DNA of 64,000 bases from Gammaproteobacteria bacterium (GTDB taxonomy: Bacteria > Pseudomonadota > Gammaproteobacteria > Pseudomonadales > Azotimanducaceae): the NCBI GenBank assembly GCA_026706385.1, contig JAPOYV010000011.1, positions 1-64,000 of the forward strand, in the 5' to 3' direction. Below the pieces are notes generated by a model. That model was not told the DNA's origin, did no database searches, and was given only the letters and a program-made list of their open reading frames with translations. Positions 1 through 64,000 of the stretch are shown here, piece by piece. The position numbers were made by a program, and so were the translations under genes. Every line of letters begins with the position of its first letter. Within the stretch, counting starts at the first letter, position 1.

Positions 1-497
1 GCTCGGTGGGCCCGCCGGACGCATGGATCGGCAGCGGCGCGATTCGAAACGCCGGATGGGACGCGTTGCCCGGCTACGCAACGCCGTCGTGTCGCGCGGA
101 TGTGGACGGGCCCGACTTCGACCCGAATGACCTCGCGGAAGCCACCGAGAAACGGTACGCGGAGCAACTGAAGGAACTCAGGCCCGAGGTGGCCTGGGAC
201 GTCAAGAACCAGGCCGCCGTACATCTGTGGTTCCACAAGGTGTTCGGCCACGAAGTCGAGCCCCTCCACTCGATGAGAGACGCCGCCGCGACCTGGCCCG
301 AGACGGCACTGGCCGTGGCCGTCTCGCTCCGGCCAGACGACGGCATCGCGGTGACCGCCCCGCTAGGGCTGGAGGATCTGTTCTCGATGGTGGTCCGCCG
401 GAATCCCAGGCGGGTGAGCTTAGAAACCTACCGGAAACGAATCGCCGAGAAGATGTACGCGAAAAGGTGGCCAAGGGTTCAGGTCTTCGACGAGTGA
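1..497 (+). CDS. Nucleotidyltransferase family protein (COG3575/DUF925-like), 5' partial
   Basis: The frame is open at the window edge; the first possible internal start is GTG at 6, so the gene probably begins upstream. The protein shows PDAWIGSGAIRN, then a WDxLxGY segment and a VDxxxFDP segment, which matches the COG3575 nucleotidyltransferase-like family (substrate unknown). The C-terminus (LEDLFSMVVRRNP, then a Tyr-Arg-Lys-Arg helix) also matches how the family ends. Some positions look degraded against the family pattern as I remember it: LPGY instead of LHGY, and ADVDGPDFDP instead of a DVDVxxFDP run. It may be a diverged or decaying copy. It converges on the PhyH gene at 522. Confidence 0.6.
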   Translation, partial: SVGPPDAWIGSGAIRNAGWDALPGYATPSCRADVDGPDFDPNDLAEATEKRYAEQLKELRPEVAWDVKNQAAVHLWFHKVFGHEVEPLHSMRDAAATWPETALAVAVSLRPDDGIAVTAPLGLEDLFSMVVRRNPRRVSLETYRKRIAEKMYAKRWPRVQVFDE

Positions 498-521
498 CGC
501 ACGGCGGCGCTCATCGGCAGG

Positions 522-1718
522 TCAGTCCTGCGTCGGCACCCGGATATGCTCGTTCGCGTCCGCCACCTTGTCGGCGTGCTTCTCGAGTTGCTCGAACCCG
601 TAGCGGTTTCGACGAGCCGCGGCGGCAGCGCGGTCCAGCACGGCCGGGTGCAGCGTGTCGTGAACGTCGGGGCAGACGTGGCGGAAGAACGGCTGCACGT
701 CTTCGGGCAGGGCGCTGTACTCGGCTAGCGACAGAGGGCGGCAGACGGTGTTGAAGACGCCGCCGGGCGCGTAGTCGTCCACGGACAGCCACCACGGACA
801 CCAGCGGTTGACCACCGCGACGCGCTTGCGACCGGACGTGTTGTGCATGGCCGAGGCATGCCAAGTGCGCGAGTCCTGGATGAAGACGGAGCCGGCCTTG
901 GCGGTGACCTGCATGTCGCCCGGGATCGGTGCCGTGACGGTGATGCCGTCGCTCGGCCCGCGCGGATTGCGGGGATCGCGATGGGAGCCCGGGACGACCC
1001 ATGTGGCTGCCGAGTCCTCGTCCACATCCGTGAGGTACCAGATCATCACCAGGCACATGGTGACGTCGGGGAACGGTTGGCGGATGCAGCCGGCGTTCTG
1101 AAGCGGCTGGTCCGAACCATAGGCGGACAGGTCGTGGGGCCAGTCCGTGTGCCACTCCCGCGTGTCCGCCCGCCCGCGGTACCTCGCCCGGCCGAAACCG
1201 CCGGGTGCTGCGTCCGAGCCCGCCGCGATCGGGCGCAGATGGAGCTGCGCGATCTTGAGGTGGTCGTCGAGCACGCGGCGCGCCACGCCAGTGATGGCGG
1301 GGTGGGCGAGATACGGCGCATAGCGTGGTAGCCAGATGATGTCATTCGGCGGCTTGGGCGGGCGCCCCATGCGGCCCACGGGGCGCAGTTCGACTCCCGG
1401 CGGCGCCTCTTCGAGTACGGCTTTCATGGTCTCAACGGAAGGACTCCCGTCCACGGCCGCGTCAAGGACTTCCCGGATGGCAGCCATGTTGCGCGAGATG
1501 GACGCTTCCGCGGCATCGACCTCGTCGTGTATCAGCGGCACATCGTCGGGCGCGATAACGTCGTCGAGCACGCAGAAGCCGTACCGGGCTAGCGCTTCCG
1601 CACAGCCAGCAATGGGGTCGGTGGCGGTCTCATGGGCGCTGAACGCATACCCGCGCGTCCGCACGAGTTCGGCGGTGGCAGTGACCGGATCCCCGGAGGC
1701 CGACTTACGCCGGGTCAT
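522..1718 (-). CDS. Phytanoyl-CoA dioxygenase (PhyH) family protein
   Basis: A 398-residue member of the Fe(II)/2-oxoglutarate-dependent PhyH family. An N-terminal helical part contains RYGFCVLDDVI. The iron-binding HxD is HTD inside REWHTDWPHD, followed by the family's PGSH turn (VVPGSHRDPR). The distal histidine lies in SRTWHASAMHN, and an Arg for 2-oxoglutarate follows in RKRVAVVN. The start codon overlaps the 3' end of the PIN-toxin gene by 14 bp, so it is the last gene of an antitoxin-toxin-dioxygenase unit. The substrate cannot be told from sequence. First of six PhyH genes in this window. Confidence 0.9.
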   Translation of the reverse strand: MTRRKSASGDPVTATAELVRTRGYAFSAHETATDPIAGCAEALARYGFCVLDDVIAPDDVPLIHDEVDAAEASISRNMAAIREVLDAAVDGSPSVETMKAVLEEAPPGVELRPVGRMGRPPKPPNDIIWLPRYAPYLAHPAITGVARRVLDDHLKIAQLHLRPIAAGSDAAPGGFGRARYRGRADTREWHTDWPHDLSAYGSDQPLQNAGCIRQPFPDVTMCLVMIWYLTDVDEDSAATWVVPGSHRDPRNPRGPSDGITVTAPIPGDMQVTAKAGSVFIQDSRTWHASAMHNTSGRKRVAVVNRWCPWWLSVDDYAPGGVFNTVCRPLSLAEYSALPEDVQPFFRHVCPDVHDTLHPAVLDRAAAAARRNRYGFEQLEKHADKVADANEHIRVPTQD

Positions 1719-2160
1719 CGTGCTCGTCCGGTTGACCGGAGATGTCCTGGGCCCACGAGCGTGGTGAAATCACCGAATGGTGTGCCGGTGGCTTTTCACG
1801 CAAGACCATGTCTCCCGTGATGAGGATGCTCCCGCGGTAGGTCTCGAGCAACGTCCAGAGATGGTCGTCACCGGCATCGGGCGCGGCCGTCGCGCCATCG
1901 TCAGGCTCTCGCCACATGGCGTTGGCCGCAAGCTCCGCCAACACGGCGTCGACCTCGTTTTGGCTCAAGTGATGTCGTTTGGCCAGCTTCGGTCGCATGA
2001 GCACGGTCTGGTACTCGGCGAGCAACTCAGGGGAAAGAAGATAGACCAACTCTCCCGAGAGCATCGCGTCCAGGATCCGCACCACGGGGCTATCCGTCGC
2101 CCGAGTCAAGAGACCTGCCACCACGACGTTCGTGTCGACGACAAATACTTGTGGCGTCAT
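1705..2160 (-). CDS. PIN-domain toxin, putative VapC-like RNase
   Basis: A 151-residue PIN-fold protein of the 'putative toxin-antitoxin system toxin component, PIN family' type. The N-terminus VFVVDTNVVVAGL carries the first acidic metal ligand. Later acidic positions fall in LLAEYQ, DAGDDHLW and ITGDMVL, the layout of the PIN acidic cluster. PIN toxins act as Mg-dependent RNases held inactive by a bound antitoxin. The ATG overlaps the antitoxin stop in an ATGA of 4 bp, typical for translational coupling. Its own 3' end overlaps the PhyH start by 14 bp. Confidence 0.85.
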   Translation of the reverse strand: MTPQVFVVDTNVVVAGLLTRATDSPVVRILDAMLSGELVYLLSPELLAEYQTVLMRPKLAKRHHLSQNEVDAVLAELAANAMWREPDDGATAAPDAGDDHLWTLLETYRGSILITGDMVLREKPPAHHSVISPRSWAQDISGQPDEHDDPA

Positions 2161-2393
2161 CCCTCACGTGCGGCCCGCGTTTCCTCCACCGCGAGCTTCT
2201 GCGCATCTGCCGGGTCCAGTCGGGCATGGTTGCGGGCTGCCGCAACCAAGGAGCGAGCACTGGCCTGGTCCCTGATCCCGCGCAGGCGCAAACTCTCGTC
2301 GATGATGGAACCGATCGAACGCCTTTGCCGCACTGCCGTCTCTTTGAGCGCGCGATGCAAATCGTCGTCAAGCCTGATCGTTAGTCTGCCCAC
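2157..2393 (-). CDS. Ribbon-helix-helix antitoxin (CopG/VapB-like)
   Basis: A 78-residue protein starting GRLTIRLDDDLHRALKE, a classic ribbon-helix-helix strand and first helix, followed by a second helix (RRSIGSIIDESLRL). The C-terminal tail is charged and probably wraps the toxin. The start is taken as GTG at 2393 because AAGGAG sits five bases upstream; a longer frame to 2438 exists but adds residues unlike the family and has no such site. Such antitoxins usually repress their own promoter, which would lie just upstream at about 2400-2450. Stop overlaps the toxin ATG. Confidence 0.85.
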   Translation of the reverse strand: MGRLTIRLDDDLHRALKETAVRQRRSIGSIIDESLRLRGIRDQASARSLVAAARNHARLDPADAQKLAVEETRAAREG

Positions 2394-2508
2394 GGATGCT
2401 CCTTCGCTCACACCTGCAACACAGTAGCACGGAAGCACAAACGCACCAAATCATATCGTCGTCTCCGGCTTCTCGGCGACCACCCCGAAACCGGTCGCCG
2501 AACCCCCT

Positions 2509-2976
2509 TCACTCTCCGTCCGGCGCCATGCCTTTCGTGGCCAATTCGGCGAGCGCTTCGTCGGTCTTCTCGAGGTGCGCGAGCCCCATGCCGCGCAGCA
2601 CGTGGTCGGCCTTCGTGAACTGGATCTTGGTATAGGTCGTGATCTCGACGCGGTTGCCCCAGGGATCGAGGAAGTCCATGAAGCGACCGTCGAGGAACTC
2701 AACGCCCAGTTCCTCGAGACGCGTGCGCGCGAGTTCCTTGTCGTCCACGGCGATCCCGAAGTGGCGGCGGTCGTCCGGTCCTTGCCGGCGCCCGCGAGCG
2801 AAGTTGATGAACTGGTCGCCGAAATAGACGAATGCCGCGGTGTCGCTGCGTCTGGCGATCTCGAAGGTAAGGAACGCGCCGTAGAAGTCCAGGGCGGCAT
2901 CGATGTCGCCCACCTCCAACGCGATGTGATTGATGCCCACGGCGCGCGCTCGCCGCGGTGCCGCGTCGTCGTTCAT
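2509..2976 (-). CDS. VOC family protein (glyoxalase/dioxygenase fold)
   Basis: A 155-residue vicinal-oxygen-chelate protein. Near the N-terminus GINHIALEVGDIDAALDFYG is the first beta-alpha-beta module, with a candidate metal His. The second module holds HFGIAVDDKEL and FLDPWGNRVEI, with a Glu at the end in the metal-ligand position. The start is ATG at 2976 rather than an in-frame ATG at 2991, because AAAGGAGG lies just upstream of 2976. It sits 11 bases after the end of the selenoprotein gene on the same strand and is probably co-transcribed. Substrate unknown. Confidence 0.85.
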   Translation of the reverse strand: MNDDAAPRRARAVGINHIALEVGDIDAALDFYGAFLTFEIARRSDTAAFVYFGDQFINFARGRRQGPDDRRHFGIAVDDKELARTRLEELGVEFLDGRFMDFLDPWGNRVEITTYTKIQFTKADHVLRGMGLAHLEKTDEALAELATKGMAPDGE

Positions 2977-2987
2977 GACTCCTCCTT

Positions 2988-3040
2988 TCATGGAACATCC
3001 GCCATAGGGAGCGCAGCGTCCGTCGGCGGATGTTCCATGA
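2988..3040. repeat. Perfect 16-bp inverted repeat spanning the selenoprotein 3' end
   Basis: Positions 2988-3003 and 3025-3040 are exact reverse complements (16 of 16) around a 21-base loop. The inner loop is itself partly palindromic. The left arm contains the stop codon of the selenoprotein frame, and the downstream VOC Shine-Dalgarno begins immediately after it. It could fold in the mRNA between two co-directional genes as an attenuator or stabiliser, or be the footprint of a small palindromic element. No U-run follows. Confidence 0.8.
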
Positions 3041-4358
3041 TCGACGGCGCTGGGCCGAAGGCGGACCTGCGCACAGCGGAGCGAAGCGCAGGGCCAGCCG
3101 TGGGGCGCTCAATCCGGTCGAATCGGTGCAACTGGCGCCTGGGTACGAGCAGCGCGCTACCGAGCATCTGGTTTTCGCGACCGGCCCGCCCCTGGCAGTG
3201 CTTGCGGACTTCGTTGAGCACGCGGGCCGCCACGGTTTCGCCCCAGAACCACTCCTCCAGCCGGACCGGGTCCGTGGTCCCACCGGGCTGCGCCGTTATG
3301 GCCTCGTTGTAGTAGGCCTTCAAGTCCTCGCTCGCCATTTTCAGTGCGGCACCCAACGAGACGTCGGTCAGCGGATTATCCGGCTCGTCGCCGCGCGCGA
3401 ACCCGGCGATGAAGTCGGCCACGGCCTCGGGGGCCAGACCCGTCGTGTCGGCCGTGGTGCGCCGCCTGCGCCGCACCGCCTCGTCGTACCAGTTGCGCAA
3501 TCCGTCTACCTCGGCGCGAAAGGCGCGGACGAGCTGGTCTTCGGCGTCCATTTCAGCGTCCGGGAAGGAAACGGGGCAAGCCAGCGGCGCCTCAGGCGCG
3601 GCTCCCGCAGGTTCGTCGTCCGGAAAGTCCTCAAGCACCGGGCCTTCGGGGCGTTCCAGCAAGCCAAGAACCGCCTGCAATACGCGGGTCTGGAACGCCC
3701 GGTTGCCGGGCGGACCGAGCGGTCGTCCCAGTTCGAACGGCACCCACAACGCGCGCGGCGGCGCGATCCGTTCGGTATGAAGTCGGATCAGGCTAATCTG
3801 GGTGGTCGCGATGCCTTCCCGCTCCAGGTAGTGGCCGAGCGCGCCGACGGCACGCGTGCAGTTGGGTCAGACAGGAACCAGCAAGGCGGCATCGACGCCG
3901 TCCGCGCGCATGATCCGCGCCAAGTCGCGGGCTTGCGGCTCCAGGGCCAGAACGTCGGTCGCCCCCATGAACGAGTAGTGGTGGCGGGCCAAGCTGCCGA
4001 TGTCGCCCGCCGCACACATGTCACGCAACCTGTCGAGCGGAAACACGACGTTCCAATCCTGCTGAAAGCCGGTGCGGTCGTAGTTGGTCGACATGTGGCT
4101 CATCACCAGATCGGCGGACGGCGTGTCGTCCGGGATCAGCCGGTAGTCCGAGGCACGCAGGACGAAGGGCTTGTCGTCCCGCCGATGGAGACCGGCCGTC
4201 GAGATCAAAGCGACCTTCCGACGGGCCAGCGGCACAGCGTCCACCCAGGGCGAGGAGTCGAACTTCGGACATGCCATGTCGACATAGTGTTTGCGCAATG
4301 CGGGCGTCATGCTGTCGAGGCGGGCCACGTCCGATACTCCCAACGGTTTGTGGAGCAA
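2988..4358 (-). CDS. GrdB/PrdB-like selenoprotein (glycine/sarcosine/betaine reductase selenoprotein B family), UGA read as Sec
   Basis: Read as one 456-residue frame with TGA at 3867-3869 decoded as selenocysteine (residue 164). Upstream, DRTGFQQDWNVVFPLDRL, then GSLARHHYSFMGA, and ADGVDAALLVPV match the GrdB family. Downstream the same frame continues without another stop: PNCTRAVGALGHYLEREGI. This gives U-P-N-C, equivalent to the UGTC redox motif of classical GrdB. The frame is open to 2988. A SECIS-like hairpin lies 12 bases past the UGA and the next base is C, a common recoding context. The start is TTG at 4358 with GGAG about 10 bases upstream; it is uncertain. Classical GrdB works with GrdA in Clostridia; no grdA or prdA is here, so the substrate is unknown. 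Automatic gene callers would split this into two genes or call it a pseudogene. Confidence 0.85.
3839..3855 (-). promoter_or_regulatory. Putative bacterial SECIS hairpin for Sec insertion
   Basis: On the coding strand the bases after the UGA form GCGTGCC, loop GTC, GGCGCGC: seven pairs including one G-U, with G as the first loop base. The loop starts 18 bases after the UGA. Bacterial SECIS elements sit inside the coding sequence just after the UGA, with a small G-containing apical loop about 16-37 bases downstream, so both position and shape fit. It was folded by eye only. Confidence 0.65.
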
Positions 4359-4437
4359 TGCTACTTGTCTCCGGGGCCGGTGCCCACGATGCTATGCACC
4401 AACATCACCGACCCGCCGAGACAGGCTGCCTTAGCAC

Positions 4438-5331
4438 ATGAACGACCACGAGAAGTACCTCTTCGACCTTCGCGGCTACATCGTCGTGAGGGACGCGCTC
4501 ACGACCGAACAGGTCGAGGACCTGTCCGAGCGACTTGAGGCGCGCCGCAAGGCCAAGGGCCGCCTGGGGTCCGACCGGACCATCTTCGGGGCGGACGCGA
4601 GCCCGGCCTGGTCGGCGCCGTCGCTGCTGGAATGGGGTGGGACCTATATCGATCTCATTGACCTGCCCGTCATCGCGCCGTATCTCGAGGCGCTGCTCGG
4701 GGTCGGCTACCGGTTGGACCACGACTACATCAACGTCGTGAACGCCGAGCATCCGAGCAAGCTCTATCTGCACGGTGGGGGTCAAGGTGCGGGAGGGCCG
4801 AGGGACGTGGTCGGGCCGACAGACGGCGGCCAGTGCTACTACCGCTACAACAACGGCCAGTTCTTCAACGGCTTGCTCACCGTCGCGTTCGAGCTCAATG
4901 ACGTGACCCCGTCAAGCGGAGGCTTTGCGTGCGTCGCCGGCAGCCACAAGGGGAACTTCGCGCTTCCGGACGAGTGGCGGATCAGCGCGAAGCAGGCCGA
5001 CATCCCAGCCTGCGTGGATCGAGTTACCGCGCGGTCGGGTGACGCGATCATCTTCACGGAGGCGTGCGCCCACGGCACGGTTCCGTGGGGTGGAGGCGGC
5101 GAGCGGCGGACGATCTTCTACAAGTACTGCCCGCACGCCGTGGCCTGGGGGCCGTGCTACTACAACGCCGACCAATACGGCGACCTGACGGAAAACCAAC
5201 GTGCGATTCTGACCCCGCCTAGCGCTTTCGGACCGGCACCGCGCACGGCGGTGATCTGGGAGAGGGCCCAAGCGGAACAGGCCGAGCTGGTCCGGCTGCG
5301 CAAGGAAGTGGCGGAACTGAAGGGAGCCTAA
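4438..5331 (+). CDS. PhyH-family protein with HGG in place of the HxD iron motif
   Basis: A 297-residue PhyH-fold protein. It has FDLRGYIVVRDAL at the N-terminus, the PhyH SGGFACVAGSHKGNF segment at about 159-173, a distal His at 212 (ACAHGTVPW), and the 2-oxoglutarate Arg in GERRTIFYKY. At the proximal site the chain reads YLHGGG (H112, G113, G114), so the aspartate of HxD is absent. The neighbouring paralogue at 5427 has HAD at the same place. Loss of the carboxylate is known from iron halogenases (SyrB2, WelO5), where halide fills the gap. Other PhyH relatives also carry HGG, so function is open. The C-terminus is a short charged coiled coil. Confidence 0.85.
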   Translation: MNDHEKYLFDLRGYIVVRDALTTEQVEDLSERLEARRKAKGRLGSDRTIFGADASPAWSAPSLLEWGGTYIDLIDLPVIAPYLEALLGVGYRLDHDYINVVNAEHPSKLYLHGGGQGAGGPRDVVGPTDGGQCYYRYNNGQFFNGLLTVAFELNDVTPSSGGFACVAGSHKGNFALPDEWRISAKQADIPACVDRVTARSGDAIIFTEACAHGTVPWGGGGERRTIFYKYCPHAVAWGPCYYNADQYGDLTENQRAILTPPSAFGPAPRTAVIWERAQAEQAELVRLRKEVAELKGA

Positions 5332-5337
5332 GCTGGG

Positions 5338-5428
5338 TGCGCGGGCCTCCCGGGCCCGCATAGACGAGGCGATGATGCGGACGAGGACGCCCGCGCACCA
5401 AAGCGGACGGGGACGCCCGCGCACCATC
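5338..5428. repeat. Convergent intergenic hairpin plus a 22-bp direct repeat pair
   Basis: Between two convergent PhyH genes. A GC hairpin GCGGGCC/TCCCG/GGCCCGC lies at 5341-5359 and could act as a terminator in both directions. It is followed by two near-identical 22-base copies at 5379-5400 and 5407-5428 (one mismatch: GGACGAGGACG versus GGACGGGGACG). The hairpin core recurs at 25213-25230. The second direct-repeat copy touches the stop codon of the minus-strand PhyH gene. Confidence 0.7.
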
Positions 5429-6251
5429 AGCTCGCCGCGGCTTCGAATTCCTCCGAGAACAGCGATGGGAAATGCGTGAGCGGCTCTCCGGGATCCGCAA
5501 GAAGCTGGCGCTGCCGCGGGCTCAGTTCGACCCCTTCCGGCGGCGTTACCCGGGTGCTGCCCCAGCTCATGCTGGACACGCAGTACTTGTAGAGCAGCGT
5601 GCGGCGTTCGTAGTCGCCGTCCCATCGCGCGGTGCCGTGGGTGAGCGCCTCGGTGAAGACCAGCAGGCTGCCCGCCGGCGCTTCGACGATCCGCACCCAG
5701 GGACTGTCCTGGTGCGCCGCGTGGATGCCGCGCGGGATGCGGTACGAACTCTTGTGGCTGCCGGGGATGCAGCAGAAGCCGCCCACGTCAGGCCCGGTGT
5801 CGCGAAGGTTCCATGCGCCGACCATGAACCCGGCCATCATGCGGTTGTCGCGGAAGGCGAAGAACTCGCCCGGTCCGGTGGTGGCATTCGGCGAACTTGC
5901 CCCGTAGTCCGCGTGCAGACGTCCCGCAGGCGATCCCTTGCGCATGTACATGCCGTAGAGGCGTTCGAGCCGGAAGGCTTCGCCAAGGCGGAAACGCAGG
6001 ATCGGCAGCAGGGCTGGGTGGTCCATCAAGCGAGCGAACGGTTCGCCCCACTGCAGGAAGCCCGGCCCGGTCTGCCGAACTGCACCGGCGGCGGAACCGA
6101 AGCGTGGGAAGTTGTCCGCCGGTGCGGGCAGTTCCTGGGCGTCGATTAAGGCGTTGAGTTCGGCGACTTCGGCTGCGCTCAACACGTCCTCGATCACCAG
6201 GTAGCCGTTCAGATCGAAAAGGTACTGCAGTTCCTCGAGTTCCGCGTCCAC
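5427..6251 (-). CDS. Phytanoyl-CoA dioxygenase (PhyH) family protein
   Basis: A 274-residue PhyH enzyme with an intact facial triad: H113 and D115 in RLHADYGA and the distal His at 205 in EALTHGTARW. It also has GGFCCIPGSHKSSY and the Arg-bearing YERRTLLYKY. It is clearly the same subfamily as the HGG protein at 4438, sharing the SHK, THGT and RRT-YKY blocks. The GTG start at 6251 is supported by AAGGAGG just upstream. It is the last gene of the operon that starts with the amidohydrolase at 9926, 10 bases behind the GST gene. Confidence 0.9.
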   Translation of the reverse strand: MDAELEELQYLFDLNGYLVIEDVLSAAEVAELNALIDAQELPAPADNFPRFGSAAGAVRQTGPGFLQWGEPFARLMDHPALLPILRFRLGEAFRLERLYGMYMRKGSPAGRLHADYGASSPNATTGPGEFFAFRDNRMMAGFMVGAWNLRDTGPDVGGFCCIPGSHKSSYRIPRGIHAAHQDSPWVRIVEAPAGSLLVFTEALTHGTARWDGDYERRTLLYKYCVSSMSWGSTRVTPPEGVELSPRQRQLLADPGEPLTHFPSLFSEEFEAAAS

Positions 6252-6261
6252 GATCCCTCCT

Positions 6262-6882
6262 TCAGCCCGCGTCCTGGGCCATCTGAAATCCCGGCCGCGA
6301 GCTCAGTCGGCCGAAATAGGCTTGCGTCCGCGGGTAGTCGTCCGTCAGCAGGCCGAAGTTCGACGCCAGTAGCAACGAGTATCCGGTCATGATGTCGGCA
6401 TAGGTGAACGAATCGCCCACGAGATAAGGCGAGTCGGCGAGGGCATCCTCGATCGCGGCGATGCAGATGCGCGCGCGATCCTTGCAGTCCTCGATGACGA
6501 ACTCGACCACACCGCCTTCCGGCGCCACCCGGTTGTGGTTGACGATCTCGCCCACGGGTCGCGCAAAGGTGGCTTCCGCGAACCAGGACCATTGCCGGCA
6601 GAGGGCGCTTTCCGGCGTGCCGGGCTCGGGCGCCAGCCGACCTTCGCCGTAGCGTTCGAGCAGGAAGTCCACCATGGCCCCGGACTCGAACATGGTCACC
6701 TCGTCGTGGACCATGACGGGGACCTTGCCCGTCGGGCTCTTGCTGCGCCACTCGGCACTGGTCCGGAAGGCCGGCGAGAAGTCGATCACCTCCACGCGAT
6801 ACGGCAGGTCGAGTTCCTCGCAGAGCCAGATCGCACGGAAACCGCGCGTCCCCTTGACATGGTAAATCGTCGGCGTCGTCAT
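6262..6882 (-). CDS. Glutathione S-transferase family protein
   Basis: A 206-residue protein with the thioredoxin-like N-terminal domain (TIYHVKGTRGFRAIWLCEEL, then KVPVMV and the glutathione gamma-Glu contact FESGAM) and an all-alpha C-terminal domain containing GDSFTYADIMTGYSL, the usual N-capping box region. ATG at 6882 is chosen; the frame extends upstream only as a shadow of the enoyl-CoA hydratase. It lies 11 bases after that gene in an operon with CaiB, hydratase and PhyH, which suggests a role in handling an electrophilic or CoA-linked intermediate. That role is inference. Confidence 0.88.
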   Translation of the reverse strand: MTTPTIYHVKGTRGFRAIWLCEELDLPYRVEVIDFSPAFRTSAEWRSKSPTGKVPVMVHDEVTMFESGAMVDFLLERYGEGRLAPEPGTPESALCRQWSWFAEATFARPVGEIVNHNRVAPEGGVVEFVIEDCKDRARICIAAIEDALADSPYLVGDSFTYADIMTGYSLLLASNFGLLTDDYPRTQAYFGRLSSRPGFQMAQDAG

Positions 6883-6893
6883 CGTCGAAGTCC

Positions 6894-7682
6894 CTACTGG
6901 TTGAAGTTCGGTTCGCGCTTGGCCAGGAACGCCGACACGGCCTCGGCATGGTCCGGCAGCCGACGGGCGATCTGGTCGCGCAAGCCTTCCCGCTCCATGA
7001 CCGCGTCGAGGTCGTCCTCCATCGGGTTCTTGCGCAGCAGTTCCTTGATCATCATCACCGCGCGCGTCGGATTGTTGGCGATCTCGTCGGCCTTGGCGAG
7101 CGCCGTCGGCATCAACTCGTCGGGCTCCGTCACCGCGGTCACCAAGCCCATGCGGTGCGCTTCGTCGGCGGGCACCATGCGACCGGTCAGGCACATGTCC
7201 GTCGCGTTGCCGAGGCCGATGAGCTGCGCGAGCAGGTGCGTCGAGCCGAGTTCCGGCATCAGGCCCATCTTGATGAAGCGGATGCTCAAGTTGGCGTTGG
7301 TCGAGGCGATGCGGACGTCGCAGGGCAGGATCATGGTCAGCCCGACACCCACGGCGTAGCCGTTGATCGCGGCGATCGTCGGCTTGGAGCTGCGGATCGT
7401 GTGGGTCATGTTGTGGCCGCCGCGGGCGAGCGACTCTCCCTCGCCCTTCTTGTTGGTCTCGACGCGTTCCGCGAAGTTGCCGATGTCGGCACCGGCGCAA
7501 AAGGCCCGGCCTTCACCGGTGAAGACGATCGCACCGATGGCGTCGTCCGCGTTCCACGCCGCAAGCTGGTCGACGATCTCCCTCGACATCGTGTCGGTCC
7601 ACGCGTTCAGCCGGTGCGGCCGGTTCAGGCGGATGATGCCGACCCGGCCCTGGGTTTCAGTCAGAATCTCTTCGTAAGCCAT
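6894..7682 (-). CDS. Enoyl-CoA hydratase/isomerase family protein
   Basis: A 262-residue crotonase-fold protein. It has RLNRPHRLNAW at the start, the CoA/oxyanion-hole segment RAFCAGADIG, a second oxyanion segment INGYAVGVG, and MGLMPELGSTHLL, where the Glu falls at the position of the hydratase catalytic Glu. AAGGAG precedes the ATG. Members hydrate or isomerise enoyl-CoA thioesters in the cytoplasm. The upstream CaiB CoA transferase would supply a CoA thioester, so a short catabolic pathway is likely. Confidence 0.92.
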   Translation of the reverse strand: MAYEEILTETQGRVGIIRLNRPHRLNAWTDTMSREIVDQLAAWNADDAIGAIVFTGEGRAFCAGADIGNFAERVETNKKGEGESLARGGHNMTHTIRSSKPTIAAINGYAVGVGLTMILPCDVRIASTNANLSIRFIKMGLMPELGSTHLLAQLIGLGNATDMCLTGRMVPADEAHRMGLVTAVTEPDELMPTALAKADEIANNPTRAVMMIKELLRKNPMEDDLDAVMEREGLRDQIARRLPDHAEAVSAFLAKREPNFNQ

Positions 7683-7714
7683 GTCGTCTCCTTGTCAACG
7701 GTTCGACGGTTCGT

Positions 7715-8905
7715 TCAGATCGTGCCCTGTTCCCGCAAGGCGGCTATTTCGTCAGCGCCGATGCCAATTTCGTGCAGCACGTCCTCCGTGTGCTCGCCGA
7801 GGGTCGGCGCCCCGACGCCGGGGGACAGCGGCGTCGCACCCATGCGAATCGGCGTACCGACGACGCGCTGCGGCTGCCCGGCCTCGTCGGCCACCTCCGC
7901 CAGGTAGCCGTTCTCCCAAATGCCGGGATCGGTAGCGGCCGCGGCGTAGTCCTGAACCGGCGCATAGCGCACACCCGCCGCGCCGAGTATGTCACCCCAC
8001 GCCGCTGTCGTTCGGGTCTTGAAGGTCGCGGCGAGTTCTCTCTTGAACCAGGCGAGATCCTCCGGCGGCATCCCCGCGCCCTGCAAGCGTTCATCGAGGG
8101 CGAGGTCGGGGCGCTCGATGGCAATGTAGAACCCGTCGCGGGCTTGCGGCGGCACGCCGACCAGGCCGATCCAGCCATCGGCCGTCTCGAAGATGCCGTA
8201 GGCCGCCTTGATCAACGGGTGGCCGAAATTGGCGCGCCCCGGCACCCGGTCGGTGAGCAGGTAGTGGGTGTACTCGGTCGCCTGCGCCCAGATCTGGCCG
8301 CCGAGCAACGAGACATCGACGCGTTGACCCCGGCCGCTCGCCGATCTGGCGTGCAGCGCCGCCAGGATGCCGGCCACCATGTTGAGCGAGCCGATGTGGT
8401 CGGCGATGAACACGCCCACCGGCGTCGGCGGATCGCCGTCCCGCCCCGTCGTGCTGATGAGTCCCCCGGCGGCCTGCCCTGCCAGGTCGGCGCCTTTGCG
8501 TTCGGCGTCCGGACCGAGGGGACCGAAGGTGCTGCCCTGCGCGCAGATAATCCCCTCGTTGACCGCGGCCAGGTCCTCGTAGGCCAGCCCCCAATTCTCG
8601 AGCGTCCCGGGCATGAAGTTGCTGACGAAGACATCGGCCGTACGAACCAGCGCCTTGAAAAGGTCGGCGCCGCGAGCTTGGCGGAGATCCAGGGAGATGC
8701 TGCGCTTGCCGCGGTTGCAGGCGGTGAATACGGCACTGCGCGGGTCGTCCGGTGCGACGGTGATGTAACGGCTCTGGTCGCCGACCCCGGGCAACTCGAT
8801 CTTGATCACGTCCGCGCCCATGTCGCCGAGCAATGCCGCAGCCTGCGGCCCCTGGATCAAGAGGCCAGCCTCCAACACACGGATGCCGTCGAGTGGACCC
8901 GGCAT
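7715..8905 (-). CDS. CaiB/BaiF family CoA transferase (class III)
   Basis: A 396-residue class III CoA transferase. MPGPLDGIRVLEAG opens the family signature, followed by GDMGADVIKIELPGVGD, where the aspartate-rich stretch precedes CoA binding. NRGKRSISLDLRQ and FVSNFMPGTLENWGL are strongly conserved blocks. The start is ATG at 8905; the frame extends 24 codons further but that part is not family-like. These enzymes transfer CoA from a donor thioester to a carboxylate through an aspartyl-CoA intermediate. It is second in the amidohydrolase-led operon. Confidence 0.92.
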   Translation of the reverse strand: MPGPLDGIRVLEAGLLIQGPQAAALLGDMGADVIKIELPGVGDQSRYITVAPDDPRSAVFTACNRGKRSISLDLRQARGADLFKALVRTADVFVSNFMPGTLENWGLAYEDLAAVNEGIICAQGSTFGPLGPDAERKGADLAGQAAGGLISTTGRDGDPPTPVGVFIADHIGSLNMVAGILAALHARSASGRGQRVDVSLLGGQIWAQATEYTHYLLTDRVPGRANFGHPLIKAAYGIFETADGWIGLVGVPPQARDGFYIAIERPDLALDERLQGAGMPPEDLAWFKRELAATFKTRTTAAWGDILGAAGVRYAPVQDYAAAATDPGIWENGYLAEVADEAGQPQRVVGTPIRMGATPLSPGVGAPTLGEHTEDVLHEIGIGADEIAALREQGTI

Positions 8906-8921
8906 GGCGTTCCTACGACGG

Positions 8922-9926
8922 TTAAATCCGGTACACGCGCGCCGCCGTGCCGTAGAACATGGCGTCCTTCTCGTCATCGGAGAAGTCGGCCACGATCTTC
9001 TTCATGCCGTTCCACATCACATGGTAGGAAATCGACAGGCGGTCGACCGGGAAGTTGCTCTCGAACATGCAACGGTCGGGGCCGAAGCACTCGATCGTGT
9101 GCAGGTAGTAGCGCCGCTGCGCGTCGACGAACTCGTCCGACGTCGGCGGCTGGTCACGCCGCTCCCAACCGAAACCGTTGTCGGGCATGGCGAGGCCGCC
9201 GAGCTTGGCGACGACGTTCGGGCACCCGGCGATGGCCGCGATGTCGTCCTTCCACTGCGCAAAGATCTCCTCCTGCCGCCCGGCGTAGGCGCCGACGCCG
9301 AGCGGCGTGCCGAAGTGGTCGAGGATCATGGTCGTCTCCGGCACGGCTTGGGCCAGCGCGAGATAGTCCCGGTTCTGGTGGAAGAAGTGCCACGTGTCGT
9401 AGGTGTAGCCAAGACGCCCTAGCGTCCGCACGCCGGTGCGGAACTTGCCCTCGCCGTACGGGCACGGTCGACCACGGCCCGCGTTGGTCAACGTTCCCGT
9501 CGTGTCGTAGGGCCCCGCGTGCCGAATGCCCCGGAACAGACCCTGCCCGGCCGCTTCGTGTGCCTCGAGCACCTCCTGGACATCCTCGCCGAGGAGCATG
9601 TCGGCATGGCTCACGATTCCTGCGATGGTGGCCGCCCCCTCCCGCTTCGCGCTCATCGCGGCGACCCCCGCGACGAACTCGGTTTCGCCGACGGGCTTGA
9701 GGTGCTCCGGTCCTTCCTGCCGATAGCCGGACCGGCAATCGATGAACACGGTCTTCTCGATGTTGTGGCCGGACTCGGTGTCCGCCCACAGGTCCTCGAG
9801 CACGTAGGTTCCCCACATGGACGTGGTTTCCCAGAGGTGATGGTGGGGATCGATGATGGGACGTTCGGGATCGATGATCTCTTCGCGGACGGCGGCGTAC
9901 CATTCCTCGGTGTTTGGCGTTGGCAT
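8922..9926 (-). CDS. Amidohydrolase family protein (TIM-barrel metal-dependent hydrolase, COG3618-like)
   Basis: A 334-residue amidohydrolase-2 protein. The N-terminal metal site is PIIDPHHHLWE. Later histidines lie in IVSHAD, RGIRHAGP and TMILDHFGTP, and the closing acidic residue follows in MFESNFPVD, the usual layout for lactonase or decarboxylase members. ATG at 9926 is preferred over ATG at 9932 because AAGGG is six bases upstream of the former and touches the latter. First gene of the five-gene operon. Substrate unknown, possibly a lactone or cyclic acid. Confidence 0.88.
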   Translation of the reverse strand: MPTPNTEEWYAAVREEIIDPERPIIDPHHHLWETTSMWGTYVLEDLWADTESGHNIEKTVFIDCRSGYRQEGPEHLKPVGETEFVAGVAAMSAKREGAATIAGIVSHADMLLGEDVQEVLEAHEAAGQGLFRGIRHAGPYDTTGTLTNAGRGRPCPYGEGKFRTGVRTLGRLGYTYDTWHFFHQNRDYLALAQAVPETTMILDHFGTPLGVGAYAGRQEEIFAQWKDDIAAIAGCPNVVAKLGGLAMPDNGFGWERRDQPPTSDEFVDAQRRYYLHTIECFGPDRCMFESNFPVDRLSISYHVMWNGMKKIVADFSDDEKDAMFYGTAARVYRI

Positions 9927-10064
9927 CGGCATCCCTTAAGCGTAACCGTGCCATTGTCGCCCATCCTCGTGGCCCGCACAAAGCGCAGCTCCGCAGCGTC
10001 GCCCGCGCGTCGCGCAAAGCGTTAGACTCCTCCTGCGTCGGAGTGGGCCTTTTCAAAAAAGACC

Positions 10065-10454
10065 ATGCGTATAAGCCGCTTCCATACGACAGCCGCCGGC
10101 GGTTCCGCTTTCGACGACGTCGAAATCTCCGTCGGCGTGGCGGCGACGGATGCGTGGGGCAACGAACTCAAGCACAGCACCGTCTTCGCCTCGCCAGCCG
10201 TGCGGGTATTCGAAGCGCCCGTCGGTGCCTTCCAGGACTGGCACAATGCGCCGCGGCGGCAGCTCTGCGTCATGTTGAACGGCATCTGGGAGGTCGGCAC
10301 CACCGATGGCGAAAAGCGCCGCTGGGGGCCTGGCGAGATGTTCCTGCCCGACGACGTCGACGGACGCGGCCACACGAGCGAAGTGATCGAGGGCCCGGTT
10401 CGCATCCTGTTCGTGCCACTGCCCGACGAACTCGACCTGGACGACTTAGGCTGA
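10065..10454 (+). CDS. Cupin-like protein
   Basis: A 129-residue single-domain protein. WHNAPRRQLCVMLNGIWEV followed by RRWGPGEMFLPDD and a late GHTSEVIEGPVRIL is a small beta-barrel cupin pattern: a conserved His, then G-x5-P-x-G turns, then a second His. No enzyme class can be assigned. There is no strong Shine-Dalgarno; a TAGACT -10-like box lies at 10023-10028. The next gene starts three bases after its stop, so both are probably one transcript. Confidence 0.7.
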   Translation: MRISRFHTTAAGGSAFDDVEISVGVAATDAWGNELKHSTVFASPAVRVFEAPVGAFQDWHNAPRRQLCVMLNGIWEVGTTDGEKRRWGPGEMFLPDDVDGRGHTSEVIEGPVRILFVPLPDELDLDDLG

Positions 10455-10457
10455 GCC

Positions 10458-11006
10458 GTGTTCGACCCGATCACCTCGCGCATCGACCTGGTCCTGGCGG
10501 CGATGAATTCGTCCCTGCCGACGGACACGCCGGAACTCGATCTCCTGTTCGAGCGGTTGCGCACAACCACCGACAAGCAGGCGCGTGGCGAAGTCGAACA
10601 GCGCATCTGGGCGATCTGGTGCTCGCACGAGGACACCGTCGCCGCCACGTCGATGAAGAACGTGATGGACTCCTTCGAAGCCGGCGACCTGGAGGATGCC
10701 GGCCAGACCCTCGATGGGCTCATCGACCGTTGGCCCGGCTGGGCGGAGGCCTGGAACAAGCGCGCCACACTCCGCTTCGCCCAGGAACATGACGCCGAGA
10801 GCCTGGACGACATCGCTCGCACACTCGAAATCGAGCCGCGCCATTTCGGCGCGCTGAGCGGCTTCGGCCAGATCTGCCTGCGTGCGGGCGACTACACGTC
10901 GGCCCTACTCGCCTTCGAACGCGTGCTCGTCATCGATCCCAACCTGCCCGAGGTGCACAAGGCCGTCGAACTGCTGCGCAAGCAGGCCCAGCCGACGATC
11001 CACTGA
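10458..11006 (+). CDS. Tetratricopeptide-repeat protein
   Basis: A 182-residue protein starting at GTG. The N-terminal part (TSRIDLVLAAMNSS... RGEVEQRIWAIW) is helical. TPR-like helix pairs follow from about residue 75: an A/W-rich AWNKRATLRF, then an IEPRHFGALSGFGQI unit, then GDYTSALLAFERVLVIDPN and a closing helix. The arrangement resembles small TPR proteins of unknown partner in proteobacteria. No signal peptide, so cytoplasmic. Translationally close to the cupin gene. Confidence 0.8.
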   Translation: MFDPITSRIDLVLAAMNSSLPTDTPELDLLFERLRTTTDKQARGEVEQRIWAIWCSHEDTVAATSMKNVMDSFEAGDLEDAGQTLDGLIDRWPGWAEAWNKRATLRFAQEHDAESLDDIARTLEIEPRHFGALSGFGQICLRAGDYTSALLAFERVLVIDPNLPEVHKAVELLRKQAQPTIH

Positions 11007-11044
11007 CCGGAGGTTTGGCGCACCGCTTCGACGTGCCGTTGCCG

Positions 11045-12937
11045 TCACGTACCCGTATTGTCCGCGAGGAACGCGAGGATTCGCTGATACAGGTCCTCGT
11101 TGACCTCGTCGCCGATGAAGCCGTGGCCCTGGTCGTGGTCGAAGTGCCAAGCCACCTCGTGGCCGGCACGCTCCAATGCCTCGCGCATGCGCCGCGCATG
11201 CATGGGCGGCGCACGGCGGTCGATCCCGCCGTGGACCAGCATCACCTTGGCGCGGATACGGTCGGCCAGGTGCGTCGGCGAGCGGGTGTCCAAGTCCACG
11301 TCGCCGAGGATCTGGCGGATGTAGTGGATTCCGGACAGACGCTCGCGGACATCGCCCGCGCGTTCCATGATGGTGAGATCGTAGATGCCCGCACTTCCGA
11401 CGGCGCACCGATAGAGCCCCGGCTCGCGCGCGACACCCATGAGCGCCGCATAGGCGCCGTAGCTCGCGCCCATGATGCACACGCGCTCCGCATCCGCCAG
11501 TCCCGTCCTGATGGCCCACCGCGTGGCGTCGGTAACGTCGTCCTGCATCAGGCCACCCCACTCGCCGAAGCCGCGGCTCATGTAGGCGTGACCGTAACCC
11601 CCCGATCCGCGAAAGTTCACCTGCAGGACGTGATAGCCGCGGCTCGCGAGGAGCTGGACGATGGGGTCGAAACCCCAGTAGTCGCGAACCCCGTGCGGTC
11701 CACCGTGCACGAACACGACCATGGGGCCCGGTCGCGGTGTCTTCGCGGCACTGGTCACGTAGCCGTACACCGTTGCGCCGTCCCGGACCTGGAACTCCAC
11801 CGGCGCCATCGGGGCCAGACGCTCGGCCGGCAGACTCGGGTAGCGCGAGGCCAGGTGCTCGACGTTGCGGTCGTCGACGTTCAGTAGGACGAAACGGCCG
11901 GGCTGGCGGTCTCCCAACACCAGCGCCACGCTGACCTTGTAGTCGCTGGTCGAACTGGTGATGGTCACAGTGTCGTCGGGATACATCTTGGCGAGCACCG
12001 CATGCTGCTGGGCCAGCGGGTGTACCGCGTTGAGGTACTGGTACGCCGGGAAGTGGTGGTCGAAGCGTACTGCCCAGGGCCTGTTGTCGTCGTCGATCTG
12101 CACGCCCGTGATGTCGACGTTGGGATGCCGGATCACGATGTCGTGGGTCGCTTCGTCGGTGTTGTAGACGCCGAAACCCGTCGTTGCCGCGTCGCGGCTG
12201 TCCAGGGTGTACCAGAGCTCGGGGCTCGGACCGAAAACCAGCGGTGTCCACGCCTCGCCGCCGTAGCGCGACGTGCCGAGCACGCGCCAGTCGTCGCCCC
12301 TTGGACGGTGGCGGACCTCCCGGACGAACTCGTCGTTGGTGCCCATGCTGAATTCCAGTTCGCCCTCGGCGTTCGCCAGCAGGTTGCCGCCACGCGTCGC
12401 GGAACGGGCGATGCGCCGCAGATGGCCATTTTTGACGTTCATCCGATGCGCTTCCGCGAAGCGATTCTCATAGCGCAGGATGAGGACGTGGTCGGGGTCG
12501 TCCGGCAACTGGTGCATGAGCGCGCCGCCGCGAACGAGCAGGTCCATCTTGCCGGACTCCACCTCCACCACGTGGAGTTCGCCGGTGGGAACGCGCAGAT
12601 CCAGCACCGGAAGGAACCGCACGCCGGTGATCAGCAGCCGGTCGTCGCCGATCCAAGTCATGTCGCCCACCTCTGTGTGGCGACCAAGACCGTAGTTGAT
12701 CTTCACTTCGCGTCCCGGGTAGGTCACAACCTGGAACGTGCCGAACTCGCCGTCGCGTTTCGAGCGGGCCAGGTAGTCGCCGTTCGGCGAGATGGAGATC
12801 AATCCGAGTTCGGGGTCATTGGTGAATGCGGACACGGGTAGGTCGTTGGCGGAGGCCGCGAGACCGGCCACCACGGAAAACGAACCGAGCAGCCCTATCA
12901 GCCCCAACCGGCAGGCACACTTCCCCGGATCAACCAC
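11045..12937 (-). CDS. S9 family serine peptidase (prolyl oligopeptidase-like), secreted
   Basis: A 630-residue protein with a signal peptide (LGLIGLLGSFSVVAGLAASA). An N-terminal beta-propeller (SISPNGDYLARS repeats) is followed by an alpha/beta hydrolase from about residue 400. The catalytic Ser is in MGASYGAYAALMG, the Asp in HGGIDRRAPP, and the His in DQGHGFIG. VFVHGGPHGVRDYWGF is the oxyanion region. The GTG start has GGAG upstream. It probably cleaves peptides in the periplasm. It converges with the TPR gene and faces the MaoC gene divergently. Confidence 0.9.
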   Translation of the reverse strand: MVDPGKCACRLGLIGLLGSFSVVAGLAASANDLPVSAFTNDPELGLISISPNGDYLARSKRDGEFGTFQVVTYPGREVKINYGLGRHTEVGDMTWIGDDRLLITGVRFLPVLDLRVPTGELHVVEVESGKMDLLVRGGALMHQLPDDPDHVLILRYENRFAEAHRMNVKNGHLRRIARSATRGGNLLANAEGELEFSMGTNDEFVREVRHRPRGDDWRVLGTSRYGGEAWTPLVFGPSPELWYTLDSRDAATTGFGVYNTDEATHDIVIRHPNVDITGVQIDDDNRPWAVRFDHHFPAYQYLNAVHPLAQQHAVLAKMYPDDTVTITSSTSDYKVSVALVLGDRQPGRFVLLNVDDRNVEHLASRYPSLPAERLAPMAPVEFQVRDGATVYGYVTSAAKTPRPGPMVVFVHGGPHGVRDYWGFDPIVQLLASRGYHVLQVNFRGSGGYGHAYMSRGFGEWGGLMQDDVTDATRWAIRTGLADAERVCIMGASYGAYAALMGVAREPGLYRCAVGSAGIYDLTIMERAGDVRERLSGIHYIRQILGDVDLDTRSPTHLADRIRAKVMLVHGGIDRRAPPMHARRMREALERAGHEVAWHFDHDQGHGFIGDEVNEDLYQRILAFLADNTGT

Positions 12938-13060
12938 GGCTCACTCCGCTCCCCTGGTCAGAATCGTCCGCATCCGCATGGCGCGCGTCAAGCCAACGTC
13001 GCGTCGCGCCTGCGACCCGCATAGACTGTGGCCCTTGAACCTCGCTCACGGGAGTAGGCA

Positions 13061-14167
13061 ATGGCGGCAGCGGACTTGATCAAGACCATCGACGAATTCG
13101 AGGCGGAGTACAGGAAAGGCATCGGTACGGTGCTGCCCCAACGGCCGAGCAAGGAGGCCAACCTCGACAATATCCGGCGCTTTGGCGACGGCGTTGGCGA
13201 CTACAACCCGCTGTGGCGCGACGAAGCACACGCCGCGAACAGTCGTTTCGGCATGATCACGGCGCCGCCGCCGTTCCTCTACGGCGTCACCCTCGGGGTC
13301 GTCGCCGGCGAGACCGGCGCCATCGATCGCCGCCGCGTGTCCACGCAGTACCTGCCCGTGAACTACGCGGGCGCCGAGATCGACTTCGTCCGGCCGATCT
13401 GGCTTGACGACCGCATCACCGCCTCCGAGCAGGTGGGCGAGACCATCCGCAAGCGCAGCCGCCGCATCGGTCCCATCAACTTCAACACGGGTCTCGTGAC
13501 CTTCACCAACCAGCGGCAAGAGGTGGTCGCCACGATCAAGACGACGATGGTGCGCTACGAGAACACGGGCCACACCCTGGATTACGACCGCACGGCCAAG
13601 GGTGAGGGCGGCGAATCGGTCGACCCCGTGCTCGAGCCGGCCGATCCCCTGGTCTGGGAGCGGGAACGTCGAGGTGCCGAGACGCGTTACTTCGAGGATG
13701 TCGCCGAAGGCGACGCGATCCCGTCACTGCCGAAGGGGACGTACTCCGTGACCGAGCTTTTCCTGTTCACCCACGGCGTACTCGGCACGGGCCGCAGTCC
13801 GCGAGCCGCGCTGGCAGCGGAAGGTTCCGCCGACCTAGGGGGCGGCGGGCGTTTCGACTCGGAACACGCTCAGAAGCGCCGCAACATGCCCGGCCAGTTC
13901 GACTACGGGCCGCAGCGGGTCTGCTGGCTCTCGCAGATCGTGACCGACTGGATGGGGGACGACGGGGTGCTGAAGACCTTGAATGCGTCGATTCGCCACC
14001 CCAACGTCGTCGGCGACACCAACACCGTGCATGGCGAGGTCTCGGGTAAGTCCGTGGTGGACGGCGAGCATCTCGTCGAAGTGCAGGTGCGCAACGTCAA
14101 CCAGTCTGGGCTGGCCACGGCGCTGGGCTCTGCGGTGGTTGCACTGCCGTCGCGGGGCAGCGCCTAG
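13061..14167 (+). CDS. MaoC-like / FAS1-like dehydratase, double hot-dog protein
   Basis: A 368-residue protein with two hot-dog domains. The N-terminal domain is the FAS1-like dehydratase type: NIRRFGDGVGDYNPLWRDE carries the D/H-like hydratase region and is followed by TAPPPFLYG. The C-terminal half has a MaoC-like fold with NASIRHPNVVGDTNTVHGEV. It probably hydrates an enoyl-CoA. GGAG precedes the ATG and a TAGACT -10-like box lies at 13022-13027. Confidence 0.82.
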   Translation: MAAADLIKTIDEFEAEYRKGIGTVLPQRPSKEANLDNIRRFGDGVGDYNPLWRDEAHAANSRFGMITAPPPFLYGVTLGVVAGETGAIDRRRVSTQYLPVNYAGAEIDFVRPIWLDDRITASEQVGETIRKRSRRIGPINFNTGLVTFTNQRQEVVATIKTTMVRYENTGHTLDYDRTAKGEGGESVDPVLEPADPLVWERERRGAETRYFEDVAEGDAIPSLPKGTYSVTELFLFTHGVLGTGRSPRAALAAEGSADLGGGGRFDSEHAQKRRNMPGQFDYGPQRVCWLSQIVTDWMGDDGVLKTLNASIRHPNVVGDTNTVHGEVSGKSVVDGEHLVEVQVRNVNQSGLATALGSAVVALPSRGSA

Positions 14168-14175
14168 GGCGAGAG

Positions 14176-15099
14176 CTAGGCCGCCTTTTCTTCGGGCAGC
14201 TTGGGCTTGTCCTGTGCGGCCGCCTCCTCGCGCTCGAAGTAGCGGCCTGACAGCGTGCGCTGGTTCTCGTAGATCGAGCCCTGATAAGGCGCGCGCGGCA
14301 ATGGCATGCGAACCGGCACCTCCTCGAGGCGCGGCTGCGTGGTGGGTTCGCCGTGGACCATGCGGCCGTTGAAATCGTCGAGGTCGTTGAGGTTCTCGAT
14401 CCCGGCCAGCGGCCATGCGTCGGCGGCGGCGTACTCGTAGAAGAGCACGCGGCGCTGGCGATTCGACGTGTTCAAGGCGGAACCATGCACCAGCCGCACA
14501 TGGTGGATGCTGATGTCGCCGGCGCGCCCGCGGAGCTCGCGCGGACTCGAGACGTCGAGGCCGCATTTGTCGACGTCGATGGCGCCGCAGAAGGCCCCGT
14601 AGCTGTGGTGGTCGTACACCGGCCCCTTGTGCGAACCCGGCAGGACCATGAGCGGACCGTTGTCGGCGTCCATGTCGTCGAGGAGGATGCCGACGGCGAG
14701 CACGTCCTGGTTGGTATGGGGGTAGAAGGCCCAATCCTGGTGCCATTCCACGGGCGAGCCGTACTCGGCGGCTTTCATGTTCATCTTTCCGCCAGCTCGC
14801 AGGCGGATGTTCTCTCCGATGAGCGGCGAAAGCGCAGCCATGATCCGCGGATACGCCGCCAAGTCGCGGTAGAACGGGTGTGCGAGGTGGGGCTGCTTGA
14901 TGCGGCGCACGCGAGGCGCCTCGGGCGTATGCGATGCCTCCAAGTCCAGGACGGGGGTGTGCTCGGTGAGGCCGGCGGCACTGGCCACGACCTCGGCCGT
15001 AACGGCACGAAGTTCGTCAAGGGTCTCCGGCAGGAGCGCGCCTTCGACCACGACATAGCCATCGGTGTCGTACTGGGCGATCTGGGCTTCGGTCAGCAT
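14176..15099 (-). CDS. Phytanoyl-CoA dioxygenase (PhyH) family protein
   Basis: A 307-residue PhyH enzyme. YDTDGYVVVEGALL opens the fold. The HxD is HQD in VEWHQDWAFYPHTN. PLMVLPGSHKGPVYDHH and the distal His in RLVHGSALN complete the iron site, and an Arg lies in RQRRVLFYEY. This layout (HQD, long DHH insertion, VHGS) is the ectoine-hydroxylase/phytanoyl branch, but no ectoine genes are nearby, so the substrate is not assigned. GAGGGGAG precedes the ATG. It is divergent from the fused oxidoreductase at 15166, with 66 bases between them. Confidence 0.92.
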   Translation of the reverse strand: MLTEAQIAQYDTDGYVVVEGALLPETLDELRAVTAEVVASAAGLTEHTPVLDLEASHTPEAPRVRRIKQPHLAHPFYRDLAAYPRIMAALSPLIGENIRLRAGGKMNMKAAEYGSPVEWHQDWAFYPHTNQDVLAVGILLDDMDADNGPLMVLPGSHKGPVYDHHSYGAFCGAIDVDKCGLDVSSPRELRGRAGDISIHHVRLVHGSALNTSNRQRRVLFYEYAAADAWPLAGIENLNDLDDFNGRMVHGEPTTQPRLEEVPVRMPLPRAPYQGSIYENQRTLSGRYFEREEAAAQDKPKLPEEKAA

Positions 15100-15165
15100 G
15101 GGCTCCCCTCGACAGGGCGATGCAGCGTATAGACTTGCCCCAATAGCTTACATCAAGGGAAGTCC

Positions 15166-17169
15166 ATGACGCGCTGGGGAATCCTCGCGACGGGCCGTAT
15201 CGCCCGCAAGCTGGCCGATGCCGTGGTCGAGTCGGAAACGTCCGAACTGGTGGCGGTCGGTAGCCGCACGCAAGCCTCCGCCGACGCCTTCGCGAACGAA
15301 TACGGGAGCATCACGGCGCACGGCAGCTACGACGCACTGCTCGCCGACGCGGAGGTGGACGCGATCTACGTCTCCACGCCCCATCCGCAACATGCCGAGT
15401 GGACGATCAAGGCCCTCGAGGCGGGCAAGGCCGTCCTGTGCGAGAAGCCCATGGGCGTCAACCACGCCGAAGTGATGGCGATGGTGGAAACGGCGGCCTT
15501 CCACGACACCTTCCTCATGGAAGCGTTCATGTACCGAACGCATCCGCAGACCGCAAAGATCGTCGAGCTGATCCGCGACGGCGCCATCGGCGAGGTGCGC
15601 CAGGTCAACGCCAGTCACGGCTTCGCGTCGCCCTTCAACCCGGCAAGCCGCCTGCACAACAACGACCTCGCGGGTGGCGGGATCATGGACGTCGGCTGCT
15701 ATCCCGTGTCCATGGTGCGCCTCATCGCGGGCGAAGAGCCGGAATCCGTCGCCGGCTTCGCCGCACTTGGCGAGACCGGCGTGGACCAGTGGGCGTCGGG
15801 CCTCCTCCAGTTCCCAAGCGGCCTGATCGCCCGCGTGTCCACGGCGGTATCGGTCTCGCTGGACAATGCCGTGCAAGTCTTCGGTTCCGAGGGCTCGATG
15901 CACATTGTCGCGCCCTGGTTCGGCGACCGCGGCGACGGCAACTGGCACTTCGATCTCGTCCGCCGTGGGAAGCGTGAAGTCGTCGGCGGCAAGGCCAAGC
16001 CGACCTATGTCCTCGAAGTCGACGAGGTCGCGCGGGCCTTGGCGGCCGCAGAGAAGGCATCGCCAACCATGGACTGGCAAGACAGCCTCGGCAACGCCAA
16101 GGCGCTCGACCGTTGGCGTGCGGAAGTCGGCCTGCTGTTCGACCTCGAGAAGCCGGAACGCCAGACGAGGCCGGTCCACGGCCGGCCGCTCTCGGTGCGG
16201 CGCCGGACCATGCGCCACGGGGAGATCGCCGGCATCGGGAAACCCGTCTCGCGGCTGGTGATGGGCTGCGACAACCAGCCGAACGCTCCGCACGCCGCGG
16301 TCATGTTCGACAACTACTTCGAGCACGGCGGCAACACGTTCGACACCGCGCACATCTACGGCGGCGGCCGTCAGGAGGCGCTCCTCGGCGGGTGGCTCGC
16401 GAACCGCGGGGTCCGCGACGACGTGGTCGTCATCGGCAAGGGCGCGCACACGCCGGCGAACTTCCCCGACCGGGTGGCGCCGCAGCTCGACATCACGCTG
16501 GAGAGGTTGCAAACCGACTACGTCGATCTCTACTTCCTGCACCGCGACAACGTCGACGTGCCCGTGGACGAGTGGCTCGACGTGCTGAACGCGGAGCAGG
16601 CCGCCGGCCGCATCCGCGTCTTCGGCGCATCGAACTGGTCGCTGGCCCGTGTCCAGGAAGCCAACGCCCACGCCGCCGCCAACGGGCTGACGCCTTTCGG
16701 CGCCGTCTCCAACAATTTCAGCCTGGCCCGGATGGTGGATCCGGTATGGCCCGGCTGCATCGCGGCATCCGACGCCGACTGGCGTGCCTGGCTGACAGCG
16801 GAGCAGATGCCGCTGTTGCCTTGGTCGAGCCAGGCGCGCGGCTTCTTCACGCCGCGTTTCGACGCGGTTGCAGCGCAGGCCACCTCGACCGTCGACGCCG
16901 GTTTCGGCAATCAGCCGAGCGACGCCGAAATGCGCCGGTGCTGGTTCGCCGAGGACAACTTCAAGCGTCGGCAACGGGCCGTGGAACTTGCCAACGAGAA
17001 AGGCGTGGCGCCGATCAATATCGCGCTCGCCTACGTCCTCAGCCAACCGTTCCCGTGTTTCGCCCTTTTCGGCCCGAGGACGCTCGCGGAGACGCGCAGT
17101 TCGCTAGCCGCTCTCGATGTCACATTGAACGAGCGCGAGTGCGCGTGGCTCAATCTCGAGGAGGCTTAG
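15166..17169 (+). CDS. Gfo/Idh/MocA oxidoreductase fused to an aldo/keto reductase
   Basis: A 667-residue two-enzyme fusion. Residues 1 to about 330 are a Gfo/Idh/MocA NAD(P) dehydrogenase: WGILATGRIARKLA is the Rossmann turn, VLCEKPMGVN carries the family EKP lysine, and GGGIMDVGCYPV the substrate-site block. From about 345 an aldo/keto reductase follows: NTFDTAHIYGGGRQEALLG gives the Asp and Tyr, VVIGKGA the Lys and YFLHRDN the His of the AKR tetrad. The frame is unbroken, with no repeated start site at the junction. Probably a sugar or polyol redox enzyme. AAGGGAAG precedes the ATG. Confidence 0.88.
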   Translation: MTRWGILATGRIARKLADAVVESETSELVAVGSRTQASADAFANEYGSITAHGSYDALLADAEVDAIYVSTPHPQHAEWTIKALEAGKAVLCEKPMGVNHAEVMAMVETAAFHDTFLMEAFMYRTHPQTAKIVELIRDGAIGEVRQVNASHGFASPFNPASRLHNNDLAGGGIMDVGCYPVSMVRLIAGEEPESVAGFAALGETGVDQWASGLLQFPSGLIARVSTAVSVSLDNAVQVFGSEGSMHIVAPWFGDRGDGNWHFDLVRRGKREVVGGKAKPTYVLEVDEVARALAAAEKASPTMDWQDSLGNAKALDRWRAEVGLLFDLEKPERQTRPVHGRPLSVRRRTMRHGEIAGIGKPVSRLVMGCDNQPNAPHAAVMFDNYFEHGGNTFDTAHIYGGGRQEALLGGWLANRGVRDDVVVIGKGAHTPANFPDRVAPQLDITLERLQTDYVDLYFLHRDNVDVPVDEWLDVLNAEQAAGRIRVFGASNWSLARVQEANAHAAANGLTPFGAVSNNFSLARMVDPVWPGCIAASDADWRAWLTAEQMPLLPWSSQARGFFTPRFDAVAAQATSTVDAGFGNQPSDAEMRRCWFAEDNFKRRQRAVELANEKGVAPINIALAYVLSQPFPCFALFGPRTLAETRSSLAALDVTLNERECAWLNLEEA

Positions 17170-17189
17170 ATTCCAGACCGTATCGTCGC

Positions 17190-17792
17190 CTACGAACGGA
17201 CGGAGCCGCGCGGCCGGGCCTCGCCCACCAGCTTGTCGATGAAGTCTTGGGCGGACTCGTCTCCCCAGGCGGCGCTGCCGATGTGCGTGTACACCACGCG
17301 CCGGTCCCCATCCAGGATGAACGTCGACGGGATGGCCCTGGTCTGGAACATCGGCGGGCGCTTCTTGGTCACGTAGACCGGCAGTTCCCAGCCCTTGTCC
17401 TCGACGAAGGCCTGGACCTTCTCGAGCCCCTCGTCGGAGACGATGACGAACGCCACGTCCTGCCCCTCGTAGGCGGCGACGAGACTCTCGATGTCCGGCA
17501 TCTCGCGAATGCAGGGGCCGCACCAGGTCGCCCAGTTGTTGACGAAGAGCACGGTGTGGTCCAGGTGGGCCACGTTGGCCGTGCGCCCGTCCATGCCGCG
17601 GACTTCCCAATCGAGCGCGGGCCCAACCGCGCTCGGGAATTCGAGCGGCTGCAATCCAACAGAGGGCTGCCCGGCATCGCTGGAGCTACCCACCACCAGC
17701 GTGAACACGCCGAACCCCAAGAGCGGCACGCCCACGGCAAGCATCGCGCCAGCCAAAACGCCGACGAAAAAGTAACGGTTCAAGAACTTCAT
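17190..17792 (-). CDS. TlpA/ResA-like thiol-disulfide oxidoreductase, membrane-anchored
   Basis: A 200-residue protein. An N-terminal membrane segment (FVGVLAGAMLAVGVPLLGFG) exports and anchors a thioredoxin domain with the active site NNWATWCGPCIREMP. The cis-Pro follows in TRAIPSTFIL. The start is ATG at 17792, with GAGG eight bases upstream; the frame continues upstream only as a shadow of the SRAP gene. Such proteins reduce periplasmic disulfides, for example in cytochrome c maturation. No cytochrome genes are near, so the partner is unknown. Confidence 0.88.
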   Translation of the reverse strand: MKFLNRYFFVGVLAGAMLAVGVPLLGFGVFTLVVGSSSDAGQPSVGLQPLEFPSAVGPALDWEVRGMDGRTANVAHLDHTVLFVNNWATWCGPCIREMPDIESLVAAYEGQDVAFVIVSDEGLEKVQAFVEDKGWELPVYVTKKRPPMFQTRAIPSTFILDGDRRVVYTHIGSAAWGDESAQDFIDKLVGEARPRGSVRS

Positions 17793-17802
17793 CGAAAAAA
17801 CC

Positions 17803-18531
17803 TCAGAACAGTTGCCCGGGCACGGGCGGTAGCGGCTCATCGGCCAGCCGGATCGGATTCCCCACCGGCTCGATGCAACGGCCTTCCTTGTTGCGCGGGT
17901 TGCCCACGTAGGAAGACACCGGCACGGCCAGCAGATCGTCCGGAAGCCGCGGTTCGAACAACGTATCGAGATCGTCAGCCGATGCATCACGGTCCATCCA
18001 GGTCCGGGCACCTTCCAGCGACAAGTACACCGGCTGGCGGTTGTGGATCGGTTCGAAACGGGCGTGCGCGGCGGTGGTCACGATGGAAAACGAATCCACC
18101 TTCTCCGAGCGGTCAGCGCTCCGCCAGCGATCCCAGATCCCCGCCAGCAGCAGGCCACCCGCGGCGGGCTGGATGTAGAACGGTCGACGGATGCCGGCGA
18201 CCTTCTGCCATTCGTAGAAGCCACTGATCGGCACCAGGCAGCGCCGCCGGCGGAACGGCTCGCGGAAGGTGCTGGAATCTCTAAGCGTCTCGCACTTGGC
18301 GTTGAACGTAGCGTAGTTCCTGCGCACGCGCGTCTTCGACCAGTAGGGCGTCAGCCACCAATCCGCCTCGGCCGCCTCCAGATCCGAGCTGTCGCGGCCA
18401 TCGTGGCGGATGATCCACGCGGGCTCGGTGGGCGCCACGTTGTAACTGCCCTCCCCCGGAACCGGCTTGCCGATCAACGCCAGGTAGAGCTTCTCCAGCC
18501 GTTCCTGGTCGGTGGCAAACCGGCCGCACAT
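17803..18531 (-). CDS. yedK: SRAP domain protein (YedK/HMCES-like), abasic-site DNA shield
   Basis: A 242-residue SOS response-associated peptidase domain protein. It begins MCGRFA, and Cys2 after Met removal is the residue that forms a thiazolidine crosslink with abasic sites in single-stranded DNA. Other family residues are seen: NAKCET (Asn), ISGFYEW (Glu) and EPIHNRQPV (His). The length is as in E. coli YedK. It lies four bases from the upstream aldo/keto reductase gene and 10 bases from tlpA. No LexA-like box was recognised nearby. Confidence 0.92.
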   Translation of the reverse strand: MCGRFATDQERLEKLYLALIGKPVPGEGSYNVAPTEPAWIIRHDGRDSSDLEAAEADWWLTPYWSKTRVRRNYATFNAKCETLRDSSTFREPFRRRRCLVPISGFYEWQKVAGIRRPFYIQPAAGGLLLAGIWDRWRSADRSEKVDSFSIVTTAAHARFEPIHNRQPVYLSLEGARTWMDRDASADDLDTLFEPRLPDDLLAVPVSSYVGNPRNKEGRCIEPVGNPIRLADEPLPPVPGQLF

Positions 18532-18535
18532 GTCT

Positions 18536-19477
18536 TTACGACTCCGCGGCCTCGAGCCGCGCCACGACGTCGCGCATCTCGGCTTCGTCGAGGCGCATGG
18601 TCGACCCGGCCACGTTGGCGCGCACCTGTTCCGGCGACGTCGCCCCGGCGATCACCGACGACACCGCAGGCGTCGACAGCAGCCAACCAAAGGCCAACTC
18701 CAGGAGCGAGCGACCACGCTCCTCGGCAAAGGCGGTGAGCGCCTCGACGCGGTCGAAGTTGCGCTCGCTCAAGGCCCTCGCAGAGCGCGCAGCGCCGAGC
18801 CGCGTGCCTTCGGGCGGCGCCTCGCCCCGGCGGTACTTGCCGGTGAGCAAGCCGCTCGCCAGCGGGAAGTAAGGCAGCATGCCCAGCCCGAAGTGGTCGC
18901 ATGCCGGGATCACCTCGCGCAGCACGTCGCGTTCGAGCAGGCTCATCAGGTTCTGCGCGGAGACGAACGGGTTCAAGTGGTCGCGAGCCGCCGTCCAGTG
19001 GGCATCGGCGATCTGCCAACCAGAGAAGTTGGAGCACCCGATATAGCGCACCTTGCCGGCGCGCACGCAGTCGTCCAGGGCGCGCAGCGTCTCGTCGATC
19101 GGCGTATGCGGATCGGGGAAGTGGAGCTGATAGAGGTCGATGTAGTCGGTATCGAGGCGGCGCAGGCTCGCTTCCAGGGCGCTCACGATGTAGCGCCGCG
19201 AGGCACCGCGTCGGTGCGGGCCCTCGCCCATCGCGAAGCCGAACTTCGTGGCGAGCACGACGTCGTCGCGGCGGCCGGCTAGCGCGCGCCCGAGGTACTC
19301 CTCGGAGAGGGAACCGCCGTACATGTCCGCCGTGTCGAGAAGGTTGATGCCGGCCTCGAGCGCGGCATCGACGACGGCGCGCGTGCCCGCTTCGTCCATG
19401 CGCCCGCCGAAGTTGTTGCAGCCGAGCCCCACTTCGGACACGAAAAGTCCGCTGTTGCCGAGTCGTCGTTGCTCCAT
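18536..19477 (-). CDS. Aldo/keto reductase
   Basis: A 313-residue TIM-barrel AKR of the YghZ/Tas type. RLGNSGLFVSEVGLGC opens it. The tetrad is visible as Asp and Tyr in NLLDTADMYGG, Lys in VVLATKFG and His in LYQLHFPDP. The NADPH site is near the C-terminus (IAGATSPEQVRANV). The start is ATG at 19477, directly after an AGGA; upstream codons are not family-like. Substrate unknown. It lies 124 bases downstream of the sulfatase and could act on sugars released by it, which is only contextual. Confidence 0.9.
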   Translation of the reverse strand: MEQRRLGNSGLFVSEVGLGCNNFGGRMDEAGTRAVVDAALEAGINLLDTADMYGGSLSEEYLGRALAGRRDDVVLATKFGFAMGEGPHRRGASRRYIVSALEASLRRLDTDYIDLYQLHFPDPHTPIDETLRALDDCVRAGKVRYIGCSNFSGWQIADAHWTAARDHLNPFVSAQNLMSLLERDVLREVIPACDHFGLGMLPYFPLASGLLTGKYRRGEAPPEGTRLGAARSARALSERNFDRVEALTAFAEERGRSLLELAFGWLLSTPAVSSVIAGATSPEQVRANVAGSTMRLDEAEMRDVVARLEAAES

Positions 19478-19601
19478 GTCCTGCTTAAGGCCTGCCGAGT
19501 CGAACGCAAGCTTACGACATGCACGGACCGCGGTGCGCGCGGACCGGTAGGTCCGCCGCGTTCCCGCGGATTCCCCTATACCTTGGCGGCCCGCGCACCA
19601 C

Positions 19602-21029
19602 TCAGACCTCCGCCGGATCAACCCCCGATTCCAGGGGCGATGCTCGATAGTTCGGATTCGGTTTCGGCATCAGGGCCTCGATCTCCCGTCGCCAGGACGT
19701 GAGCAGCCCGTGGAGTTCCCGCACAAGGGCGGGTTCGGCCGATGCCCGGTTGGTCTTCTCGCTCTCGTCGTTGGCCAAGTTGAAGAGCTCCAGCCGGCCG
19801 TCCTCGAAGTGCTCGATCAGCTTCCAGTCGCCGCGCCGCACTGCGCCCGCGGGGCGGCTGCCCTGGTTCGCGTAGTGCGGGTAGTGCCAATAGATGGCCT
19901 CGCGCGACAGCGAAGCCTCGCCGCGGAGCAGCGGCAGGAGGCTCGTGCCGTCGCGGTGCTGGTCCGGGTGCGGCGGGCAGCCGGCGATTTCCAGGAAGGT
20001 CGGGTAGAGGTCCGTGCTGGTCACGGGGACGCGGCAAACGCTGCCCGCCGCGATTACCCCTGGCAGGCGCGCCATCTGGCAGACCCGGGTGCCACCCTCG
20101 TACATCCAACCCTTGCCCTCGGCGAGTGGTGCGTTGCTAGTGGGCACGCCTTCCCGGCGATTCGATGTCGCAAGCCCGCCGTTGTCCGACGTGAACAACA
20201 CCAGCGTGTCGCCGTCCAGGCCTTGCTCTGCCAGGCAGTCCAAGACGCGACCGACATTGGTATCGAGGTTTTCGACCATGGCCGCGTACGCGGCGTCGCT
20301 CTGGCGGACCCGCCTCAGCACGCGCTCGCCGCGCAGGTGCTGGCAGCCGAACGGTTCGCCCTCGACGATGACATCCTGCTTGTCGAGGCCCATGTCGACC
20401 GCGCGGCGCCGGTACTTTTCGACGAGCCCTGGCGGCGGCTGGATCGGGATGTGCACGGCGTAGTGGGCGAGATGCAGGAAAAAGGGTCGGTCCCGGTCCC
20501 GCGCCTCGATCAGGCGGATGGCCTCATCGGTCAGACGGTCCGTCAGGTACTCGCCGTCCTCGCCGTCCGGGAGGTTGGCCATGCCGTAGGGACTGAAGTA
20601 GCCGTTCTGCGGCATGCCCCAGCCGAGGCCTGCGACATTGACATCGAAACCGTGCCGCTCCGGCGTGGTCTGCGCGCCGCCCAAGTGCCACTTGCCGACG
20701 TGCCAGGTCTGGTAGCCCGTGTCGCGCAGGGCGCTCGCGACGCTGTACTCGCTCATCGGCAAGGCATGGAAGTAGGGAACATCCTGCAACCGGCCAACGG
20801 TGTGGCCAGGGATGTACTGGGTGACGCCGACGCGCGCTGGATACTTGCCGCTCATGATGCTGGCCCGCGTAGGGGAACACACCGGGCATGAGGAGTAGGC
20901 GTCGGTGAAGAGCAGGCCTTCACCGGCCAGGCGGTCGAGGTTCGGGGTGTCGTAGAAGGCGCTGCCGTAGCACGCGAGATCCGTCCACCCGAGGTCGTCG
21001 ATCAGGATCAGCAGGATGTTCGCGGGCAC
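19602..21029 (-). CDS. Sulfatase (arylsulfatase A-like, type I)
   Basis: A 475-residue sulfatase. The N-terminal metal site is LILIDDLGWTDLACYG. The formylglycine signature CSPTR is at C51-P53-R55, followed by ASIMSGKYPAR. TWHVGKWHLGG supplies the Lys and His of the active site and LVLFTSDNGG the second Asp-Asn metal pair. No signal peptide is evident, which is unusual for marine polysaccharide sulfatases and suggests a cytoplasmic substrate, or a start misread. The Cys-type needs a maturase (FGE or anSME); none is in the window. Confidence 0.9.
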   Translation of the reverse strand: MPANILLILIDDLGWTDLACYGSAFYDTPNLDRLAGEGLLFTDAYSSCPVCSPTRASIMSGKYPARVGVTQYIPGHTVGRLQDVPYFHALPMSEYSVASALRDTGYQTWHVGKWHLGGAQTTPERHGFDVNVAGLGWGMPQNGYFSPYGMANLPDGEDGEYLTDRLTDEAIRLIEARDRDRPFFLHLAHYAVHIPIQPPPGLVEKYRRRAVDMGLDKQDVIVEGEPFGCQHLRGERVLRRVRQSDAAYAAMVENLDTNVGRVLDCLAEQGLDGDTLVLFTSDNGGLATSNRREGVPTSNAPLAEGKGWMYEGGTRVCQMARLPGVIAAGSVCRVPVTSTDLYPTFLEIAGCPPHPDQHRDGTSLLPLLRGEASLSREAIYWHYPHYANQGSRPAGAVRRGDWKLIEHFEDGRLELFNLANDESEKTNRASAEPALVRELHGLLTSWRREIEALMPKPNPNYRASPLESGVDPAEV

Positions 21030-21110
21030 GGTTACTCCGTTGTCTCAAGTTGAGTTTTACCACGGCTTCGTTGATGCTTGGTAAGTCAACGCCTGACGGA
21101 GATTTGACGC

Positions 21111-22268
21111 ATGCCCGCCATCGAAGACTTCCGCGCCGAAACCCGCGACTGGCTGGACGAATTCTGTCCGCCCGGCGCACGCGCCGGCGGCGGCGGGGAC
21201 CGCAACGACATGCAGACCTGGCGCGAGCGGCTGATCGAGAAAGGCTGGTCCGCCCCGACCTGGCCCACGCAGTACGGCGGCGGTGGCCTCGACAACGAGC
21301 AGTACATGGTCCTGATCCAGGAGTTGCGGCGCGTCCGGGCGGGCGTCCCCTTCGGCGGCATGGGCCTGTCCCTCATCGGCCCGACCCTGCTCGAACTCGG
21401 AACGGAGGACCAGAAGGAGCGCCACATCCCGCCGATCGTGCGCGGCGAAGTGGCGTGGTGCCAGGGCTACAGCGAACCGAGCTCCGGTTCCGACCTCGCG
21501 AGCCTGCGGACGCGGGCGGTCGACAACGGCGACCATTTCGTCATCAACGGCCAAAAGATCTGGACCTCCGGGGCGCAGGTCGCGGACTGGATCTTCGCGC
21601 TCGTGCGCACCGACCCCGACGTTCCCAAGCACGAAGGCATCAGTTTCGTCCTGATGACCATGCATCAGCCCGGCGTCACCGTGAAGCCCATCCGCTTGAT
21701 CAGCGGCAGTTCGCCGTTCTGCGAGACCTTCTTCGACGACGCCATCGCCAGGAAGGAGGACCTGGTCGGCGAGATCAACAAGGGCTGGACGATCGGCAAG
21801 CGGTTGCTGCAGTTCGAACGCGGCAGCATGGCGAGCCTGGTGGGCGGCGCGGCCGTCAAGGAAGCCGGGCCGACTTTGGAAGGCGAAGCCAAGAAGTATG
21901 CCGGCGAAGCCGACGGGCGGATTGCCGATGGCGATCTGCGCGAGCGCATCCTGACCCACAACATCAACAACCAGGCGTACCGTCTCACCCAGCGGCGCAC
22001 CGTCGAAGAAGCCCGGGACGGGCGCACGCCGGGCCCCGCGACCTCGATCTTCAAGATGTACGGGACCGAGTTGCAGCAGGACAAGTCGTCGCTGTTGGTG
22101 GAGATGCGCGGCACCCAAGGCCTCGGCTGGGACGGTGACGGTTTCAGCCGGCGCGAGATCGAGGACACGCGGACCTTCCTCGCCAACCGCGCCGCGTCGA
22201 TTTACAGCGGCAGCAACGAGATCCAGCGCAATATCATCGCCAAGCGCGTGCTCGGCTTGCCCGATTGA
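21111..22268 (+). CDS. Acyl-CoA dehydrogenase
   Basis: A 385-residue flavoenzyme. WPTQYGGGGLDNEQ and YSEPSSGSDLASLRTRA are the N-terminal ACAD and FAD/acyl contact blocks; INGQKIWTSGAQVADWIFALVR is the beta domain and IYSGSNEIQRNIIAKRVLGLP the C-terminal signature. It oxidises a CoA thioester to enoyl-CoA with FAD. ACGGAG lies upstream of the ATG. Its stop overlaps the TTG start of the oligopeptidase gene, which is an odd operon partner for beta-oxidation. Confidence 0.92.
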   Translation: MPAIEDFRAETRDWLDEFCPPGARAGGGGDRNDMQTWRERLIEKGWSAPTWPTQYGGGGLDNEQYMVLIQELRRVRAGVPFGGMGLSLIGPTLLELGTEDQKERHIPPIVRGEVAWCQGYSEPSSGSDLASLRTRAVDNGDHFVINGQKIWTSGAQVADWIFALVRTDPDVPKHEGISFVLMTMHQPGVTVKPIRLISGSSPFCETFFDDAIARKEDLVGEINKGWTIGKRLLQFERGSMASLVGGAAVKEAGPTLEGEAKKYAGEADGRIADGDLRERILTHNINNQAYRLTQRRTVEEARDGRTPGPATSIFKMYGTELQQDKSSLLVEMRGTQGLGWDGDGFSRREIEDTRTFLANRAASIYSGSNEIQRNIIAKRVLGLPD

Positions 22269-24424
22269 GCCTTAGCCGCTCGTTCCCAGTGGCGGCGTTT
22301 GCCGCCAGCGTACTCGGCTGCCAAGGAGAGCAACCCGTGCCATCGCCTGACCTGGAGGCGCCGCCGGTCGCGGACGTCCGTCCGACGTCGTTCACCATGC
22401 ACGGCATCACGGTGGAAGACCCGTATCGCTGGCTGAAGGACGAGAGCTATCCGACGGTGGACGATGCGGACGTGCTCGCCTACCTCAACGCCGAGAACGC
22501 CTACTTCGAGGCCGTCATGGCGCCGCACGAGCCCCGCGTCGAGAAGATCTTCGAGGAGATCAAGGCCCGTCAGCAACCGGACGACGCCAACGTGCCGGTC
22601 AAGGACGGCGACTACTACTACCAGTGGCGGTTCGAAGACGGCGGCCAGTACCGGATCTGGTCGCGCTGGCCCGCCGACGGCGATGCCGCCGACGACGGTC
22701 CGACATCGGATGCGCAGGTGATCCTCGACGAACCCGCGCTGGCGAAGGAGGTGGAGTACTTTCGCCTGGGCGCCTTGTCGGTGTCCAACGACGATGCCCT
22801 GCTGGCCTACAGCACGGACACCTCCGGCGCAGAGCGCTTTGCGCTCCGCATCAAGCGCCTGGCGGATGGCGAACACCTGGGCGACGTGATCGAGAACACC
22901 ACCGGCAGCCCGGTTTGGACAGGCGACGACACCGCCTTTTTCTACACCGTCGTGGACGACCAGTGGCGACCGTACCAGGTCAAGTTGCACGTCCTCGGCG
23001 ACTCGCCGACCGACGATGTCGTGATCTACGAGGAAGAGGACTCGGGTTTCTTCGTCGGCATCTCGCGCACGGCGTCGAGGGACTACATCGTCATCAGTAC
23101 GGGCGACCACGTGACCAGCGAAGTGCGCCTAATCCCTGCAGACGACCCGGGGGCCCCGCCGCTCCTCGTGGCCCCCCGCCGAACCGAGCACGAATACAGC
23201 ATCGACCACCAGCGTGACCGGTTCGTCATCAAGACCAACGACACGCACAAGAACGCCCGCCTCGCCACGGCCCCGAACGACGATCCCACGGAATCCGCTT
23301 GGGAGACCCTGGTCGCGGGCTCGGACGAGCACTACATCCGCGACTTCGAAGTCTTCGCCGACTTCATCGCCGTCGAGGAGCGCATCGAGGGCCTCGACCA
23401 GATCCGCCTGATCGACCGTGCCGATGCGAGCTCCTACGTCGCGTTCCCGGAGTCCGCCTACAGCGTGGGCATCGGCGCCAACGAGGAGTTCGACACGCGC
23501 AAGCTCCGCCTTGGCTACACATCGATGGTGACGCCAAGCACCGTGTTCGACTACGACCTCGATGCCGACTCGCTGCGCACGCGGAAGGTCCAGAAGATCC
23601 CGAGCGGCTACGACGCCGGTGCCTATGTCACGGAACGCCGCATGGCACCTGCGCGCGACGGTGTACGCGTGCCTGTTTCGCTCGTCTACCGGCAAGGCAC
23701 GCCGCTCGATGGCAGCGCGCCGCTGTACCTCTACGGCTACGGCGCCTACGGGAGCGCGATGACACCCGCGTTCTCGACCACGCGGCTGTCGCTCCTCGAC
23801 CGCGGCTTCGTCTACGCCATCGCCCACATCCGGGGCGGGGACGAACTCGGCTATCACTGGTACGAGGCCGGCAAGCTCGAGAGGCGGACAAACACGTTCA
23901 ACGATTTCGTCGACGTGGCGCGCTTCCTCATCGCCGAGAAGGTCACCGCCACCGGCCGCATCGCGATCGCCGGGGGCAGTGCCGGCGGCGAACTGATGGG
24001 CGCCGTCGTCAACCAGGCCCCGGAACTCTGGGGTGCCGTTGCCGCGCACGTGCCGTTCGTCGATGTGCTGAACACGATGCTCGACACGTCGCTGCCGCTG
24101 ACGCCCATCGAGTGGCCGGAGTGGGGCAACCCGATCGAGGACAAGGCGGCATTCGAGTTGATCCGGTCCTACTCGCCCTACGACCAGCTCGGGCCCGGCG
24201 CTTACCCACCCATGCTGGTGACGGCCGGCCTCAACGACCCGCGCGTCACCTACTGGGAACCCGCCAAGTACGTCGCCAAGCTGCGCACGCTGAAGACCGA
24301 CGCCAACCCGCTCGTGCTGAAGACCAACATGGGTGCCGGCCACGGTGGCAAGTCGGGCCGTTTCGACTCGCTCTACGAGGTCGCCGAGGAGTACGCCTTC
24401 ATCCTCTGGTCGCTGGGTCTCTAA
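22265..24424 (+). CDS. ptrB: Oligopeptidase B-like prolyl oligopeptidase (S9A), probable lipoprotein
   Basis: A 719-residue S9A peptidase. The N-terminus (AAFAASVLGCQG) looks like a signal peptide with a lipobox and a lipidated Cys. The catalytic domain has YGYGAYGSAM, AHIRGGDELGYHWYEAGK, the Ser in IAGGSAGGELMGAV, VPFVDVLNTMLD, and the His in MGAGHGGKSGR. These blocks are those of oligopeptidase B, which cleaves after basic residues. The start is TTG at 22265 inside an ATTGA overlap with the preceding stop; an internal start cannot be excluded, but would remove the signal peptide. Confidence 0.9.
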   Translation: MSLSRSFPVAAFAASVLGCQGEQPVPSPDLEAPPVADVRPTSFTMHGITVEDPYRWLKDESYPTVDDADVLAYLNAENAYFEAVMAPHEPRVEKIFEEIKARQQPDDANVPVKDGDYYYQWRFEDGGQYRIWSRWPADGDAADDGPTSDAQVILDEPALAKEVEYFRLGALSVSNDDALLAYSTDTSGAERFALRIKRLADGEHLGDVIENTTGSPVWTGDDTAFFYTVVDDQWRPYQVKLHVLGDSPTDDVVIYEEEDSGFFVGISRTASRDYIVISTGDHVTSEVRLIPADDPGAPPLLVAPRRTEHEYSIDHQRDRFVIKTNDTHKNARLATAPNDDPTESAWETLVAGSDEHYIRDFEVFADFIAVEERIEGLDQIRLIDRADASSYVAFPESAYSVGIGANEEFDTRKLRLGYTSMVTPSTVFDYDLDADSLRTRKVQKIPSGYDAGAYVTERRMAPARDGVRVPVSLVYRQGTPLDGSAPLYLYGYGAYGSAMTPAFSTTRLSLLDRGFVYAIAHIRGGDELGYHWYEAGKLERRTNTFNDFVDVARFLIAEKVTATGRIAIAGGSAGGELMGAVVNQAPELWGAVAAHVPFVDVLNTMLDTSLPLTPIEWPEWGNPIEDKAAFELIRSYSPYDQLGPGAYPPMLVTAGLNDPRVTYWEPAKYVAKLRTLKTDANPLVLKTNMGAGHGGKSGRFDSLYEVAEEYAFILWSLGL

Positions 24425-24491
24425 GCGCACTCGGTGCGCGCCATCCCGGCGTGGATCGCGCACGCGGAGTTCCGCGCACTAACAAGGCCGC

Positions 24492-24497
24492 TATACT
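24492..24497 (+). promoter_or_regulatory. Putative -10 box TATACT
   Basis: A close match to the sigma-70 -10 consensus, 55 bases upstream of the GTG of the GPP34 gene in the only 127-base gap between two co-directional genes. No convincing -35 was found. Confidence 0.35.
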
Positions 24498-24551
24498 CGT
24501 CCGCGCGAGCAGTCCCGCAACCATTCGTTACAAACAGAAGGAACCCTACCC

Positions 24552-25205
24552 GTGCTGAGATTCGCCGAGGAAGTCATGCTGCTCCTGCTCCACGATGAGA
24601 ACGGGCGCTTCGAGCGCGTGCCGGACTGGTCGCTGGGCTACGCGCTGGGCGGGGGTGTGTTGATGGACCTCGCGCTCGAAAACCGCATCGACACGGACCT
24701 CGACAACCTGATCCTCGTCGACGACACGCCGCTCGGCGACAGCCTGCTCGACCCGACCCTTGCCGACATCGCCGCCGCCGAGGACAAGCGCGACGCGCGG
24801 TTCTGGGTCGAGCGTACCGCCGGCCGCGCCGACGAGATCCGCGAGGAGGCGTTGGCGCGCCTGGTCAAGAGCGGCATCCTGGAAGAGCAGGAAGACCGCT
24901 TCCTCTGGGTGTTCCGTTCCCGCCGCTACCCGGTCGTCGACGGCAGGGCCGAACGCGAGGTGAAGCTGCGCATCATGGAGGTCTTGTTCAGCGACGAGAT
25001 CCCCGATCCGCGTGACGTGGTGATCATCTGCCTCGCCGACGCCTGCGCCCTGTTCCGGCAACTTCTGTCCAAGCAGGAACTCGACCGCGCGTCGAAGCGC
25101 ATCGAGCAGGTTACGCGACTTGATCTCATCGGCCAGGCGATGTCGCAGGCGATCCGGGACATCCAGCTCTCGATCGCGCTGCTGTCGCAGCCGCATACGT
25201 ACTAG
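24552..25205 (+). CDS. GPP34/GOLPH3-like phosphoprotein
   Basis: A 217-residue protein with the GPP34 pattern: FAEEVMLLLLHDENGRF, then GYALGGGVLMDLALENRI, then VDDTPLGDSLLDPTLADI and a C-terminal helical bundle with FSDEIPDPRDVVIICLADAC. In eukaryotes the family binds phosphatidylinositol 4-phosphate at the Golgi; bacterial members are mostly known from Actinobacteria and scattered proteobacteria and their role is not settled. Soluble, no signal peptide. GTG start with AAGGAA upstream. Confidence 0.88.
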   Translation: MLRFAEEVMLLLLHDENGRFERVPDWSLGYALGGGVLMDLALENRIDTDLDNLILVDDTPLGDSLLDPTLADIAAAEDKRDARFWVERTAGRADEIREEALARLVKSGILEEQEDRFLWVFRSRRYPVVDGRAEREVKLRIMEVLFSDEIPDPRDVVIICLADACALFRQLLSKQELDRASKRIEQVTRLDLIGQAMSQAIRDIQLSIALLSQPHTY

Positions 25206-25231
25206 GGGGTACGCGGGCCTCCCGGCCCGCA
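25206..25231. repeat. GC-rich palindromic repeat, second copy
   Basis: GCGGGCC/TCCC/GGCCCGC at 25213-25230 between the GPP34 and rhodanese genes. The flanks GGGTRCGC and CAT are shared with the element at 5336-5361, which has one extra G in the loop. It could serve as a terminator for the GPP34 gene; no U-run follows. Confidence 0.65.
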
Positions 25232-25253
25232 TGGGACCTTGTACCAAGCCACC

Positions 25254-25802
25254 ATGACGGACGCGAACGCGAGTACCCGTTCGTGGACGTCGGCACACCG
25301 CTCAACGCTCATCGCGATACTCGCGACCGCTGCGGCCTGGGCGGGTGCCGCGACCAACGGCGAGCGCTGGGGCCAGACTTTGGCCGAGATCCGCGCCGCG
25401 TTCCCGAGCGTTGTGCACCTGACAACCCAGCAACTCGCGGACAAGCTCAGCGCCGCCGAACCGGTTCTGCTCCTCGATGCGCGCGAACCCGAAGAGTACG
25501 AGGTGAGCCACATCGACGGCGCCGTGCGTGTCACGACTGCAAGCGCGGCGCTGAATGCGATCCGGGCCGACAGCCGGGAACCAACCGTGGTCGTGTACTG
25601 CTCCGTGGGCTACCGGTCGTCGCGGCTCGTCTCATGGCTCAAGGCACGCGGTGTCAAGAACGTGTTTAACCTCGAAGGCTCGCTGTTCCTGTGGGCCAAC
25701 GAAGGACGACCGCTCGCACGCGGTGATGAGCCGGCTAGGCGCGTTCATCCCTACGATGACGATTGGGGGGAGTTCCTGAACGAGGCGCTGCGGGCCGAGT
25801 AA
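25254..25802 (+). CDS. Rhodanese-like protein, membrane-anchored or exported
   Basis: A 182-residue protein. An N-terminal hydrophobic segment (TLIAILATAAAWAGAA) is followed by one rhodanese domain: LLLDAREPEEYEVSHIDGAV and the active loop VVYCSVGYRSSRL with Cys116. Such domains carry persulfide sulfur or have regulatory roles. ATG at 25254 is chosen over TTG at 25239. It lies just upstream of the riboswitch-controlled receptor but is separated from it by that gene's own promoter. Confidence 0.88.
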   Translation: MTDANASTRSWTSAHRSTLIAILATAAAWAGAATNGERWGQTLAEIRAAFPSVVHLTTQQLADKLSAAEPVLLLDAREPEEYEVSHIDGAVRVTTASAALNAIRADSREPTVVVYCSVGYRSSRLVSWLKARGVKNVFNLEGSLFLWANEGRPLARGDEPARRVHPYDDDWGEFLNEALRAE

Positions 25803-25849
25803 CGAGGCGGCGCACCGTCCGCGCACCTCGAGGGAGCCCGCTAGAGACC

Positions 25850-25878
25850 TTGATGCCTTTGCGTCCGTTGCGCACAAT
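25850..25878 (+). promoter_or_regulatory. Putative sigma-70 promoter of the riboswitch transcript
   Basis: TTGATG at 25850-25855 and CACAAT at 25873-25878, separated by 17 bases. The expected start is near 25885, which is the first strand of the riboswitch P1 stem, so geometry supports it. Confidence 0.5.
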
Positions 25879-25881
25879 CGC

Positions 25882-25975
25882 GTCATCACCGGGGGTGGCC
25901 GATTCGGCCTGAGACGCTCCTTGCGGGCGGACCCTTCGAACCTGATCCGAGTCATGTCGGCGGAGGGATGTGTGA
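25882..25975 (+). ncRNA. TPP riboswitch (thi-box)
   Basis: The leader shows the conserved thi-box landmarks in order: a GGGGGTGG block, CTGAGA at 25909-25914, ACCCTTCGAACCTGATC at 25931-25947, and GGCGGAGGGA at 25959-25968. The ends pair as P1 (GTCA-CAC at 25882-25889 with GTGTGAC at 25969-25975). This RNA binds thiamine pyrophosphate and normally lowers expression of thiamine synthesis or uptake genes when TPP is plentiful. It lies directly upstream of a TonB-dependent receptor. Confidence 0.92.
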
Positions 25976-25987
25976 CCTTGACGGGCG

Positions 25988-26010
25988 CCTCCTTCCGCAG
26001 ACCAGGGAGG
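25988..26010 (+). promoter_or_regulatory. Putative Shine-Dalgarno sequestering hairpin of the riboswitch
   Basis: CCTCC at 25988-25992 can pair with GGAGG at 26006-26010, the ribosome site of the receptor gene, with a 13-base loop. This would make the TPP response translational. Folded by eye; the competing arm inside the aptamer was not worked out. Confidence 0.45.
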
Positions 26011-26015
26011 GAGAG

Positions 26016-28088
26016 ATGCCAATCAGACTATTGAAGCCGTCGGCCATCGGGGGCCTTGCCTTAGCGGTCGTCCCGTTGCATGCGGCGGATTCCGATGAGC
26101 CCCCGACGGCGATCGAGGAGATCGTCGTCACCGCGACGCTGCGCGAGGACACCCTGGGCGCCACGGCGTCGAGCGTCGGCGTGGTCACGGCCGACGACAT
26201 CTCGGCCCGCGGCGCCGCCCACCTCGAGGAGATCCTCTCCGCGGTGCCGAACGTGAACTACGCCAGCGGGGCGTCCCGGGCGCGCTACTACCAGATCCGC
26301 GGCATCGGCGAGCGCGGTCAGTTCGACGAGCCCCTGAACTCGTCCGTGGGCCTCGTGGTCGATGGTGTCGACCTGTCCGGGATCGGTACCGTGGCGACGC
26401 TCACGGACGTCGAACAGGTCGAGATTCTGCGCGGACCCCGGGGCACTCTCTACGGCGCCAACGCCCTGGCCGGGCTGATCAACGTGGTGACGCGCGCGCC
26501 GACGGCGGAGCCGGAGGGGCGCCTTGAACTGTCTGTCGCGAACTACGGTGGGATGGGCGTCACCGGCGTCGTCTCGGGGCCCGTCCGCGAGTCGGCACGG
26601 GGCCGACTGGTCGCCCGCACCGGACGCGACAACGGCTTCGTCGAGAACGCCCACGTCGGGGTCGACGACACCGATGGTCACCAGGAGACGGCCGTCCGCG
26701 GTCGGCTCTCTTTCGATACGGCCGACGACGCGAGCATCGACCTGGCCGCCGGATTCCTGGACGCCGACAACGGCTACGACGCCTTCTCGCTGGACAACGT
26801 ACGTACCACGCTGTCCGACCAGCCCGGCCACGACCGGCAAACGACAAGCTACGGTTCCATCACGGCGCGCTGGCAACGCGGCGGCGTCGACGGCCTGGCG
26901 CAGGCCGGGCTGGCCGCCTCCGACATCGCCTACGGCTACGACGAGGACTGGGTCTACGAGGGCTTCCACCCGTGGGGATACACGTCCACCGACGAGTACC
27001 TGCGCGACCGCGTGACCGCGACCGCGGAGTTTCGGCTTGCGTCGACGGATGCGAGCCGCATCGGCGACGCGACGGATTGGGTGGTCGGTGCCTATACGCT
27101 GCGCCAGGAGGTCGACCTTAGGCGCATCTACACCTTCGCGGACGCCGATTTCACAAGCGCCTTCGACATTTCGCGCATCGCCGTCTACGGACAGTCGGAC
27201 ACACCCATCAGCGACCGTACGACGCTGACCTTTGGCGGCCGCCTCGAACGCCACACGGCGTCCTACGACGACAGTGCCGGCGTCGGCTTCGACCCCGAAG
27301 ACGGTCTCGTCGGCGGCCGCGTTGCCGTCAGCCGCGAGTTCGGCGGTGGTGCCTCGGCCTACTTAAGCGTGGCGCGCGGCTACAAGGCTGGCGGCTTCAA
27401 CGCCAGCGGCACCCTCGATGCGGACCTGCGCGAGTTCGGGCCGGAGACGCTGTGGAACGCCGAAGCCGGCATCACCGCCACGGGCCCCCGCTACAGCTTG
27501 CGGGCGGCCGTGTTCCACATGCAGCGGGACGACGTGCAGATCTCGAGTTCAGTGGTGCGTGTGCGCGGCGACGGCAGTGCGGAGTTCATCCAGTACACCG
27601 GCAACGCCGCCGAGGGTTTCAACCAGGGGCTTGAACTCGACCTCGAGTGGAATGCCGGCGACCGGGCCCGCGCCTTCGTGCGCCTCGGTCTGCTGCGCAC
27701 GGCCTACATCGACTTCGTGAGCGCCCGCGGCGAAGACCTCGACGGCCGCGACCAGGCCCAAGCGCCGCGCTACCAAGCGCTTGCGGGCGCCGACGTTGAC
27801 CTCCTCCCGGGCCTCGCACTGCGCATCGAGGCGGGGGCACGCGACGACTACCTGTTCTCCGACAGCCACGCGGTGAAATCGGTGGCTTACCAGGTGCTCA
27901 ACGCGTCCCTCCACTACGCCAGCGGCCCCTGGTCGGCACGTGTGTGGGGCCGCAACCTGCTCGACGAGGACTACTACGTGCGCGGCTTCTCGTTCGGCAA
28001 CGATCCCCGCGACGGCTACGTCGAACACGGCTACTTCCAGCACGGCGAACCGCGGCGCGTGGGGGTCTCGGTATCGCGGTCCTGGTAG
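26016..28088 (+). CDS. TonB-dependent outer-membrane receptor, probably for thiamine or a precursor
   Basis: A 690-residue receptor. It has a short signal peptide (ending PLHAAD), a TonB box-like EEIVVTATLRED, a plug domain with YYQIRGIGERGQF and VEQVEILRGPRGTLYGANALAGLINVV (given in parts: VEILRGPRGTLYG, then LAGLINVV), and a 22-strand barrel ending NPRDGYVEHGYF and VSVSRSW, with the aromatic last residue. ATG at 26016 has GGGAGGGAGAG upstream; an in-frame ATG at 25968 lies inside the riboswitch and is rejected. The TPP riboswitch implies thiamine-class substrate uptake across the outer membrane. No inner-membrane partner is adjacent. Confidence 0.92.
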   Translation: MPIRLLKPSAIGGLALAVVPLHAADSDEPPTAIEEIVVTATLREDTLGATASSVGVVTADDISARGAAHLEEILSAVPNVNYASGASRARYYQIRGIGERGQFDEPLNSSVGLVVDGVDLSGIGTVATLTDVEQVEILRGPRGTLYGANALAGLINVVTRAPTAEPEGRLELSVANYGGMGVTGVVSGPVRESARGRLVARTGRDNGFVENAHVGVDDTDGHQETAVRGRLSFDTADDASIDLAAGFLDADNGYDAFSLDNVRTTLSDQPGHDRQTTSYGSITARWQRGGVDGLAQAGLAASDIAYGYDEDWVYEGFHPWGYTSTDEYLRDRVTATAEFRLASTDASRIGDATDWVVGAYTLRQEVDLRRIYTFADADFTSAFDISRIAVYGQSDTPISDRTTLTFGGRLERHTASYDDSAGVGFDPEDGLVGGRVAVSREFGGGASAYLSVARGYKAGGFNASGTLDADLREFGPETLWNAEAGITATGPRYSLRAAVFHMQRDDVQISSSVVRVRGDGSAEFIQYTGNAAEGFNQGLELDLEWNAGDRARAFVRLGLLRTAYIDFVSARGEDLDGRDQAQAPRYQALAGADVDLLPGLALRIEAGARDDYLFSDSHAVKSVAYQVLNASLHYASGPWSARVWGRNLLDEDYYVRGFSFGNDPRDGYVEHGYFQHGEPRRVGVSVSRSW

Positions 28089-28093
28089 CTCGA

Positions 28094-28112
28094 CGACGCC
28101 GACAGCGTCGTT
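28094..28112 (+). terminator. Hairpin after the TonB receptor gene
   Basis: ACGACGC, loop CGACA, GCGTCGT, a seven-pair stem starting six bases after the receptor stop in a convergent gap. There is no U-run, so it is a weak terminator candidate. Confidence 0.3.
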
Positions 28113-28188
28113 CGACGACGAGTGGAGAGAGTTGCCGAACGCACCGTGGCGCGCGCAACGACGAGACCGGCGCTGGAACCAACTCGAC

Positions 28189-29097
28189 TTATGCGCCGAG
28201 CGCGTCGAGCACCTGCGCCATGCCCTTCTCGGCATCGATGCGGTAACCCACGCGCGCATTGGGCGGGTTGCGACGCCGCGTCACGCGCTGGTCCACCACC
28301 GTCATCCCGCGCGTGAGCGTCCCGTCCACCTCGACCGCGACAGCTCTGGGCTCGGTCTCGATCAACTCCGGATGGGTCACCGCGAGCACCGCACACGGAT
28401 CGTGCAGGGCCGCCGTGCGGTGACCCGTCAGCGACTCCATGCGGCCGTGGATGTCGTCGCAGATCTGTGCGGCGAACCGGGCGGTGGGCGCGTCCGCGGC
28501 GCGCAACCGTTCGGCGATGCCGTCGTCGGTGCGGAACTGGTGGGTCAGGTTGAGGCCGCACATGACAACTTCGACGCCCGATTCGAAGACAGCGGCGGCG
28601 GCCTCGGGGTCCGCGTAGATGTTGAACTCCGCCACGGGTGTTGCGTTGCCGGCGTCCGCACTGCCGCCCATGATGGCGATACCGGCGATGCGCTGCGTCC
28701 AGGTTGGGTCGCGCTCGATCGCGAGTGCTAAGTTGGTCAACGGCCCGATGGCCACGATCCAGATGTCCTTGGCTGCGGCCTCGAGCAGGTAGCCGACGGC
28801 GTCGTCGCTGGCGACTCTCCGCGAGTGCGGAATGCGGTCCACCGTGCCGAGGCCCGACTCGCCATGCACCATGGCGGCGTGCACGGGTTCGCCGACCAGG
28901 GGCCCGGCGGCGCCGGCATGGACCGGGGTGTCGACCTCGAGCAGGGCCGTCAACATGAGCGCGTTTTCCGTGGTCGCCGACAGCGGCGCGTTGCCGCTCA
29001 CCGTCGTGATGCCGACCACGTCCGCGACGTCGTGCGCGAGGATCAGTGCGATCGCGTCGTCGTGGCCGGGGTCGCAGTCGATGATCATGCGTTTCAT
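28189..29097 (-). CDS. Inosine-uridine preferring nucleoside hydrolase family protein
   Basis: A 302-residue protein opening MKRMIIDCDPGHDDAIAL, the aspartate cluster that binds calcium in nucleoside hydrolases. VVGITTVSGNA, IWIVAIGPLTNLALA, GIAIMGGSADAGN and AEFNIYADPEAA follow in order, and LHDPCAVLAVTHP carries the late His-Asp pair. It hydrolyses ribonucleosides to base and ribose in salvage. It is divergent from the PhyH-HEAT gene, whose ATG is 22 bases away. Confidence 0.93.
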   Translation of the reverse strand: MKRMIIDCDPGHDDAIALILAHDVADVVGITTVSGNAPLSATTENALMLTALLEVDTPVHAGAAGPLVGEPVHAAMVHGESGLGTVDRIPHSRRVASDDAVGYLLEAAAKDIWIVAIGPLTNLALAIERDPTWTQRIAGIAIMGGSADAGNATPVAEFNIYADPEAAAAVFESGVEVVMCGLNLTHQFRTDDGIAERLRAADAPTARFAAQICDDIHGRMESLTGHRTAALHDPCAVLAVTHPELIETEPRAVAVEVDGTLTRGMTVVDQRVTRRRNPPNARVGYRIDAEKGMAQVLDALGA

Positions 29098-29105
29098 GGC
29101 GTGAC

Positions 29106-29111
29106 TATACT
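29106..29111 (+). promoter_or_regulatory. Putative -10 box TATACT close to a start codon
   Basis: TATACT ends eight bases before the ATG at 29119. A transcript from it would begin at or next to the ATG, which would make the PhyH-HEAT mRNA leaderless; no Shine-Dalgarno is seen. The -35 region is weak. Confidence 0.35.
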
Positions 29112-29118
29112 AAGCTCC

Positions 29119-30576
29119 ATGCGTACCTACCCCGTCGAAGCGCGCCGGCACAACGTCGGTCGGCCGAACGTCCCCTTGAGCGACAGCCAGTTGCAGGCGT
29201 TTGTCGCCAACGGCTTCCTGACCCTCAAGTCCTCGCTGCCCGAGACCTACCACCGGCTGATCTTCGAACGCTTCGACGAGGTGGCGACCGGCATCGGCCA
29301 CTTCGGCAACAACCTGCTGCCGCTCATTCCCGAACTCGTCGAGTTCTTCGACGACCCGGTCGTCAAGGGCGCGCTGGCAAGCGTTCTCGGCCGCGACTAC
29401 TCGATGCATCCGCACCGCGCGCTGCACAAGAACCCGCCCGGCAGCGACGAGCAGCAGTTCCACAAGGACAGCTACTGGGGCTACACCCGGCGCGTTCGCA
29501 ACCACCGCCCCTGGTGGGTGATGATCATGTACTTCCCGCAGGACACCGAGTTGGAGAAGGGCCCGACCGCGGTCATGGCGGGCAGCCAGCATCTGAATCA
29601 ACGGCCGGAGGGGTATTGCAACGAGGTGCCGATCGCGGGCGATGCCGGTTCGTTCGTGCTGATCCACTACGACATCTGGCACCGCAAGATGAAGAACCTG
29701 ACCGACCTCAACCGGTACATGTTCAAGTTCGAATTCGCGCGCCTGGCACCGCCTGACGCCCGCTCGGTGTCCAAGTCGTGGGAAAGGCCCGCAAGCGCAC
29801 CGACGCCGGACCTCTCCCCCGCCTGGCAGGCGACTTGGGACTGGTTGACCGGCCAGCAACCGGAGCCAGCGCGCCACCAGGCCCACGTCGACGAACTCGG
29901 AGCCGACGACGAGGCGATCGGCATCAACGCGGGCTACGCGCTCGGCTGCGATGCCACCAACACCACACCCCTGCTCGAAGCTCTCGACAGCAATCCGGCG
30001 GCGCACGAGAACGAACGCCGGTACTCGGACAACGGGCAGATCTGGCGCGAGGACGCCGTGGTCCGCAACGCCGCCCACGGGTTGGTGCGGACCGGGGATT
30101 GCGCCTTGTCGGGACTGCTCGACGTGCTCCGCGCGGGCACAGCGCGAGGGCGCAAGCATGCGGCATTCGCGCTCGGCGAGATGGGCATGACGGCCGCGCA
30201 TCCGGCGCTCTGCGACGCGCTCGGCGACGACGACGTGCATGTCCGCATCGCCGCCGCCGAAGCCTTGGGGCTGGCAACGCCATGCGGCGACACCCGTGAT
30301 GCCCTGGTCGCCGCGATGCACGACGACCCGGCTTCCGAAGTGCGTTTCGACGCCGCACTGTCGCTGGTGCGCGCCGCCGTGCAAGGCGATTCGGCGTTGA
30401 TGGCCGAGGCGGTTGACCCGCTCGCGGACGCCCTCTACGACACCAACCGCTACGTCAGCGGCTACGCGGCCGAGGCCCTCGAGCGCATCGCCACGCCGGA
30501 TGCGTTCGACGCGCTGGTGCCGTTCCTGCGCACCGCGCGGTGGTGCCCGCACACCGACAACCGCAGGCCGTTCTGA
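29119..30576 (+). CDS. PhyH dioxygenase fused to HEAT-like repeats
   Basis: A 485-residue protein. Residues 1 to about 230 form a PhyH domain: VANGFLTLKSSL, the HxD as HKD in EQQFHKDSYWGY, then PTAVMAGSQHL and the distal His in DIWHRKMKNL. After a linker, residues about 270-480 are helical repeats of the HEAT/PBS-lyase type: GRKHAAFALGEMG, VHVRIAAAEALGLA, SEVRFDAALSLVRAA and RYVSGYAAEALERIA. ATG at 29119 is the first family-like start; the frame upstream runs through the nucleoside hydrolase in antisense. It starts a unit with the secreted unknown and another PhyH. Confidence 0.9.
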   Translation: MRTYPVEARRHNVGRPNVPLSDSQLQAFVANGFLTLKSSLPETYHRLIFERFDEVATGIGHFGNNLLPLIPELVEFFDDPVVKGALASVLGRDYSMHPHRALHKNPPGSDEQQFHKDSYWGYTRRVRNHRPWWVMIMYFPQDTELEKGPTAVMAGSQHLNQRPEGYCNEVPIAGDAGSFVLIHYDIWHRKMKNLTDLNRYMFKFEFARLAPPDARSVSKSWERPASAPTPDLSPAWQATWDWLTGQQPEPARHQAHVDELGADDEAIGINAGYALGCDATNTTPLLEALDSNPAAHENERRYSDNGQIWREDAVVRNAAHGLVRTGDCALSGLLDVLRAGTARGRKHAAFALGEMGMTAAHPALCDALGDDDVHVRIAAAEALGLATPCGDTRDALVAAMHDDPASEVRFDAALSLVRAAVQGDSALMAEAVDPLADALYDTNRYVSGYAAEALERIATPDAFDALVPFLRTARWCPHTDNRRPF

Positions 30577-30598
30577 ACCCGGTAAGAGGGACTCCGCC

Positions 30599-31573
30599 AT
30601 GACAAAGGCCGGACTCCTACCCCCCATCGCGCTCGCCGTAGTGCTCGCCGCCTCGGTTCCGGTACACACGGGCGAAACGCGAGTCGAGTTCGAGAATCGC
30701 GCGTTCCAGAAGATGGGCATCACCCCGGTGGGCCGCAAAACGCGCGGACTGACGTTCGAACACACCGCACGCCGGGACACCGCCGGTACCCCGGACCTGC
30801 TCAGCGTCGAAACGATGACCGTGGTCGGCGGCGTCATCTTCGTCGAGGTGGCCCGCCCGGCCGAGCCGGAGTACGCCTGCCCGACCCCCGATATCGACCT
30901 CGCCGCAGCAACCGGCCAACGTCTGCGCGTCGCCTTCGGCGCATCGTCCGTGGCGGCGGATCTGCACGACTGGGAACTCGTCCCGCTCGCGGCATTCGTC
31001 GACAGCGGTTCCGACGCCCTGTTCACGTACATGGGCGTGCACGGCGAATACCACGAGGCGTTCGCCGGGAACCTCGCCGGATTCAATCTCTTCCTGCTCG
31101 ACACCTTCCGGTCGCTGAACAAGCCGGGCGACGCGCACCGGATGGTGAAGACCGTGGTAGCGGGGTATACGCACGGTGTTGCGGAGCCGAGCGCCACGGC
31201 GACCCGTCGACTGACGCGCTGGATGCGTCGGAGCCACCTGATGTTCACGGATTTCGAAGTCGATTTCGCGTTCCGCCCGGCCGGCGGCCAACTGGCCGTC
31301 GACGGCGAGCCCTACTGGATGGCCGTCAGCGGCATGGGCGCATCGGCGCGCATCGACCGCCGCTTCGCCGACGCGGAGACGACCCTGGCGGCGAACCCGG
31401 CCGTGTTCGGCAGCGGCTTTCGCCTCGCCAAGCACGCCGCGGTCTTTCGCTACCTGAAGGCGGACTGCCCAGCCGAGTGGCGGCTCCTCAACGAGCGACT
31501 GCGCGCCAGCCGGCCCGCGTTGGACCTGTACACGATTCCACTGCGCCGCATGCCCTACGCCGTGCGGTCGTAA
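30599..31573 (+). CDS. Secreted protein of unknown function
   Basis: A 324-residue protein with a clear signal peptide (LLPPIALAVVLAASVPVHTG). I do not recognise a family. The mature chain has a segment rich in Phe/Tyr (FTYMGVHGEYHEAFAGNLAGFNLFLLD), a central basic stretch (TATRRLTRWMRRSH) and two cysteines (ACPTP, DCPAEW) that could pair. AAGAGGG precedes the ATG. It lies 22 bases after the PhyH-HEAT gene and 11 bases before the next PhyH, so it is probably exported as part of the same operon. Confidence 0.75.
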   Translation: MTKAGLLPPIALAVVLAASVPVHTGETRVEFENRAFQKMGITPVGRKTRGLTFEHTARRDTAGTPDLLSVETMTVVGGVIFVEVARPAEPEYACPTPDIDLAAATGQRLRVAFGASSVAADLHDWELVPLAAFVDSGSDALFTYMGVHGEYHEAFAGNLAGFNLFLLDTFRSLNKPGDAHRMVKTVVAGYTHGVAEPSATATRRLTRWMRRSHLMFTDFEVDFAFRPAGGQLAVDGEPYWMAVSGMGASARIDRRFADAETTLAANPAVFGSGFRLAKHAAVFRYLKADCPAEWRLLNERLRASRPALDLYTIPLRRMPYAVRS

Positions 31574-31584
31574 AGGGGGAACCC

Positions 31585-32448
31585 ATGGACCTCAACGACC
31601 TAGCCATCGACCACGCGGCCCTCGACGAACACCAGTCCCGGTTCGACGAACTCGGCTACACGATCATCAAGGGCGCCCTGCCGCCAGCTAAGGTCGAGGA
31701 ACTCCTCACGGTCATCGACGAGATGCGCGCCGCATTCCATGACCACGACCACCGCAATCCCAGCGAGCGCGGGCTCAACATCCGGCCGGTGATCGACAAG
31801 CACCCGGCGTTCCGCACCCTCCTGATGTGGCCCGCCGCCTTCCCCGTCGTGGTGAAGCTGCTCGGCCACTACAACATTCAGCTCATGCAGTCGCACCTGT
31901 TCGAGGCTGACCCGGGACATATGCAGCGCGTGACGGGATGGCACAACGACGGCGGTATCCCCGCCATCGAGGTCAATGGCATCCGCGCGTTCGGTAGCCT
32001 CAAGGTCGGCTACTCCCTGCGCACGATCGATCGGGAGAACATGGGCGGACTGATGGTCGTCCCGGGCAGCCACCGGATCCAAGGCGCCCCACCGTTCCGG
32101 CACGGCGAGACGGATCCGGTCGGCGCGATCCAGGTTCGCCTCGAGGCCGGCGACGCGATCGTGTTCCAGCAGGGCCTTTGGCACGCGGCGGCACCGAACC
32201 TGTCGAACCAAAGACGCACCGCCTTGTACTACGGCTACGGCTACAGGGTGTTTCGGCCCGTGGATTACCAGGCTATGCCCGCCGAACTGCTGGAGCCCTG
32301 TTCGCCGATCGAGCGCCAACTGCTCGGCGAGACCGTGAACCACCAGGGCTACTATCTGCCGACGGTCGAGGACACGCCGCTCAAGCCCTGGTTCGACGAG
32401 CACTTCGAACCGGTCAACGGTGGCAATCTCGGCCTGATCTCGCGTTGA
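31585..32448 (+). CDS. Phytanoyl-CoA dioxygenase (PhyH) family protein
   Basis: A 287-residue PhyH enzyme. FDELGYTIIKGALPPAKVEEL opens the fold (split here as FDELGYTIIK and GALPPAKVEEL). The HxD is HND in TGWHNDGGIPAI. GLMVVPGSHRIQG and the distal His in QGLWHAAAPNLS complete the iron site, with an Arg in NQRRTALYYGYGYR. AAAGGGGG precedes the ATG at 31585. It is followed 14 bases later by a VOC gene, so two oxygen-chemistry folds are paired again, as at 1-6 kb. Confidence 0.92.
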   Translation: MDLNDLAIDHAALDEHQSRFDELGYTIIKGALPPAKVEELLTVIDEMRAAFHDHDHRNPSERGLNIRPVIDKHPAFRTLLMWPAAFPVVVKLLGHYNIQLMQSHLFEADPGHMQRVTGWHNDGGIPAIEVNGIRAFGSLKVGYSLRTIDRENMGGLMVVPGSHRIQGAPPFRHGETDPVGAIQVRLEAGDAIVFQQGLWHAAAPNLSNQRRTALYYGYGYRVFRPVDYQAMPAELLEPCSPIERQLLGETVNHQGYYLPTVEDTPLKPWFDEHFEPVNGGNLGLISR

Positions 32449-32462
32449 CACAAGGAGGCGTT

Positions 32463-32906
32463 TTGAGCGCACCCGTTCTGGATCAAATCAACCTTGTCGT
32501 TGCCGACGTGGAGCGGTCCATCGACTTCTACAGCGCCATCGGCCTCGACATTCCCGAAGACGCCGTGTGGCGTACCGACACAGGCGCCCACCACGTCGTG
32601 ATGAAGATGCCCGACGGCTTCGAGCTCGCCCTCGACAGCTACGCGCTGGCCGAGACCTACAACGCGGGCTGGCGGGCATTCGACGGCAAGGGCAACCGAA
32701 CCGTCATCAGTTTCCGCTACGCCGATGCGGCCGAGGTCGATGCCGTCTACGAGCGCGCCGTCGCGCTAGGGCACGAGAGTGCGCAACCGCCCTACTACAC
32801 GTTCTGGGGCTCGCGCTACGCGATCGTCGCCGATCCCGACGGCAACCACGTCGGGTTGATGAGCCCGCCGGACCGGGCGCATCGCGGCGCTCCGCCGAGT
32901 ATCTAG
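32463..32906 (+). CDS. VOC family protein (glyoxalase/bleomycin resistance fold)
   Basis: A 147-residue protein with QINLVVADVERSIDFYSAIGL and a second module ending RYAIVADPDGNHVGLMSP, the usual VOC close. The start is TTG at 32463, four bases after a strong AAGGAGG, a slightly tight spacing; no ATG or GTG lies near it. It seems to be the last gene of the PhyH-HEAT operon before a double-hairpin element. Substrate unknown. Confidence 0.85.
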   Translation: MSAPVLDQINLVVADVERSIDFYSAIGLDIPEDAVWRTDTGAHHVVMKMPDGFELALDSYALAETYNAGWRAFDGKGNRTVISFRYADAAEVDAVYERAVALGHESAQPPYYTFWGSRYAIVADPDGNHVGLMSPPDRAHRGAPPSI

Positions 32907-32961
32907 ATGTCTTGAGAGCACCTGGTGTTTACGACTGGGTCAAGTTCTGTGACGCCGGTGG

Positions 32962-33006
32962 GAGAACGCGCCAGCGTTCTCGATCGAGTCGCCGTCAGGC
33001 GACTCG
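32962..33006. repeat. Double-hairpin REP-like element, copy 1
   Basis: Two adjacent hairpins in a convergent gap: GAGAACGC/GCCA/GCGTTCTC and CGAGTCGCC/GTCA/GGCGACTCG. The whole 45-base unit recurs in reverse at 52067-52111 with paired substitutions that keep the stems (G-C to A-T). It may terminate both flanking genes. Confidence 0.75.
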
Positions 33007-33014
33007 CCTAGGCG

Positions 33015-33434
33015 TTACGCCAACGCGGCACGAATCTTCGCTGCGTTCGCCGCGAGTTCGTCGGCATCCGCCATCGACCGAGCGTGCAGGGTCAGCCCCT
33101 CGCCCGGATACCGCGGAATGACGTGGAAGTGGATGTGGAAGACGCTTTGGCCGGCGTCGCGCCCGTTCAACTGCAGGATCATCACTCCGGCCGGCTGCAT
33201 CGCCGCCTTCACCGCGACCGCGACACGCTGCGTGGTCGCCATGAGTCGACCCAGGCTCTCGCTCGAGAGGTCGAACAGGTTCTCCGCCGGCTCCTTCGGG
33301 ATCACAAGCGTGTGACCAGGGCTCTGCGGCATCAGGTCCATGAAGGCCAGGCAGTAGTCCTCGTCGAGGACCACGTGGGCGTTCGCTTCGCCCCGCAGGA
33401 TCTTGGCGAAGATGTTCTCGGGGTCGTAGGCCAT
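33015..33434 (-). CDS. HIT family protein (histidine triad nucleotide hydrolase)
   Basis: A 139-residue protein with the histidine triad HIHFHVIPR. Upstream blocks are ENIFAKILRGEA, AFMDLMPQSPGHTLVIPK and NLFDLSSESLGRLM, as in HinT/HIT hydrolases that cleave AMP-linked phosphoramidates. ATG at 33434 is chosen because YDPENIFAKI follows it directly; ATG at 33443 is also possible. No clear ribosome site. It is divergent from the S33 hydrolase gene. Confidence 0.9.
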   Translation of the reverse strand: MAYDPENIFAKILRGEANAHVVLDEDYCLAFMDLMPQSPGHTLVIPKEPAENLFDLSSESLGRLMATTQRVAVAVKAAMQPAGVMILQLNGRDAGQSVFHIHFHVIPRYPGEGLTLHARSMADADELAANAAKIRAALA

Positions 33435-33463
33435 GCCGGGCATGCTATCAAACCCAAGACGCA

Positions 33464-33469
33464 TACAAT
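33464..33469 (+). promoter_or_regulatory. Putative -10 box TACAAT
   Basis: TACAAT, preceded by CA, lies 28 bases upstream of the S33 hydrolase ATG in a divergent gap. The same hexamer occurs upstream of the Xaa-Pro peptidase gene and, on the minus strand, upstream of acpP. The -35 is not clear. Confidence 0.4.
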
Positions 33470-33496
33470 CCACGCTCCACGCCACCCGGAGCAGGC

Positions 33497-34879
33497 ATGC
33501 GTCTACGCAACACGGAGTACCGCCTCGTCGGCCGCTGGCCCGTGCGGCTCGCGCATGCGAGCGGGCGCAGCCTCGATGGCGAACGCGGCTTGCTGCTGGT
33601 GCCGTCGTGCCGCAAACATGACGAGAGTCCGGCTATCGCGTTGTCTTTCATACGCGTACCCGCGCGGCGGGACAACGGCCCTGCACCCCTCGTCGTGCTG
33701 GCCGGCGGGCCGGGCGCGCCTGCCATCGGCTCGTTCGAGACCGGTTTCTTCGAGCACGTCGAGCGGTTCTCCGAGATCTGCGACGTGGTCACCTTCGACC
33801 AGCGCGGCGCCAACAGTGCGCTGCCCAACCTCGTCAACCCGGCACCCCCGCGCTACGACTTTGACGCCGTTCTCACCCGCGAGGCCTCCCTCGATGTCCA
33901 GCGTGCAAGTGCGCGCGCCCTGGCGACCCATTGGCGCGAACAGGGCGTCGATCCGAACGACTACAACACCATCGAAAGCGCCCACGACGTCAACGACCTG
34001 CGCCGGGCTCTGGGCGTTGCCAAGATCAACCTGCACGGCGCGAGCTACGGCTCCCACCTCGGACTGACCGTCCTCAAGCAGCACGGCGAACACGTCGACC
34101 GGGCGATCCTGTGCATCGTCGAGGGACTCGACGACACCCACAAGCTGCCGGGCAACACCGACCGGCACTTCCGCCACTTGAGCGACTTGGCGCGTACCGA
34201 TCGCAACCTCAAGGGCGAGTTCCCCGACCTCTTCGGCGAGATCGCCGAGGTCCTCGACGCCTTCGAACACAAGCCTCGGACCGTGAAGTTCGCCAACACG
34301 GATGCGCGCGCGCACGTCGGCAAGTTCGCGCTGCAGCTCGTGCTCGGCAATGCGCTCGGCAGCATCCGCGCCATTCGCGAACTCCCGGGGTTCATCCGCG
34401 AACTGGCCAGGGGAGATCTGGCCACGTTGGCTCGCCGCGTCGAGCGCCTAATGACCGGTGCCGGCATCCACGGCATGCAATTGGCCATGGACTACGCCTC
34501 CGGGGCAAGTGCCGAGCGATCGCGGCTGATCGAAGCGCAACGCATCGATGCGCTCCTGGGCGACAGCTTCAACCTGCCGTTTCCGTTCGTCGGCGATGCC
34601 CTCGGGGTGAACGACCTAGGCGACGACTTCCGCGCTCCCGTGCAAAGCGACGTACCGACCTTTTTCTGCGCCGGCACGCTCGATGGGCGCACACCGATCG
34701 CCAATGCCGAAGCCGCGCGGCGCGGGTTCCCGCAATCGCACCTCGTGGTGGTGGAAGGCGCAACCCACGAGACGCCCACGTTGCTGCTTGATGTCCAAGC
34801 CGCGTTCCTGCAAGGCGAGGATCCGGAGATCGGTCGGCTTGCGCGGCCATTCGCATTCAATCCGTACCGCGCGGCGTGA
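33497..34879 (+). CDS. Alpha/beta hydrolase, S33 prolyl aminopeptidase-like
   Basis: A 460-residue alpha/beta hydrolase. VVLAGGPGAPAIGSF is the oxyanion HGGPG-like block of S33 peptidases, VVTFDQRGANSA follows, the nucleophile elbow is LHGASYGSHLGL, and the Asp (AGTLDGRTPI) and His (GATHETP) come late in the chain. A 200-residue helical insertion (cap) lies between, as in the tripeptidyl or proline iminopeptidase branch. Intracellular. Its stop overlaps the GTG of the GH3 gene in GTGA. Confidence 0.85.
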   Translation: MRLRNTEYRLVGRWPVRLAHASGRSLDGERGLLLVPSCRKHDESPAIALSFIRVPARRDNGPAPLVVLAGGPGAPAIGSFETGFFEHVERFSEICDVVTFDQRGANSALPNLVNPAPPRYDFDAVLTREASLDVQRASARALATHWREQGVDPNDYNTIESAHDVNDLRRALGVAKINLHGASYGSHLGLTVLKQHGEHVDRAILCIVEGLDDTHKLPGNTDRHFRHLSDLARTDRNLKGEFPDLFGEIAEVLDAFEHKPRTVKFANTDARAHVGKFALQLVLGNALGSIRAIRELPGFIRELARGDLATLARRVERLMTGAGIHGMQLAMDYASGASAERSRLIEAQRIDALLGDSFNLPFPFVGDALGVNDLGDDFRAPVQSDVPTFFCAGTLDGRTPIANAEAARRGFPQSHLVVVEGATHETPTLLLDVQAAFLQGEDPEIGRLARPFAFNPYRAA

Positions 34880-37401
34880 ACGCGCGCAAAGAGGCCGCCG
34901 CACTCGTCGCGCGCATGTCCCTGGCCGAGAAGGCGGACTATTGTTCGGGGGCGGACTTCTGGAATCTGCCGGCGAACGAGCGCCTCGGATTGCCGGCGAT
35001 CATGCTCACGGACGGCCCGCACGGCCTGCGCAAGTCTGCCCGGGAAGGCGAGACTGCCGGCCTGGGGCGAAGCGTGCCGGCAACCTGCTTCCCGACGGCC
35101 GCCGCGTTGGCCAGCACGTGGGATCCGGATCTGCTGCGCGAGATCGGCACGGCGCTCGGCGCCGAATGCCGCGCCAACGACGTGGCGGTGATCCTCGGGC
35201 CCGGGATCAACGTCAAACGACACCCGTCAAGTGGCCGCAATTTCGAGTACTTCTCGGAGGATCCGCTGCTCTCCGGCGAACTGGCCGCGGCGATGATCGA
35301 CGGCATCCAGTCGCAAGGCGTGGGGGCCTGCGTCAAGCACTTCGCGGCCAACGACCAGGAGACGAGGCGCATGGTGGTCGACGCCATCGTCGACGAACGG
35401 ACGCTGCGCGAAATCCACCTGCGGAGCTTCGAGATCGCCGTCCGGAAGGCCGAGCCGTGGATGGTGATGTGCGCCTACAACCGGCTGAACGGGACGTATT
35501 GCGGCGAGCACGACTGGCTGCAGAACCGCGTACTCCGCGACGAGTGGGGTTTCGAGGGCGCCGTCGTCACGGATTGGGGTGCCGCCAATGATCGCGTGCG
35601 CGGCATCGCGGCGGGTCTTGATCTCGAGATGCCGGCTAGCGGCGGCGTCAACGATCGCAGGATCGTCGCGGCGGTGGAGGCTGGCGGGCTCGATGAGGCC
35701 GTGCTGGACCGGGCTGTTGAGAGAGTGATCGCGGTCGTACTGAAGAGTCGTCGCGCCTCGGCCGTCGCGCCGGCTGACACAGCGGGACATCACGCCCTCG
35801 CCCGCCGGGCGGCGGCCGAGGGTAGCGTCCTCTTGAAGAATGACGACGGGCTGCTACCGCTCGCGGCCACCACCCGGATCGCCGTGATCGGTGCGTTCGC
35901 CAAGCATCCGCGTTACCAGGGCACGGGCAGTTCGCGTGTCACGCCGACTCGCCTCGACTGCGCATTCGACGCCATCGAGGCCATCGCCGAGGGGGACGTC
36001 ACCTTCGCCCGCGGCTACGACACCGAGACCAGTCCGCCGGATGCCGGGCTGATCGACGACGCCGTGCGGATCGCCCAGGAGGCCGATGTCGCGGTGGTCT
36101 TCGCGGGTCTCCCCGAGGTGGTCGAGTCCGAGGGGTTCGATCGCGCCGATCTCGGGCTTCCCCGGCAGCATGACGGCCTGATCGAGGCGGTGTCCGCCGC
36201 CAATCCCAACACGGCCGTTGTGCTCGCCAACGGCGCGCCCGTGGAGATGCCGTGGGTGGCCGCGCCCAAGGCCGTGGTGGAGGCGTATCTCGGTGGCCAG
36301 GCCGGGGGTTCGGCCATCGCGGACGTGCTCTTCGGACGCTGCAATCCGAGTGGCAAGCTGACCGAGACGTTCGTTGAACGGCTGGCGGACAGTCCAGCCG
36401 ATCCGTGGTTTCCGGGAACGGGCCGGCAGGTGCAGTACCGAGAAGGCCTGTTCGTGGGCTATCGCCACTTCGACACCTTCGAGCGACGGGTGTTGTTCCC
36501 GTTCGGACACGGCCACAGCTACACGGCGTTCGGCTATGAGGATCTCGCCGTCACGGTGCGATACGACGGGGCAGTCGAGGTGGGCTTCACGCTGATCAAC
36601 GTCGGCGGCATGGACGGGGCCGAGGTCGCGCAGGTGTACGTTCATCATCCACGGCCCGCAGTCTACCGACCCAGCCAGGAACTGAAGGCGTTCCGGAAGG
36701 TCAGGCTCGCGGCGGGAGAACGGCAGCGCGTGACGCTCAGCCTCGAGCAGGCCGCCTTCGCGTACTTCAGCACGACGAACGGCAACTGGGTCGTGGAGAC
36801 CGGCGAGTACGAGATCCGCGTCGGCGCCTCGAGCCGGGACATACGCCTGCGCCAGAGGATCGTCTTAGACGGCGACCCGGCTCGCGATCGCAGCACCGCG
36901 ACGCCGACGCTGGTCGATGGCCGTCTTGCCGTCGACGACGACACGTTCACGGCGATGCTCGGCAAGCCGATTCCGCCGGTCGAGACCGTACGACCGTTCC
37001 ACCTCAACTCCACGTTCGCCGACATCTCGACGACATGGCTCGGCCGCAAGGTGGCGACCGCGGTGAAGGCGCAGTTCGCGCGGCGGATGGGCGGCGAGGT
37101 GGACGCCGCGACCCGGCGCATGATCGACGCCATGGCCAACGACATGCCGCTGCGTCAGCTCGTACTGTTCTCCGGCGGCGCCGTCGGCTTCGCGCAGATC
37201 GAGGCGTTCGTCGCCGTGCTCAATGGACGCTACCTGAGGGCTTTGAGGCTACTGATCACAGCTCCAGCCCGCGAGGCACACCCGGATTCTGAAGCGCCTG
37301 CACGCGTTTCCTCACGTCCTGGAACCGCTCCTCCTGCTCCGGCGTCTCGCGCGGCATGCCGAGACCCGTCCGCGTCGCATACTCCCGGTGCTCGGCCATG
37401 A
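34876..37401 (+). CDS. Glycoside hydrolase family 3 (beta-glucosidase-like)
   Basis: An 841-residue GH3 enzyme. The first domain has MLTDGPHGLRKS, LGPGINVKRHPSSGRNFEY and VTDWGAANDRVRGIAAGLDLEMP, in which the Asp of TDW is the nucleophile. The second domain holds GQAGGSAIADVLFGR, followed by the fibronectin III-like domain (FPFGHGHSYTAFGYEDL, then PSQELKAFRKV). The C-terminal MPLRQLVLFSGG and NGRYLRALRLL is where relatives end. Here the frame runs on for about 49 more low-similarity codons over the opposite-strand LLM gene. No signal peptide. GTG start. Confidence 0.9.
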   Translation: MNARKEAAALVARMSLAEKADYCSGADFWNLPANERLGLPAIMLTDGPHGLRKSAREGETAGLGRSVPATCFPTAAALASTWDPDLLREIGTALGAECRANDVAVILGPGINVKRHPSSGRNFEYFSEDPLLSGELAAAMIDGIQSQGVGACVKHFAANDQETRRMVVDAIVDERTLREIHLRSFEIAVRKAEPWMVMCAYNRLNGTYCGEHDWLQNRVLRDEWGFEGAVVTDWGAANDRVRGIAAGLDLEMPASGGVNDRRIVAAVEAGGLDEAVLDRAVERVIAVVLKSRRASAVAPADTAGHHALARRAAAEGSVLLKNDDGLLPLAATTRIAVIGAFAKHPRYQGTGSSRVTPTRLDCAFDAIEAIAEGDVTFARGYDTETSPPDAGLIDDAVRIAQEADVAVVFAGLPEVVESEGFDRADLGLPRQHDGLIEAVSAANPNTAVVLANGAPVEMPWVAAPKAVVEAYLGGQAGGSAIADVLFGRCNPSGKLTETFVERLADSPADPWFPGTGRQVQYREGLFVGYRHFDTFERRVLFPFGHGHSYTAFGYEDLAVTVRYDGAVEVGFTLINVGGMDGAEVAQVYVHHPRPAVYRPSQELKAFRKVRLAAGERQRVTLSLEQAAFAYFSTTNGNWVVETGEYEIRVGASSRDIRLRQRIVLDGDPARDRSTATPTLVDGRLAVDDDTFTAMLGKPIPPVETVRPFHLNSTFADISTTWLGRKVATAVKAQFARRMGGEVDAATRRMIDAMANDMPLRQLVLFSGGAVGFAQIEAFVAVLNGRYLRALRLLITAPAREAHPDSEAPARVSSRPGTAPPAPASRAACRDPSASHTPGARP

Positions 37402-38305
37402 ACTCGGGCAGGGCGTCGTAGGTCGACGTCTGCGCCAGGTTCAGGATGTCGTCCACTTTGACCGTGTCGCGCATCTCGTCCCACTTTCCCTGCAGCGACA
37501 GCCGGTGGAGTTGCATGCCGAGATCTTCGAGGCCGTGCAGCGCCAGCACCTTGTGGTAGGTCCGCGTCGAGCCATAGAACGACAGAGCCCGGCGCATGCC
37601 AAGAGCCTTCTGTTCGATCTCGCTCGTCGTCTCGCCAACGATCAGGTAGCCGCTTTCAGCGATCTCGAGATCCGCCCATGTGCGCCCGGACCGCTCGAGT
37701 CCGGTTCGGATCGCCGGCAGCAGCACCTCGCGCATGTACTTGTCGGACATGATCCCGCCGTGCGGCATGACCACATCGGCGACGTCGCCGGCCACGCGCG
37801 CCATGCCCGGACCGACCATGGCGAGACCGACCCGGGGGCGCTCGTACGGGATCGGTCCCGGATTGAAGTTGGGCGTCATCAGCGTGTAGGTGTAGTGCTT
37901 GCCTAGGAATTCCGGCCGTTTGCCGTAAGCCCAAGAGTCCCAGACCGCGTGCATCATGCGGATGTACTCGCGCATCCTCGGCGCCGGTGGCGACCACGTC
38001 CCGCCGAAGCGCCGCTCGTTGTGGCCCTTCACCTGGCTGCCGAGACCCAATGTGAAGCGCCCCTTGGATAGGTGCTGCAGGTCCCAGGCTTCCATCGCGA
38101 GCACCATGGGACTGCGCGGGAATGCGATTGTCACGGACGTCTGCAGCCCGATGGACTCGGTCGCGGTGGCCGCGACCGTCATGGTCAGCATGGAGTCGTG
38201 CGACAACTCGCCGCAGGTGATGCAGTCGAAGCCATCCGCCTCCGCCCGCTGCGCCTGGGGGCCGATGGCACCTGGCCAGCCGCCAACACCGGTGATCACT
38301 TTCAT
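37256..38305 (-). CDS. LLM class flavin-dependent oxidoreductase (F420/FMN)
   Basis: A 349-residue luciferase-like monooxygenase. MKVITGVGGWPG, then ITCGELSHDS, LQTSVTIAFPRSPMVLA, GRFTLGLGSQVKGHNERRF and MREYIRMMHAVWD are the family's ordered blocks; RVGLAMVGPGMARVAGDVAD is the flavin or F420 region. ATG at 38305 is chosen, with GAGG upstream; the 66 codons before it are not family-like. Its 3' end lies under the read-through tail of the GH3 gene. Cofactor choice cannot be decided by eye. Confidence 0.9.
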   Translation of the reverse strand: MKVITGVGGWPGAIGPQAQRAEADGFDCITCGELSHDSMLTMTVAATATESIGLQTSVTIAFPRSPMVLAMEAWDLQHLSKGRFTLGLGSQVKGHNERRFGGTWSPPAPRMREYIRMMHAVWDSWAYGKRPEFLGKHYTYTLMTPNFNPGPIPYERPRVGLAMVGPGMARVAGDVADVVMPHGGIMSDKYMREVLLPAIRTGLERSGRTWADLEIAESGYLIVGETTSEIEQKALGMRRALSFYGSTRTYHKVLALHGLEDLGMQLHRLSLQGKWDEMRDTVKVDDILNLAQTSTYDALPEFMAEHREYATRTGLGMPRETPEQEERFQDVRKRVQALQNPGVPRGLEL

Positions 38306-38408
38306 GCGCTTGCTCGTCCTCGATGAACCTGAACGAATGATACCCATCGAACGGTGGCGGTAACGCAAGTAGAATCGATCGGACTCAACGTCAAGACGGG
38401 ACCCATCC

Positions 38409-39212
38409 ATGGCCAAGCGAGCACACCTGATCGTCGGGGGATTCCCCATCGGCTCCACCGCCGGGCACGACATGGACTTCGCGCGCATCGAACTCTTGCG
38501 CAAGCTCTACGAAGGCGGATACACCACGACGGTCGCCAACGACTTCAGCGACGTCGGCGAGCGCCTTCACGGCTGCGACTTCCTGGTGACCTACGTCGCG
38601 GGGCCGTACCCGGACGACGAGCAAGGCCGCGTCATCGACGAGTGGCTCTCGCAAGGCGGCAAGTGGTTCGCGCTGCACGGCACGAGCGGCGGGCGCGCCA
38701 AACGCGTGGAGGGCAGCAACCGCCGGAAGATGGTGCGTCTCTCGCACCACGACCTTCTGGGCGCGTTCTTCCTCAACCATCCTCCGCTCAGCCGCTTCGA
38801 CGTAGCGGTCAAGGAACCGGATCACCCGCTGCTCGCCGGGCTGCCCGAGTCGTTCGAGACCTCTGACGAGCTCTACCTGATCGAGCCCGTCGGCGAGAGC
38901 ACCGTGCTGCTGACCACGGACTTGCCCGAGGATCCGTCCCCGGAGGGCTTCGGCTTCATCTACGACGAGGACACGTCCGTCCGTGTCGACGGCAAGACGC
39001 GCGTGCTGGGACTGGAGCGCCGCGTGGGCGATGGCGCCGTGGCCTACGTCGCGCTAGGCCACTGCCACTCGCGCTCGACCAACGCCCAGCCGTTCGTCGA
39101 CGAAAGCGTGACCGCCGACGGGACGACGCCGATGAGGTTCCGCGGGTCCTGGGAGACGGCCGCGTTCGGGCAGATCCTGGACAACGCCGTGCAGTGGGGG
39201 GCCGCAGCCTAG
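38409..39212 (+). CDS. ThuA-like domain protein (trehalose utilisation type)
   Basis: A 267-residue ThuA-like protein, a class I amidotransferase-like fold. GGFPIGSTAGHDMDFARIELL opens it (GGFPIGSTAGHDMDF, then ARIELL). The blocks CDFLVTYVAGPYPDD, GGKWFALHGTSGG, VKEPDHPLLAGLPESF, TSDELYLIE and AYVALGHCHSRS are typical of ThuA members found with sugar oxidoreductases. It is not adjacent to the Gfo/AKR fusion. Divergent from the LLM gene, with TAGAAT at 38370-38375 as a possible -10. Confidence 0.85.
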   Translation: MAKRAHLIVGGFPIGSTAGHDMDFARIELLRKLYEGGYTTTVANDFSDVGERLHGCDFLVTYVAGPYPDDEQGRVIDEWLSQGGKWFALHGTSGGRAKRVEGSNRRKMVRLSHHDLLGAFFLNHPPLSRFDVAVKEPDHPLLAGLPESFETSDELYLIEPVGESTVLLTTDLPEDPSPEGFGFIYDEDTSVRVDGKTRVLGLERRVGDGAVAYVALGHCHSRSTNAQPFVDESVTADGTTPMRFRGSWETAAFGQILDNAVQWGAAA

Positions 39213-39225
39213 ACCGGCGTCCTAG

Positions 39226-39687
39226 TCACCTGGCCCTCAGCGAGGGTGTGCGGGCTGTGGCCGGAGAGCCAGCCACCTTCATCTTCAGGTTCGGATAGCC
39301 GGGTTTTCGGGGCGTCAACGTCCGGTTCGTGCAATCCGCGACCATGTCCATGGCTTCAAGCACCAGTTGGCCGATCAGGACCTCGCACCTCGGCGGACCG
39401 ATCACACACTGCGTCTGCGTCATGCGATCCCCGATCTTGACGGTAACCGGGCCCGCGACCGGGCGTTCCTCGGAACGCTCGTCGGCGTAGGAGACGGTCA
39501 CGGTCTGGCCGGCTGCCAGCCCCAACCGCTCGACGAGATCCTCCGGCAGCATCAACATGACGGCACCCGTGTCGACAACGCCTTCGATACTCGCACGGCG
39601 GACACGGAACCCCGCGACCAAGCCGCGATCCGCGATGGCCCGGTCGACGGTGTTCTCCACCTCGCACTGGACGACGATCTCTCCCAT
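39226..39687 (-). CDS. Retropepsin-like aspartic protease (clan AA)
   Basis: A 153-residue protein. FRVRRASIEGVVDTGAVMLMLP carries the DTG active-site turn (here within EGVVDTGAVMLMLP), and PPRCEVLIGQLVLEAMDMVAD the flap or second psi-loop. One DTG per chain means it would work as a dimer. Such small bacterial clan AA proteins are soluble and of unknown substrate. It follows the hypothetical gene at 39697 by nine bases and is probably co-expressed. Confidence 0.8.
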   Translation of the reverse strand: MGEIVVQCEVENTVDRAIADRGLVAGFRVRRASIEGVVDTGAVMLMLPEDLVERLGLAAGQTVTVSYADERSEERPVAGPVTVKIGDRMTQTQCVIGPPRCEVLIGQLVLEAMDMVADCTNRTLTPRKPGYPNLKMKVAGSPATARTPSLRAR

Positions 39688-39696
39688 GCCGTGACG

Positions 39697-40395
39697 CTAC
39701 CTTGGAGACGACGCTGACGAGGACGCATTGTGCGCCGAATCGCCGCGCAAACGAAGCGGTGCAGTGGGGCGCGGCGACCTGGCCCGCTTGGCGGCCCTAT
39801 CACTCGGCTCCAACCCGTAGCGGTTGGTCCACGCATCGAGTTCATCGATCTGGGGCGGTCTCTCGAAGTAGGCGAGCACAAAGGAACGCAGGTCCTCGCT
39901 CCCATGCGCCATCGCCTTCCGTAGTGGCGGCGGCAGCGGCGTGTCGAGCGCCTCCAGGACGCTTTCCAGCCACGCCCTGATTTCGCCCAGCAAGTGGTCG
40001 AGCATGGCAACCAGGATGTCCCTGCCCTCGCCGCCGCGCCGGTCCGTACGCCAGCCGAGCACCTTGCCGCGCCGGATGAGCAATGCCGTGACATGCCCCT
40101 CGATCCGGCGCATGGCCGTCGCCGCCTGCATGTCGCCGAGTTCACCGTCGTGACGGAAGTTCACTTCCGTCGTGTCGTTGTCCAACGCCTGCATGCGCAC
40201 GACGTAGTCGTCAACGACAGAGGCCGCAGCCTTGAAGACAGCGCGCGCATCCCTTTTCACGCCGCGTCGCCGCGCGGGGGTGTCGGGGCGCGATACGATC
40301 CTAGCGATCAGCGTTTCCGCCAAGCGTCGCATCTCACCTGCCACGCCCGTCTGCGGGTTGAGTGGAGAAACATCTGCGGACATCGCCAAGTCCAT
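39697..40395 (-). CDS. Hypothetical protein
   Basis: A 232-residue soluble protein I do not recognise. It has an N-terminal helical part (MRRLAETLIARIV, then RDARAVFKAAASVVDDYVVRM), a middle strand-rich part that includes NDTTEVNFRHDGELGD and LIRRGKVLGWRTDRRG, a helical HLLGEIRAWLESVLEAL, and a basic low-complexity tail rich in Ala, Ser and Arg. No catalytic motif is visible. ATG at 40383 is an alternative start. It is the upstream partner of the retropepsin-like gene. Confidence 0.65.
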   Translation of the reverse strand: MDLAMSADVSPLNPQTGVAGEMRRLAETLIARIVSRPDTPARRRGVKRDARAVFKAAASVVDDYVVRMQALDNDTTEVNFRHDGELGDMQAATAMRRIEGHVTALLIRRGKVLGWRTDRRGGEGRDILVAMLDHLLGEIRAWLESVLEALDTPLPPPLRKAMAHGSEDLRSFVLAYFERPPQIDELDAWTNRYGLEPSDRAAKRARSPRPTAPLRLRGDSAHNASSSASSPR

Positions 40396-40543
40396 CCGAG
40401 GAGTCAGGCATGATTGGACTGCCCGCTACGGCCCCGGCACAATACCAGGAGCCGATGTCCTACGTCACGTCGCTGTCAATGTCCTAGGTCGCCATCACCG
40501 TGCCATCATTGGCACTTCTCGCCGTGTTCCCCATTTGAAACGA

Positions 40544-40569
40544 AAAGGGCCACCGTCTGGTGGCCCTTT
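40544..40569 (-). terminator. Rho-independent terminator of the molybdenum hydroxylase operon
   Basis: An 11-pair stem AAAGGGCCACC, loop, GGTGGCCCTTT. On the minus strand it is followed by TTCGTTTC, giving a U-rich tail. It lies 47 bases past the large-subunit stop. Confidence 0.7.
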
Positions 40570-40577
40570 CGCAACGC

Positions 40578-40604
40578 ACGGGTCGTGCGTGAGGCACGAC
40601 CCGT
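40578..40604 (-). terminator. Second hairpin downstream of the hydroxylase operon
   Basis: An 11-pair stem ACGGGTCGTGC/GTGAG/GCACGACCCGT, 12 bases past the large-subunit stop and directly upstream of the U-tailed terminator. Probably an mRNA end stabiliser or part of a tandem terminator. Confidence 0.5.
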
Positions 40605-40615
40605 TCGCACGTTGG

Positions 40616-42832
40616 CTACTGCGCGTCGATCGCCTCGAGCACCCGCGGCGGCGACAACGGCAGGTCGTCGATGCGGAAGCCCAGTTGGTCGCGCACCGCG
40701 TTCGACACGGCGGCCAGCGGAGCCACGATCGGCGTCTCGCCGACACCGCGCACGCCGTACGGGTGCGAGGGGTTCGGCACCTCGATGATCTGGGTGTCGA
40801 TCATCGGCATGTCGGACGCCACCGGGACGCGGTAGTCGAGGAAGCCCGGGTTCTCCATGACACCGTTGGCGTCGTAGATGTACTCCTCGTTGAGTGCCCA
40901 GCCGATGCCTTGCACGGCACCGCCCTGCATCTGGCCTTCGACGTAGGACGGGTGAATCGCCCGACCGGCGTCCTGGATGGCCGTGAAGCTCAGAACATCG
41001 GACTTGCCGGTCTCGGTGTCGACCCGGACATCTGTCATGTTGACCGAGAACGACGCACCGGCGCCTTGAGCGTTCAGGCTCGCGCGACCGAGCAGCGGCC
41101 CACCGGTGCGGCCTGCTCCGCGCGCGATATCCGCGAGCGACAGCGGGTTCACGTCGGCGTTGACGCCCGGCTTCGGCACTGCCTCGCCGTCGACCCAGTC
41201 CACCTGCTCCTCGTCGAGGTCCCAGGTGAGCGCCGCACGTTGCTTGCACTGCGCGATGATGTCCTCGCAGGCCTGGATCACGGCCATGCCGGTGGCGAAC
41301 GTCGTGCGGCTGCCGCCGGTGACGTTGCAAAAGCCGGTGGACTCGGTGTCGCCGACGTGGGCCTTGATCTGCTCGTACGGAACGCCCAGGGTCTCCGCAG
41401 CCATCAACGCCATGCCGGCGCGGCTGCCGCCGATGTCGGGACTGCCTTCCATCACGGTCACCATGCCGTCCTCGGCGATACGGACCTCGGCGCTCGACTG
41501 CATGCCGATGTTGAACCAGAAGCCGACGGCCAGGCCGCGCCCGGCGCCTTCCGGCACGGGACTCGTGTAGTTCGGGTGTTCCTTGGCTGCCTTCAGGCAC
41601 TCCTTGAGGCCGATCGGCGGGAATGTCGGGCCGTACGGCGCCTGCGTGCCTTCATCCGCGGCGTTCTTCATCCGCAGGTCGATGGGGTCCATGTCGAGCT
41701 TGCGGGCCAGTTCGTCGATGGCGCACTCCATGGCGTGCATCGATTGCGGCGCGCCCGGTGCGCGATAGGCGCAGACCTTCGGCTTGTTGACCAAGACGTC
41801 GTTGCCCTCGATCACGAGGTTCGGCACCTCGTAGGGGGCCAGCACCGACATGCAGCCCGGACCGATCGGCGAGCCGGGGAAAGCGCCGGCTTCGTAGGCG
41901 AGCCACGCGGTCGCGGCCGTAAACGTGCCGTCTTTCTTGGCGCCGACCTTGGCCCTGCACCAGGTCGCCGAGGTCGGTCCCGTGGCGATGAAGACCTCCT
42001 CGCGCGTCATGGTCATCTTGACCGGACGCCCGGACATCTGCGCCATCTTCACGGCCAAGGGCTCGAGGTAGATGATGGTTTTGCCACCGAAGCCGCCGCC
42101 GATCTCGGACGGGATGACCTTGATGTTGCCGACCTTCTCGCCGAGCACGGCCGCGGTCAGCGAGCGCACCTCGAAGTGGCCCTGCGTGCAGCACCAGACG
42201 GTGGCCTTGCCGTCCTCGTTGACGGTTGCCGTGCAGGCATGCGGTTCGATGTAGCCCTGGTGCGCGGTGGGTACGCGGTGCTCGCTCTCGACGATGATGT
42301 CGGCTTCGGCGAATCCGGCGTCGATGTCGCCGCGCTCGAAACGTTGCGTTGCGGCGATGTTGCTCGCGGGCTTCGACGTGTCGCCGTTCGTATGCTGCGA
42401 CTCGTTCACCAGGGTCGCGCCTTCCGCGATCGCGTCGTCGATCGAGAGCACGGGATCGAGCACCTCGTAGTCGACCTCGATGAGGTCGAGGGCCGCTTCC
42501 GCCTGGGCGGCGGTCTTGGCCGCCACCGCCGCGACGGCGTGGCCGTGGTAGAGGACCTTGTCGCGGGCGAGCACGTTGCGGCCCAAGTCGTTGTCGACGC
42601 CGCCGAGATCGCTGCCTGCGATGGCTGCCATGACGCCGTCGGCTTCGCGGGCACGGCTGAGATCGATGCTCTTGATTCGGGCGTGGGCGTGCGGGCTGCG
42701 CAGCACCTTGCCTTGCAGCATGTTCGGCAAGTTCAGATCCGCGCCGAACGCCGCCCGGCCGGTCACCTTGTCGATGCCGTCGGGACGCACCGGGCGGGTG
42801 CCGATTGCCTTGAGATCTACCGCTTCTGCCAC
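40616..42832 (-). CDS. Molybdenum hydroxylase large subunit (xanthine dehydrogenase family, CoxL-like)
   Basis: A 738-residue molybdopterin-cytosine-dinucleotide subunit. RPDGIDKVTGRAAFGADL opens it. The Moco-binding blocks are EIGGGFGGKT and VCAYRAPGAPQSMHAMECAIDELA (given as AYRAPGAPQ and MECAIDELA); the late catalytic Glu position is in the RGVGETPIVAPLAA region. The active-site loop is AYRAPG rather than the AYRCSFR of form I CO dehydrogenase, so it is not a classical CO dehydrogenase. Family members hydroxylate aldehydes, purines or aromatics. AAGGAG precedes the ATG. Last gene of a three-gene operon. Confidence 0.92.
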   Translation of the reverse strand: MAEAVDLKAIGTRPVRPDGIDKVTGRAAFGADLNLPNMLQGKVLRSPHAHARIKSIDLSRAREADGVMAAIAGSDLGGVDNDLGRNVLARDKVLYHGHAVAAVAAKTAAQAEAALDLIEVDYEVLDPVLSIDDAIAEGATLVNESQHTNGDTSKPASNIAATQRFERGDIDAGFAEADIIVESEHRVPTAHQGYIEPHACTATVNEDGKATVWCCTQGHFEVRSLTAAVLGEKVGNIKVIPSEIGGGFGGKTIIYLEPLAVKMAQMSGRPVKMTMTREEVFIATGPTSATWCRAKVGAKKDGTFTAATAWLAYEAGAFPGSPIGPGCMSVLAPYEVPNLVIEGNDVLVNKPKVCAYRAPGAPQSMHAMECAIDELARKLDMDPIDLRMKNAADEGTQAPYGPTFPPIGLKECLKAAKEHPNYTSPVPEGAGRGLAVGFWFNIGMQSSAEVRIAEDGMVTVMEGSPDIGGSRAGMALMAAETLGVPYEQIKAHVGDTESTGFCNVTGGSRTTFATGMAVIQACEDIIAQCKQRAALTWDLDEEQVDWVDGEAVPKPGVNADVNPLSLADIARGAGRTGGPLLGRASLNAQGAGASFSVNMTDVRVDTETGKSDVLSFTAIQDAGRAIHPSYVEGQMQGGAVQGIGWALNEEYIYDANGVMENPGFLDYRVPVASDMPMIDTQIIEVPNPSHPYGVRGVGETPIVAPLAAVSNAVRDQLGFRIDDLPLSPPRVLEAIDAQ

Positions 42833-42889
42833 TGTGGTCTCCTTAAATGTCCTGTGTGAGGGATCGCCTCTCGTCTGTGTTTTGGTTTG

Positions 42890-42931
42890 CTTGCGAGGGG
42901 CAAGCCCCTCGCGCTCCCCGGCTGAGGGCTC
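42890..42931 (-). repeat. 45-bp palindromic repeat, intergenic copy
   Basis: Starts directly at the stop of the 2Fe-2S subunit gene. It shares GAGCCCTCAGCCGGGGAGC and the GCGAGGGG/CCCCTCGC stem with two tandem copies inside rluC at 57257-57342. The loop differs (CTTG here, GAA there), keeping the stem. It sits between two genes of one operon and may set their expression ratio. Confidence 0.8.
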
Positions 42932-43411
42932 TTAGGCCTCGTAAGCCAGTTCTTCCGCTGAAGCCTGCACGGCGCGGACGATCTTGTCGTAGCCCGTGCA
43001 GCGGCACAGGTTGCCGGCCAGCCAGTAGCGGATGGTGGTCTCGTCCGGGTTCTTGTGCTTGTCGAGCAGCGCCTTGGTGGCGACGATGAAGCCGGGAGTG
43101 CAGATGCCGCACTGCAGAGCGGCGTGCTCCAGGTACTTCTCCTGGATGACGTGCAGCCCGTCCGGACCTGCGATGCCCTCGATGGTGGTCACCTCCTGGC
43201 CATCGACCTCGACGCCGAGGCAAAGGCAGGAGCACACCAGCCGGCCGTTGATCATGACCGAGCAGGCGCCGCAATCGCCCGTCGCGCAGCCTTCCTTGGT
43301 GCCGGTGAGCGCGAGTTCGTCGCGCAGCACGTCAAGGAGCGATTGCTGGGGCTCGCAGAGGAATTCCGTCGCGTCCCCGTTGATGGAGGTGGATACGTGT
43401 ACTTTGCTCAT
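42932..43411 (-). CDS. (2Fe-2S)-binding small subunit of molybdenum hydroxylase (CoxS-like)
   Basis: A 159-residue iron-sulfur subunit. The plant-ferredoxin type cluster ligands are in GCATGDCGACSVMINGRLVCSC (C-x4-C-x2-C, then the fourth Cys), and the second cluster ligands are in QCGICTPGFI and LCRCTGYDKIV. Electrons pass from the molybdenum site through these clusters to FAD. The stop codon abuts a palindromic repeat, leaving a 99-base gap to the large subunit. AAGGAA precedes the ATG. Confidence 0.94.
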   Translation of the reverse strand: MSKVHVSTSINGDATEFLCEPQQSLLDVLRDELALTGTKEGCATGDCGACSVMINGRLVCSCLCLGVEVDGQEVTTIEGIAGPDGLHVIQEKYLEHAALQCGICTPGFIVATKALLDKHKNPDETTIRYWLAGNLCRCTGYDKIVRAVQASAEELAYEA

Positions 43412-43438
43412 GGATGTTCCTTAGCTCAAATCTTGCGG

Positions 43439-44317
43439 TCAAAGGGCGGCGGCACGGTCGCGGGCGATCGCGCCGGCGCGCTTGGTCAGCACGCCGACCA
43501 CCTTCTTGCGGTACTCGATGGTGCCGCGCTTGTCCGTGATGGGTTTCGCCAGCGCGCTCGATGCCGCGGCCGCGGCGGCAAGGGCATCGTCGTCGACCTT
43601 CGTGCCGACCAGGGCGGCGGCGGCATCCGGGACCGGCAAGGCGGTGATCGCCACCGCGCCGATCGCGACCTTGGCCGCCGTGCATGTTCCGCTGTCGTCC
43701 AGCGAGAGCGCCACGCCAGCACCGCATACCGCAATGTCCATCTCCGTGCGCGGGATGAAACGCAGGTAGGCGTCGGACGTCTTGCCCTTGGGTCGGGGAA
43801 TCTTGAAGCCGACGAGGAATTCTCGCTCGGTGAGGATGTTGGTACCGACGCCGGTAACGAAATCCTCCACCGGCACTTCCTTGTTGCCGCCGGGCGAAGC
43901 GACGACGCACACCGCGCCGCAGGCGATGAGCGCCGGGATGGTGTCACCAGCCGGGGATGAGTTGCACAGGTTACCGCCGATGGTCGCGCGGCCCTGGATC
44001 TGCGTGGAGCCGATCAGGTCGGCGGCTTCGATGAGGCCCGGAAGAAGGGCCTTGAGTTCGTCGTTTTCGTTGAGTTTCGCGGATACGATCGCCGCGCCCA
44101 TGTAGATCTCGTCGGCGCCGATGTCGAGTTCGTTCGCCTCGGCGACGGTCTTGACGTCGACGAACGTCCGCGGGCCCTTGTCGATGGACCGCATCTGCAC
44201 CAGGACATCCGTGCCCCCCGCAAGCATCTGCGTGCGCGTGCCGGCATCCGCTGCCGCGCCGAGTTGCGCCAGCGCATCGGCGACGTTCGTCGGCGCGTGG
44301 TAGGCGTAAGCCCCCAT
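43439..44317 (-). CDS. FAD-binding medium subunit of molybdenum hydroxylase (CoxM-like)
   Basis: A 292-residue FAD subunit. The FAD blocks are QMLAGGTDVLVQMR and the pair ATIGGNLCNSSPAGDTIPALIAC (given as IGGNLCNSSPAGD and TIPALIAC). FIPRTEMDIAVCGAGVAL lies in the C-terminal half. ATG at 44317 is used because AAGGGA is seven bases upstream; the GTG at 44323 abuts the same site. First gene of the M-S-L operon. No dedicated Moco maturation gene (MocA or XdhC type) is adjacent. Confidence 0.92.
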   Translation of the reverse strand: MGAYAYHAPTNVADALAQLGAAADAGTRTQMLAGGTDVLVQMRSIDKGPRTFVDVKTVAEANELDIGADEIYMGAAIVSAKLNENDELKALLPGLIEAADLIGSTQIQGRATIGGNLCNSSPAGDTIPALIACGAVCVVASPGGNKEVPVEDFVTGVGTNILTEREFLVGFKIPRPKGKTSDAYLRFIPRTEMDIAVCGAGVALSLDDSGTCTAAKVAIGAVAITALPVPDAAAALVGTKVDDDALAAAAAASSALAKPITDKRGTIEYRKKVVGVLTKRAGAIARDRAAAL

Positions 44318-44442
44318 ATTCACTCCCTTCCCAACATACGAAAGCGGGTAAGTTTATATCAGAATGCCTCCGGCGTAGGCCACGGTGCCAGCGTGGATTT
44401 CCGGCAGCGACGGCGCGGGGCAGCGCGTGTCGTGGGCACGGC

Positions 44443-44448
44443 TACAAT
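44443..44448 (+). promoter_or_regulatory. Putative -10 box TACAAT
   Basis: GGCTACAAT, the same nine bases as upstream of acpP on the other strand, 30 bases before the TTG start of the Xaa-Pro peptidase gene. The -35 is weak. Confidence 0.4.
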
Positions 44449-44477
44449 GGACCCGTTCACATCGACCGGAACGTCCC

Positions 44478-45824
44478 TTGTCATTCGAGAAACCCGAGTT
44501 CGCCGCTCACCTGGGATGCGTCGCCAGCCACTGGGGAGAGGCGCTGGCAGAGAACCGCTACGACGCCGCGGTGGTTCCCGCGGGGGCGCCCGCGATGTAC
44601 TACCAGGACGACCAGTCCCCGCCGTTCCATCCCAATCCGCACTTCGCGCGCTTATATCCGGACGACAATTGCGCGGGGTCGGTTCTCCTGGTCCGCCCCG
44701 GCGCCATTCCGAAGCTCTACTTCTCCCAGCCGAGCGGTTATTGGCATGTGTCGCCGTCCCTCCCCCACTGGGCCGACGCCTTTGACGTGGAGACCCATGA
44801 CGACGACGAGACCCTGTTGCGATCCCTCGTACAGGATCTTGCGCGCTGCTCCCGGGTTGCGCTCGTTGGGCCCGACGAGACGTTCAGCGCCAACCTACCT
44901 CTCGCCGCGGTCAACCCGGAGCGGCTGGTCAACCAACTGGTGTTCGCGCGGGCCACCAAAACGTCGTTCGAATTGGCGCGGATGCGCGAAGCCACCGCCA
45001 TCGGCGTCCGCGGCCATTTGGCCGCGCGCGATGCGTTTCGCTCGGGCGGCAGCGAATTCGACATCCACATGGCCTACCTCGGGGCAAGCGGGCAAGAGGA
45101 GAGCAAGCTGCCGTACCCGAACATCATCGCGCTCAACGAGCACGCCGGCATCCTTCACTACCAGCACTACGACCGGGAGCCGCCAGCGCGCGGGCACAGC
45201 TTCCTGATCGACGCTGGTGGACGTTCTGGGGGCTACCACTCGGACATCACGCGCACCTACAGCGCCAATCCCGGGGACGACTTCGACGCCCTCGTGACCG
45301 CCCTCGACGAGAAACAGCAGGCGCTCGTCGGCGAGATCCGCGCCGGACTCTCCTACGTCGACCTGCATACGCGCATGCACCACGAGACGGCCGATCTCCT
45401 TGTGCGCTTCGGCCTGATCCGGTGCAGCGCAGAAAGCGCCTTCGACCGCAAGATCACCGATGCGTTTTTCCCCCACGGCCTCGGCCACCTGCTGGGGCTG
45501 CAGACCCACGATGTCGGCGGCAAGCTCGCCAACGCCGACGGTGACGAGGTGGAATCCCCGGAGCGCTTTCCGTCCCTGCGCTACACGCGCGCGATCGACC
45601 TGGGCCACGTGTTCACGGTCGAGCCCGGGTTGTATTTCGTCCCCATGCTGCTCGAGGCGTTGCAGGGCTCCGCGGCTGGCGCGGACGTGGACTGGGCCAA
45701 GGTCGACGCGCTGCGGCCGTGCGGCGGCATCCGAATCGAGGACAACGTCGTCGTGACCAGCGACGGCGCCGACAACCTGACCCGGCCCGCGTTCGCGCAG
45801 CTCGATCAACCGGGGGAGACCTAG
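44478..45824 (+). CDS. pepQ: Xaa-Pro dipeptidase (M24, PepQ-like)
   Basis: A 448-residue M24 metallopeptidase. The metal ligands appear in order: two Asp in LIDAGGRSGGYHSDITRTY (within IDAGGR and SDITRTY), His in FFPHGLGHLLGLQTHDVGG (PHGLGHLLGLQTHD), Glu in VFTVEPGLYF and Glu in GIRIEDNVVV. The N-terminal part (PAGAPAMYYQDDQ, then YWHVSP) fits proteobacterial PepQ. It cleaves dipeptides with C-terminal proline. TTG at 44478 gives the usual length; an ATG at 44385 adds 31 unconserved residues. The next gene starts seven bases after its stop. Confidence 0.88.
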   Translation: MSFEKPEFAAHLGCVASHWGEALAENRYDAAVVPAGAPAMYYQDDQSPPFHPNPHFARLYPDDNCAGSVLLVRPGAIPKLYFSQPSGYWHVSPSLPHWADAFDVETHDDDETLLRSLVQDLARCSRVALVGPDETFSANLPLAAVNPERLVNQLVFARATKTSFELARMREATAIGVRGHLAARDAFRSGGSEFDIHMAYLGASGQEESKLPYPNIIALNEHAGILHYQHYDREPPARGHSFLIDAGGRSGGYHSDITRTYSANPGDDFDALVTALDEKQQALVGEIRAGLSYVDLHTRMHHETADLLVRFGLIRCSAESAFDRKITDAFFPHGLGHLLGLQTHDVGGKLANADGDEVESPERFPSLRYTRAIDLGHVFTVEPGLYFVPMLLEALQGSAAGADVDWAKVDALRPCGGIRIEDNVVVTSDGADNLTRPAFAQLDQPGET

Positions 45825-45830
45825 CAGGCC

Positions 45831-47948
45831 GTGCGCCTAACCCTCGGGGCGCTGTTCGGCCCCACGCCTCTCGTCGGCCCGACGCCAACGCAGGTCAAGC
45901 TGTCGCCGGACGGCCGGTTCGCCAGCTTCCTGCGTCCGGCCGCGGACGACCGCGAGCGTCTGGAGCTGTGGTTGATGGACCTGCGCCACGGCCACGCCAA
46001 AGCGCTGTCACCAGATCTCGCGGCGCCCGCAGGGGGAGAGATGACAGCCGAGGAGCGGGCCGAACGCGAGCGCCGCCGCTCGTTCGCCGGCGGGATCACT
46101 TCGCATCAATGGCATCCCGATGGCGAGCACATCCTGCTCGTCGCACACGGTGCCGCCTACCTGGCCCGGATCGCGGATGGCAAAGTAACCGCGGTGACCC
46201 CCACGCTAAGCCGGCAGACCGGCATCCGCCTATCCCCTCACGGCACCTACTTGAGCTACGTGCGCGATGGCGACCTCTATTCCAGCGCGCTCGACAACGG
46301 TGTGGAGCACCGCTTGACCACCGACGGCGGCGGCACCGTTAGCAACGGCTTGCCCGAGTTCATCGCCCAGGAGGAAATGCACCGCTTCGACGGCCACTGG
46401 TGGTCGCCGGACGAGCGAACACTCGCGTTCACCCGAGTCGACACCGCGCCGATTGCCGTGAGCTACCGGCACGAGGTGCTTAGCGGGTCGATCGACGTGA
46501 TCCCGCAGCGCTATCCCTTCGCGGGCGCGGCCAACGCCGAGGTAGGACTCGCGCTCACCGATCTCGGCTCCGGCGAGACGCGCTGGCTGGACTGGCGGCT
46601 TGCCGACGACGACTACCTGGCGCGCGTACGCTTCGGCCCGGACGGTGCCTTGTACGTTCAGGCCCAGTCCCGCGACCAGAAGCGGCTCACGCTGCGCCGG
46701 TGGATCGGTGGCCAGTGGAGCGATGTCTTGACGGAAGACGCCGCAACCTGGGTGAACCTGCACGACAATCTCAAGTTCGCCGGCAAGGCCCTGCTATGGA
46801 CCTCCGAGCGCGACGGCACCGCCCGCCTGTACGCCGCCAACGGCAAAGGGGACGTGGACTGCGTCACCCCTGATCTCGGCCGCGTCAACGCCATCCTCGG
46901 CGCCGACGCGACGCGCGCCTGGGTCACGGCCTACCGAGACGACCCGACCGGGCAGGATGTATTCGAGGTGAGTCTTCGCGACCGTAGCAGCCGCGCGTTG
47001 ACACCCGGAGACGCCTGGCACGATGGTGTTGTCAACGGGCGCGCCGGGGTCGCCTTGATCACCCGGTCTTCTCCGACGGAGCCTGGATCGGTGCGGCTCA
47101 TCGACCTGCACAAGCGCCGCGCCGGGCGCCTGGTCTCGGGCGGCCCGGTGAACGGTAGTCATCCCTATTTCGCGTACCTCGACGCGCATGTGGCGCCCGA
47201 ATTCGGCCAAATCGACACGGCCGGCGAGACCCTGCACTTCCGGCTCACCAAGCCGTCCCCGTTCGATCCCGCGCGGCGCTACCCGGCACTCGTGCACGTC
47301 TACGGCGGGCCGGGCGTGCAACGCGTCAGGCGAGACTTCCCGCCGCTCATCCAGCAGTTCCTGGCGCAGGCCGGGTTCGCGGTTTTCGAGCTCGACAACC
47401 GCGGCGGGAGCAACCGCCACAAGGACTTCGAAGACGCCATTCACGGCGAGCTGGGGCGCATCGAGGTGGACGACCAACTCGTCGGCGTCGACCACCTGCG
47501 CTCGCTGGCCTGGGTGGACCGCGAGCGCATCGGCGTATTCGGCCACTCCTACGGCGGCTACATGGTCTTGAAGTGCTTGGGCCGGACGGCCGCGACGGGT
47601 ACGTTCGCCGCGGGGGTCAGCATCGCGCCGGTCACGCGCTGGGAGCTCTACGATACGCACTACACCGAACGTTACCTCGGCACGCCCGCCGACAACCTGG
47701 CGGGGTACGCCCGGAGTTCGGTGTTTCCTGCGGTCGAGGCCATCGATGTGCCCCTGCTCCTGATGCATGGCATGGCCGACGACAACGTCCTGTTCAGCCA
47801 CTCCACCGAACTGATGCGGGTCCTGCAGGACGCGGGGGTGCCTTTCGAACTGATGACCTATCCGGGCTCCAAGCACGCCCTACAGGAGCGGAGCGTCGCC
47901 ATTCACCGCTACCGCTACCTGCTGGAGTTTTTCGGGCGCAACCTCTGA
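45831..47948 (+). CDS. S9B dipeptidyl-peptidase IV-like serine peptidase
   Basis: A 705-residue peptidase without a signal peptide. The N-terminal beta-propeller includes LPEFIAQEEMHRFDGHWWSPD, whose E-E pair (AQEEMHR) binds the substrate amino terminus in DPP IV. The hydrolase domain has HVYGGPGVQRV, the Ser in FGHSYGGYMVL, the Asp in HGMADDNVLF and the His in GSKHALQ. It removes N-terminal dipeptides. GTG start. With pepQ it forms a two-step route from proline-rich peptides to amino acids in the cytoplasm. Confidence 0.9.
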   Translation: MRLTLGALFGPTPLVGPTPTQVKLSPDGRFASFLRPAADDRERLELWLMDLRHGHAKALSPDLAAPAGGEMTAEERAERERRRSFAGGITSHQWHPDGEHILLVAHGAAYLARIADGKVTAVTPTLSRQTGIRLSPHGTYLSYVRDGDLYSSALDNGVEHRLTTDGGGTVSNGLPEFIAQEEMHRFDGHWWSPDERTLAFTRVDTAPIAVSYRHEVLSGSIDVIPQRYPFAGAANAEVGLALTDLGSGETRWLDWRLADDDYLARVRFGPDGALYVQAQSRDQKRLTLRRWIGGQWSDVLTEDAATWVNLHDNLKFAGKALLWTSERDGTARLYAANGKGDVDCVTPDLGRVNAILGADATRAWVTAYRDDPTGQDVFEVSLRDRSSRALTPGDAWHDGVVNGRAGVALITRSSPTEPGSVRLIDLHKRRAGRLVSGGPVNGSHPYFAYLDAHVAPEFGQIDTAGETLHFRLTKPSPFDPARRYPALVHVYGGPGVQRVRRDFPPLIQQFLAQAGFAVFELDNRGGSNRHKDFEDAIHGELGRIEVDDQLVGVDHLRSLAWVDRERIGVFGHSYGGYMVLKCLGRTAATGTFAAGVSIAPVTRWELYDTHYTERYLGTPADNLAGYARSSVFPAVEAIDVPLLLMHGMADDNVLFSHSTELMRVLQDAGVPFELMTYPGSKHALQERSVAIHRYRYLLEFFGRNL

Positions 47949-47965
47949 GCAGCGCAACGACGTCG

Positions 47966-48844
47966 TCAGGACCTCGGGGGAAAACCCTCGTGGCGCCACA
48001 ACTCCGCCCACAGCAGGAACAGCCGGTGCAACTGCATGACCCGGTTGAGGCCGGTGTTGGCAACCGCCATGGCGCGCAAGCGCTGCAGTTCGTCGGCGAA
48101 GTCGAGCAGGTGCCCCGGATTCTCGAGCCTATGGCGCATTGCCCAGTGCACGATGCGCAGCCAGCGCGCGGTCAGATCGGCGAGGCTCGCCTCGCGGTGC
48201 CGTTCCGCCACTTCGAGAGCCCTGTCCGGGTGCTGGGGCGCCTCGACGAGAGCGGACATGAGGGGTTCTTCGCCGCGCTCGACCGCGTCACGCACCGTGA
48301 ACGGAGCCGATCCGTACTCGATAGCCAAGTGTTGGGCGCGCTCCCGATCGACACCGGCTTCGGCGAGCCACGCCATCACCACGTCATCGCTCGCCGGGTG
48401 CACCTCCAGGCGCTGGCAACGGCTGCACACGGTGGGTAGCAAGCGCTCCGGGGCACCGGTCACCAGTACGGCGAAGCTGTTGTCGGGCGGCTCCTCCAAG
48501 GACTTCAGCAAGGCGTTGGCGGCGTTCTGGTTCATACAGTCCGCAGCGACGATGACGGCCGCCTTGCGGCCCGCGAAGCGCGGCGTCTGATGCAGGAACT
48601 CGATGGTCGCGCGCATCTGGTCCACCTTGATGGTGCCCGCCTCGGGTTCCACCCAACGCAGGTCCGGATGCGCCACCTCCCGCGGATTCTGCGCGGGGTC
48701 CAAACGCAGCAGTCGCGTGACGAGGGTCGCCGCGACGGTCTCTTCGCCCCATCCGCCCGGCCCCTGGATGAGAAGCCCGTGTGGAAGGCGGTCGTAGATG
48801 GCGTCTAGGCGCTCAAGCGGGGCCGCCAGCCAGGGCGGTGTCAT
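47966..48844 (-). CDS. holB: DNA polymerase III delta' subunit
   Basis: A 292-residue clamp-loader subunit. HGLLIQGPGGWGEETVAATL is a Walker-A-like loop without the usual Lys-Thr, as expected for the non-hydrolysing delta'. NQNAANALLKSLEEPP and the SRC motif in TVCSRCQRLE are diagnostic. It starts with an ATG that overlaps the tmk stop in ATGA. The order mltG-tmk-holB is as in E. coli and relatives; the pilZ and tatD genes that often follow are absent, replaced by the convergent DPP gene. Confidence 0.93.
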   Translation of the reverse strand: MTPPWLAAPLERLDAIYDRLPHGLLIQGPGGWGEETVAATLVTRLLRLDPAQNPREVAHPDLRWVEPEAGTIKVDQMRATIEFLHQTPRFAGRKAAVIVAADCMNQNAANALLKSLEEPPDNSFAVLVTGAPERLLPTVCSRCQRLEVHPASDDVVMAWLAEAGVDRERAQHLAIEYGSAPFTVRDAVERGEEPLMSALVEAPQHPDRALEVAERHREASLADLTARWLRIVHWAMRHRLENPGHLLDFADELQRLRAMAVANTGLNRVMQLHRLFLLWAELWRHEGFPPRS

Positions 48845-49491
48845 GCCGAGCACGCAACGCCTGCCAGGAATCGTTCCACGGCAGCCGTCACGTCTGCGCT
48901 GACGTCGGCAAGGGGTCGGCTTGCGTCGATCTCGACCACCCGGGCCTCGCTTCGGGCACGCTCGCGGTACGCCGCACGCACCCGGTCGAAGAACGCCTTC
49001 GGCTCGCCCTCGAAGCGGTCGTGGTCGCGGTCGGCGATGCGCGCCATCGCCGTGCCGGCGGGCGCATCGAGATACAGCGTCATATCCGGCCATCGGGTGC
49101 CGTGCACCCAAGCCGCGAGTTGCTCGACGATGGCGACGTCCAGGCCGCGACCGCCGGACTGGTAGGCGAAGGTGGAGTCGGTGAACCGGTCGCACAGCAC
49201 CCATCGACCCTCGGCCAGTGCAGGCTCGATTACGGTGTGGACATGCTGAGCGCGGGCGGCGAAAACGAGCAGCGCCTCGGCCAACGGCGTCACCCGTTCG
49301 TCTCGGCGCGCAAGCAGGACCTCCCGAATCTCCTCCGCCAGCGTCGTGCCACCGGGTTCCCGGGTGACGAGCACGTCGTAGCCCCGACGCGCGAGGATGT
49401 CCCCGATCAGCCTCAGGTTGGTCGTCTTGCCGACGCCCTCCCCGCCTTCCAGCGTGATGAAACGGCCGCGCTGTTCAACACGCCGCTTCAC
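48841..49491 (-). CDS. tmk: Thymidylate kinase
   Basis: A 216-residue kinase making dTDP from dTMP. The P-loop is LEGGEGVGKTTN, the DRX-type dTMP site DRFTDSTFAYQ, and TREPGGTTLAEEIR the Arg-bearing TMP loop. The start is GTG at 49491, overlapping the mltG stop (GTGA); the longer frame to 49923 is a shadow of mltG. Its stop overlaps the holB ATG, so the three genes are translationally chained. Confidence 0.94.
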   Translation of the reverse strand: MKRRVEQRGRFITLEGGEGVGKTTNLRLIGDILARRGYDVLVTREPGGTTLAEEIREVLLARRDERVTPLAEALLVFAARAQHVHTVIEPALAEGRWVLCDRFTDSTFAYQSGGRGLDVAIVEQLAAWVHGTRWPDMTLYLDAPAGTAMARIADRDHDRFEGEPKAFFDRVRAAYRERARSEARVVEIDASRPLADVSADVTAAVERFLAGVACSA

Positions 49492-50492
49492 AGCGTCTGC
49501 CGCAATTGGTAGCGACGCACCGCGGCGTTGTGCTGCTCGAGGTCGGCGGAGAACTCGCTGGTGCCATCGCCGCGCGCGACGAAGTACAGATCGTCGTCCT
49601 CGGACGGGTGCAATGCCGCCTCGATGGACGCCCGCCCCGGCAACGAGATGGGCGTCGGCGGCAACCCGCGATGGCGGTAGGTGTTGTACGGATGGTCGGC
49701 AGCGAGATCCGCGCGCTTCAGATCGCCGTCGAAAGCCGCGCCGAGGCCGTAGATCACGGTCGGGTCCGACTGCAGCCGCATATTGCTCGCCAACCGGTTG
49801 AGGAAAACGCTGGCGATTCGTGGCCGGTCGACGTCCAGTCCGGTCTCCTTCTCGATCATCGAAGCCAGAATGAGCGCTTGGCGCTGGTTCTCGTAGGTCA
49901 CGCGCGGATCCCGTTGCGCCCAAGCGCCGGTGAGGATCTCCTGCATCCGCAGGTGGGCGCGACGCAGCAGCTCCGATGCCGTGTCGTCGCGCTCGAAAAG
50001 GTACGTATCGGGGAAGAAGGCACCTTCCGCATTGCCCTCAAGACCGAGCCGTGCCATCAAGTCCGCAGTGGTTGCGCCGTCGAGGTCAAAGTCCACGCGC
50101 TCGTCCGCCGCCAGGGCGGCGACGGCTTCCGCCGCCGTCCCTCCCTCGGTGATTCGGAAACGGTGCTGCACGACGTCGCCGCTCACCAGCCGGTCGAGCA
50201 ACTCGTCGGCCGTTTCGCCCGGACCAACCGCGTACTCGCCGCGCCGCAACGACGAGGCCAGGTTGCGGTGCCGGGCGCGCAGCGAGAACCAGGTCGGGTC
50301 GACGACCCCGGACGCGCCTAGCGAGCCGGCCACGGTGCCGAGCGTCGCGCCCGCCGGAACGATGAACACCGTTTCGGAGGCCAGCGGCAACGGTTGGCTC
50401 GCCCACCGCCCTAGGAAGACGTTGACCGAGGCGAGCACCGCGACACCCGCCACGATGACCGCGGCGGGGACCAGCAGCACGCCCTTGTTCAT
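49488..50492 (-). CDS. mltG: Endolytic peptidoglycan transglycosylase MltG (YceG-like)
   Basis: A 334-residue protein with an N-terminal membrane anchor (LLVPAAVIVAGVAVLASVNVF). A LysM-like YceG domain (FIVPAGATLGTVAG) follows. The catalytic domain has ALILASMIEKETG, whose Glu is the catalytic residue, then IASVFLNRL, RLQSDPTVIYG and LPPTPISLPGRASIEAALHP. It cleaves nascent glycan strands at the inner membrane. It starts four bases after fabF; pabC, often placed between them, is missing. Confidence 0.94.
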   Translation of the reverse strand: MNKGVLLVPAAVIVAGVAVLASVNVFLGRWASQPLPLASETVFIVPAGATLGTVAGSLGASGVVDPTWFSLRARHRNLASSLRRGEYAVGPGETADELLDRLVSGDVVQHRFRITEGGTAAEAVAALAADERVDFDLDGATTADLMARLGLEGNAEGAFFPDTYLFERDDTASELLRRAHLRMQEILTGAWAQRDPRVTYENQRQALILASMIEKETGLDVDRPRIASVFLNRLASNMRLQSDPTVIYGLGAAFDGDLKRADLAADHPYNTYRHRGLPPTPISLPGRASIEAALHPSEDDDLYFVARGDGTSEFSADLEQHNAAVRRYQLRQTL

Positions 50493-50496
50493 GGAT

Positions 50497-51735
50497 TCAC
50501 ACGGCGGTGAAGATCAACGTGCCGTTGGTACCCCCGAATCCGAACGAATTGGACAGCACGGCCGAGATCGGCATGTCGCGTGCATCGTGCGGGATGTAGT
50601 CCAGGTCGCACTCCGGATCGGGATTGTCCAGGTTGATCGTGGGCGGCGCGACGTCGTTCGCGACCGCTAGCACAGAGAAGATGCCCTCCACGGCACCCGC
50701 GGCCCCCAGCAGGTGGCCGATCATCGACTTGCTCGAGCTGATCGGCACATTGGTATCGGCGCCGAATACCGACTTGATCGACAGCGTCTCGGCGATGTCG
50801 CCCTGCGGCGTCGACGTGCCGTGGGCGTTGATGTAGTCGATCTGCTCCGGGTTGAGGCTCGCATCCGTCAAGGCGTTGCGCATGGCCGACACGGCGCCTC
50901 GACCGTCGTCCGGTGGGCTGGTGATGTGGAACGCATCGGCACTCATGCCGAAGCCGGCCACCTCGCAATAGATCGTCGCCCCGCGCGCCTTGGCGCGTTC
51001 GTATTCCTCGAGGACGAGGACGCCGGCGCCGTCGCCGAGGACGAAACCGTCACGGTCCCGGTCCCAGGGCCGGCTGGCCTTCTCTGGCTCGTCGTTGCGG
51101 GTGGACAAGGCGCGCATGGAGGAGAAGCCGGCCACGGTGACCGGCGAAGTGGCCTGCTCGGATCCGCCGACGACCATGGCGTCGGCCTCGCCGTACTGGA
51201 TCATGCGCATGCCGAAGCCGATGTTGTGCGTGCCGGTGGTGCAGGCGGTCACCACGGCGATGTTCGGGCCGCGGAAGCCGTAGCGAATGGAAAGCTGCCC
51301 CGAGATCATGTTGATGACGCTCGACGGCACGAAGAAGGGGGAGACGCGGCCCGGGCCGCGATTCACGCAGGTGGTGTGGGTGGCTTCGATCGTATTGATG
51401 CCGCCGATGCCGGAGCCTATGGCCACGCCAATGCGCTCGCCGTCGCCGTTCGCATCCTCGAGTCCGGCGTCGCGTACCGCCTGGATCCCGGCGATCATCC
51501 CGTATTGTATGAAGGGGTCGATCCGACGCGCTTCCTTGCGGTCGATGTAATCGGCGACGTCGAGGTTCTTCACCGCCGCGCCGATGGTTACGCTGTGCTC
51601 GCTGACGTCGAAGGCGTCGATCGGCGCAGCCCCGCTGACGCCGGCCAACGAGTTCGCCCAGCCCTCCTCGACCGTGTTGCCTATCGGCGACAGCAGGCCC
51701 AAGCCGGTAACGACGACTCGTCTTTTACCCCCCAT
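50497..51735 (-). CDS. fabF: 3-oxoacyl-[acyl-carrier-protein] synthase II
   Basis: A 412-residue elongating ketosynthase. [16 protein letters not shown] opens it. The catalytic Cys is in [12 protein letters not shown] and the two His in [11 protein letters not shown] and [29 protein letters not shown] closes the chain. It condenses malonyl-ACP with acyl-ACP. It lies 14 bases after acpP. With no fabH seen in this cluster, the first condensation must be done by an enzyme encoded elsewhere. Confidence 0.95.
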
Positions 51736-51749
51736 GGCAGCGAGTTGCC

Positions 51750-51983
51750 CTACTTGTGCGCCTGAATGTAGTCGATGGCCTCTTTCACGGTCGTGATGTT
51801 CTCCGCTTCCTCATCGGGAATCTCGGTCTCGAACTCCTCCTCCAAGGCCATGACGAGTTCGACGGTGTCCAGCGAGTCCGCGCCGAGGTCGTCCACGAAC
51901 GATGCTTCTTCCTTGACCTCTTCTTCCTTGACGCCCAACTGTTCGCAGATGAGTCTTTTGACTCGTTCCTCAACGCTGCTCAT
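51750..51983 (-). CDS. acpP: Acyl carrier protein
   Basis: A 77-residue acidic four-helix protein with the phosphopantetheine serine in [19 protein letters not shown] (DSL motif). It carries acyl chains for FabD, FabF and FabG and for PlsX. ATG at 51983 has AAGGAG eight bases upstream; an in-frame TTG at 51989 is too close to that site. A 206-base gap to fabG, with a hairpin repeat and a TACAAT box, suggests it has its own promoter. Confidence 0.96.
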
Positions 51984-52033
51984 GTTCAAGACTCCTTAAA
52001 AGATCCGAAGTGTTCGATTCGAAGCGGGCGCGT

Positions 52034-52039
52034 ATTGTA
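52034..52039 (-). promoter_or_regulatory. Putative -10 box of an acpP promoter
   Basis: Minus-strand GGCTACAAT; transcription would start near 52027, about 44 bases before the acpP ATG. The hexamer recurs before two plus-strand genes in this window. acpP commonly has its own strong promoter. The -35 is weak. Confidence 0.45.
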
Positions 52040-52066
52040 GCCGCATTTCAGGAGGCCTTGAGGACG

Positions 52067-52111
52067 CGAATCGCCTATCGGCGATTCGATTCGAGGACGC
52101 TACGCGTTCTC
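52067..52111. repeat. Double-hairpin REP-like element, copy 2
   Basis: Reverse orientation of the element at 32962. Its stem CGAATCGCC/TATC/GGCGATTCG differs from copy 1 by a compensated pair, and GAGAACGCG followed by AGCGT is shared. It lies between fabG and acpP on their transcript and could trim or attenuate read-through. Confidence 0.75.
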
Positions 52112-52189
52112 TCGGCGGCAGTCGGCACGGCGCTCGAACCAGGTCAACGGGACGCGATCGGCGGCGTGGAACCGGGGGCAAGCCGGCCC

Positions 52190-52927
52190 TTAGGCGGCAT
52201 AGAGCCCGCCGTTGACATGTAAGGTTTCGCCGGTGATGTAGCCGGCCGAATCGCTCGCTAGGAACGACACCGCGGCAGCAACGTCCTCCACTGAGCCCAT
52301 GCGGCGCACGGCCGTTCGGTCCACCATGGCCTGGCGCTGCTCCTCGGCGAGATCGCGGGTCATGTCCGTGTCGATGAAGCCAGGAGCCACGGCGTTGACG
52401 GTAATACCGCGCGAGCCGACCTCCTGGGCCAATGCACGGGTGAACCCTTCGATCCCCGCCTTGGTCGCCGCGTAGTTGGTCTGCCCTGGATTGCCCATGC
52501 GCGCGACGACCGAGCTCAAGTTGACGATCCGCCCAAAGCGTTGCCGCATCATCGCGCGCAGGAGCGGCCGGGTGACGCGGTACAGGCCCGAGAGGTTGGC
52601 CTCCACCACGGACGACCACTGCACGCCGGTCATCCGCATGAGCAGGTTGTCACGCGTGATGCCGGCATTGTTGACCAGCACCGACGGGGCGCCGAACCGT
52701 TCCAGGAGGTCCCCGATACCCTGCTCCGCCGTCTCGTCGCCATCGACGCGCAGAACGATGCCGCCACCGAGGTCACCGAGATCCGCATCAATCCGCTGCG
52801 CGCCGTCGTCGCTGGTCGCGGATCCCACCACGAAGTAGCCATCGCGTAGCAGTCGCGCCGCGATCGCGCGGCCGATGCCGCGACTCGCGCCCGTGACGAG
52901 TGCAATACGTCTGTCCGTGTCGGCCAT
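52190..52927 (-). CDS. fabG: 3-oxoacyl-[acyl-carrier-protein] reductase
   Basis: A 245-residue SDR. The NADP site is LVTGASRGIGRAIA, followed by VLVNNAGITRDNLLMRM, the catalytic Ser in IVNLSSVVARMG and Tyr-Lys in QTNYAATKAGIEG. PGFIDTDMT and the C-terminal GETLHVNGGLYA are FabG-typical. It reduces beta-ketoacyl-ACP. ATG at 52927 lies eight bases after the fabD stop; the longer frame to 53431 is a shadow of fabD. Confidence 0.95.
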   Translation of the reverse strand: MADTDRRIALVTGASRGIGRAIAARLLRDGYFVVGSATSDDGAQRIDADLGDLGGGIVLRVDGDETAEQGIGDLLERFGAPSVLVNNAGITRDNLLMRMTGVQWSSVVEANLSGLYRVTRPLLRAMMRQRFGRIVNLSSVVARMGNPGQTNYAATKAGIEGFTRALAQEVGSRGITVNAVAPGFIDTDMTRDLAEEQRQAMVDRTAVRRMGSVEDVAAAVSFLASDSAGYITGETLHVNGGLYAA

Positions 52928-52935
52928 CGTCCAAC

Positions 52936-53862
52936 TCAAGCGACGGTGGCCAGCGTCCGCTCGAGCCCGTCGAGGGTGCCAGCACCGTGGAAGGTCAGCG
53001 ACCGGTCGATGCGCCGGGCAAGGCCTGCCAGTACGTTGCCTGGACCACACTCGACGAAGACGCGTGCACCGCCTTCGGCCATCGTCCGCACGGACGCCGC
53101 CCACTGTACCGGCGACACCAGTTGGCGCAGCAGGTTGGCGCGGATGGTCGCCACATCGTTGGCAGCCTCGGCGCTGAAGTTCTGCACGACGGGAATCGAT
53201 GGATCGCGCAACTCGACGGCATCCAGCAGCGCGGCAAGCGCGTCGCCTGCCGGTGCCATCAGTACGCAGTGCGAAGGAACGCTGACGTCCAAGAGCACAG
53301 CCCGCCGCGCCCCCTGGGACTTGCAGGCATCCGCGGCCCGTTGCACCGCGTCCGCCGCCCCCGCGATGACCACCTGACCGGGCGAGTTGTAGTTGGCGGG
53401 CGCACAGACGCCTTCGACCTCGGCACAGCACGCCGCCACGGCGTCGTCGTCCAGGCCGAGGATGGCTGCCATCGCGCCCTCGCCCGCCGGCACCGCTTGC
53501 TGCATCAGCTTGCCGCGCTCGTGCACCAGGCGAATCGCGGCCGCGAAGTCGAGCGTACCCGCGACGGTCAGGGCCGAGTATTCGCCGAGACTGTGTCCCG
53601 CCACGACAGTCGGTGCGGGGCCACCGCGCGACGTCCAGGCGTCGAACAACGCCACGCTCGCGAGGAGCATGGCGGGCTGCGTGATCTCGGTGCTGTTGAG
53701 GCGTTCGGCCGGTCCCTCGCGCACCACGCCGGCCAAGTCGAAACCGAGCGCGTCGGAGGCTTCTTCGAAGCGTGCTGCCGCGGCCGGTTCGACCGCTGTC
53801 ACATCGCCAACCATGCCGACTTCCTGGGCGCCTTGGCCCGGGAATACGAAACCTAGACTCAT
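52936..53862 (-). CDS. fabD: Malonyl-CoA:ACP transacylase
   Basis: A 308-residue acyltransferase. FVFPGQGAQEVGM is the oxyanion block, the nucleophile Ser is in VVAGHSLGEYSAL, the Arg that binds malonate in IRLVHERGKLMQQ and the His in VSVPSHCVLM. NSPGQVVIAG is also typical. It loads malonyl groups on AcpP. It lies 31 bases after plsX, where fabH would be expected in most relatives; there is no remnant of fabH in the gap. Confidence 0.95.
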   Translation of the reverse strand: MSLGFVFPGQGAQEVGMVGDVTAVEPAAAARFEEASDALGFDLAGVVREGPAERLNSTEITQPAMLLASVALFDAWTSRGGPAPTVVAGHSLGEYSALTVAGTLDFAAAIRLVHERGKLMQQAVPAGEGAMAAILGLDDDAVAACCAEVEGVCAPANYNSPGQVVIAGAADAVQRAADACKSQGARRAVLLDVSVPSHCVLMAPAGDALAALLDAVELRDPSIPVVQNFSAEAANDVATIRANLLRQLVSPVQWAASVRTMAEGGARVFVECGPGNVLAGLARRIDRSLTFHGAGTLDGLERTLATVA

Positions 53863-53893
53863 TGAATCTCCACCATTCGCACGCTGGCCGTGT

Positions 53894-55021
53894 TCAGATC
53901 CCTGCGGCGAGCTTGCCGATCAGACCGCTGTCGAGTGCCCTGTGCGCCTGCGCCACGGCACTGCGGAAACCGTCCCGATCAGCCCCCCCATGGCTTTTGA
54001 CGACGACACCGGCCAAGCCGAGGAGCACGGCACCGTTGTACAACTGCGGATTGTACGCTTGCTGCACGCGCCTCAATCGCCTGCCCACCAACGCCTTGGC
54101 CAACGCGAACCTGGGCGAAGGGTCGGCGAGTTCCCGCTCGAGCATGAAACGCGCCATGCGGGCCGCGCCTTCCGCGGACTTAAGTGCGATGTTGCCGGCG
54201 AAGCCGTCGGCCACGACGATGTCGGCGCCAGCGCGGAACAACCGATCCGGTTCGACGAAGCCGACGTAGCGTAATCGTTCGTCCGCATCCACAAGACGCG
54301 CCGCGGCGCGCACCTCGGCCGGACCCTTGTTCACTTCCGAGCCGATGTTGAGCAACGCGACGGTCGGCTCGGTCAACTGGTCGACCGTGGTGGCCGCCAC
54401 CTGCCCCATGCGTGCGAACTGGTGGAGATGGACCGGCTGCGTACCGATGTTGGCGCCGAGGTCGAGCATGCGGAACTCGCGCTGCTCGCCAGCCAGCGTC
54501 TTGACGACGGCCGGGCGCCGGACGCCCGGCAGCATGCCGAGCAGGTGTCGAGACAGCGCCATCAGCGCGCCGGTGCTGCCGGCACTCACCACCGCATCGG
54601 CCGCGCCGTCGGCAACCGCCATGATGGCGGAACGCATTGACGACGGCCGGTCGCCCCGCAACGTCTCCCGCAACGGGTCATCCACCGCGAGGCAACGGGG
54701 CTCCTGAACCGTCTCGTGGTGAGTGCCGACGAGCAGCGGCGCGATGTGCCCGGCATCACCGAAGAAGACCAGCACGGGCTCTTCCGTTGCGGGGGCGGGC
54801 CCCACGCGCTCCCCATCCCGCTCCACACCATGATCCCGGGCCCAGTCGAGCGCGCCGCGCACGAGCGATTCCGGCTCGGCGTCGCCGCCTAGCGTGTCGA
54901 TGGCGATTCGAATGTCTAGCGTACCCCCGGCGACCTCACCGGGAGCAAGAATACCGGTTTGACCAGCCGCAGGCCTGCCGCTAGTGTGCCGTCCGCAAGT
55001 TGCGCTTACGTTGCTCCTCAC
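53894..55021 (-). CDS. plsX: Phosphate acyltransferase PlsX
   Basis: A PlsX protein making acyl-phosphate from acyl-ACP for phospholipid synthesis. The core starts RIAIDTLGGDAEPESLV, where DTLGGD stands for the usual DAMGGD. VSAGSTGALMALS, MLDLGANIG, GSEVNKGP, VADGFAGNIALKSAEG and GLAGVVVKSHGGAD follow. The start is unclear: no ATG, GTG or TTG lies next to the core. In-frame choices are GTG 55021 and TTG 55048, which add an Arg-rich leader of 36 to 45 residues, or a rare ATT at 54913 directly before RIAIDT with a G-run upstream. Confidence 0.93.
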   Translation of the reverse strand: MRSNVSATCGRHTSGRPAAGQTGILAPGEVAGGTLDIRIAIDTLGGDAEPESLVRGALDWARDHGVERDGERVGPAPATEEPVLVFFGDAGHIAPLLVGTHHETVQEPRCLAVDDPLRETLRGDRPSSMRSAIMAVADGAADAVVSAGSTGALMALSRHLLGMLPGVRRPAVVKTLAGEQREFRMLDLGANIGTQPVHLHQFARMGQVAATTVDQLTEPTVALLNIGSEVNKGPAEVRAAARLVDADERLRYVGFVEPDRLFRAGADIVVADGFAGNIALKSAEGAARMARFMLERELADPSPRFALAKALVGRRLRRVQQAYNPQLYNGAVLLGLAGVVVKSHGGADRDGFRSAVAQAHRALDSGLIGKLAAGI

Positions 55022-55141
55022 CCACCGGTGAACCAGGCGTGTACGCAAGTGCCTGTTTTATTGACGGCACATCCTCCCGTTGGCAACCATCCGGGTGGTC
55101 CAACCCCCGTGCGATCTGCCTATGTAGTCCGGGACGCTACG

Positions 55142-55318
55142 CTAGCGGCGCGTCTCCAACACCTTGCGGCCTCGATAGAAGCCGTCTTCGGTGACGTGGT
55201 GACGACGGTGCGTCTCGCCGGTCGTCTCGTCCTCGGCCAGTGTTGGCGCGGCCAAGGCGTGATGAGAACGACGTTTGTCGCGCTTCGAGCGCGTCACTTT
55301 GTTTTGCTGGACGGCCAT
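55142..55318 (-). CDS. rpmF: 50S ribosomal protein L32
   Basis: A 58-residue protein: [20 protein letters not shown], then [20 protein letters not shown], then [18 protein letters not shown]. The N-terminal [17 protein letters not shown] is the L32 signature; the zinc-type Cys pairs of other L32 forms are absent, as in E. coli. GGAGGAGG lies three bases before the ATG. It sits between yceD and plsX as in most Gammaproteobacteria. Confidence 0.96.
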
Positions 55319-55339
55319 TGGCCTCCTCCGTGCAACTCG

Positions 55340-55897
55340 TCAGTTGTCTCGTTCCTGCGGCTTCCAGTTGCCTAGCACCGCGAACGGGCTTGTCCGCTCC
55401 GGCTCACGGGAAGCGACATCAGGCCGCTCCTCGGCCCAGTTCTCGCATTCGTCCCGATCGTCGCAGCCGGCCTCGGGTAGGTTCAGGAGCAGATCGTCCT
55501 CCACCAAGGCCACGACCGATACCCGTTCCTCGGTCGCCACGACCGTCTCCAAGTCCGGCATCAACGTCTGCGCCTGCGCCTCGCTCGCCACCAGGCGGAA
55601 ATCGAGGGCGCATTCAACCGGCACCTCCACTTCGCAACCGCAGAGTGAGCACACGATCTCAGCGCGCAGGCCACAAGACCCCGTCACCCGCGCCCGTCCC
55701 AGATCGTCCGGCTCGAGACGCACGGCGACCTCGACATCACCGCCGCTGGCCACCGTTGCCGCGAATCGCTCGAAAGCCTCAAGCGGCAACGTGCCTCGCC
55801 AGGTGCCTCCGGATTGCAGGCGCTCGGCAATGTCCAGCGACGCGCCAGGTCGCTCTGCTCCCCGACGCGCTTGTTCCGTGCAAGGCCCCGTCGACAT
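55340..55897 (-). CDS. yceD: YceD family protein (DUF177), 23S rRNA accumulation protein
   Basis: A 185-residue YceD protein. The Cys-containing strand is EIVCSLCGCEVEVPVE, and the diagnostic C-terminal blocks are LVEDDLLLNLP and ERTSPFAVLGNW. E. coli YceD is linked to large-subunit rRNA accumulation and is co-transcribed with rpmF. Here rpmF begins 21 bases downstream. It is divergent from maf, with about 50 bases between starts. Confidence 0.92.
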   Translation of the reverse strand: MSTGPCTEQARRGAERPGASLDIAERLQSGGTWRGTLPLEAFERFAATVASGGDVEVAVRLEPDDLGRARVTGSCGLRAEIVCSLCGCEVEVPVECALDFRLVASEAQAQTLMPDLETVVATEERVSVVALVEDDLLLNLPEAGCDDRDECENWAEERPDVASREPERTSPFAVLGNWKPQERDN

Positions 55898-55948
55898 AGC
55901 GGCGGCGGATGATAGGGTTGGGTCTTCGATGTGTCAAAGCGAGCCCGC

Positions 55949-56548
55949 ATGACCGCAACCGCGCCTGGGCTCGAGGTGGTGCTCGCTTCCTCGTCGCGAT
56001 ACCGCCGCGAACTGCTCGAACGCTTCGGCATCCCGTTCATGGTCGACTCGCCCGAGATCGACGAGACGCCTTTGCCCGACGAGCCGGTCGACGCCCTCGT
56101 ACGCCGGCTCGCCGTCGCCAAGGCCCGAGCTGTCGCGGCCCGTTGGCCACGCGCGGTCGTGATCGGCTCCGACCAGGCGGCGAGCTTCGCAGGCCGCATC
56201 CTCGGCAAACCCGGTACGGCGCAAGCGGCGGTCGCCCAACTCATGGCGTTCTCGGGCCAACGTGTGGACTTCCTCACTGGCGTGGCCGTCCTGCACGGTC
56301 CGAGCGACCGGGTTGCCACGCATATCGATCGGACGCACGCGCATTTTCGCCAGCTCCGCACCGACGAGGTCGAGCGCTATGTGCAACGCGACCAGCCCCT
56401 CGACTGTGCCGGCGGCATCCGATTCGAGGGCACCGGCGCTCTCCTCCTCACGGCCGTCGAGACCCGGGATCCGAGCGCCGCGATCGGCTTGCCGCTGATC
56501 GAACTGGGGGCGATGTTGCGCGCCGCGGGCGTCAACCCGCTGCGCTGA
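55949..56548 (+). CDS. yceF: Maf-like nucleotide pyrophosphatase (YceF type)
   Basis: A 199-residue Maf protein that probably hydrolyses 7-methyl-GTP. VVLASSSRYRRELLERFGI, ETPLPDEPVDALVRRLA, VVIGSDQAASFAGRILGKPG (GSDQ, then GKPG), FLTGVAVLH and YVQRDQPLDCAGGIRFEGTG (LDCAGG, then FEGTG) follow the YceF pattern. ATG at 55949 is chosen; GTG at 55931 would add six residues. Located between yceD and rluC as in E. coli. Confidence 0.92.
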   Translation: MTATAPGLEVVLASSSRYRRELLERFGIPFMVDSPEIDETPLPDEPVDALVRRLAVAKARAVAARWPRAVVIGSDQAASFAGRILGKPGTAQAAVAQLMAFSGQRVDFLTGVAVLHGPSDRVATHIDRTHAHFRQLRTDEVERYVQRDQPLDCAGGIRFEGTGALLLTAVETRDPSAAIGLPLIELGAMLRAAGVNPLR

Positions 56549-56553
56549 TCGGG

Positions 56554-57555
56554 CTACGTGCGGCCCCATGGCAGGCGAGCGAACTCGTCGGGCAGCGGCG
56601 CGGCGGCTCGAACGACCTGATCGGCGATGGGCAAAGTCAGTTCGGTTGCGTGAAGCATGAGTCTGCCCCGGCTGTGGGGCGCGTACTTGTCGTCCCCCCA
56701 GATGGGATGCCCCGCGGCTGCCGCGTGGACGCGGATCTGGTGCGTGCGACCGGTTCTCGGCGTCGCGGCGAGCCAAGTCGCGGGGTCCGCGGACGCGTCG
56801 TCTCGCCTGGCAACCACCGCGAAGTCCGTTCGCGCCGGGTCGCCACCGCGAGCAACGCGGACACGGCGTTCGCCGTTCGGGAGCCGGTATCGCTCAAGCG
56901 CATCCCGCACCGTGCGCCGAGTCGCCGGCCAGCGGCCAGACACGACCAGGTCGTAGCGCTTGTGTACGACCCCGGTGCGGAATGCCTCGTGGAGCGCCGT
57001 GAGCGCCGGACGCCGCTTCGCAACCGCGAGGCAGCCGGAGGTGTCCCGATCCAACCGGTGCGCTAGTTCGTACCGCGTGCGGGGATCCTGCCGACGCAGG
57101 ATCTCGATGACGCCGAACGACACCCCGCTGCCGCCGTGCGCGGCTAATCCGGACGGCTTGTCGAGCACGAGGATGTCGCGGTCCTCGTAGACGACGCGGT
57201 CGCGAAGCACCGCGGCAAGGCGTTGCGGCACGTCGATCGCGGAATCCGGCTTTCCACTTGCGAGGGGTTCCCCCTCGCGCTCCCCGGCTGAGGGCTCTTT
57301 GCTTGCGAGGGGTTCCCCCTCGCGCTCCCCGGCTGAGGGCTCCCCCGCGCGGTGGGGCGGCACGCGCACCGTGTCCCCACGGCATACGCGGTAGGTCGGC
57401 CGGGCGCGCCCGCCGTTGACGCGGACCTCGCCGCGACGAAGCATCCGGTAGACGCGGCTGCGCGGCACGCCTTTCATGATGGCCAGCAGGAAGTTGTCCA
57501 GCCGTTGGCCGGCCTCGTCGCCGACCTCGACCAGCCGGACACCGTGGCTTGGCAT
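56554..57555 (-). CDS. rluC: 23S rRNA pseudouridine synthase RluC, with in-frame repeat insertion
   Basis: A 333-residue RluA/RluC family synthase. The N-terminal S4 domain runs GQRLDNFLLAIMKGVPRSRV to the RRGEVRVNGGR turn. The catalytic Asp is in LAHRLDRDTSGCLAVAK and TPRTGRTHQIRVH is the late conserved block. Between S4 and catalytic domains, residues 72-101 are two perfect 15-residue repeats (EPSAGEREGEPLAS plus K or G) encoded by a 45-bp palindromic DNA element also found after the 2Fe-2S gene. The insertion sits in a linker and keeps the frame, so the enzyme is probably active. Divergent from rne. Confidence 0.93.
   Translation of the reverse strand: MPSHGVRLVEVGDEAGQRLDNFLLAIMKGVPRSRVYRMLRRGEVRVNGGRARPTYRVCRGDTVRVPPHRAGEPSAGEREGEPLASKEPSAGEREGEPLASGKPDSAIDVPQRLAAVLRDRVVYEDRDILVLDKPSGLAAHGGSGVSFGVIEILRRQDPRTRYELAHRLDRDTSGCLAVAKRRPALTALHEAFRTGVVHKRYDLVVSGRWPATRRTVRDALERYRLPNGERRVRVARGGDPARTDFAVVARRDDASADPATWLAATPRTGRTHQIRVHAAAAGHPIWGDDKYAPHSRGRLMLHATELTLPIADQVVRAAAPLPDEFARLPWGRT
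57257..57342 (-). repeat. Two tandem copies of a 45-bp palindromic repeat inside rluC
   Basis: Copies start at 57257 and 57302 (45-base period) and are identical over at least 41 bases. Each has a GCGAGGGG/GAA/CCCCTCGC hairpin. Read in the rluC frame they encode EPSAGEREGEPLAS. A third copy is intergenic at 42890-42931. Confidence 0.9.
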
Positions 57556-57597
57556 GTCGAAACCCCGATCGGCAGCTTAAGCGGATTCTCGTTCAGT

Positions 57598-57627
57598 TTG
57601 AGGGCTTTACCAAGTATGTGCTATGTT
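57598..57627 (+). promoter_or_regulatory. Putative rne promoter and long 5' leader
   Basis: TTGAGG at 57598-57603 and TATGTT at 57622-57627, 18 bases apart, would give a leader of about 365 bases before the rne ATG. The 444-base stretch 57556-57999 holds no convincing gene. E. coli rne has a similar long leader through which RNase E controls its own mRNA, so the length itself is suggestive. No leader fold was established here. Confidence 0.4.
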
Positions 57628-57999
57628 ACGCGCCGCGTAAGCGGCTGGCCGGACGTGGCCGCCGCACCGCGGTGGCAAGGAAACGCACACTGCGGCGCAA
57701 ACGAGATACGAGTAGTTTTACAACGACTAACGCCTCGCCGCGAAGACATCGTCGCACACCGCGTCGGCACAACGAGCCGACGGCAAGAGGGAGCTATCGC
57801 CGAACCGCACCTTAAAGCCTACTGCCGGATCGCCGGCCCGGGCAAGAACGTGACGTTTCCCGCGCCACCTTGGATCTATCACCAAGGCCGAGCGCCGAGC
57901 ATGAGCATTGCAAGCAAGTGACCAACGAAACACCCACCGCGATCAAGCGGCTGACGATCTATTCGCGTTGCGAGCCGTTCGCAACACGGAAACCCCCAC

Positions 58000-60783
58000 A
58001 TGAAACGCATGCTAGTCAACGCGACCCAGCCAGAGGAAGTTCGGGTCGCCCTCGTCGATGGTCAGAAGCTCTATGACCTCGACATCGAAAACCGCACCTA
58101 TGAGCAAAAAAAAGGCAACGTCTACAAGGCCCGCGTCGTCCGGGTGGAACCCAGCCTCGAAGCCGCCTTCGTCGATTTCGGCTCGGAGCGACATGGCTTT
58201 CTGCCGCTAAAGGAAATCGCGCACAGCGCCACCAAGCGCCAGGGCGAGGGCCGCGTCAACATCCGGGACGTCATCGACGAGGGCGACCAACTCATCGTCC
58301 AGGTCGAGAAGGAGGAACGCGGCAACAAGGGTGCCGCGCTGACCACGTTCCTCAGCATTGCCGGGCGCTACCTGGTCCTGATGCCCAACAATCCGCGTGC
58401 CGGCGGCATCTCGCGACGCATCGAAGGCGAGAACCGGGAATCCCTTCGCGAGATTCTCTCGGACCTCGAGATCCCCAACGGCATGGGCGTGATCGTGCGC
58501 ACGGCGGGCATCGACCGCGACGGCGAGGAGTTGGCGTGGGATCTCGAATACCTGCTGCAGCTCAACAAGGCCATCGGCGAGGCCGCCGACGAACACAAGG
58601 CGCCAGCTCTCCTGTACCAGGAGAACAACGTCATCGTGCGCGCCGTCCGCGACTGCCTGCGACGCGATATCGGCGAAGTCCTGATCGACGGCAAGGAGGC
58701 CTACGACCAAGCGCACGAGTTCATCGACCCGGTGATGCCGGCGTACAAGAACCGCATCAAGTTCTACGACGACCCGATCCCCCTGTTCAGCCGCTACCAG
58801 ATCGAGAGCCAGATCGAGACCGCCTTCGAGCGCGAAGTGAAGCTGCAGTCCGGCGGCAGCGTGGTGATCGACCCCACCGAGGCGCTGGTCTCGATCGACA
58901 TCAACTCCGCCCGTGCCACGAAAGGCGCCGACATCGAGGAGACGGCGCTCAACACCAATCTCGAAGCAGCCGACGAAATCGCTCGCCAGTTGCGGTTGCG
59001 CGATGTCGGTGGCCTGCTGGTGATCGACTTCATCGACATGGTCGCGCCGAAGAACCAGCGCGCCGTCGAAGCGCGCATGCGCGAGGCTCTGCAGGAAGAC
59101 CGGGCACGGGTGCAGATCGGGCGCATTTCCCGCTTCGGTCTGCTCGAGATGTCCCGGCAACGGCTGCGTCCATCGCTCGACGAACTCACCACGGAGATCT
59201 GTCCGCGATGCAGCGGTCAAGGTCGGATTCGCGACATCGAATCCCTAGCCTTGTCGATCCTGCGCGTGCTGGAGGAGGAGTCCCTCAAAGAACGCAGTTC
59301 CATCGTCCGCGCACGCGTGCCGCTCAATGTCGCCGCCTACCTGTTGAACGAAAAGCGGCGCGAAGTCGCCGACATCGAGCGGCGCACGTCAACCCACGTC
59401 GTCATAGTCCCGGCGATGGAACTGGAAACGCCGCACTACGAGATCCAGCGGATCCGCGACGACACCGCCGAGACCGAGAGTACGGTGCCCAGCTACGAGC
59501 TAACCGAGACCGGGCTCACCACTGAGCCCCTGGACGTGCGCGAGCAACAGGCCCCGAAACCGGCCCAGGAAGCGGCCGTCAAAGCACCGCCACTGCCTCG
59601 GTCGCCAACTGAGCGCAGGGCCGAGACCACCCCCGCCCAGACGAGCGGGTTCGCGAAGTTCCTGCGGGCCGTGTTCACCGATCTCTTCAGCGGCAAGGCT
59701 GCAGCGAACACCGACGCGCAGCGGTCCGCCAAAAAGGACAACCAGCCGAAGCGGTCAAACCGCCCACGCAATCGCGGTGGCCGCGGTCAGCAGCAGGCCG
59801 GCGCCGACCGCCACAAGCCAACCGGAGAACGGCGCCCACGCCACGGCGAGACGCGTGGCGAGGGGCCCAATGCCGACAAACGCCGCCGTCGACCACAGCG
59901 CGCGGAAGGCGGGAGCCGGAAGGAGGAGACTCGCCAAGGCCGCCAACGCAACGACACGCCACGGGAAGGCAGCCAAGCAGAGTCCCGCTCCGAGCAAGCC
60001 CGCGGCGAGCCAAGCCGACGCCGACGTAGCCGCGGACCGCGCCGCCAGCCGCGAGCCGAGCAAGCTCGGGCCGAGAACGCCGAGGAAACAGGCCAGACCG
60101 CAAGCGAGGCGGGCGACCAGCAGCCGCGCGACGCGAGCGACGACGCCAGCCGCAGCCGCCGCAAGCCGCGCCGGGACCGGTCATCGCTCGCCAACCGCGA
60201 ACAAGCCGCCCCCCCGCAACGGAGCGCGCCGCCGACGGACGACAAGCCTGCACCGGGGACGCCGGTCGCCGAAGAGGTGGCAGCCCCAACCGAAGACCCG
60301 GCTGCGCAACCCGAGACGCCGTCAAGACCGGTCGCTGAGCCACAGCGCGCCAGCAATGATCCGCGCCAACGTCGTCGGCAGGCAGCTGAGGCCACAGAGG
60401 AGACACCCGCCGAGACCACCCTGGTCGAACCGGACGAGCCCGAGGCCCCCGTGGTCGAGGACGTCGCGATGCCGCCAGAGACCGTCGAGCCAGAGGCAGC
60501 GCCGCACACGGCTGGATTGGAAGCGGACGTCGCTGTCGCGCAAGGCGACCCGACACCACTCGACACCCCGGCCGCCGCCATGGATGACGAGACCGCCGCG
60601 GACACGGATGCGCCGGAACCGGTACCGCTTAGTGAGCCGGCATCGTCCGACGTGGCAGCAACAGAAGAGGCCGCACCCGCGCCAACGCCGCCCCCACATC
60701 GTGGTCGCGCACTCAACGACCCGCGCGAACTGCGCCAGGCGGCGGCTCGCGATACGTCGACAAGCGATGCGCCAGCGGACTGA
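58000..60783 (+). CDS. rne: Ribonuclease E
   Basis: A 927-residue RNase [21 protein letters not shown] opens the catalytic half (about 1-510). An S1 domain ([23 protein letters not shown], read as VVRVEP and AAFVDFG) is followed by the 5'-sensor and DNase-I-like parts with the catalytic Asp in [13 protein letters not shown] and VIDFIDM. The zinc link is CPRCSGQG. The C-terminal half is disordered, first Arg/Gln/Pro-rich (RNA binding, degradosome scaffold), then Glu/Pro/Ala-rich and acidic. It starts mRNA decay and rRNA/tRNA processing. The scaffold has no recognisable partner sites by eye. Confidence 0.96.
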
Positions 60784-60845
60784 TCGGGCGCGGGCGGGTG
60801 GCCGAGAGATGCAGAGCATTTCTCGATCGCGTCCGAAGTACGCGC

Positions 60846-61862
60846 TCAGTCCGTACCGAGCACCGTAGGCTCGAGTTCGAGCCCGACGTGGTATTTGGCG
60901 AACACATCGTCGCGAATGCGACGAGCCAGGGCCAGTACGTCCGCCCCGGTGGCGCCGCCGTGGTTGACCAGCACCAACGGTTGCCGGGGCCAGACCTGCA
61001 CGGCGCCGTGCGCCACCCCCTTCCAGCCCGCGGCATCGATCAGGCGGGCCGCCGAGACCTTGATCCGATCGCTGACGGCGTAGCCTTCGATTGACAGCTT
61101 GCCGCGCAGCCGGTCGAAGGCGCCGGGGGTCACGACGGGATTCTTGAAGAAGCTCCCCACGTTTCCGACACGCCGAGGATCGGGGAGTTTCCGCCGGCGC
61201 ACCCGGGTGACAACGTCCGCGATCGCCCAATGGCTCGGTCGGATGCCCGAGCGGCGCAACGCGCGCGTCACATCCGGGTAGTCGGTGACCAGGCCGCGGT
61301 GACCGAGGATCATCGTCACCGCGACGATGATCGGCGCCGGCGAAGCGTCGCCGCCGCGCCTGAACGCGCTGTCTCGGTAACCGAAGCCGCAGTCCTCGAC
61401 GGTCAGCTCACGAAGCCCACCGCTACGCCGGTCGAAAACCGTCACGCTTTCCAGAACGTCCTTCAGCTCGCGTCCGTACGCACCGATGTTCTGCACCGGA
61501 GCCGCACCGACCGAGCCGGGGATGAGCGCGAGGTTCTCCAATCCGCCGATGCCAAGACCGAGCGTGGCGCAGACAACCTCGTGCCAGTCCTCGCCTGCGC
61601 CCGCGGTTACGCGCCAGCGGCTTGCGGCCAACCGTTCGACGCGTAGACCGCGGATGCGCAGCAGCAGCACAACACCCGGCAATCGCGACCGCAGCACGAG
61701 GTTCGAGCCACCGCCGACCACGGTCACGGGCCGGCCGGAAGCTTCGGCCTCGCGGAGGTTGTCCGCGAGCGCTTCGGCGTCGGCCACGATGCGGACCGCG
61801 TCGGCGACGCAGGGAACCCCGAGTGTATTGGGCACGAGGCGCGAGCACCGCGCCGCCGTCAC
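60846..61862 (-). CDS. murB: UDP-N-acetylenolpyruvoylglucosamine reductase
   Basis: A 338-residue FAD enzyme of peptidoglycan precursor synthesis. VTVVGGGSNLVLRSRLPG is the FAD pyrophosphate block; IPGSVGAAPVQNIGAYGREL and CGFGYRDSAFR follow; VGNVGSFFKNPVV carries the catalytic Ser region; the chain ends with a VxNHGGATGADVLALARRI block (type I MurB). The start is GTG at 61862, overlapping the alkB stop as GTGA. It converges with rne. Confidence 0.94.
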   Translation of the reverse strand: MTAARCSRLVPNTLGVPCVADAVRIVADAEALADNLREAEASGRPVTVVGGGSNLVLRSRLPGVVLLLRIRGLRVERLAASRWRVTAGAGEDWHEVVCATLGLGIGGLENLALIPGSVGAAPVQNIGAYGRELKDVLESVTVFDRRSGGLRELTVEDCGFGYRDSAFRRGGDASPAPIIVAVTMILGHRGLVTDYPDVTRALRRSGIRPSHWAIADVVTRVRRRKLPDPRRVGNVGSFFKNPVVTPGAFDRLRGKLSIEGYAVSDRIKVSAARLIDAAGWKGVAHGAVQVWPRQPLVLVNHGGATGADVLALARRIRDDVFAKYHVGLELEPTVLGTD

Positions 61863-62500
61863 GGCCCGGCCCCGACAGGCTCCGGGCGCGTCCAGCGGAA
61901 CGTGAAGTTGAGCCGCTCGCCCATCGGCCTCGCCGTGGGAGGCACCGCATGCTGGAAATCGCGTTGGCTCATCCCCCACATGAGCAGTAGCGAGCCGTGT
62001 TCAAGGATCTTGCCGATGCTCCCGCCACCGGCCTTAGGGCGCATGCGAAAGACGCGTTCCGCGCCCACGCTCAACGACGCGATCACGGGCTTAAGTCCGA
62101 GGTCGGTCTCGTCGTCCGCATGCCAGCCCAGCCGGTCGCCACCGTCGCGGAAGCGGTTGATCAGCACGAAGTTGAACCGCCACCCGACAGCGGCGGCCAC
62201 GTCGGCCGCCAGGGTCCGCAGCTGGTCGGTCCAAGGCTGGGCATGACGCTCGACCCCGCTGTAACGATAGCTGGCCCTCGGTTCGCCGTAGCACGCACTC
62301 AAGCGCCGGGCGGTCATGGTCCGCCCGAATAAGGTCACGCGTTCGTGGCACCAGTCCGCGCGGGCAAGTGTATCGGCGAGGAGTTCGTCAGCCCGAGCGC
62401 CGGGCAGGAAGCGCGGCACGTACAACGCTTGCGGCACACCGAAACCCTCGGCGACGGCCACCAACCCGGCAGGCGGCGTATAGGACATGGCGGGTATCAT
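61859..62500 (-). CDS. alkB: AlkB-like 2-oxoglutarate dioxygenase, DNA alkylation repair
   Basis: A 213-residue AlkB of the ALKBH2/3-like class. RLSACYGEPRASYRYSG is the substrate-side block; the HxD is in DRLGWHADDETDLG; SLSVGAERVFRMRPK follows; the distal His lies in RDFQHAVPPT and the two Arg in GERLNFTFRW. It removes methyl groups from 1-methyladenine and 3-methylcytosine. Its stop overlaps the murB GTG. ATG at 62500 or 62488 are both possible starts; neither has a good ribosome site. Confidence 0.92.
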   Translation of the reverse strand: MIPAMSYTPPAGLVAVAEGFGVPQALYVPRFLPGARADELLADTLARADWCHERVTLFGRTMTARRLSACYGEPRASYRYSGVERHAQPWTDQLRTLAADVAAAVGWRFNFVLINRFRDGGDRLGWHADDETDLGLKPVIASLSVGAERVFRMRPKAGGGSIGKILEHGSLLLMWGMSQRDFQHAVPPTARPMGERLNFTFRWTRPEPVGAGP

Positions 62501-62552
62501 ACGGGTAAGCGCCCCTTCCTAGGGCCAAGCACCTTCTTGGGATGAGGAATCC

Positions 62553-63323
62553 ATGCACATCGAAGACAAAGTCGCAGTGATCACCGGCGGCGCCTCGGGC
62601 CTCGGCCGGGCAACCGCGAAGACCGTGATCGAGGCGGGTGGCAAGGTCGCCATCCTGGACCTCAACGCCGACCTTGCCGAGCAGACCGCCGGCGAACTGG
62701 GCGACAACGCAGCGGCGTTCGCCGTCAACGTCACCGATGCCGCCTCGGCCGAGACTGCAATCGACGCCGTCATGGCCCGTTTCGGTGCGATTCACATCGA
62801 CGTGAACTGCGCCGGCATCGGCGCCGCCGCACGTACGGTCGGCCGCGAAGGCCCGCTCGACCTCGCGGCGTTCAATTTCGTCATCCAAGTCAATCTGGTC
62901 GGCACGTTCAACACCTTGCGACTCTGCGCGCACCACATGGCGAAGAACGAGCCGTTAGGCGCCGACGGCGAACGCGGGGTGATCATCAACACGGCATCCG
63001 TAGCGGCCTTCGACGGCCAGATCGGGCAAGCGGCCTACAGCGCCAGCAAGGGTGGCGTGGTCGGCATGACGTTGCCCATCGCCCGGGATCTCGCCCGCAA
63101 CGGCATCCGCGTGTGCACCATCGCACCCGGAATCTTCGAGACCCCGATGATGATGGGTGCGCCGGACCGCGTCAGGCTGCCGCTGATCGAGAGCGTGCAG
63201 TTCCCGGAGCGTCTGGGCGAGGCGCCCGAGTTCGCGTTGCTCGCCCGGCAGATCGTCGAGAACCCGTACCTGAACGGCGAGACCGTACGCCTCGATGGCG
63301 GCATCCGCATGCAGGCCCGGTAA
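62553..63323 (+). CDS. SDR family dehydrogenase, 3-hydroxyacyl-CoA dehydrogenase type II-like
   Basis: A 256-residue SDR close to the HSD10/3-hydroxyacyl-CoA dehydrogenase type II group. The NAD site is AVITGGASGLGRATA; VNCAGIGAAART, IINTASVAAFDGQIGQ (Ser) and AAYSASKGGVVGMTLP (Tyr, Lys) follow; IAPGIFETPMMM and PYLNGETVRLDGGIRMQ are group-typical. It probably oxidises 3-hydroxyacyl-CoA in beta-oxidation or branched-chain degradation. Divergent from alkB. Confidence 0.92.
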   Translation: MHIEDKVAVITGGASGLGRATAKTVIEAGGKVAILDLNADLAEQTAGELGDNAAAFAVNVTDAASAETAIDAVMARFGAIHIDVNCAGIGAAARTVGREGPLDLAAFNFVIQVNLVGTFNTLRLCAHHMAKNEPLGADGERGVIINTASVAAFDGQIGQAAYSASKGGVVGMTLPIARDLARNGIRVCTIAPGIFETPMMMGAPDRVRLPLIESVQFPERLGEAPEFALLARQIVENPYLNGETVRLDGGIRMQAR

Positions 63324-63411
63324 AGCCTTCGCCAGCCCGGGCCGCTGTCGCGTTAAGAAACAAAGCCCCTAGTACGTTGCTATTCCGTTCGACCGCGGTT
63401 CAACTCGAGAG

Positions 63412-64000
63412 ATGAGCGAAGCTTCTGGCCGGCGGAGCTCGGCGGGTTCTGGATGGGACGTTGCACCGCTAGCTGTTTTCGTTGCGGAAACACGAACGGC
63501 GCGTCGCCTAGCCCGCACTTGGGTGTTGGGCGTCCTTGCCGTCGGCACGACCTTCATCGGCTACGTATTCTTCGCCCAACTGCATAGCCAGATGTCCTCC
63601 TTCCTGCCGTCGGCGGTCACCTCGCCGCGGTTCCTGGTCGGCGCCTACGGCGGCTATCTCCTGTGGCTTCTCATGGCGGCCACCGTTTTCCTCGCCTTCG
63701 ATCTCGGCAACCGGGAACGCCGGGAGCGTATGAGCGACGTCCTCGACTCGCGCCCGGCGTCGAATGTCCAACTGCTCGCCGGTCGCCTTGTCGGCGTCAT
63801 CGTGACGCTCGCGGTGCCGTTGGTGGTGGCGTTCGCGCTGATTCAAGGCATAGGCGCCTTGGGACAGGCGCTGGACTGGCCGGTTCGTTCGACCATCGAA
63901 CCGGTTTCCCTTGCCGTGTTCCTGTTGGCCGACGCCTTGCCGGCCTTGGTGTTTTGGAGCGCCGCAGTGTTCCTGCTGGCGACGGCGCTTCGCAACCGAC
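63412..64000 (+). CDS. ABC-2-like membrane permease, 3' truncated by the window
   Basis: The frame opens at ATG 63412 and is still open at 64000 (196 codons). After a soluble N-terminus (VAETRTARRLARTW), membrane segments are seen: WVLGVLAVGTTFIGYVFFAQ, LVGAYGGYLLWLLMAATVFLAF, LVGVIVTLAVPLVVAFALI and a last one near FWSAAVFLLATAL. DLGNRERRERMSDVLDSRP followed by a GRLVG motif is typical of ABC-2 permease subunits of multidrug or export type. The ATPase partner is not in the window. GAGAG precedes the ATG. Confidence 0.7.
   Translation, partial: MSEASGRRSSAGSGWDVAPLAVFVAETRTARRLARTWVLGVLAVGTTFIGYVFFAQLHSQMSSFLPSAVTSPRFLVGAYGGYLLWLLMAATVFLAFDLGNRERRERMSDVLDSRPASNVQLLAGRLVGVIVTLAVPLVVAFALIQGIGALGQALDWPVRSTIEPVSLAVFLLADALPALVFWSAAVFLLATALRNR

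What the first reader, a model, noticed from the sequence alone, without database searches (positions are those of the whole stretch)
2988..4358. A GrdB-like selenoprotein hidden behind an in-frame UGA
Two adjacent minus-strand frames (4358-3867 and 3866-2988) are the same frame, broken only by one TGA. The family sequence runs straight through it, giving VPV-U-P-N-C-T-R, which lines up with the UGTC redox motif of clostridial GrdB/PrdB. The base after TGA is C, and a seven-pair hairpin with a GTC loop begins 12 bases downstream. Finding a GrdB-type protein without grdA or prdA in a probable gammaproteobacterium suggests a divergent oxygen-tolerant use of this selenoenzyme fold.
Basis: partly seen in the sequence, partly recalled or inferred. 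Interest (0 to 1): 0.87.

Follow-up and report, generated by a model that had tools for sequence, protein, structure and literature searches.

The report
Selenium enzyme without its usual partner
A gene that looks broken by a stop signal is really one intact gene for a selenium-containing enzyme; it belongs to a widespread but little-studied branch of the bacterial amino-acid reductases that lacks the usual partner protein and carries an extra domain.

Summary
Window 4328-2988(-) is one gene with a single in-frame UGA (3867-3869), read as selenocysteine. Its genome has tRNA-Sec, selB, selA and selD and five PrdB/GrdB-like genes, each with TGA at the same site. Of 118 related sites read, 118 are TGA. 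A hairpin with a G-U loop follows at fixed distance and exceeds synonymous shuffles. Among 21 matches in a wider scan, 15 distant short homologues have Cys there and six TGA.

The protein is not a D-proline or glycine reductase subunit as known: 102 bits against a PrdB cut-off of 300, outside the PrdB and GrdB clades, motif U-P-x-C instead of U-G-T-C, an extra helical domain without clear match in Pfam or the PDB, and no pyruvoyl partner (PF09338) in its genome, nor in 36 of 37 genomes of its family, own included.

Sec "PrdB" proteins are already known from marine metagenomes (PMC1088965, PMC2398784); I found no description of the long, partner-free branch in eight paper searches. Best guess: a Sec/Cys reductase that cleaves a C-X bond without a pyruvoyl group. 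Substrate unknown; dehalogenation is a weak lead.

The parts
2988..4328 (-). Selenoprotein gene (446 residues, Sec154), proposed start GTG 4328; TTG 4358 is the longer alternative
3867..3869 (-). In-frame UGA read as selenocysteine
   Evidence: 118 of 118 sites TGA; Cys at this site in distant short homologues
3839..3855 (-). SECIS-type hairpin: 7 pairs, loop GUC
3858..3860 (-). Cys157, partner cysteine of the U-P-N-C motif (nearly invariant)
3606..4223 (-). Sec domain, residues about 36-241 (Rossmann-like), matching PrdB and the C-terminal part of GrdB
3150..3545 (-). All-helical C-terminal domain, residues about 262-393, of the long branch; no Pfam family matched
2987..3113 (-). Stretch without counterpart in L062; its last ~53 bases are a palindrome and it supplies the last ~40 residues and the stop
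   Evidence: pLDDT under 50 for residues 412-446
2509..2976 (-). VOC/glyoxalase-fold gene directly downstream, same strand, kept in the window's clade (start ATG 2976 by analogy with L062; the listed ORF starts at 2991)
6262..6885 (-). Glutathione S-transferase gene (approximate start; inside ORF 6262-7500) near the selenoprotein gene in five of seven loci of the window's clade

Best explanation
The gene encodes a true selenoprotein of the PrdB/GrdB superfamily, belonging to a separate long branch that works without the known pyruvoyl subunit. Translation: UGA 3867-3869 is decoded by SelB/tRNA-Sec with the help of the hairpin just downstream (shown by comparison, about 0.97). Identity: a distinct branch, not PrdB or GrdB (shown, about 0.9). 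Chemistry (inferred, about 0.45): Sec154, at the start of a helix, attacks an activated carbon of a small substrate and expels its leaving group; Cys157 then releases the product in reduced form with a Se-S bond, which a cellular thiol system resets. In PrdB and GrdB a pyruvoyl group activates the C-N bond (recalled); here the substrate must carry its own activation, for example a carbonyl, CoA ester, halide or glutathione thioether next to the leaving group. The C-terminal helical domain probably shapes the substrate site or holds subunits together (guess).
For: sel genes and tRNA-Sec in the genome; 118 of 118 sites TGA, 113 of 114 distinct contexts with C after it; hairpin 6.37 of 7 pairs against 3.98 in synonymous shuffles, n 117, folding z -1.45 against -0.35 to +0.06 at five control offsets; loop GU in 111 of 114 and changes on both sides of pairs; Cys at the same site in 15 of the 21 matches; purifying selection on both sides. 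Tree: the long branch is one clade, 100/100, with 96 long rows plus two cut or broken ones, apart from PrdB and GrdB. PF09338 detects PrdA in 4 of 4 positive controls and is absent from 36 of 37 family genomes, own included; the one positive, G030, has it beside a separate weak GrdB-like match. Invariant in 53 aligned sequences: U154, P155, D91, P97, E169, P191, R192, F198, G201, G205, Q213; nearly invariant C157.
Against: No substrate, product or electron donor is known. No neighbour gene is conserved across the branch (best cluster 11 of 84 loci). No clear structural relative in the PDB shows an active site. Two Chloroflexi genomes with the long form (G062, G066) do hold PF09338 genes; whether these serve the long form is unknown. 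A pyruvoyl protein unlike PF09338 cannot be excluded. Of the seven hairpin pairs, two are weak (80 and 87 of 109), and the hairpin folded best at another distance in 9 of 114. No experimental Sec detection.
Confidence: 0.6

Rival explanations
1. A general thiol/peroxide oxidoreductase: the U-x-x-C pair cycles between selenol and Se-S to reduce disulfides or peroxides, like Sec thioredoxin- or peroxiredoxin-type proteins, and does no C-X cleavage.
For: U-x-x-C is the motif of many redox selenoproteins in the tables of PMC1088965 and PMC2398784 (passages read); aerobic setting likely; no fixed operon.
Against: Homology is to carbon-heteroatom reductases; many invariant residues away from the motif and a conserved extra domain suggest a specific substrate; up to six matches in one genome (some of them fragments) suggest substrate diversification.
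Confidence: 0.25
2. A pyruvoyl-free reductive dehalogenase or deglutathionylase for alpha-halo or glutathione-conjugated carbonyl compounds, comparable in chemistry to the proposed GrdB-like fluoroacetate reductase FarB of Synergistota.
For: Haloacid dehalogenase type II genes lie in 5 of 50 long-branch loci against 0.27 expected from 84 copies in those genomes; DehI-like genes flank the gene in L120 and L137; deiodinase-like genes lie near it in four Chloroflexi/Desulfobacterales loci, T4_deiodinase over its cut-off in the one scanned, L106; in the window's clade a VOC gene follows directly and a GST gene lies nearby in five of seven loci; FarB precedent (PMC10838667, passages read).
Against: The dehalogenase test was chosen after seeing the families of 70 neighbours; one of the five is under the family cut-off (L137, 119.7 against 125.4), two come from one family (L088, L097 by title), and the other 45 loci and the window lack it. 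DehI is barely over its cut-off in L120 (29.7 against 28.9) and under it in L137 (26.5).
Confidence: 0.15
3. A true D-proline or glycine/betaine/sarcosine reductase subunit.
For: Published surveys file such proteins as PrdB (PMC1088965, PMC2398784; passages read); the PF07355 cut-off is met.
Against: TIGR04483 102 bits against cut-off 300; outside the PrdB clade; no PF09338 partner; motif U-P-x-C.
Confidence: 0.03
4. A pseudogene, sequencing error, or reassigned TGA codon rather than Sec.
For: A single TGA splits the frame.
Against: 118 of 118 sites TGA; purifying selection after the TGA; TGA ends 56 of 115 of the same genes and 8 of 12 ordinary own genes, so it is still a stop; full Sec machinery.
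Confidence: 0.01

Closest known systems
D-proline reductase subunit PrdB (TIGR04483)
   Same: Sec domain with Sec and a Cys three residues on at the same place
   Different: Motif U-G-T-C-H-R; about 240 residues; PrdA (pyruvoyl) next to it or fused to it in the four loci looked at; separate clade
Glycine/betaine/sarcosine reductase subunit B (GrdB, GrdH, GrdF; PF07355)
   Same: Homologous Sec domain, PF07355 cut-off met
   Different: GrdB has an N-terminal half that is missing here and Sec at about residue 360; motif U-G-T-C-T-R in the seven read; partner GrdE (PF09338)
Marine 'PrdB' selenoproteins of the Sargasso Sea and GOS surveys (42 and 235 Sec genes)
   Same: U-x-x-C, pfam07355 in the GOS table, marine; probably this superfamily
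   Different: In the passages read no domain structure, partner analysis or separate branch is given; their sequences were not compared here
FarB, GrdB-like protein of fluoroacetate-degrading Synergistota (PMC10838667)
   Same: GrdB-type Sec protein proposed to attack a C-halogen bond
   Different: Anaerobes; said to lack the conserved CxxC; still paired with a GrdE-like FarE, though without the pyruvoyl cysteines; sequence not compared here

Membership tests
Bacterial selenoprotein (UGA-encoded Sec) | In-frame UGA conserved at one site | tested here: met
   118 of 118 related sites TGA
Bacterial selenoprotein (UGA-encoded Sec) | SECIS hairpin just downstream, G in the loop | tested here: met
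   the loop rule itself is recalled
Bacterial selenoprotein (UGA-encoded Sec) | selA, selB, selD, tRNA-Sec in the genome | tested here: met
   each over its family cut-off
Bacterial selenoprotein (UGA-encoded Sec) | Cys in homologues at the Sec site | tested here: met
   15 of 21 matches, short forms; none seen in the long-branch loci read
Bacterial selenoprotein (UGA-encoded Sec) | Selenium in the protein (75Se, mass spectrometry) | not testable with these tools
   none
Pfam GRDB superfamily (PF07355) | Score over the gathering cut-off | tested here: met
   37.4 bits against 22
D-proline reductase PrdB (TIGR04483 equivalog) | Score over 300 bits | tested here: not met
   102 bits
D-proline reductase PrdB (TIGR04483 equivalog) | PrdA pyruvoyl subunit encoded in the genome | tested here: not met
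   PF09338 has no match in G000; the model finds PrdA in 4 of 4 controls
D-proline reductase PrdB (TIGR04483 equivalog) | Lies in the PrdB clade | tested here: not met
Glycine/betaine/sarcosine reductase selenoprotein B (TIGR01918) | Score over 65.45 bits and full-length GrdB architecture | tested here: not met
   50.9 bits, profile positions 204-398 of 431 matched
Glycine reductase system | grdA (PF04723) encoded | not tested
   no search made
Known fold for the C-terminal domain | Clear match among solved structures | tested here: inconclusive

The most novel reading that the evidence does not exclude
A large branch of Sec enzymes, Sec in every member read so far, spread over aerobic and anaerobic phyla, that carries out pyruvoyl-free reductive cleavage of carbon-halogen or carbon-sulfur bonds with a Sec/Cys pair and a helical domain of new fold, and has been filed for two decades as proline reductase.
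Probability: 0.2. Interest if true: 0.82.

Novelty: new variant of a known kind. Interest (0 to 1): 0.58.

Why it matters
Proteins of this kind are among the most abundant selenoproteins in ocean surveys, yet are filed as D-proline reductase, a fermentation enzyme that needs PrdA. The present result says that at least one large branch is unlikely to be that enzyme in its known form, shows the features that tell the branches apart (partner, motif, extra domain, clade), and points to a cultured organism (Reyranella soli, L124) in which the question can be tested. Ordinary gene finding splits such genes at the UGA, so they are easily missed.

Full report
OBSERVATION. On the minus strand, 4358-2988 is one open frame with a single TGA. 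The codon lies at 3867-3869. By itself it is not unusual for its composition (z -0.12), so comparison has to decide.

SELENOCYSTEINE. The window lies in an unnamed 5.1-Mb genome of 134 contigs, 98% complete. It holds selA (537 bits), selB (374 bits) and tRNA-Sec (69 bits) side by side on contig C84, and selD (250 bits) on C3, each over its family cut-off. It has five PrdB/GrdB-like genes: C77 (the window), C84, C112, C96 and C101, each with TGA at the same site. Of 58 genomes searched, own included, 37 have matches: 36 of 37 in the window's family and 1 of 21 elsewhere in the order. Every listed match holds a TGA except three fragments behind the site; the exact place was read only in the loci laid out. 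From the loci L001-L004 and L029-L138 I read 118 sites; 118 are TGA, and 113 of 114 distinct contexts go on with C.

SECIS. With amino acids held fixed and codons redrawn from each gene's own usage, the seven-pair register keeps 3.98 pairs on average; the real sequences keep 6.37 (n 117), and their folding z is -1.45 against -0.35 to +0.06 at five control positions in the same genes. The loop begins with GU in 111 of 114 sequences and 109 of 114 form at least five of seven pairs. Several pairs change on both sides (G-C, A-T, T-A at pair 3; C-G, G-C, T-A, A-T at pair 4). Two pairs are weaker (80 and 87 of 109), and in 9 of 114 the best fold puts the loop elsewhere. Sequences are related, so these counts are not independent events. 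TGA is still an ordinary stop: it ends 56 of 115 of the same genes and 8 of 12 ordinary own genes. More distant short homologues have Cys at the site: 15 of the 21 matches found in 398 genomes of the phylum, the other six being TGA. Whether those Cys genomes lack sel genes was not tested. dN/dS is 0.08-0.25 on both sides of the TGA.

WHAT FAMILY. Pfam GRDB is met (37.4 bits against 22). NCBIfam PrdB is the best model, 102 bits over residues 42-235, far below its cut-off of 300. To compare with true PrdB I searched 119 genomes of the phylum of L073: 43 have a match, 9 over the cut-off. The nine PrdB loci read have TAG-U-GTC-HRSA(V), the seven GrdB-type loci U-GTC-TR. In a tree of 136 rows the long form is one clade (100/100: 96 long rows, L129 cut by its contig end, L135 with a broken frame), apart from PrdB (100/100) and GrdB (100/100); most short forms group nearer to PrdB (98/83). 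The tool warns of long branches, so the exact join of the groups is unsure.

PARTNER. PrdA and GrdE carry the pyruvoyl group (recalled). PF09338 finds PrdA in 4 of 4 controls taken beside or fused to PrdB. In 60 genomes (37 of the family, G057, 22 of long-branch loci) it has a match in 4, three over the cut-off: one of the 37 family genomes (G030, beside a separate weak GrdB-like match) and the Chloroflexi genomes G062 and G066. The window's genome has none. The window's protein therefore has no known pyruvoyl subunit to work with. grdA was not searched.

DISTRIBUTION AND CONTEXT. The best 80 of 339 relatives come from Gammaproteobacteria, Betaproteobacteria, Alphaproteobacteria (including Reyranella soli), Desulfobacterota, Chloroflexi including SAR202 and Dehalococcoidia, SAR324 and others (record titles). 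No neighbour is general. In the window's clade a VOC gene follows directly in seven of seven distinct loci (WIN, L059, L060, L062 = L197, L198, L199, L200), and a GST gene lies within 2.5 kb in five of the seven (Pfam GST in the window and L199). Among 70 close same-strand neighbours of the branch no Pfam family recurs more than four times. Haloacid dehalogenase type II lies in 5 of 50 loci (L088, L097, L118, L120, L137) against 0.27 expected; this test was chosen after seeing the neighbours, one member is under the cut-off, and two come from one family. In L120 and L137 a DehI-like gene stands on the other side, just over its cut-off in L120 and under it in L137. Deiodinase-like genes lie near the gene in L077, L078, L106 and L080. 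Short forms of one genus (Cys; L188, L189, L194, L196) and one Sec short form (L192) sit beside a CoA-transferase III gene. The own genome has two heme-copper oxidase genes.

HOW IT MAY WORK. The U-x-x-C pair and the homology to PrdB suggest that the selenolate takes a carbon from its leaving group and that Cys157 frees the reduced product. Without a pyruvoyl group the substrate must bring its own activation. Halides, CoA esters and glutathione conjugates fit the scattered neighbours, but none is shown. The fluoroacetate system of Synergistota, where a GrdB-like Sec protein is proposed to attack C-F (PMC10838667, passages read), is the nearest precedent.

PRIOR ART. Sec PrdB with U-x-x-C is listed with 42 genes in the Sargasso Sea (PMC1088965) and 235 Sec and 110 Cys genes in GOS (PMC2398784) (passages read); a 2006 survey lists 'proline reductase' in Anaeromyxobacter and Geobacter, besides clostridia (PMC1794560, passages read); two reviews keep PrdB as D-proline reductase (PMC13188914, PMC9312934, passages read). 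Eight paper searches showed no paper on a long, partner-free branch; only the listings and the passages named were seen. I therefore call it a new variant of a known kind.

Noticed in passing
window 2987-3113: 127 bp absent from the 89%-identical relative L062, ending in a ~53-base palindrome; it replaces the gene's natural end and lengthens the protein by about 40 residues. Perhaps a small mobile repeat.
   Followed up: partly
window 522-1718, 4438-5331, 5427-6251: Three phytanoyl-CoA dioxygenase (PhyH) genes within 6 kb around the selenoprotein gene.
   Followed up: no
L188, L189, L192, L194, L196: Short PrdB-like genes (Cys form, and Sec form in L192) next to a CoA-transferase III gene; hints at a CoA-linked pathway.
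   Followed up: partly
L152:235-1929 (perhaps also L153): PrdA and PrdB in one frame of about 650 residues: a natural PrdA-PrdB fusion selenoprotein.
   Followed up: partly
G066 (genome of L085, SAR202): Eight PF09338 matches in one Chloroflexi genome, some of them partial: an expansion of pyruvoyl-type subunits.
   Followed up: no
L106:5487-5927, also L077, L078, L080: Iodothyronine-deiodinase-like protein near the long-form gene in four loci; Pfam T4_deiodinase over its cut-off in L106.
   Followed up: partly
L024 (own contig C84) and L128: A long-form copy lies about 5 kb from the tRNA-Sec/selB/selA cluster in the own genome and near selB/selA in a Burkholderiales record.
   Followed up: no
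G000:C3:86502-87407: The selD match lies inside an open frame of 783 residues, so SelD is probably fused to another domain.
   Followed up: no
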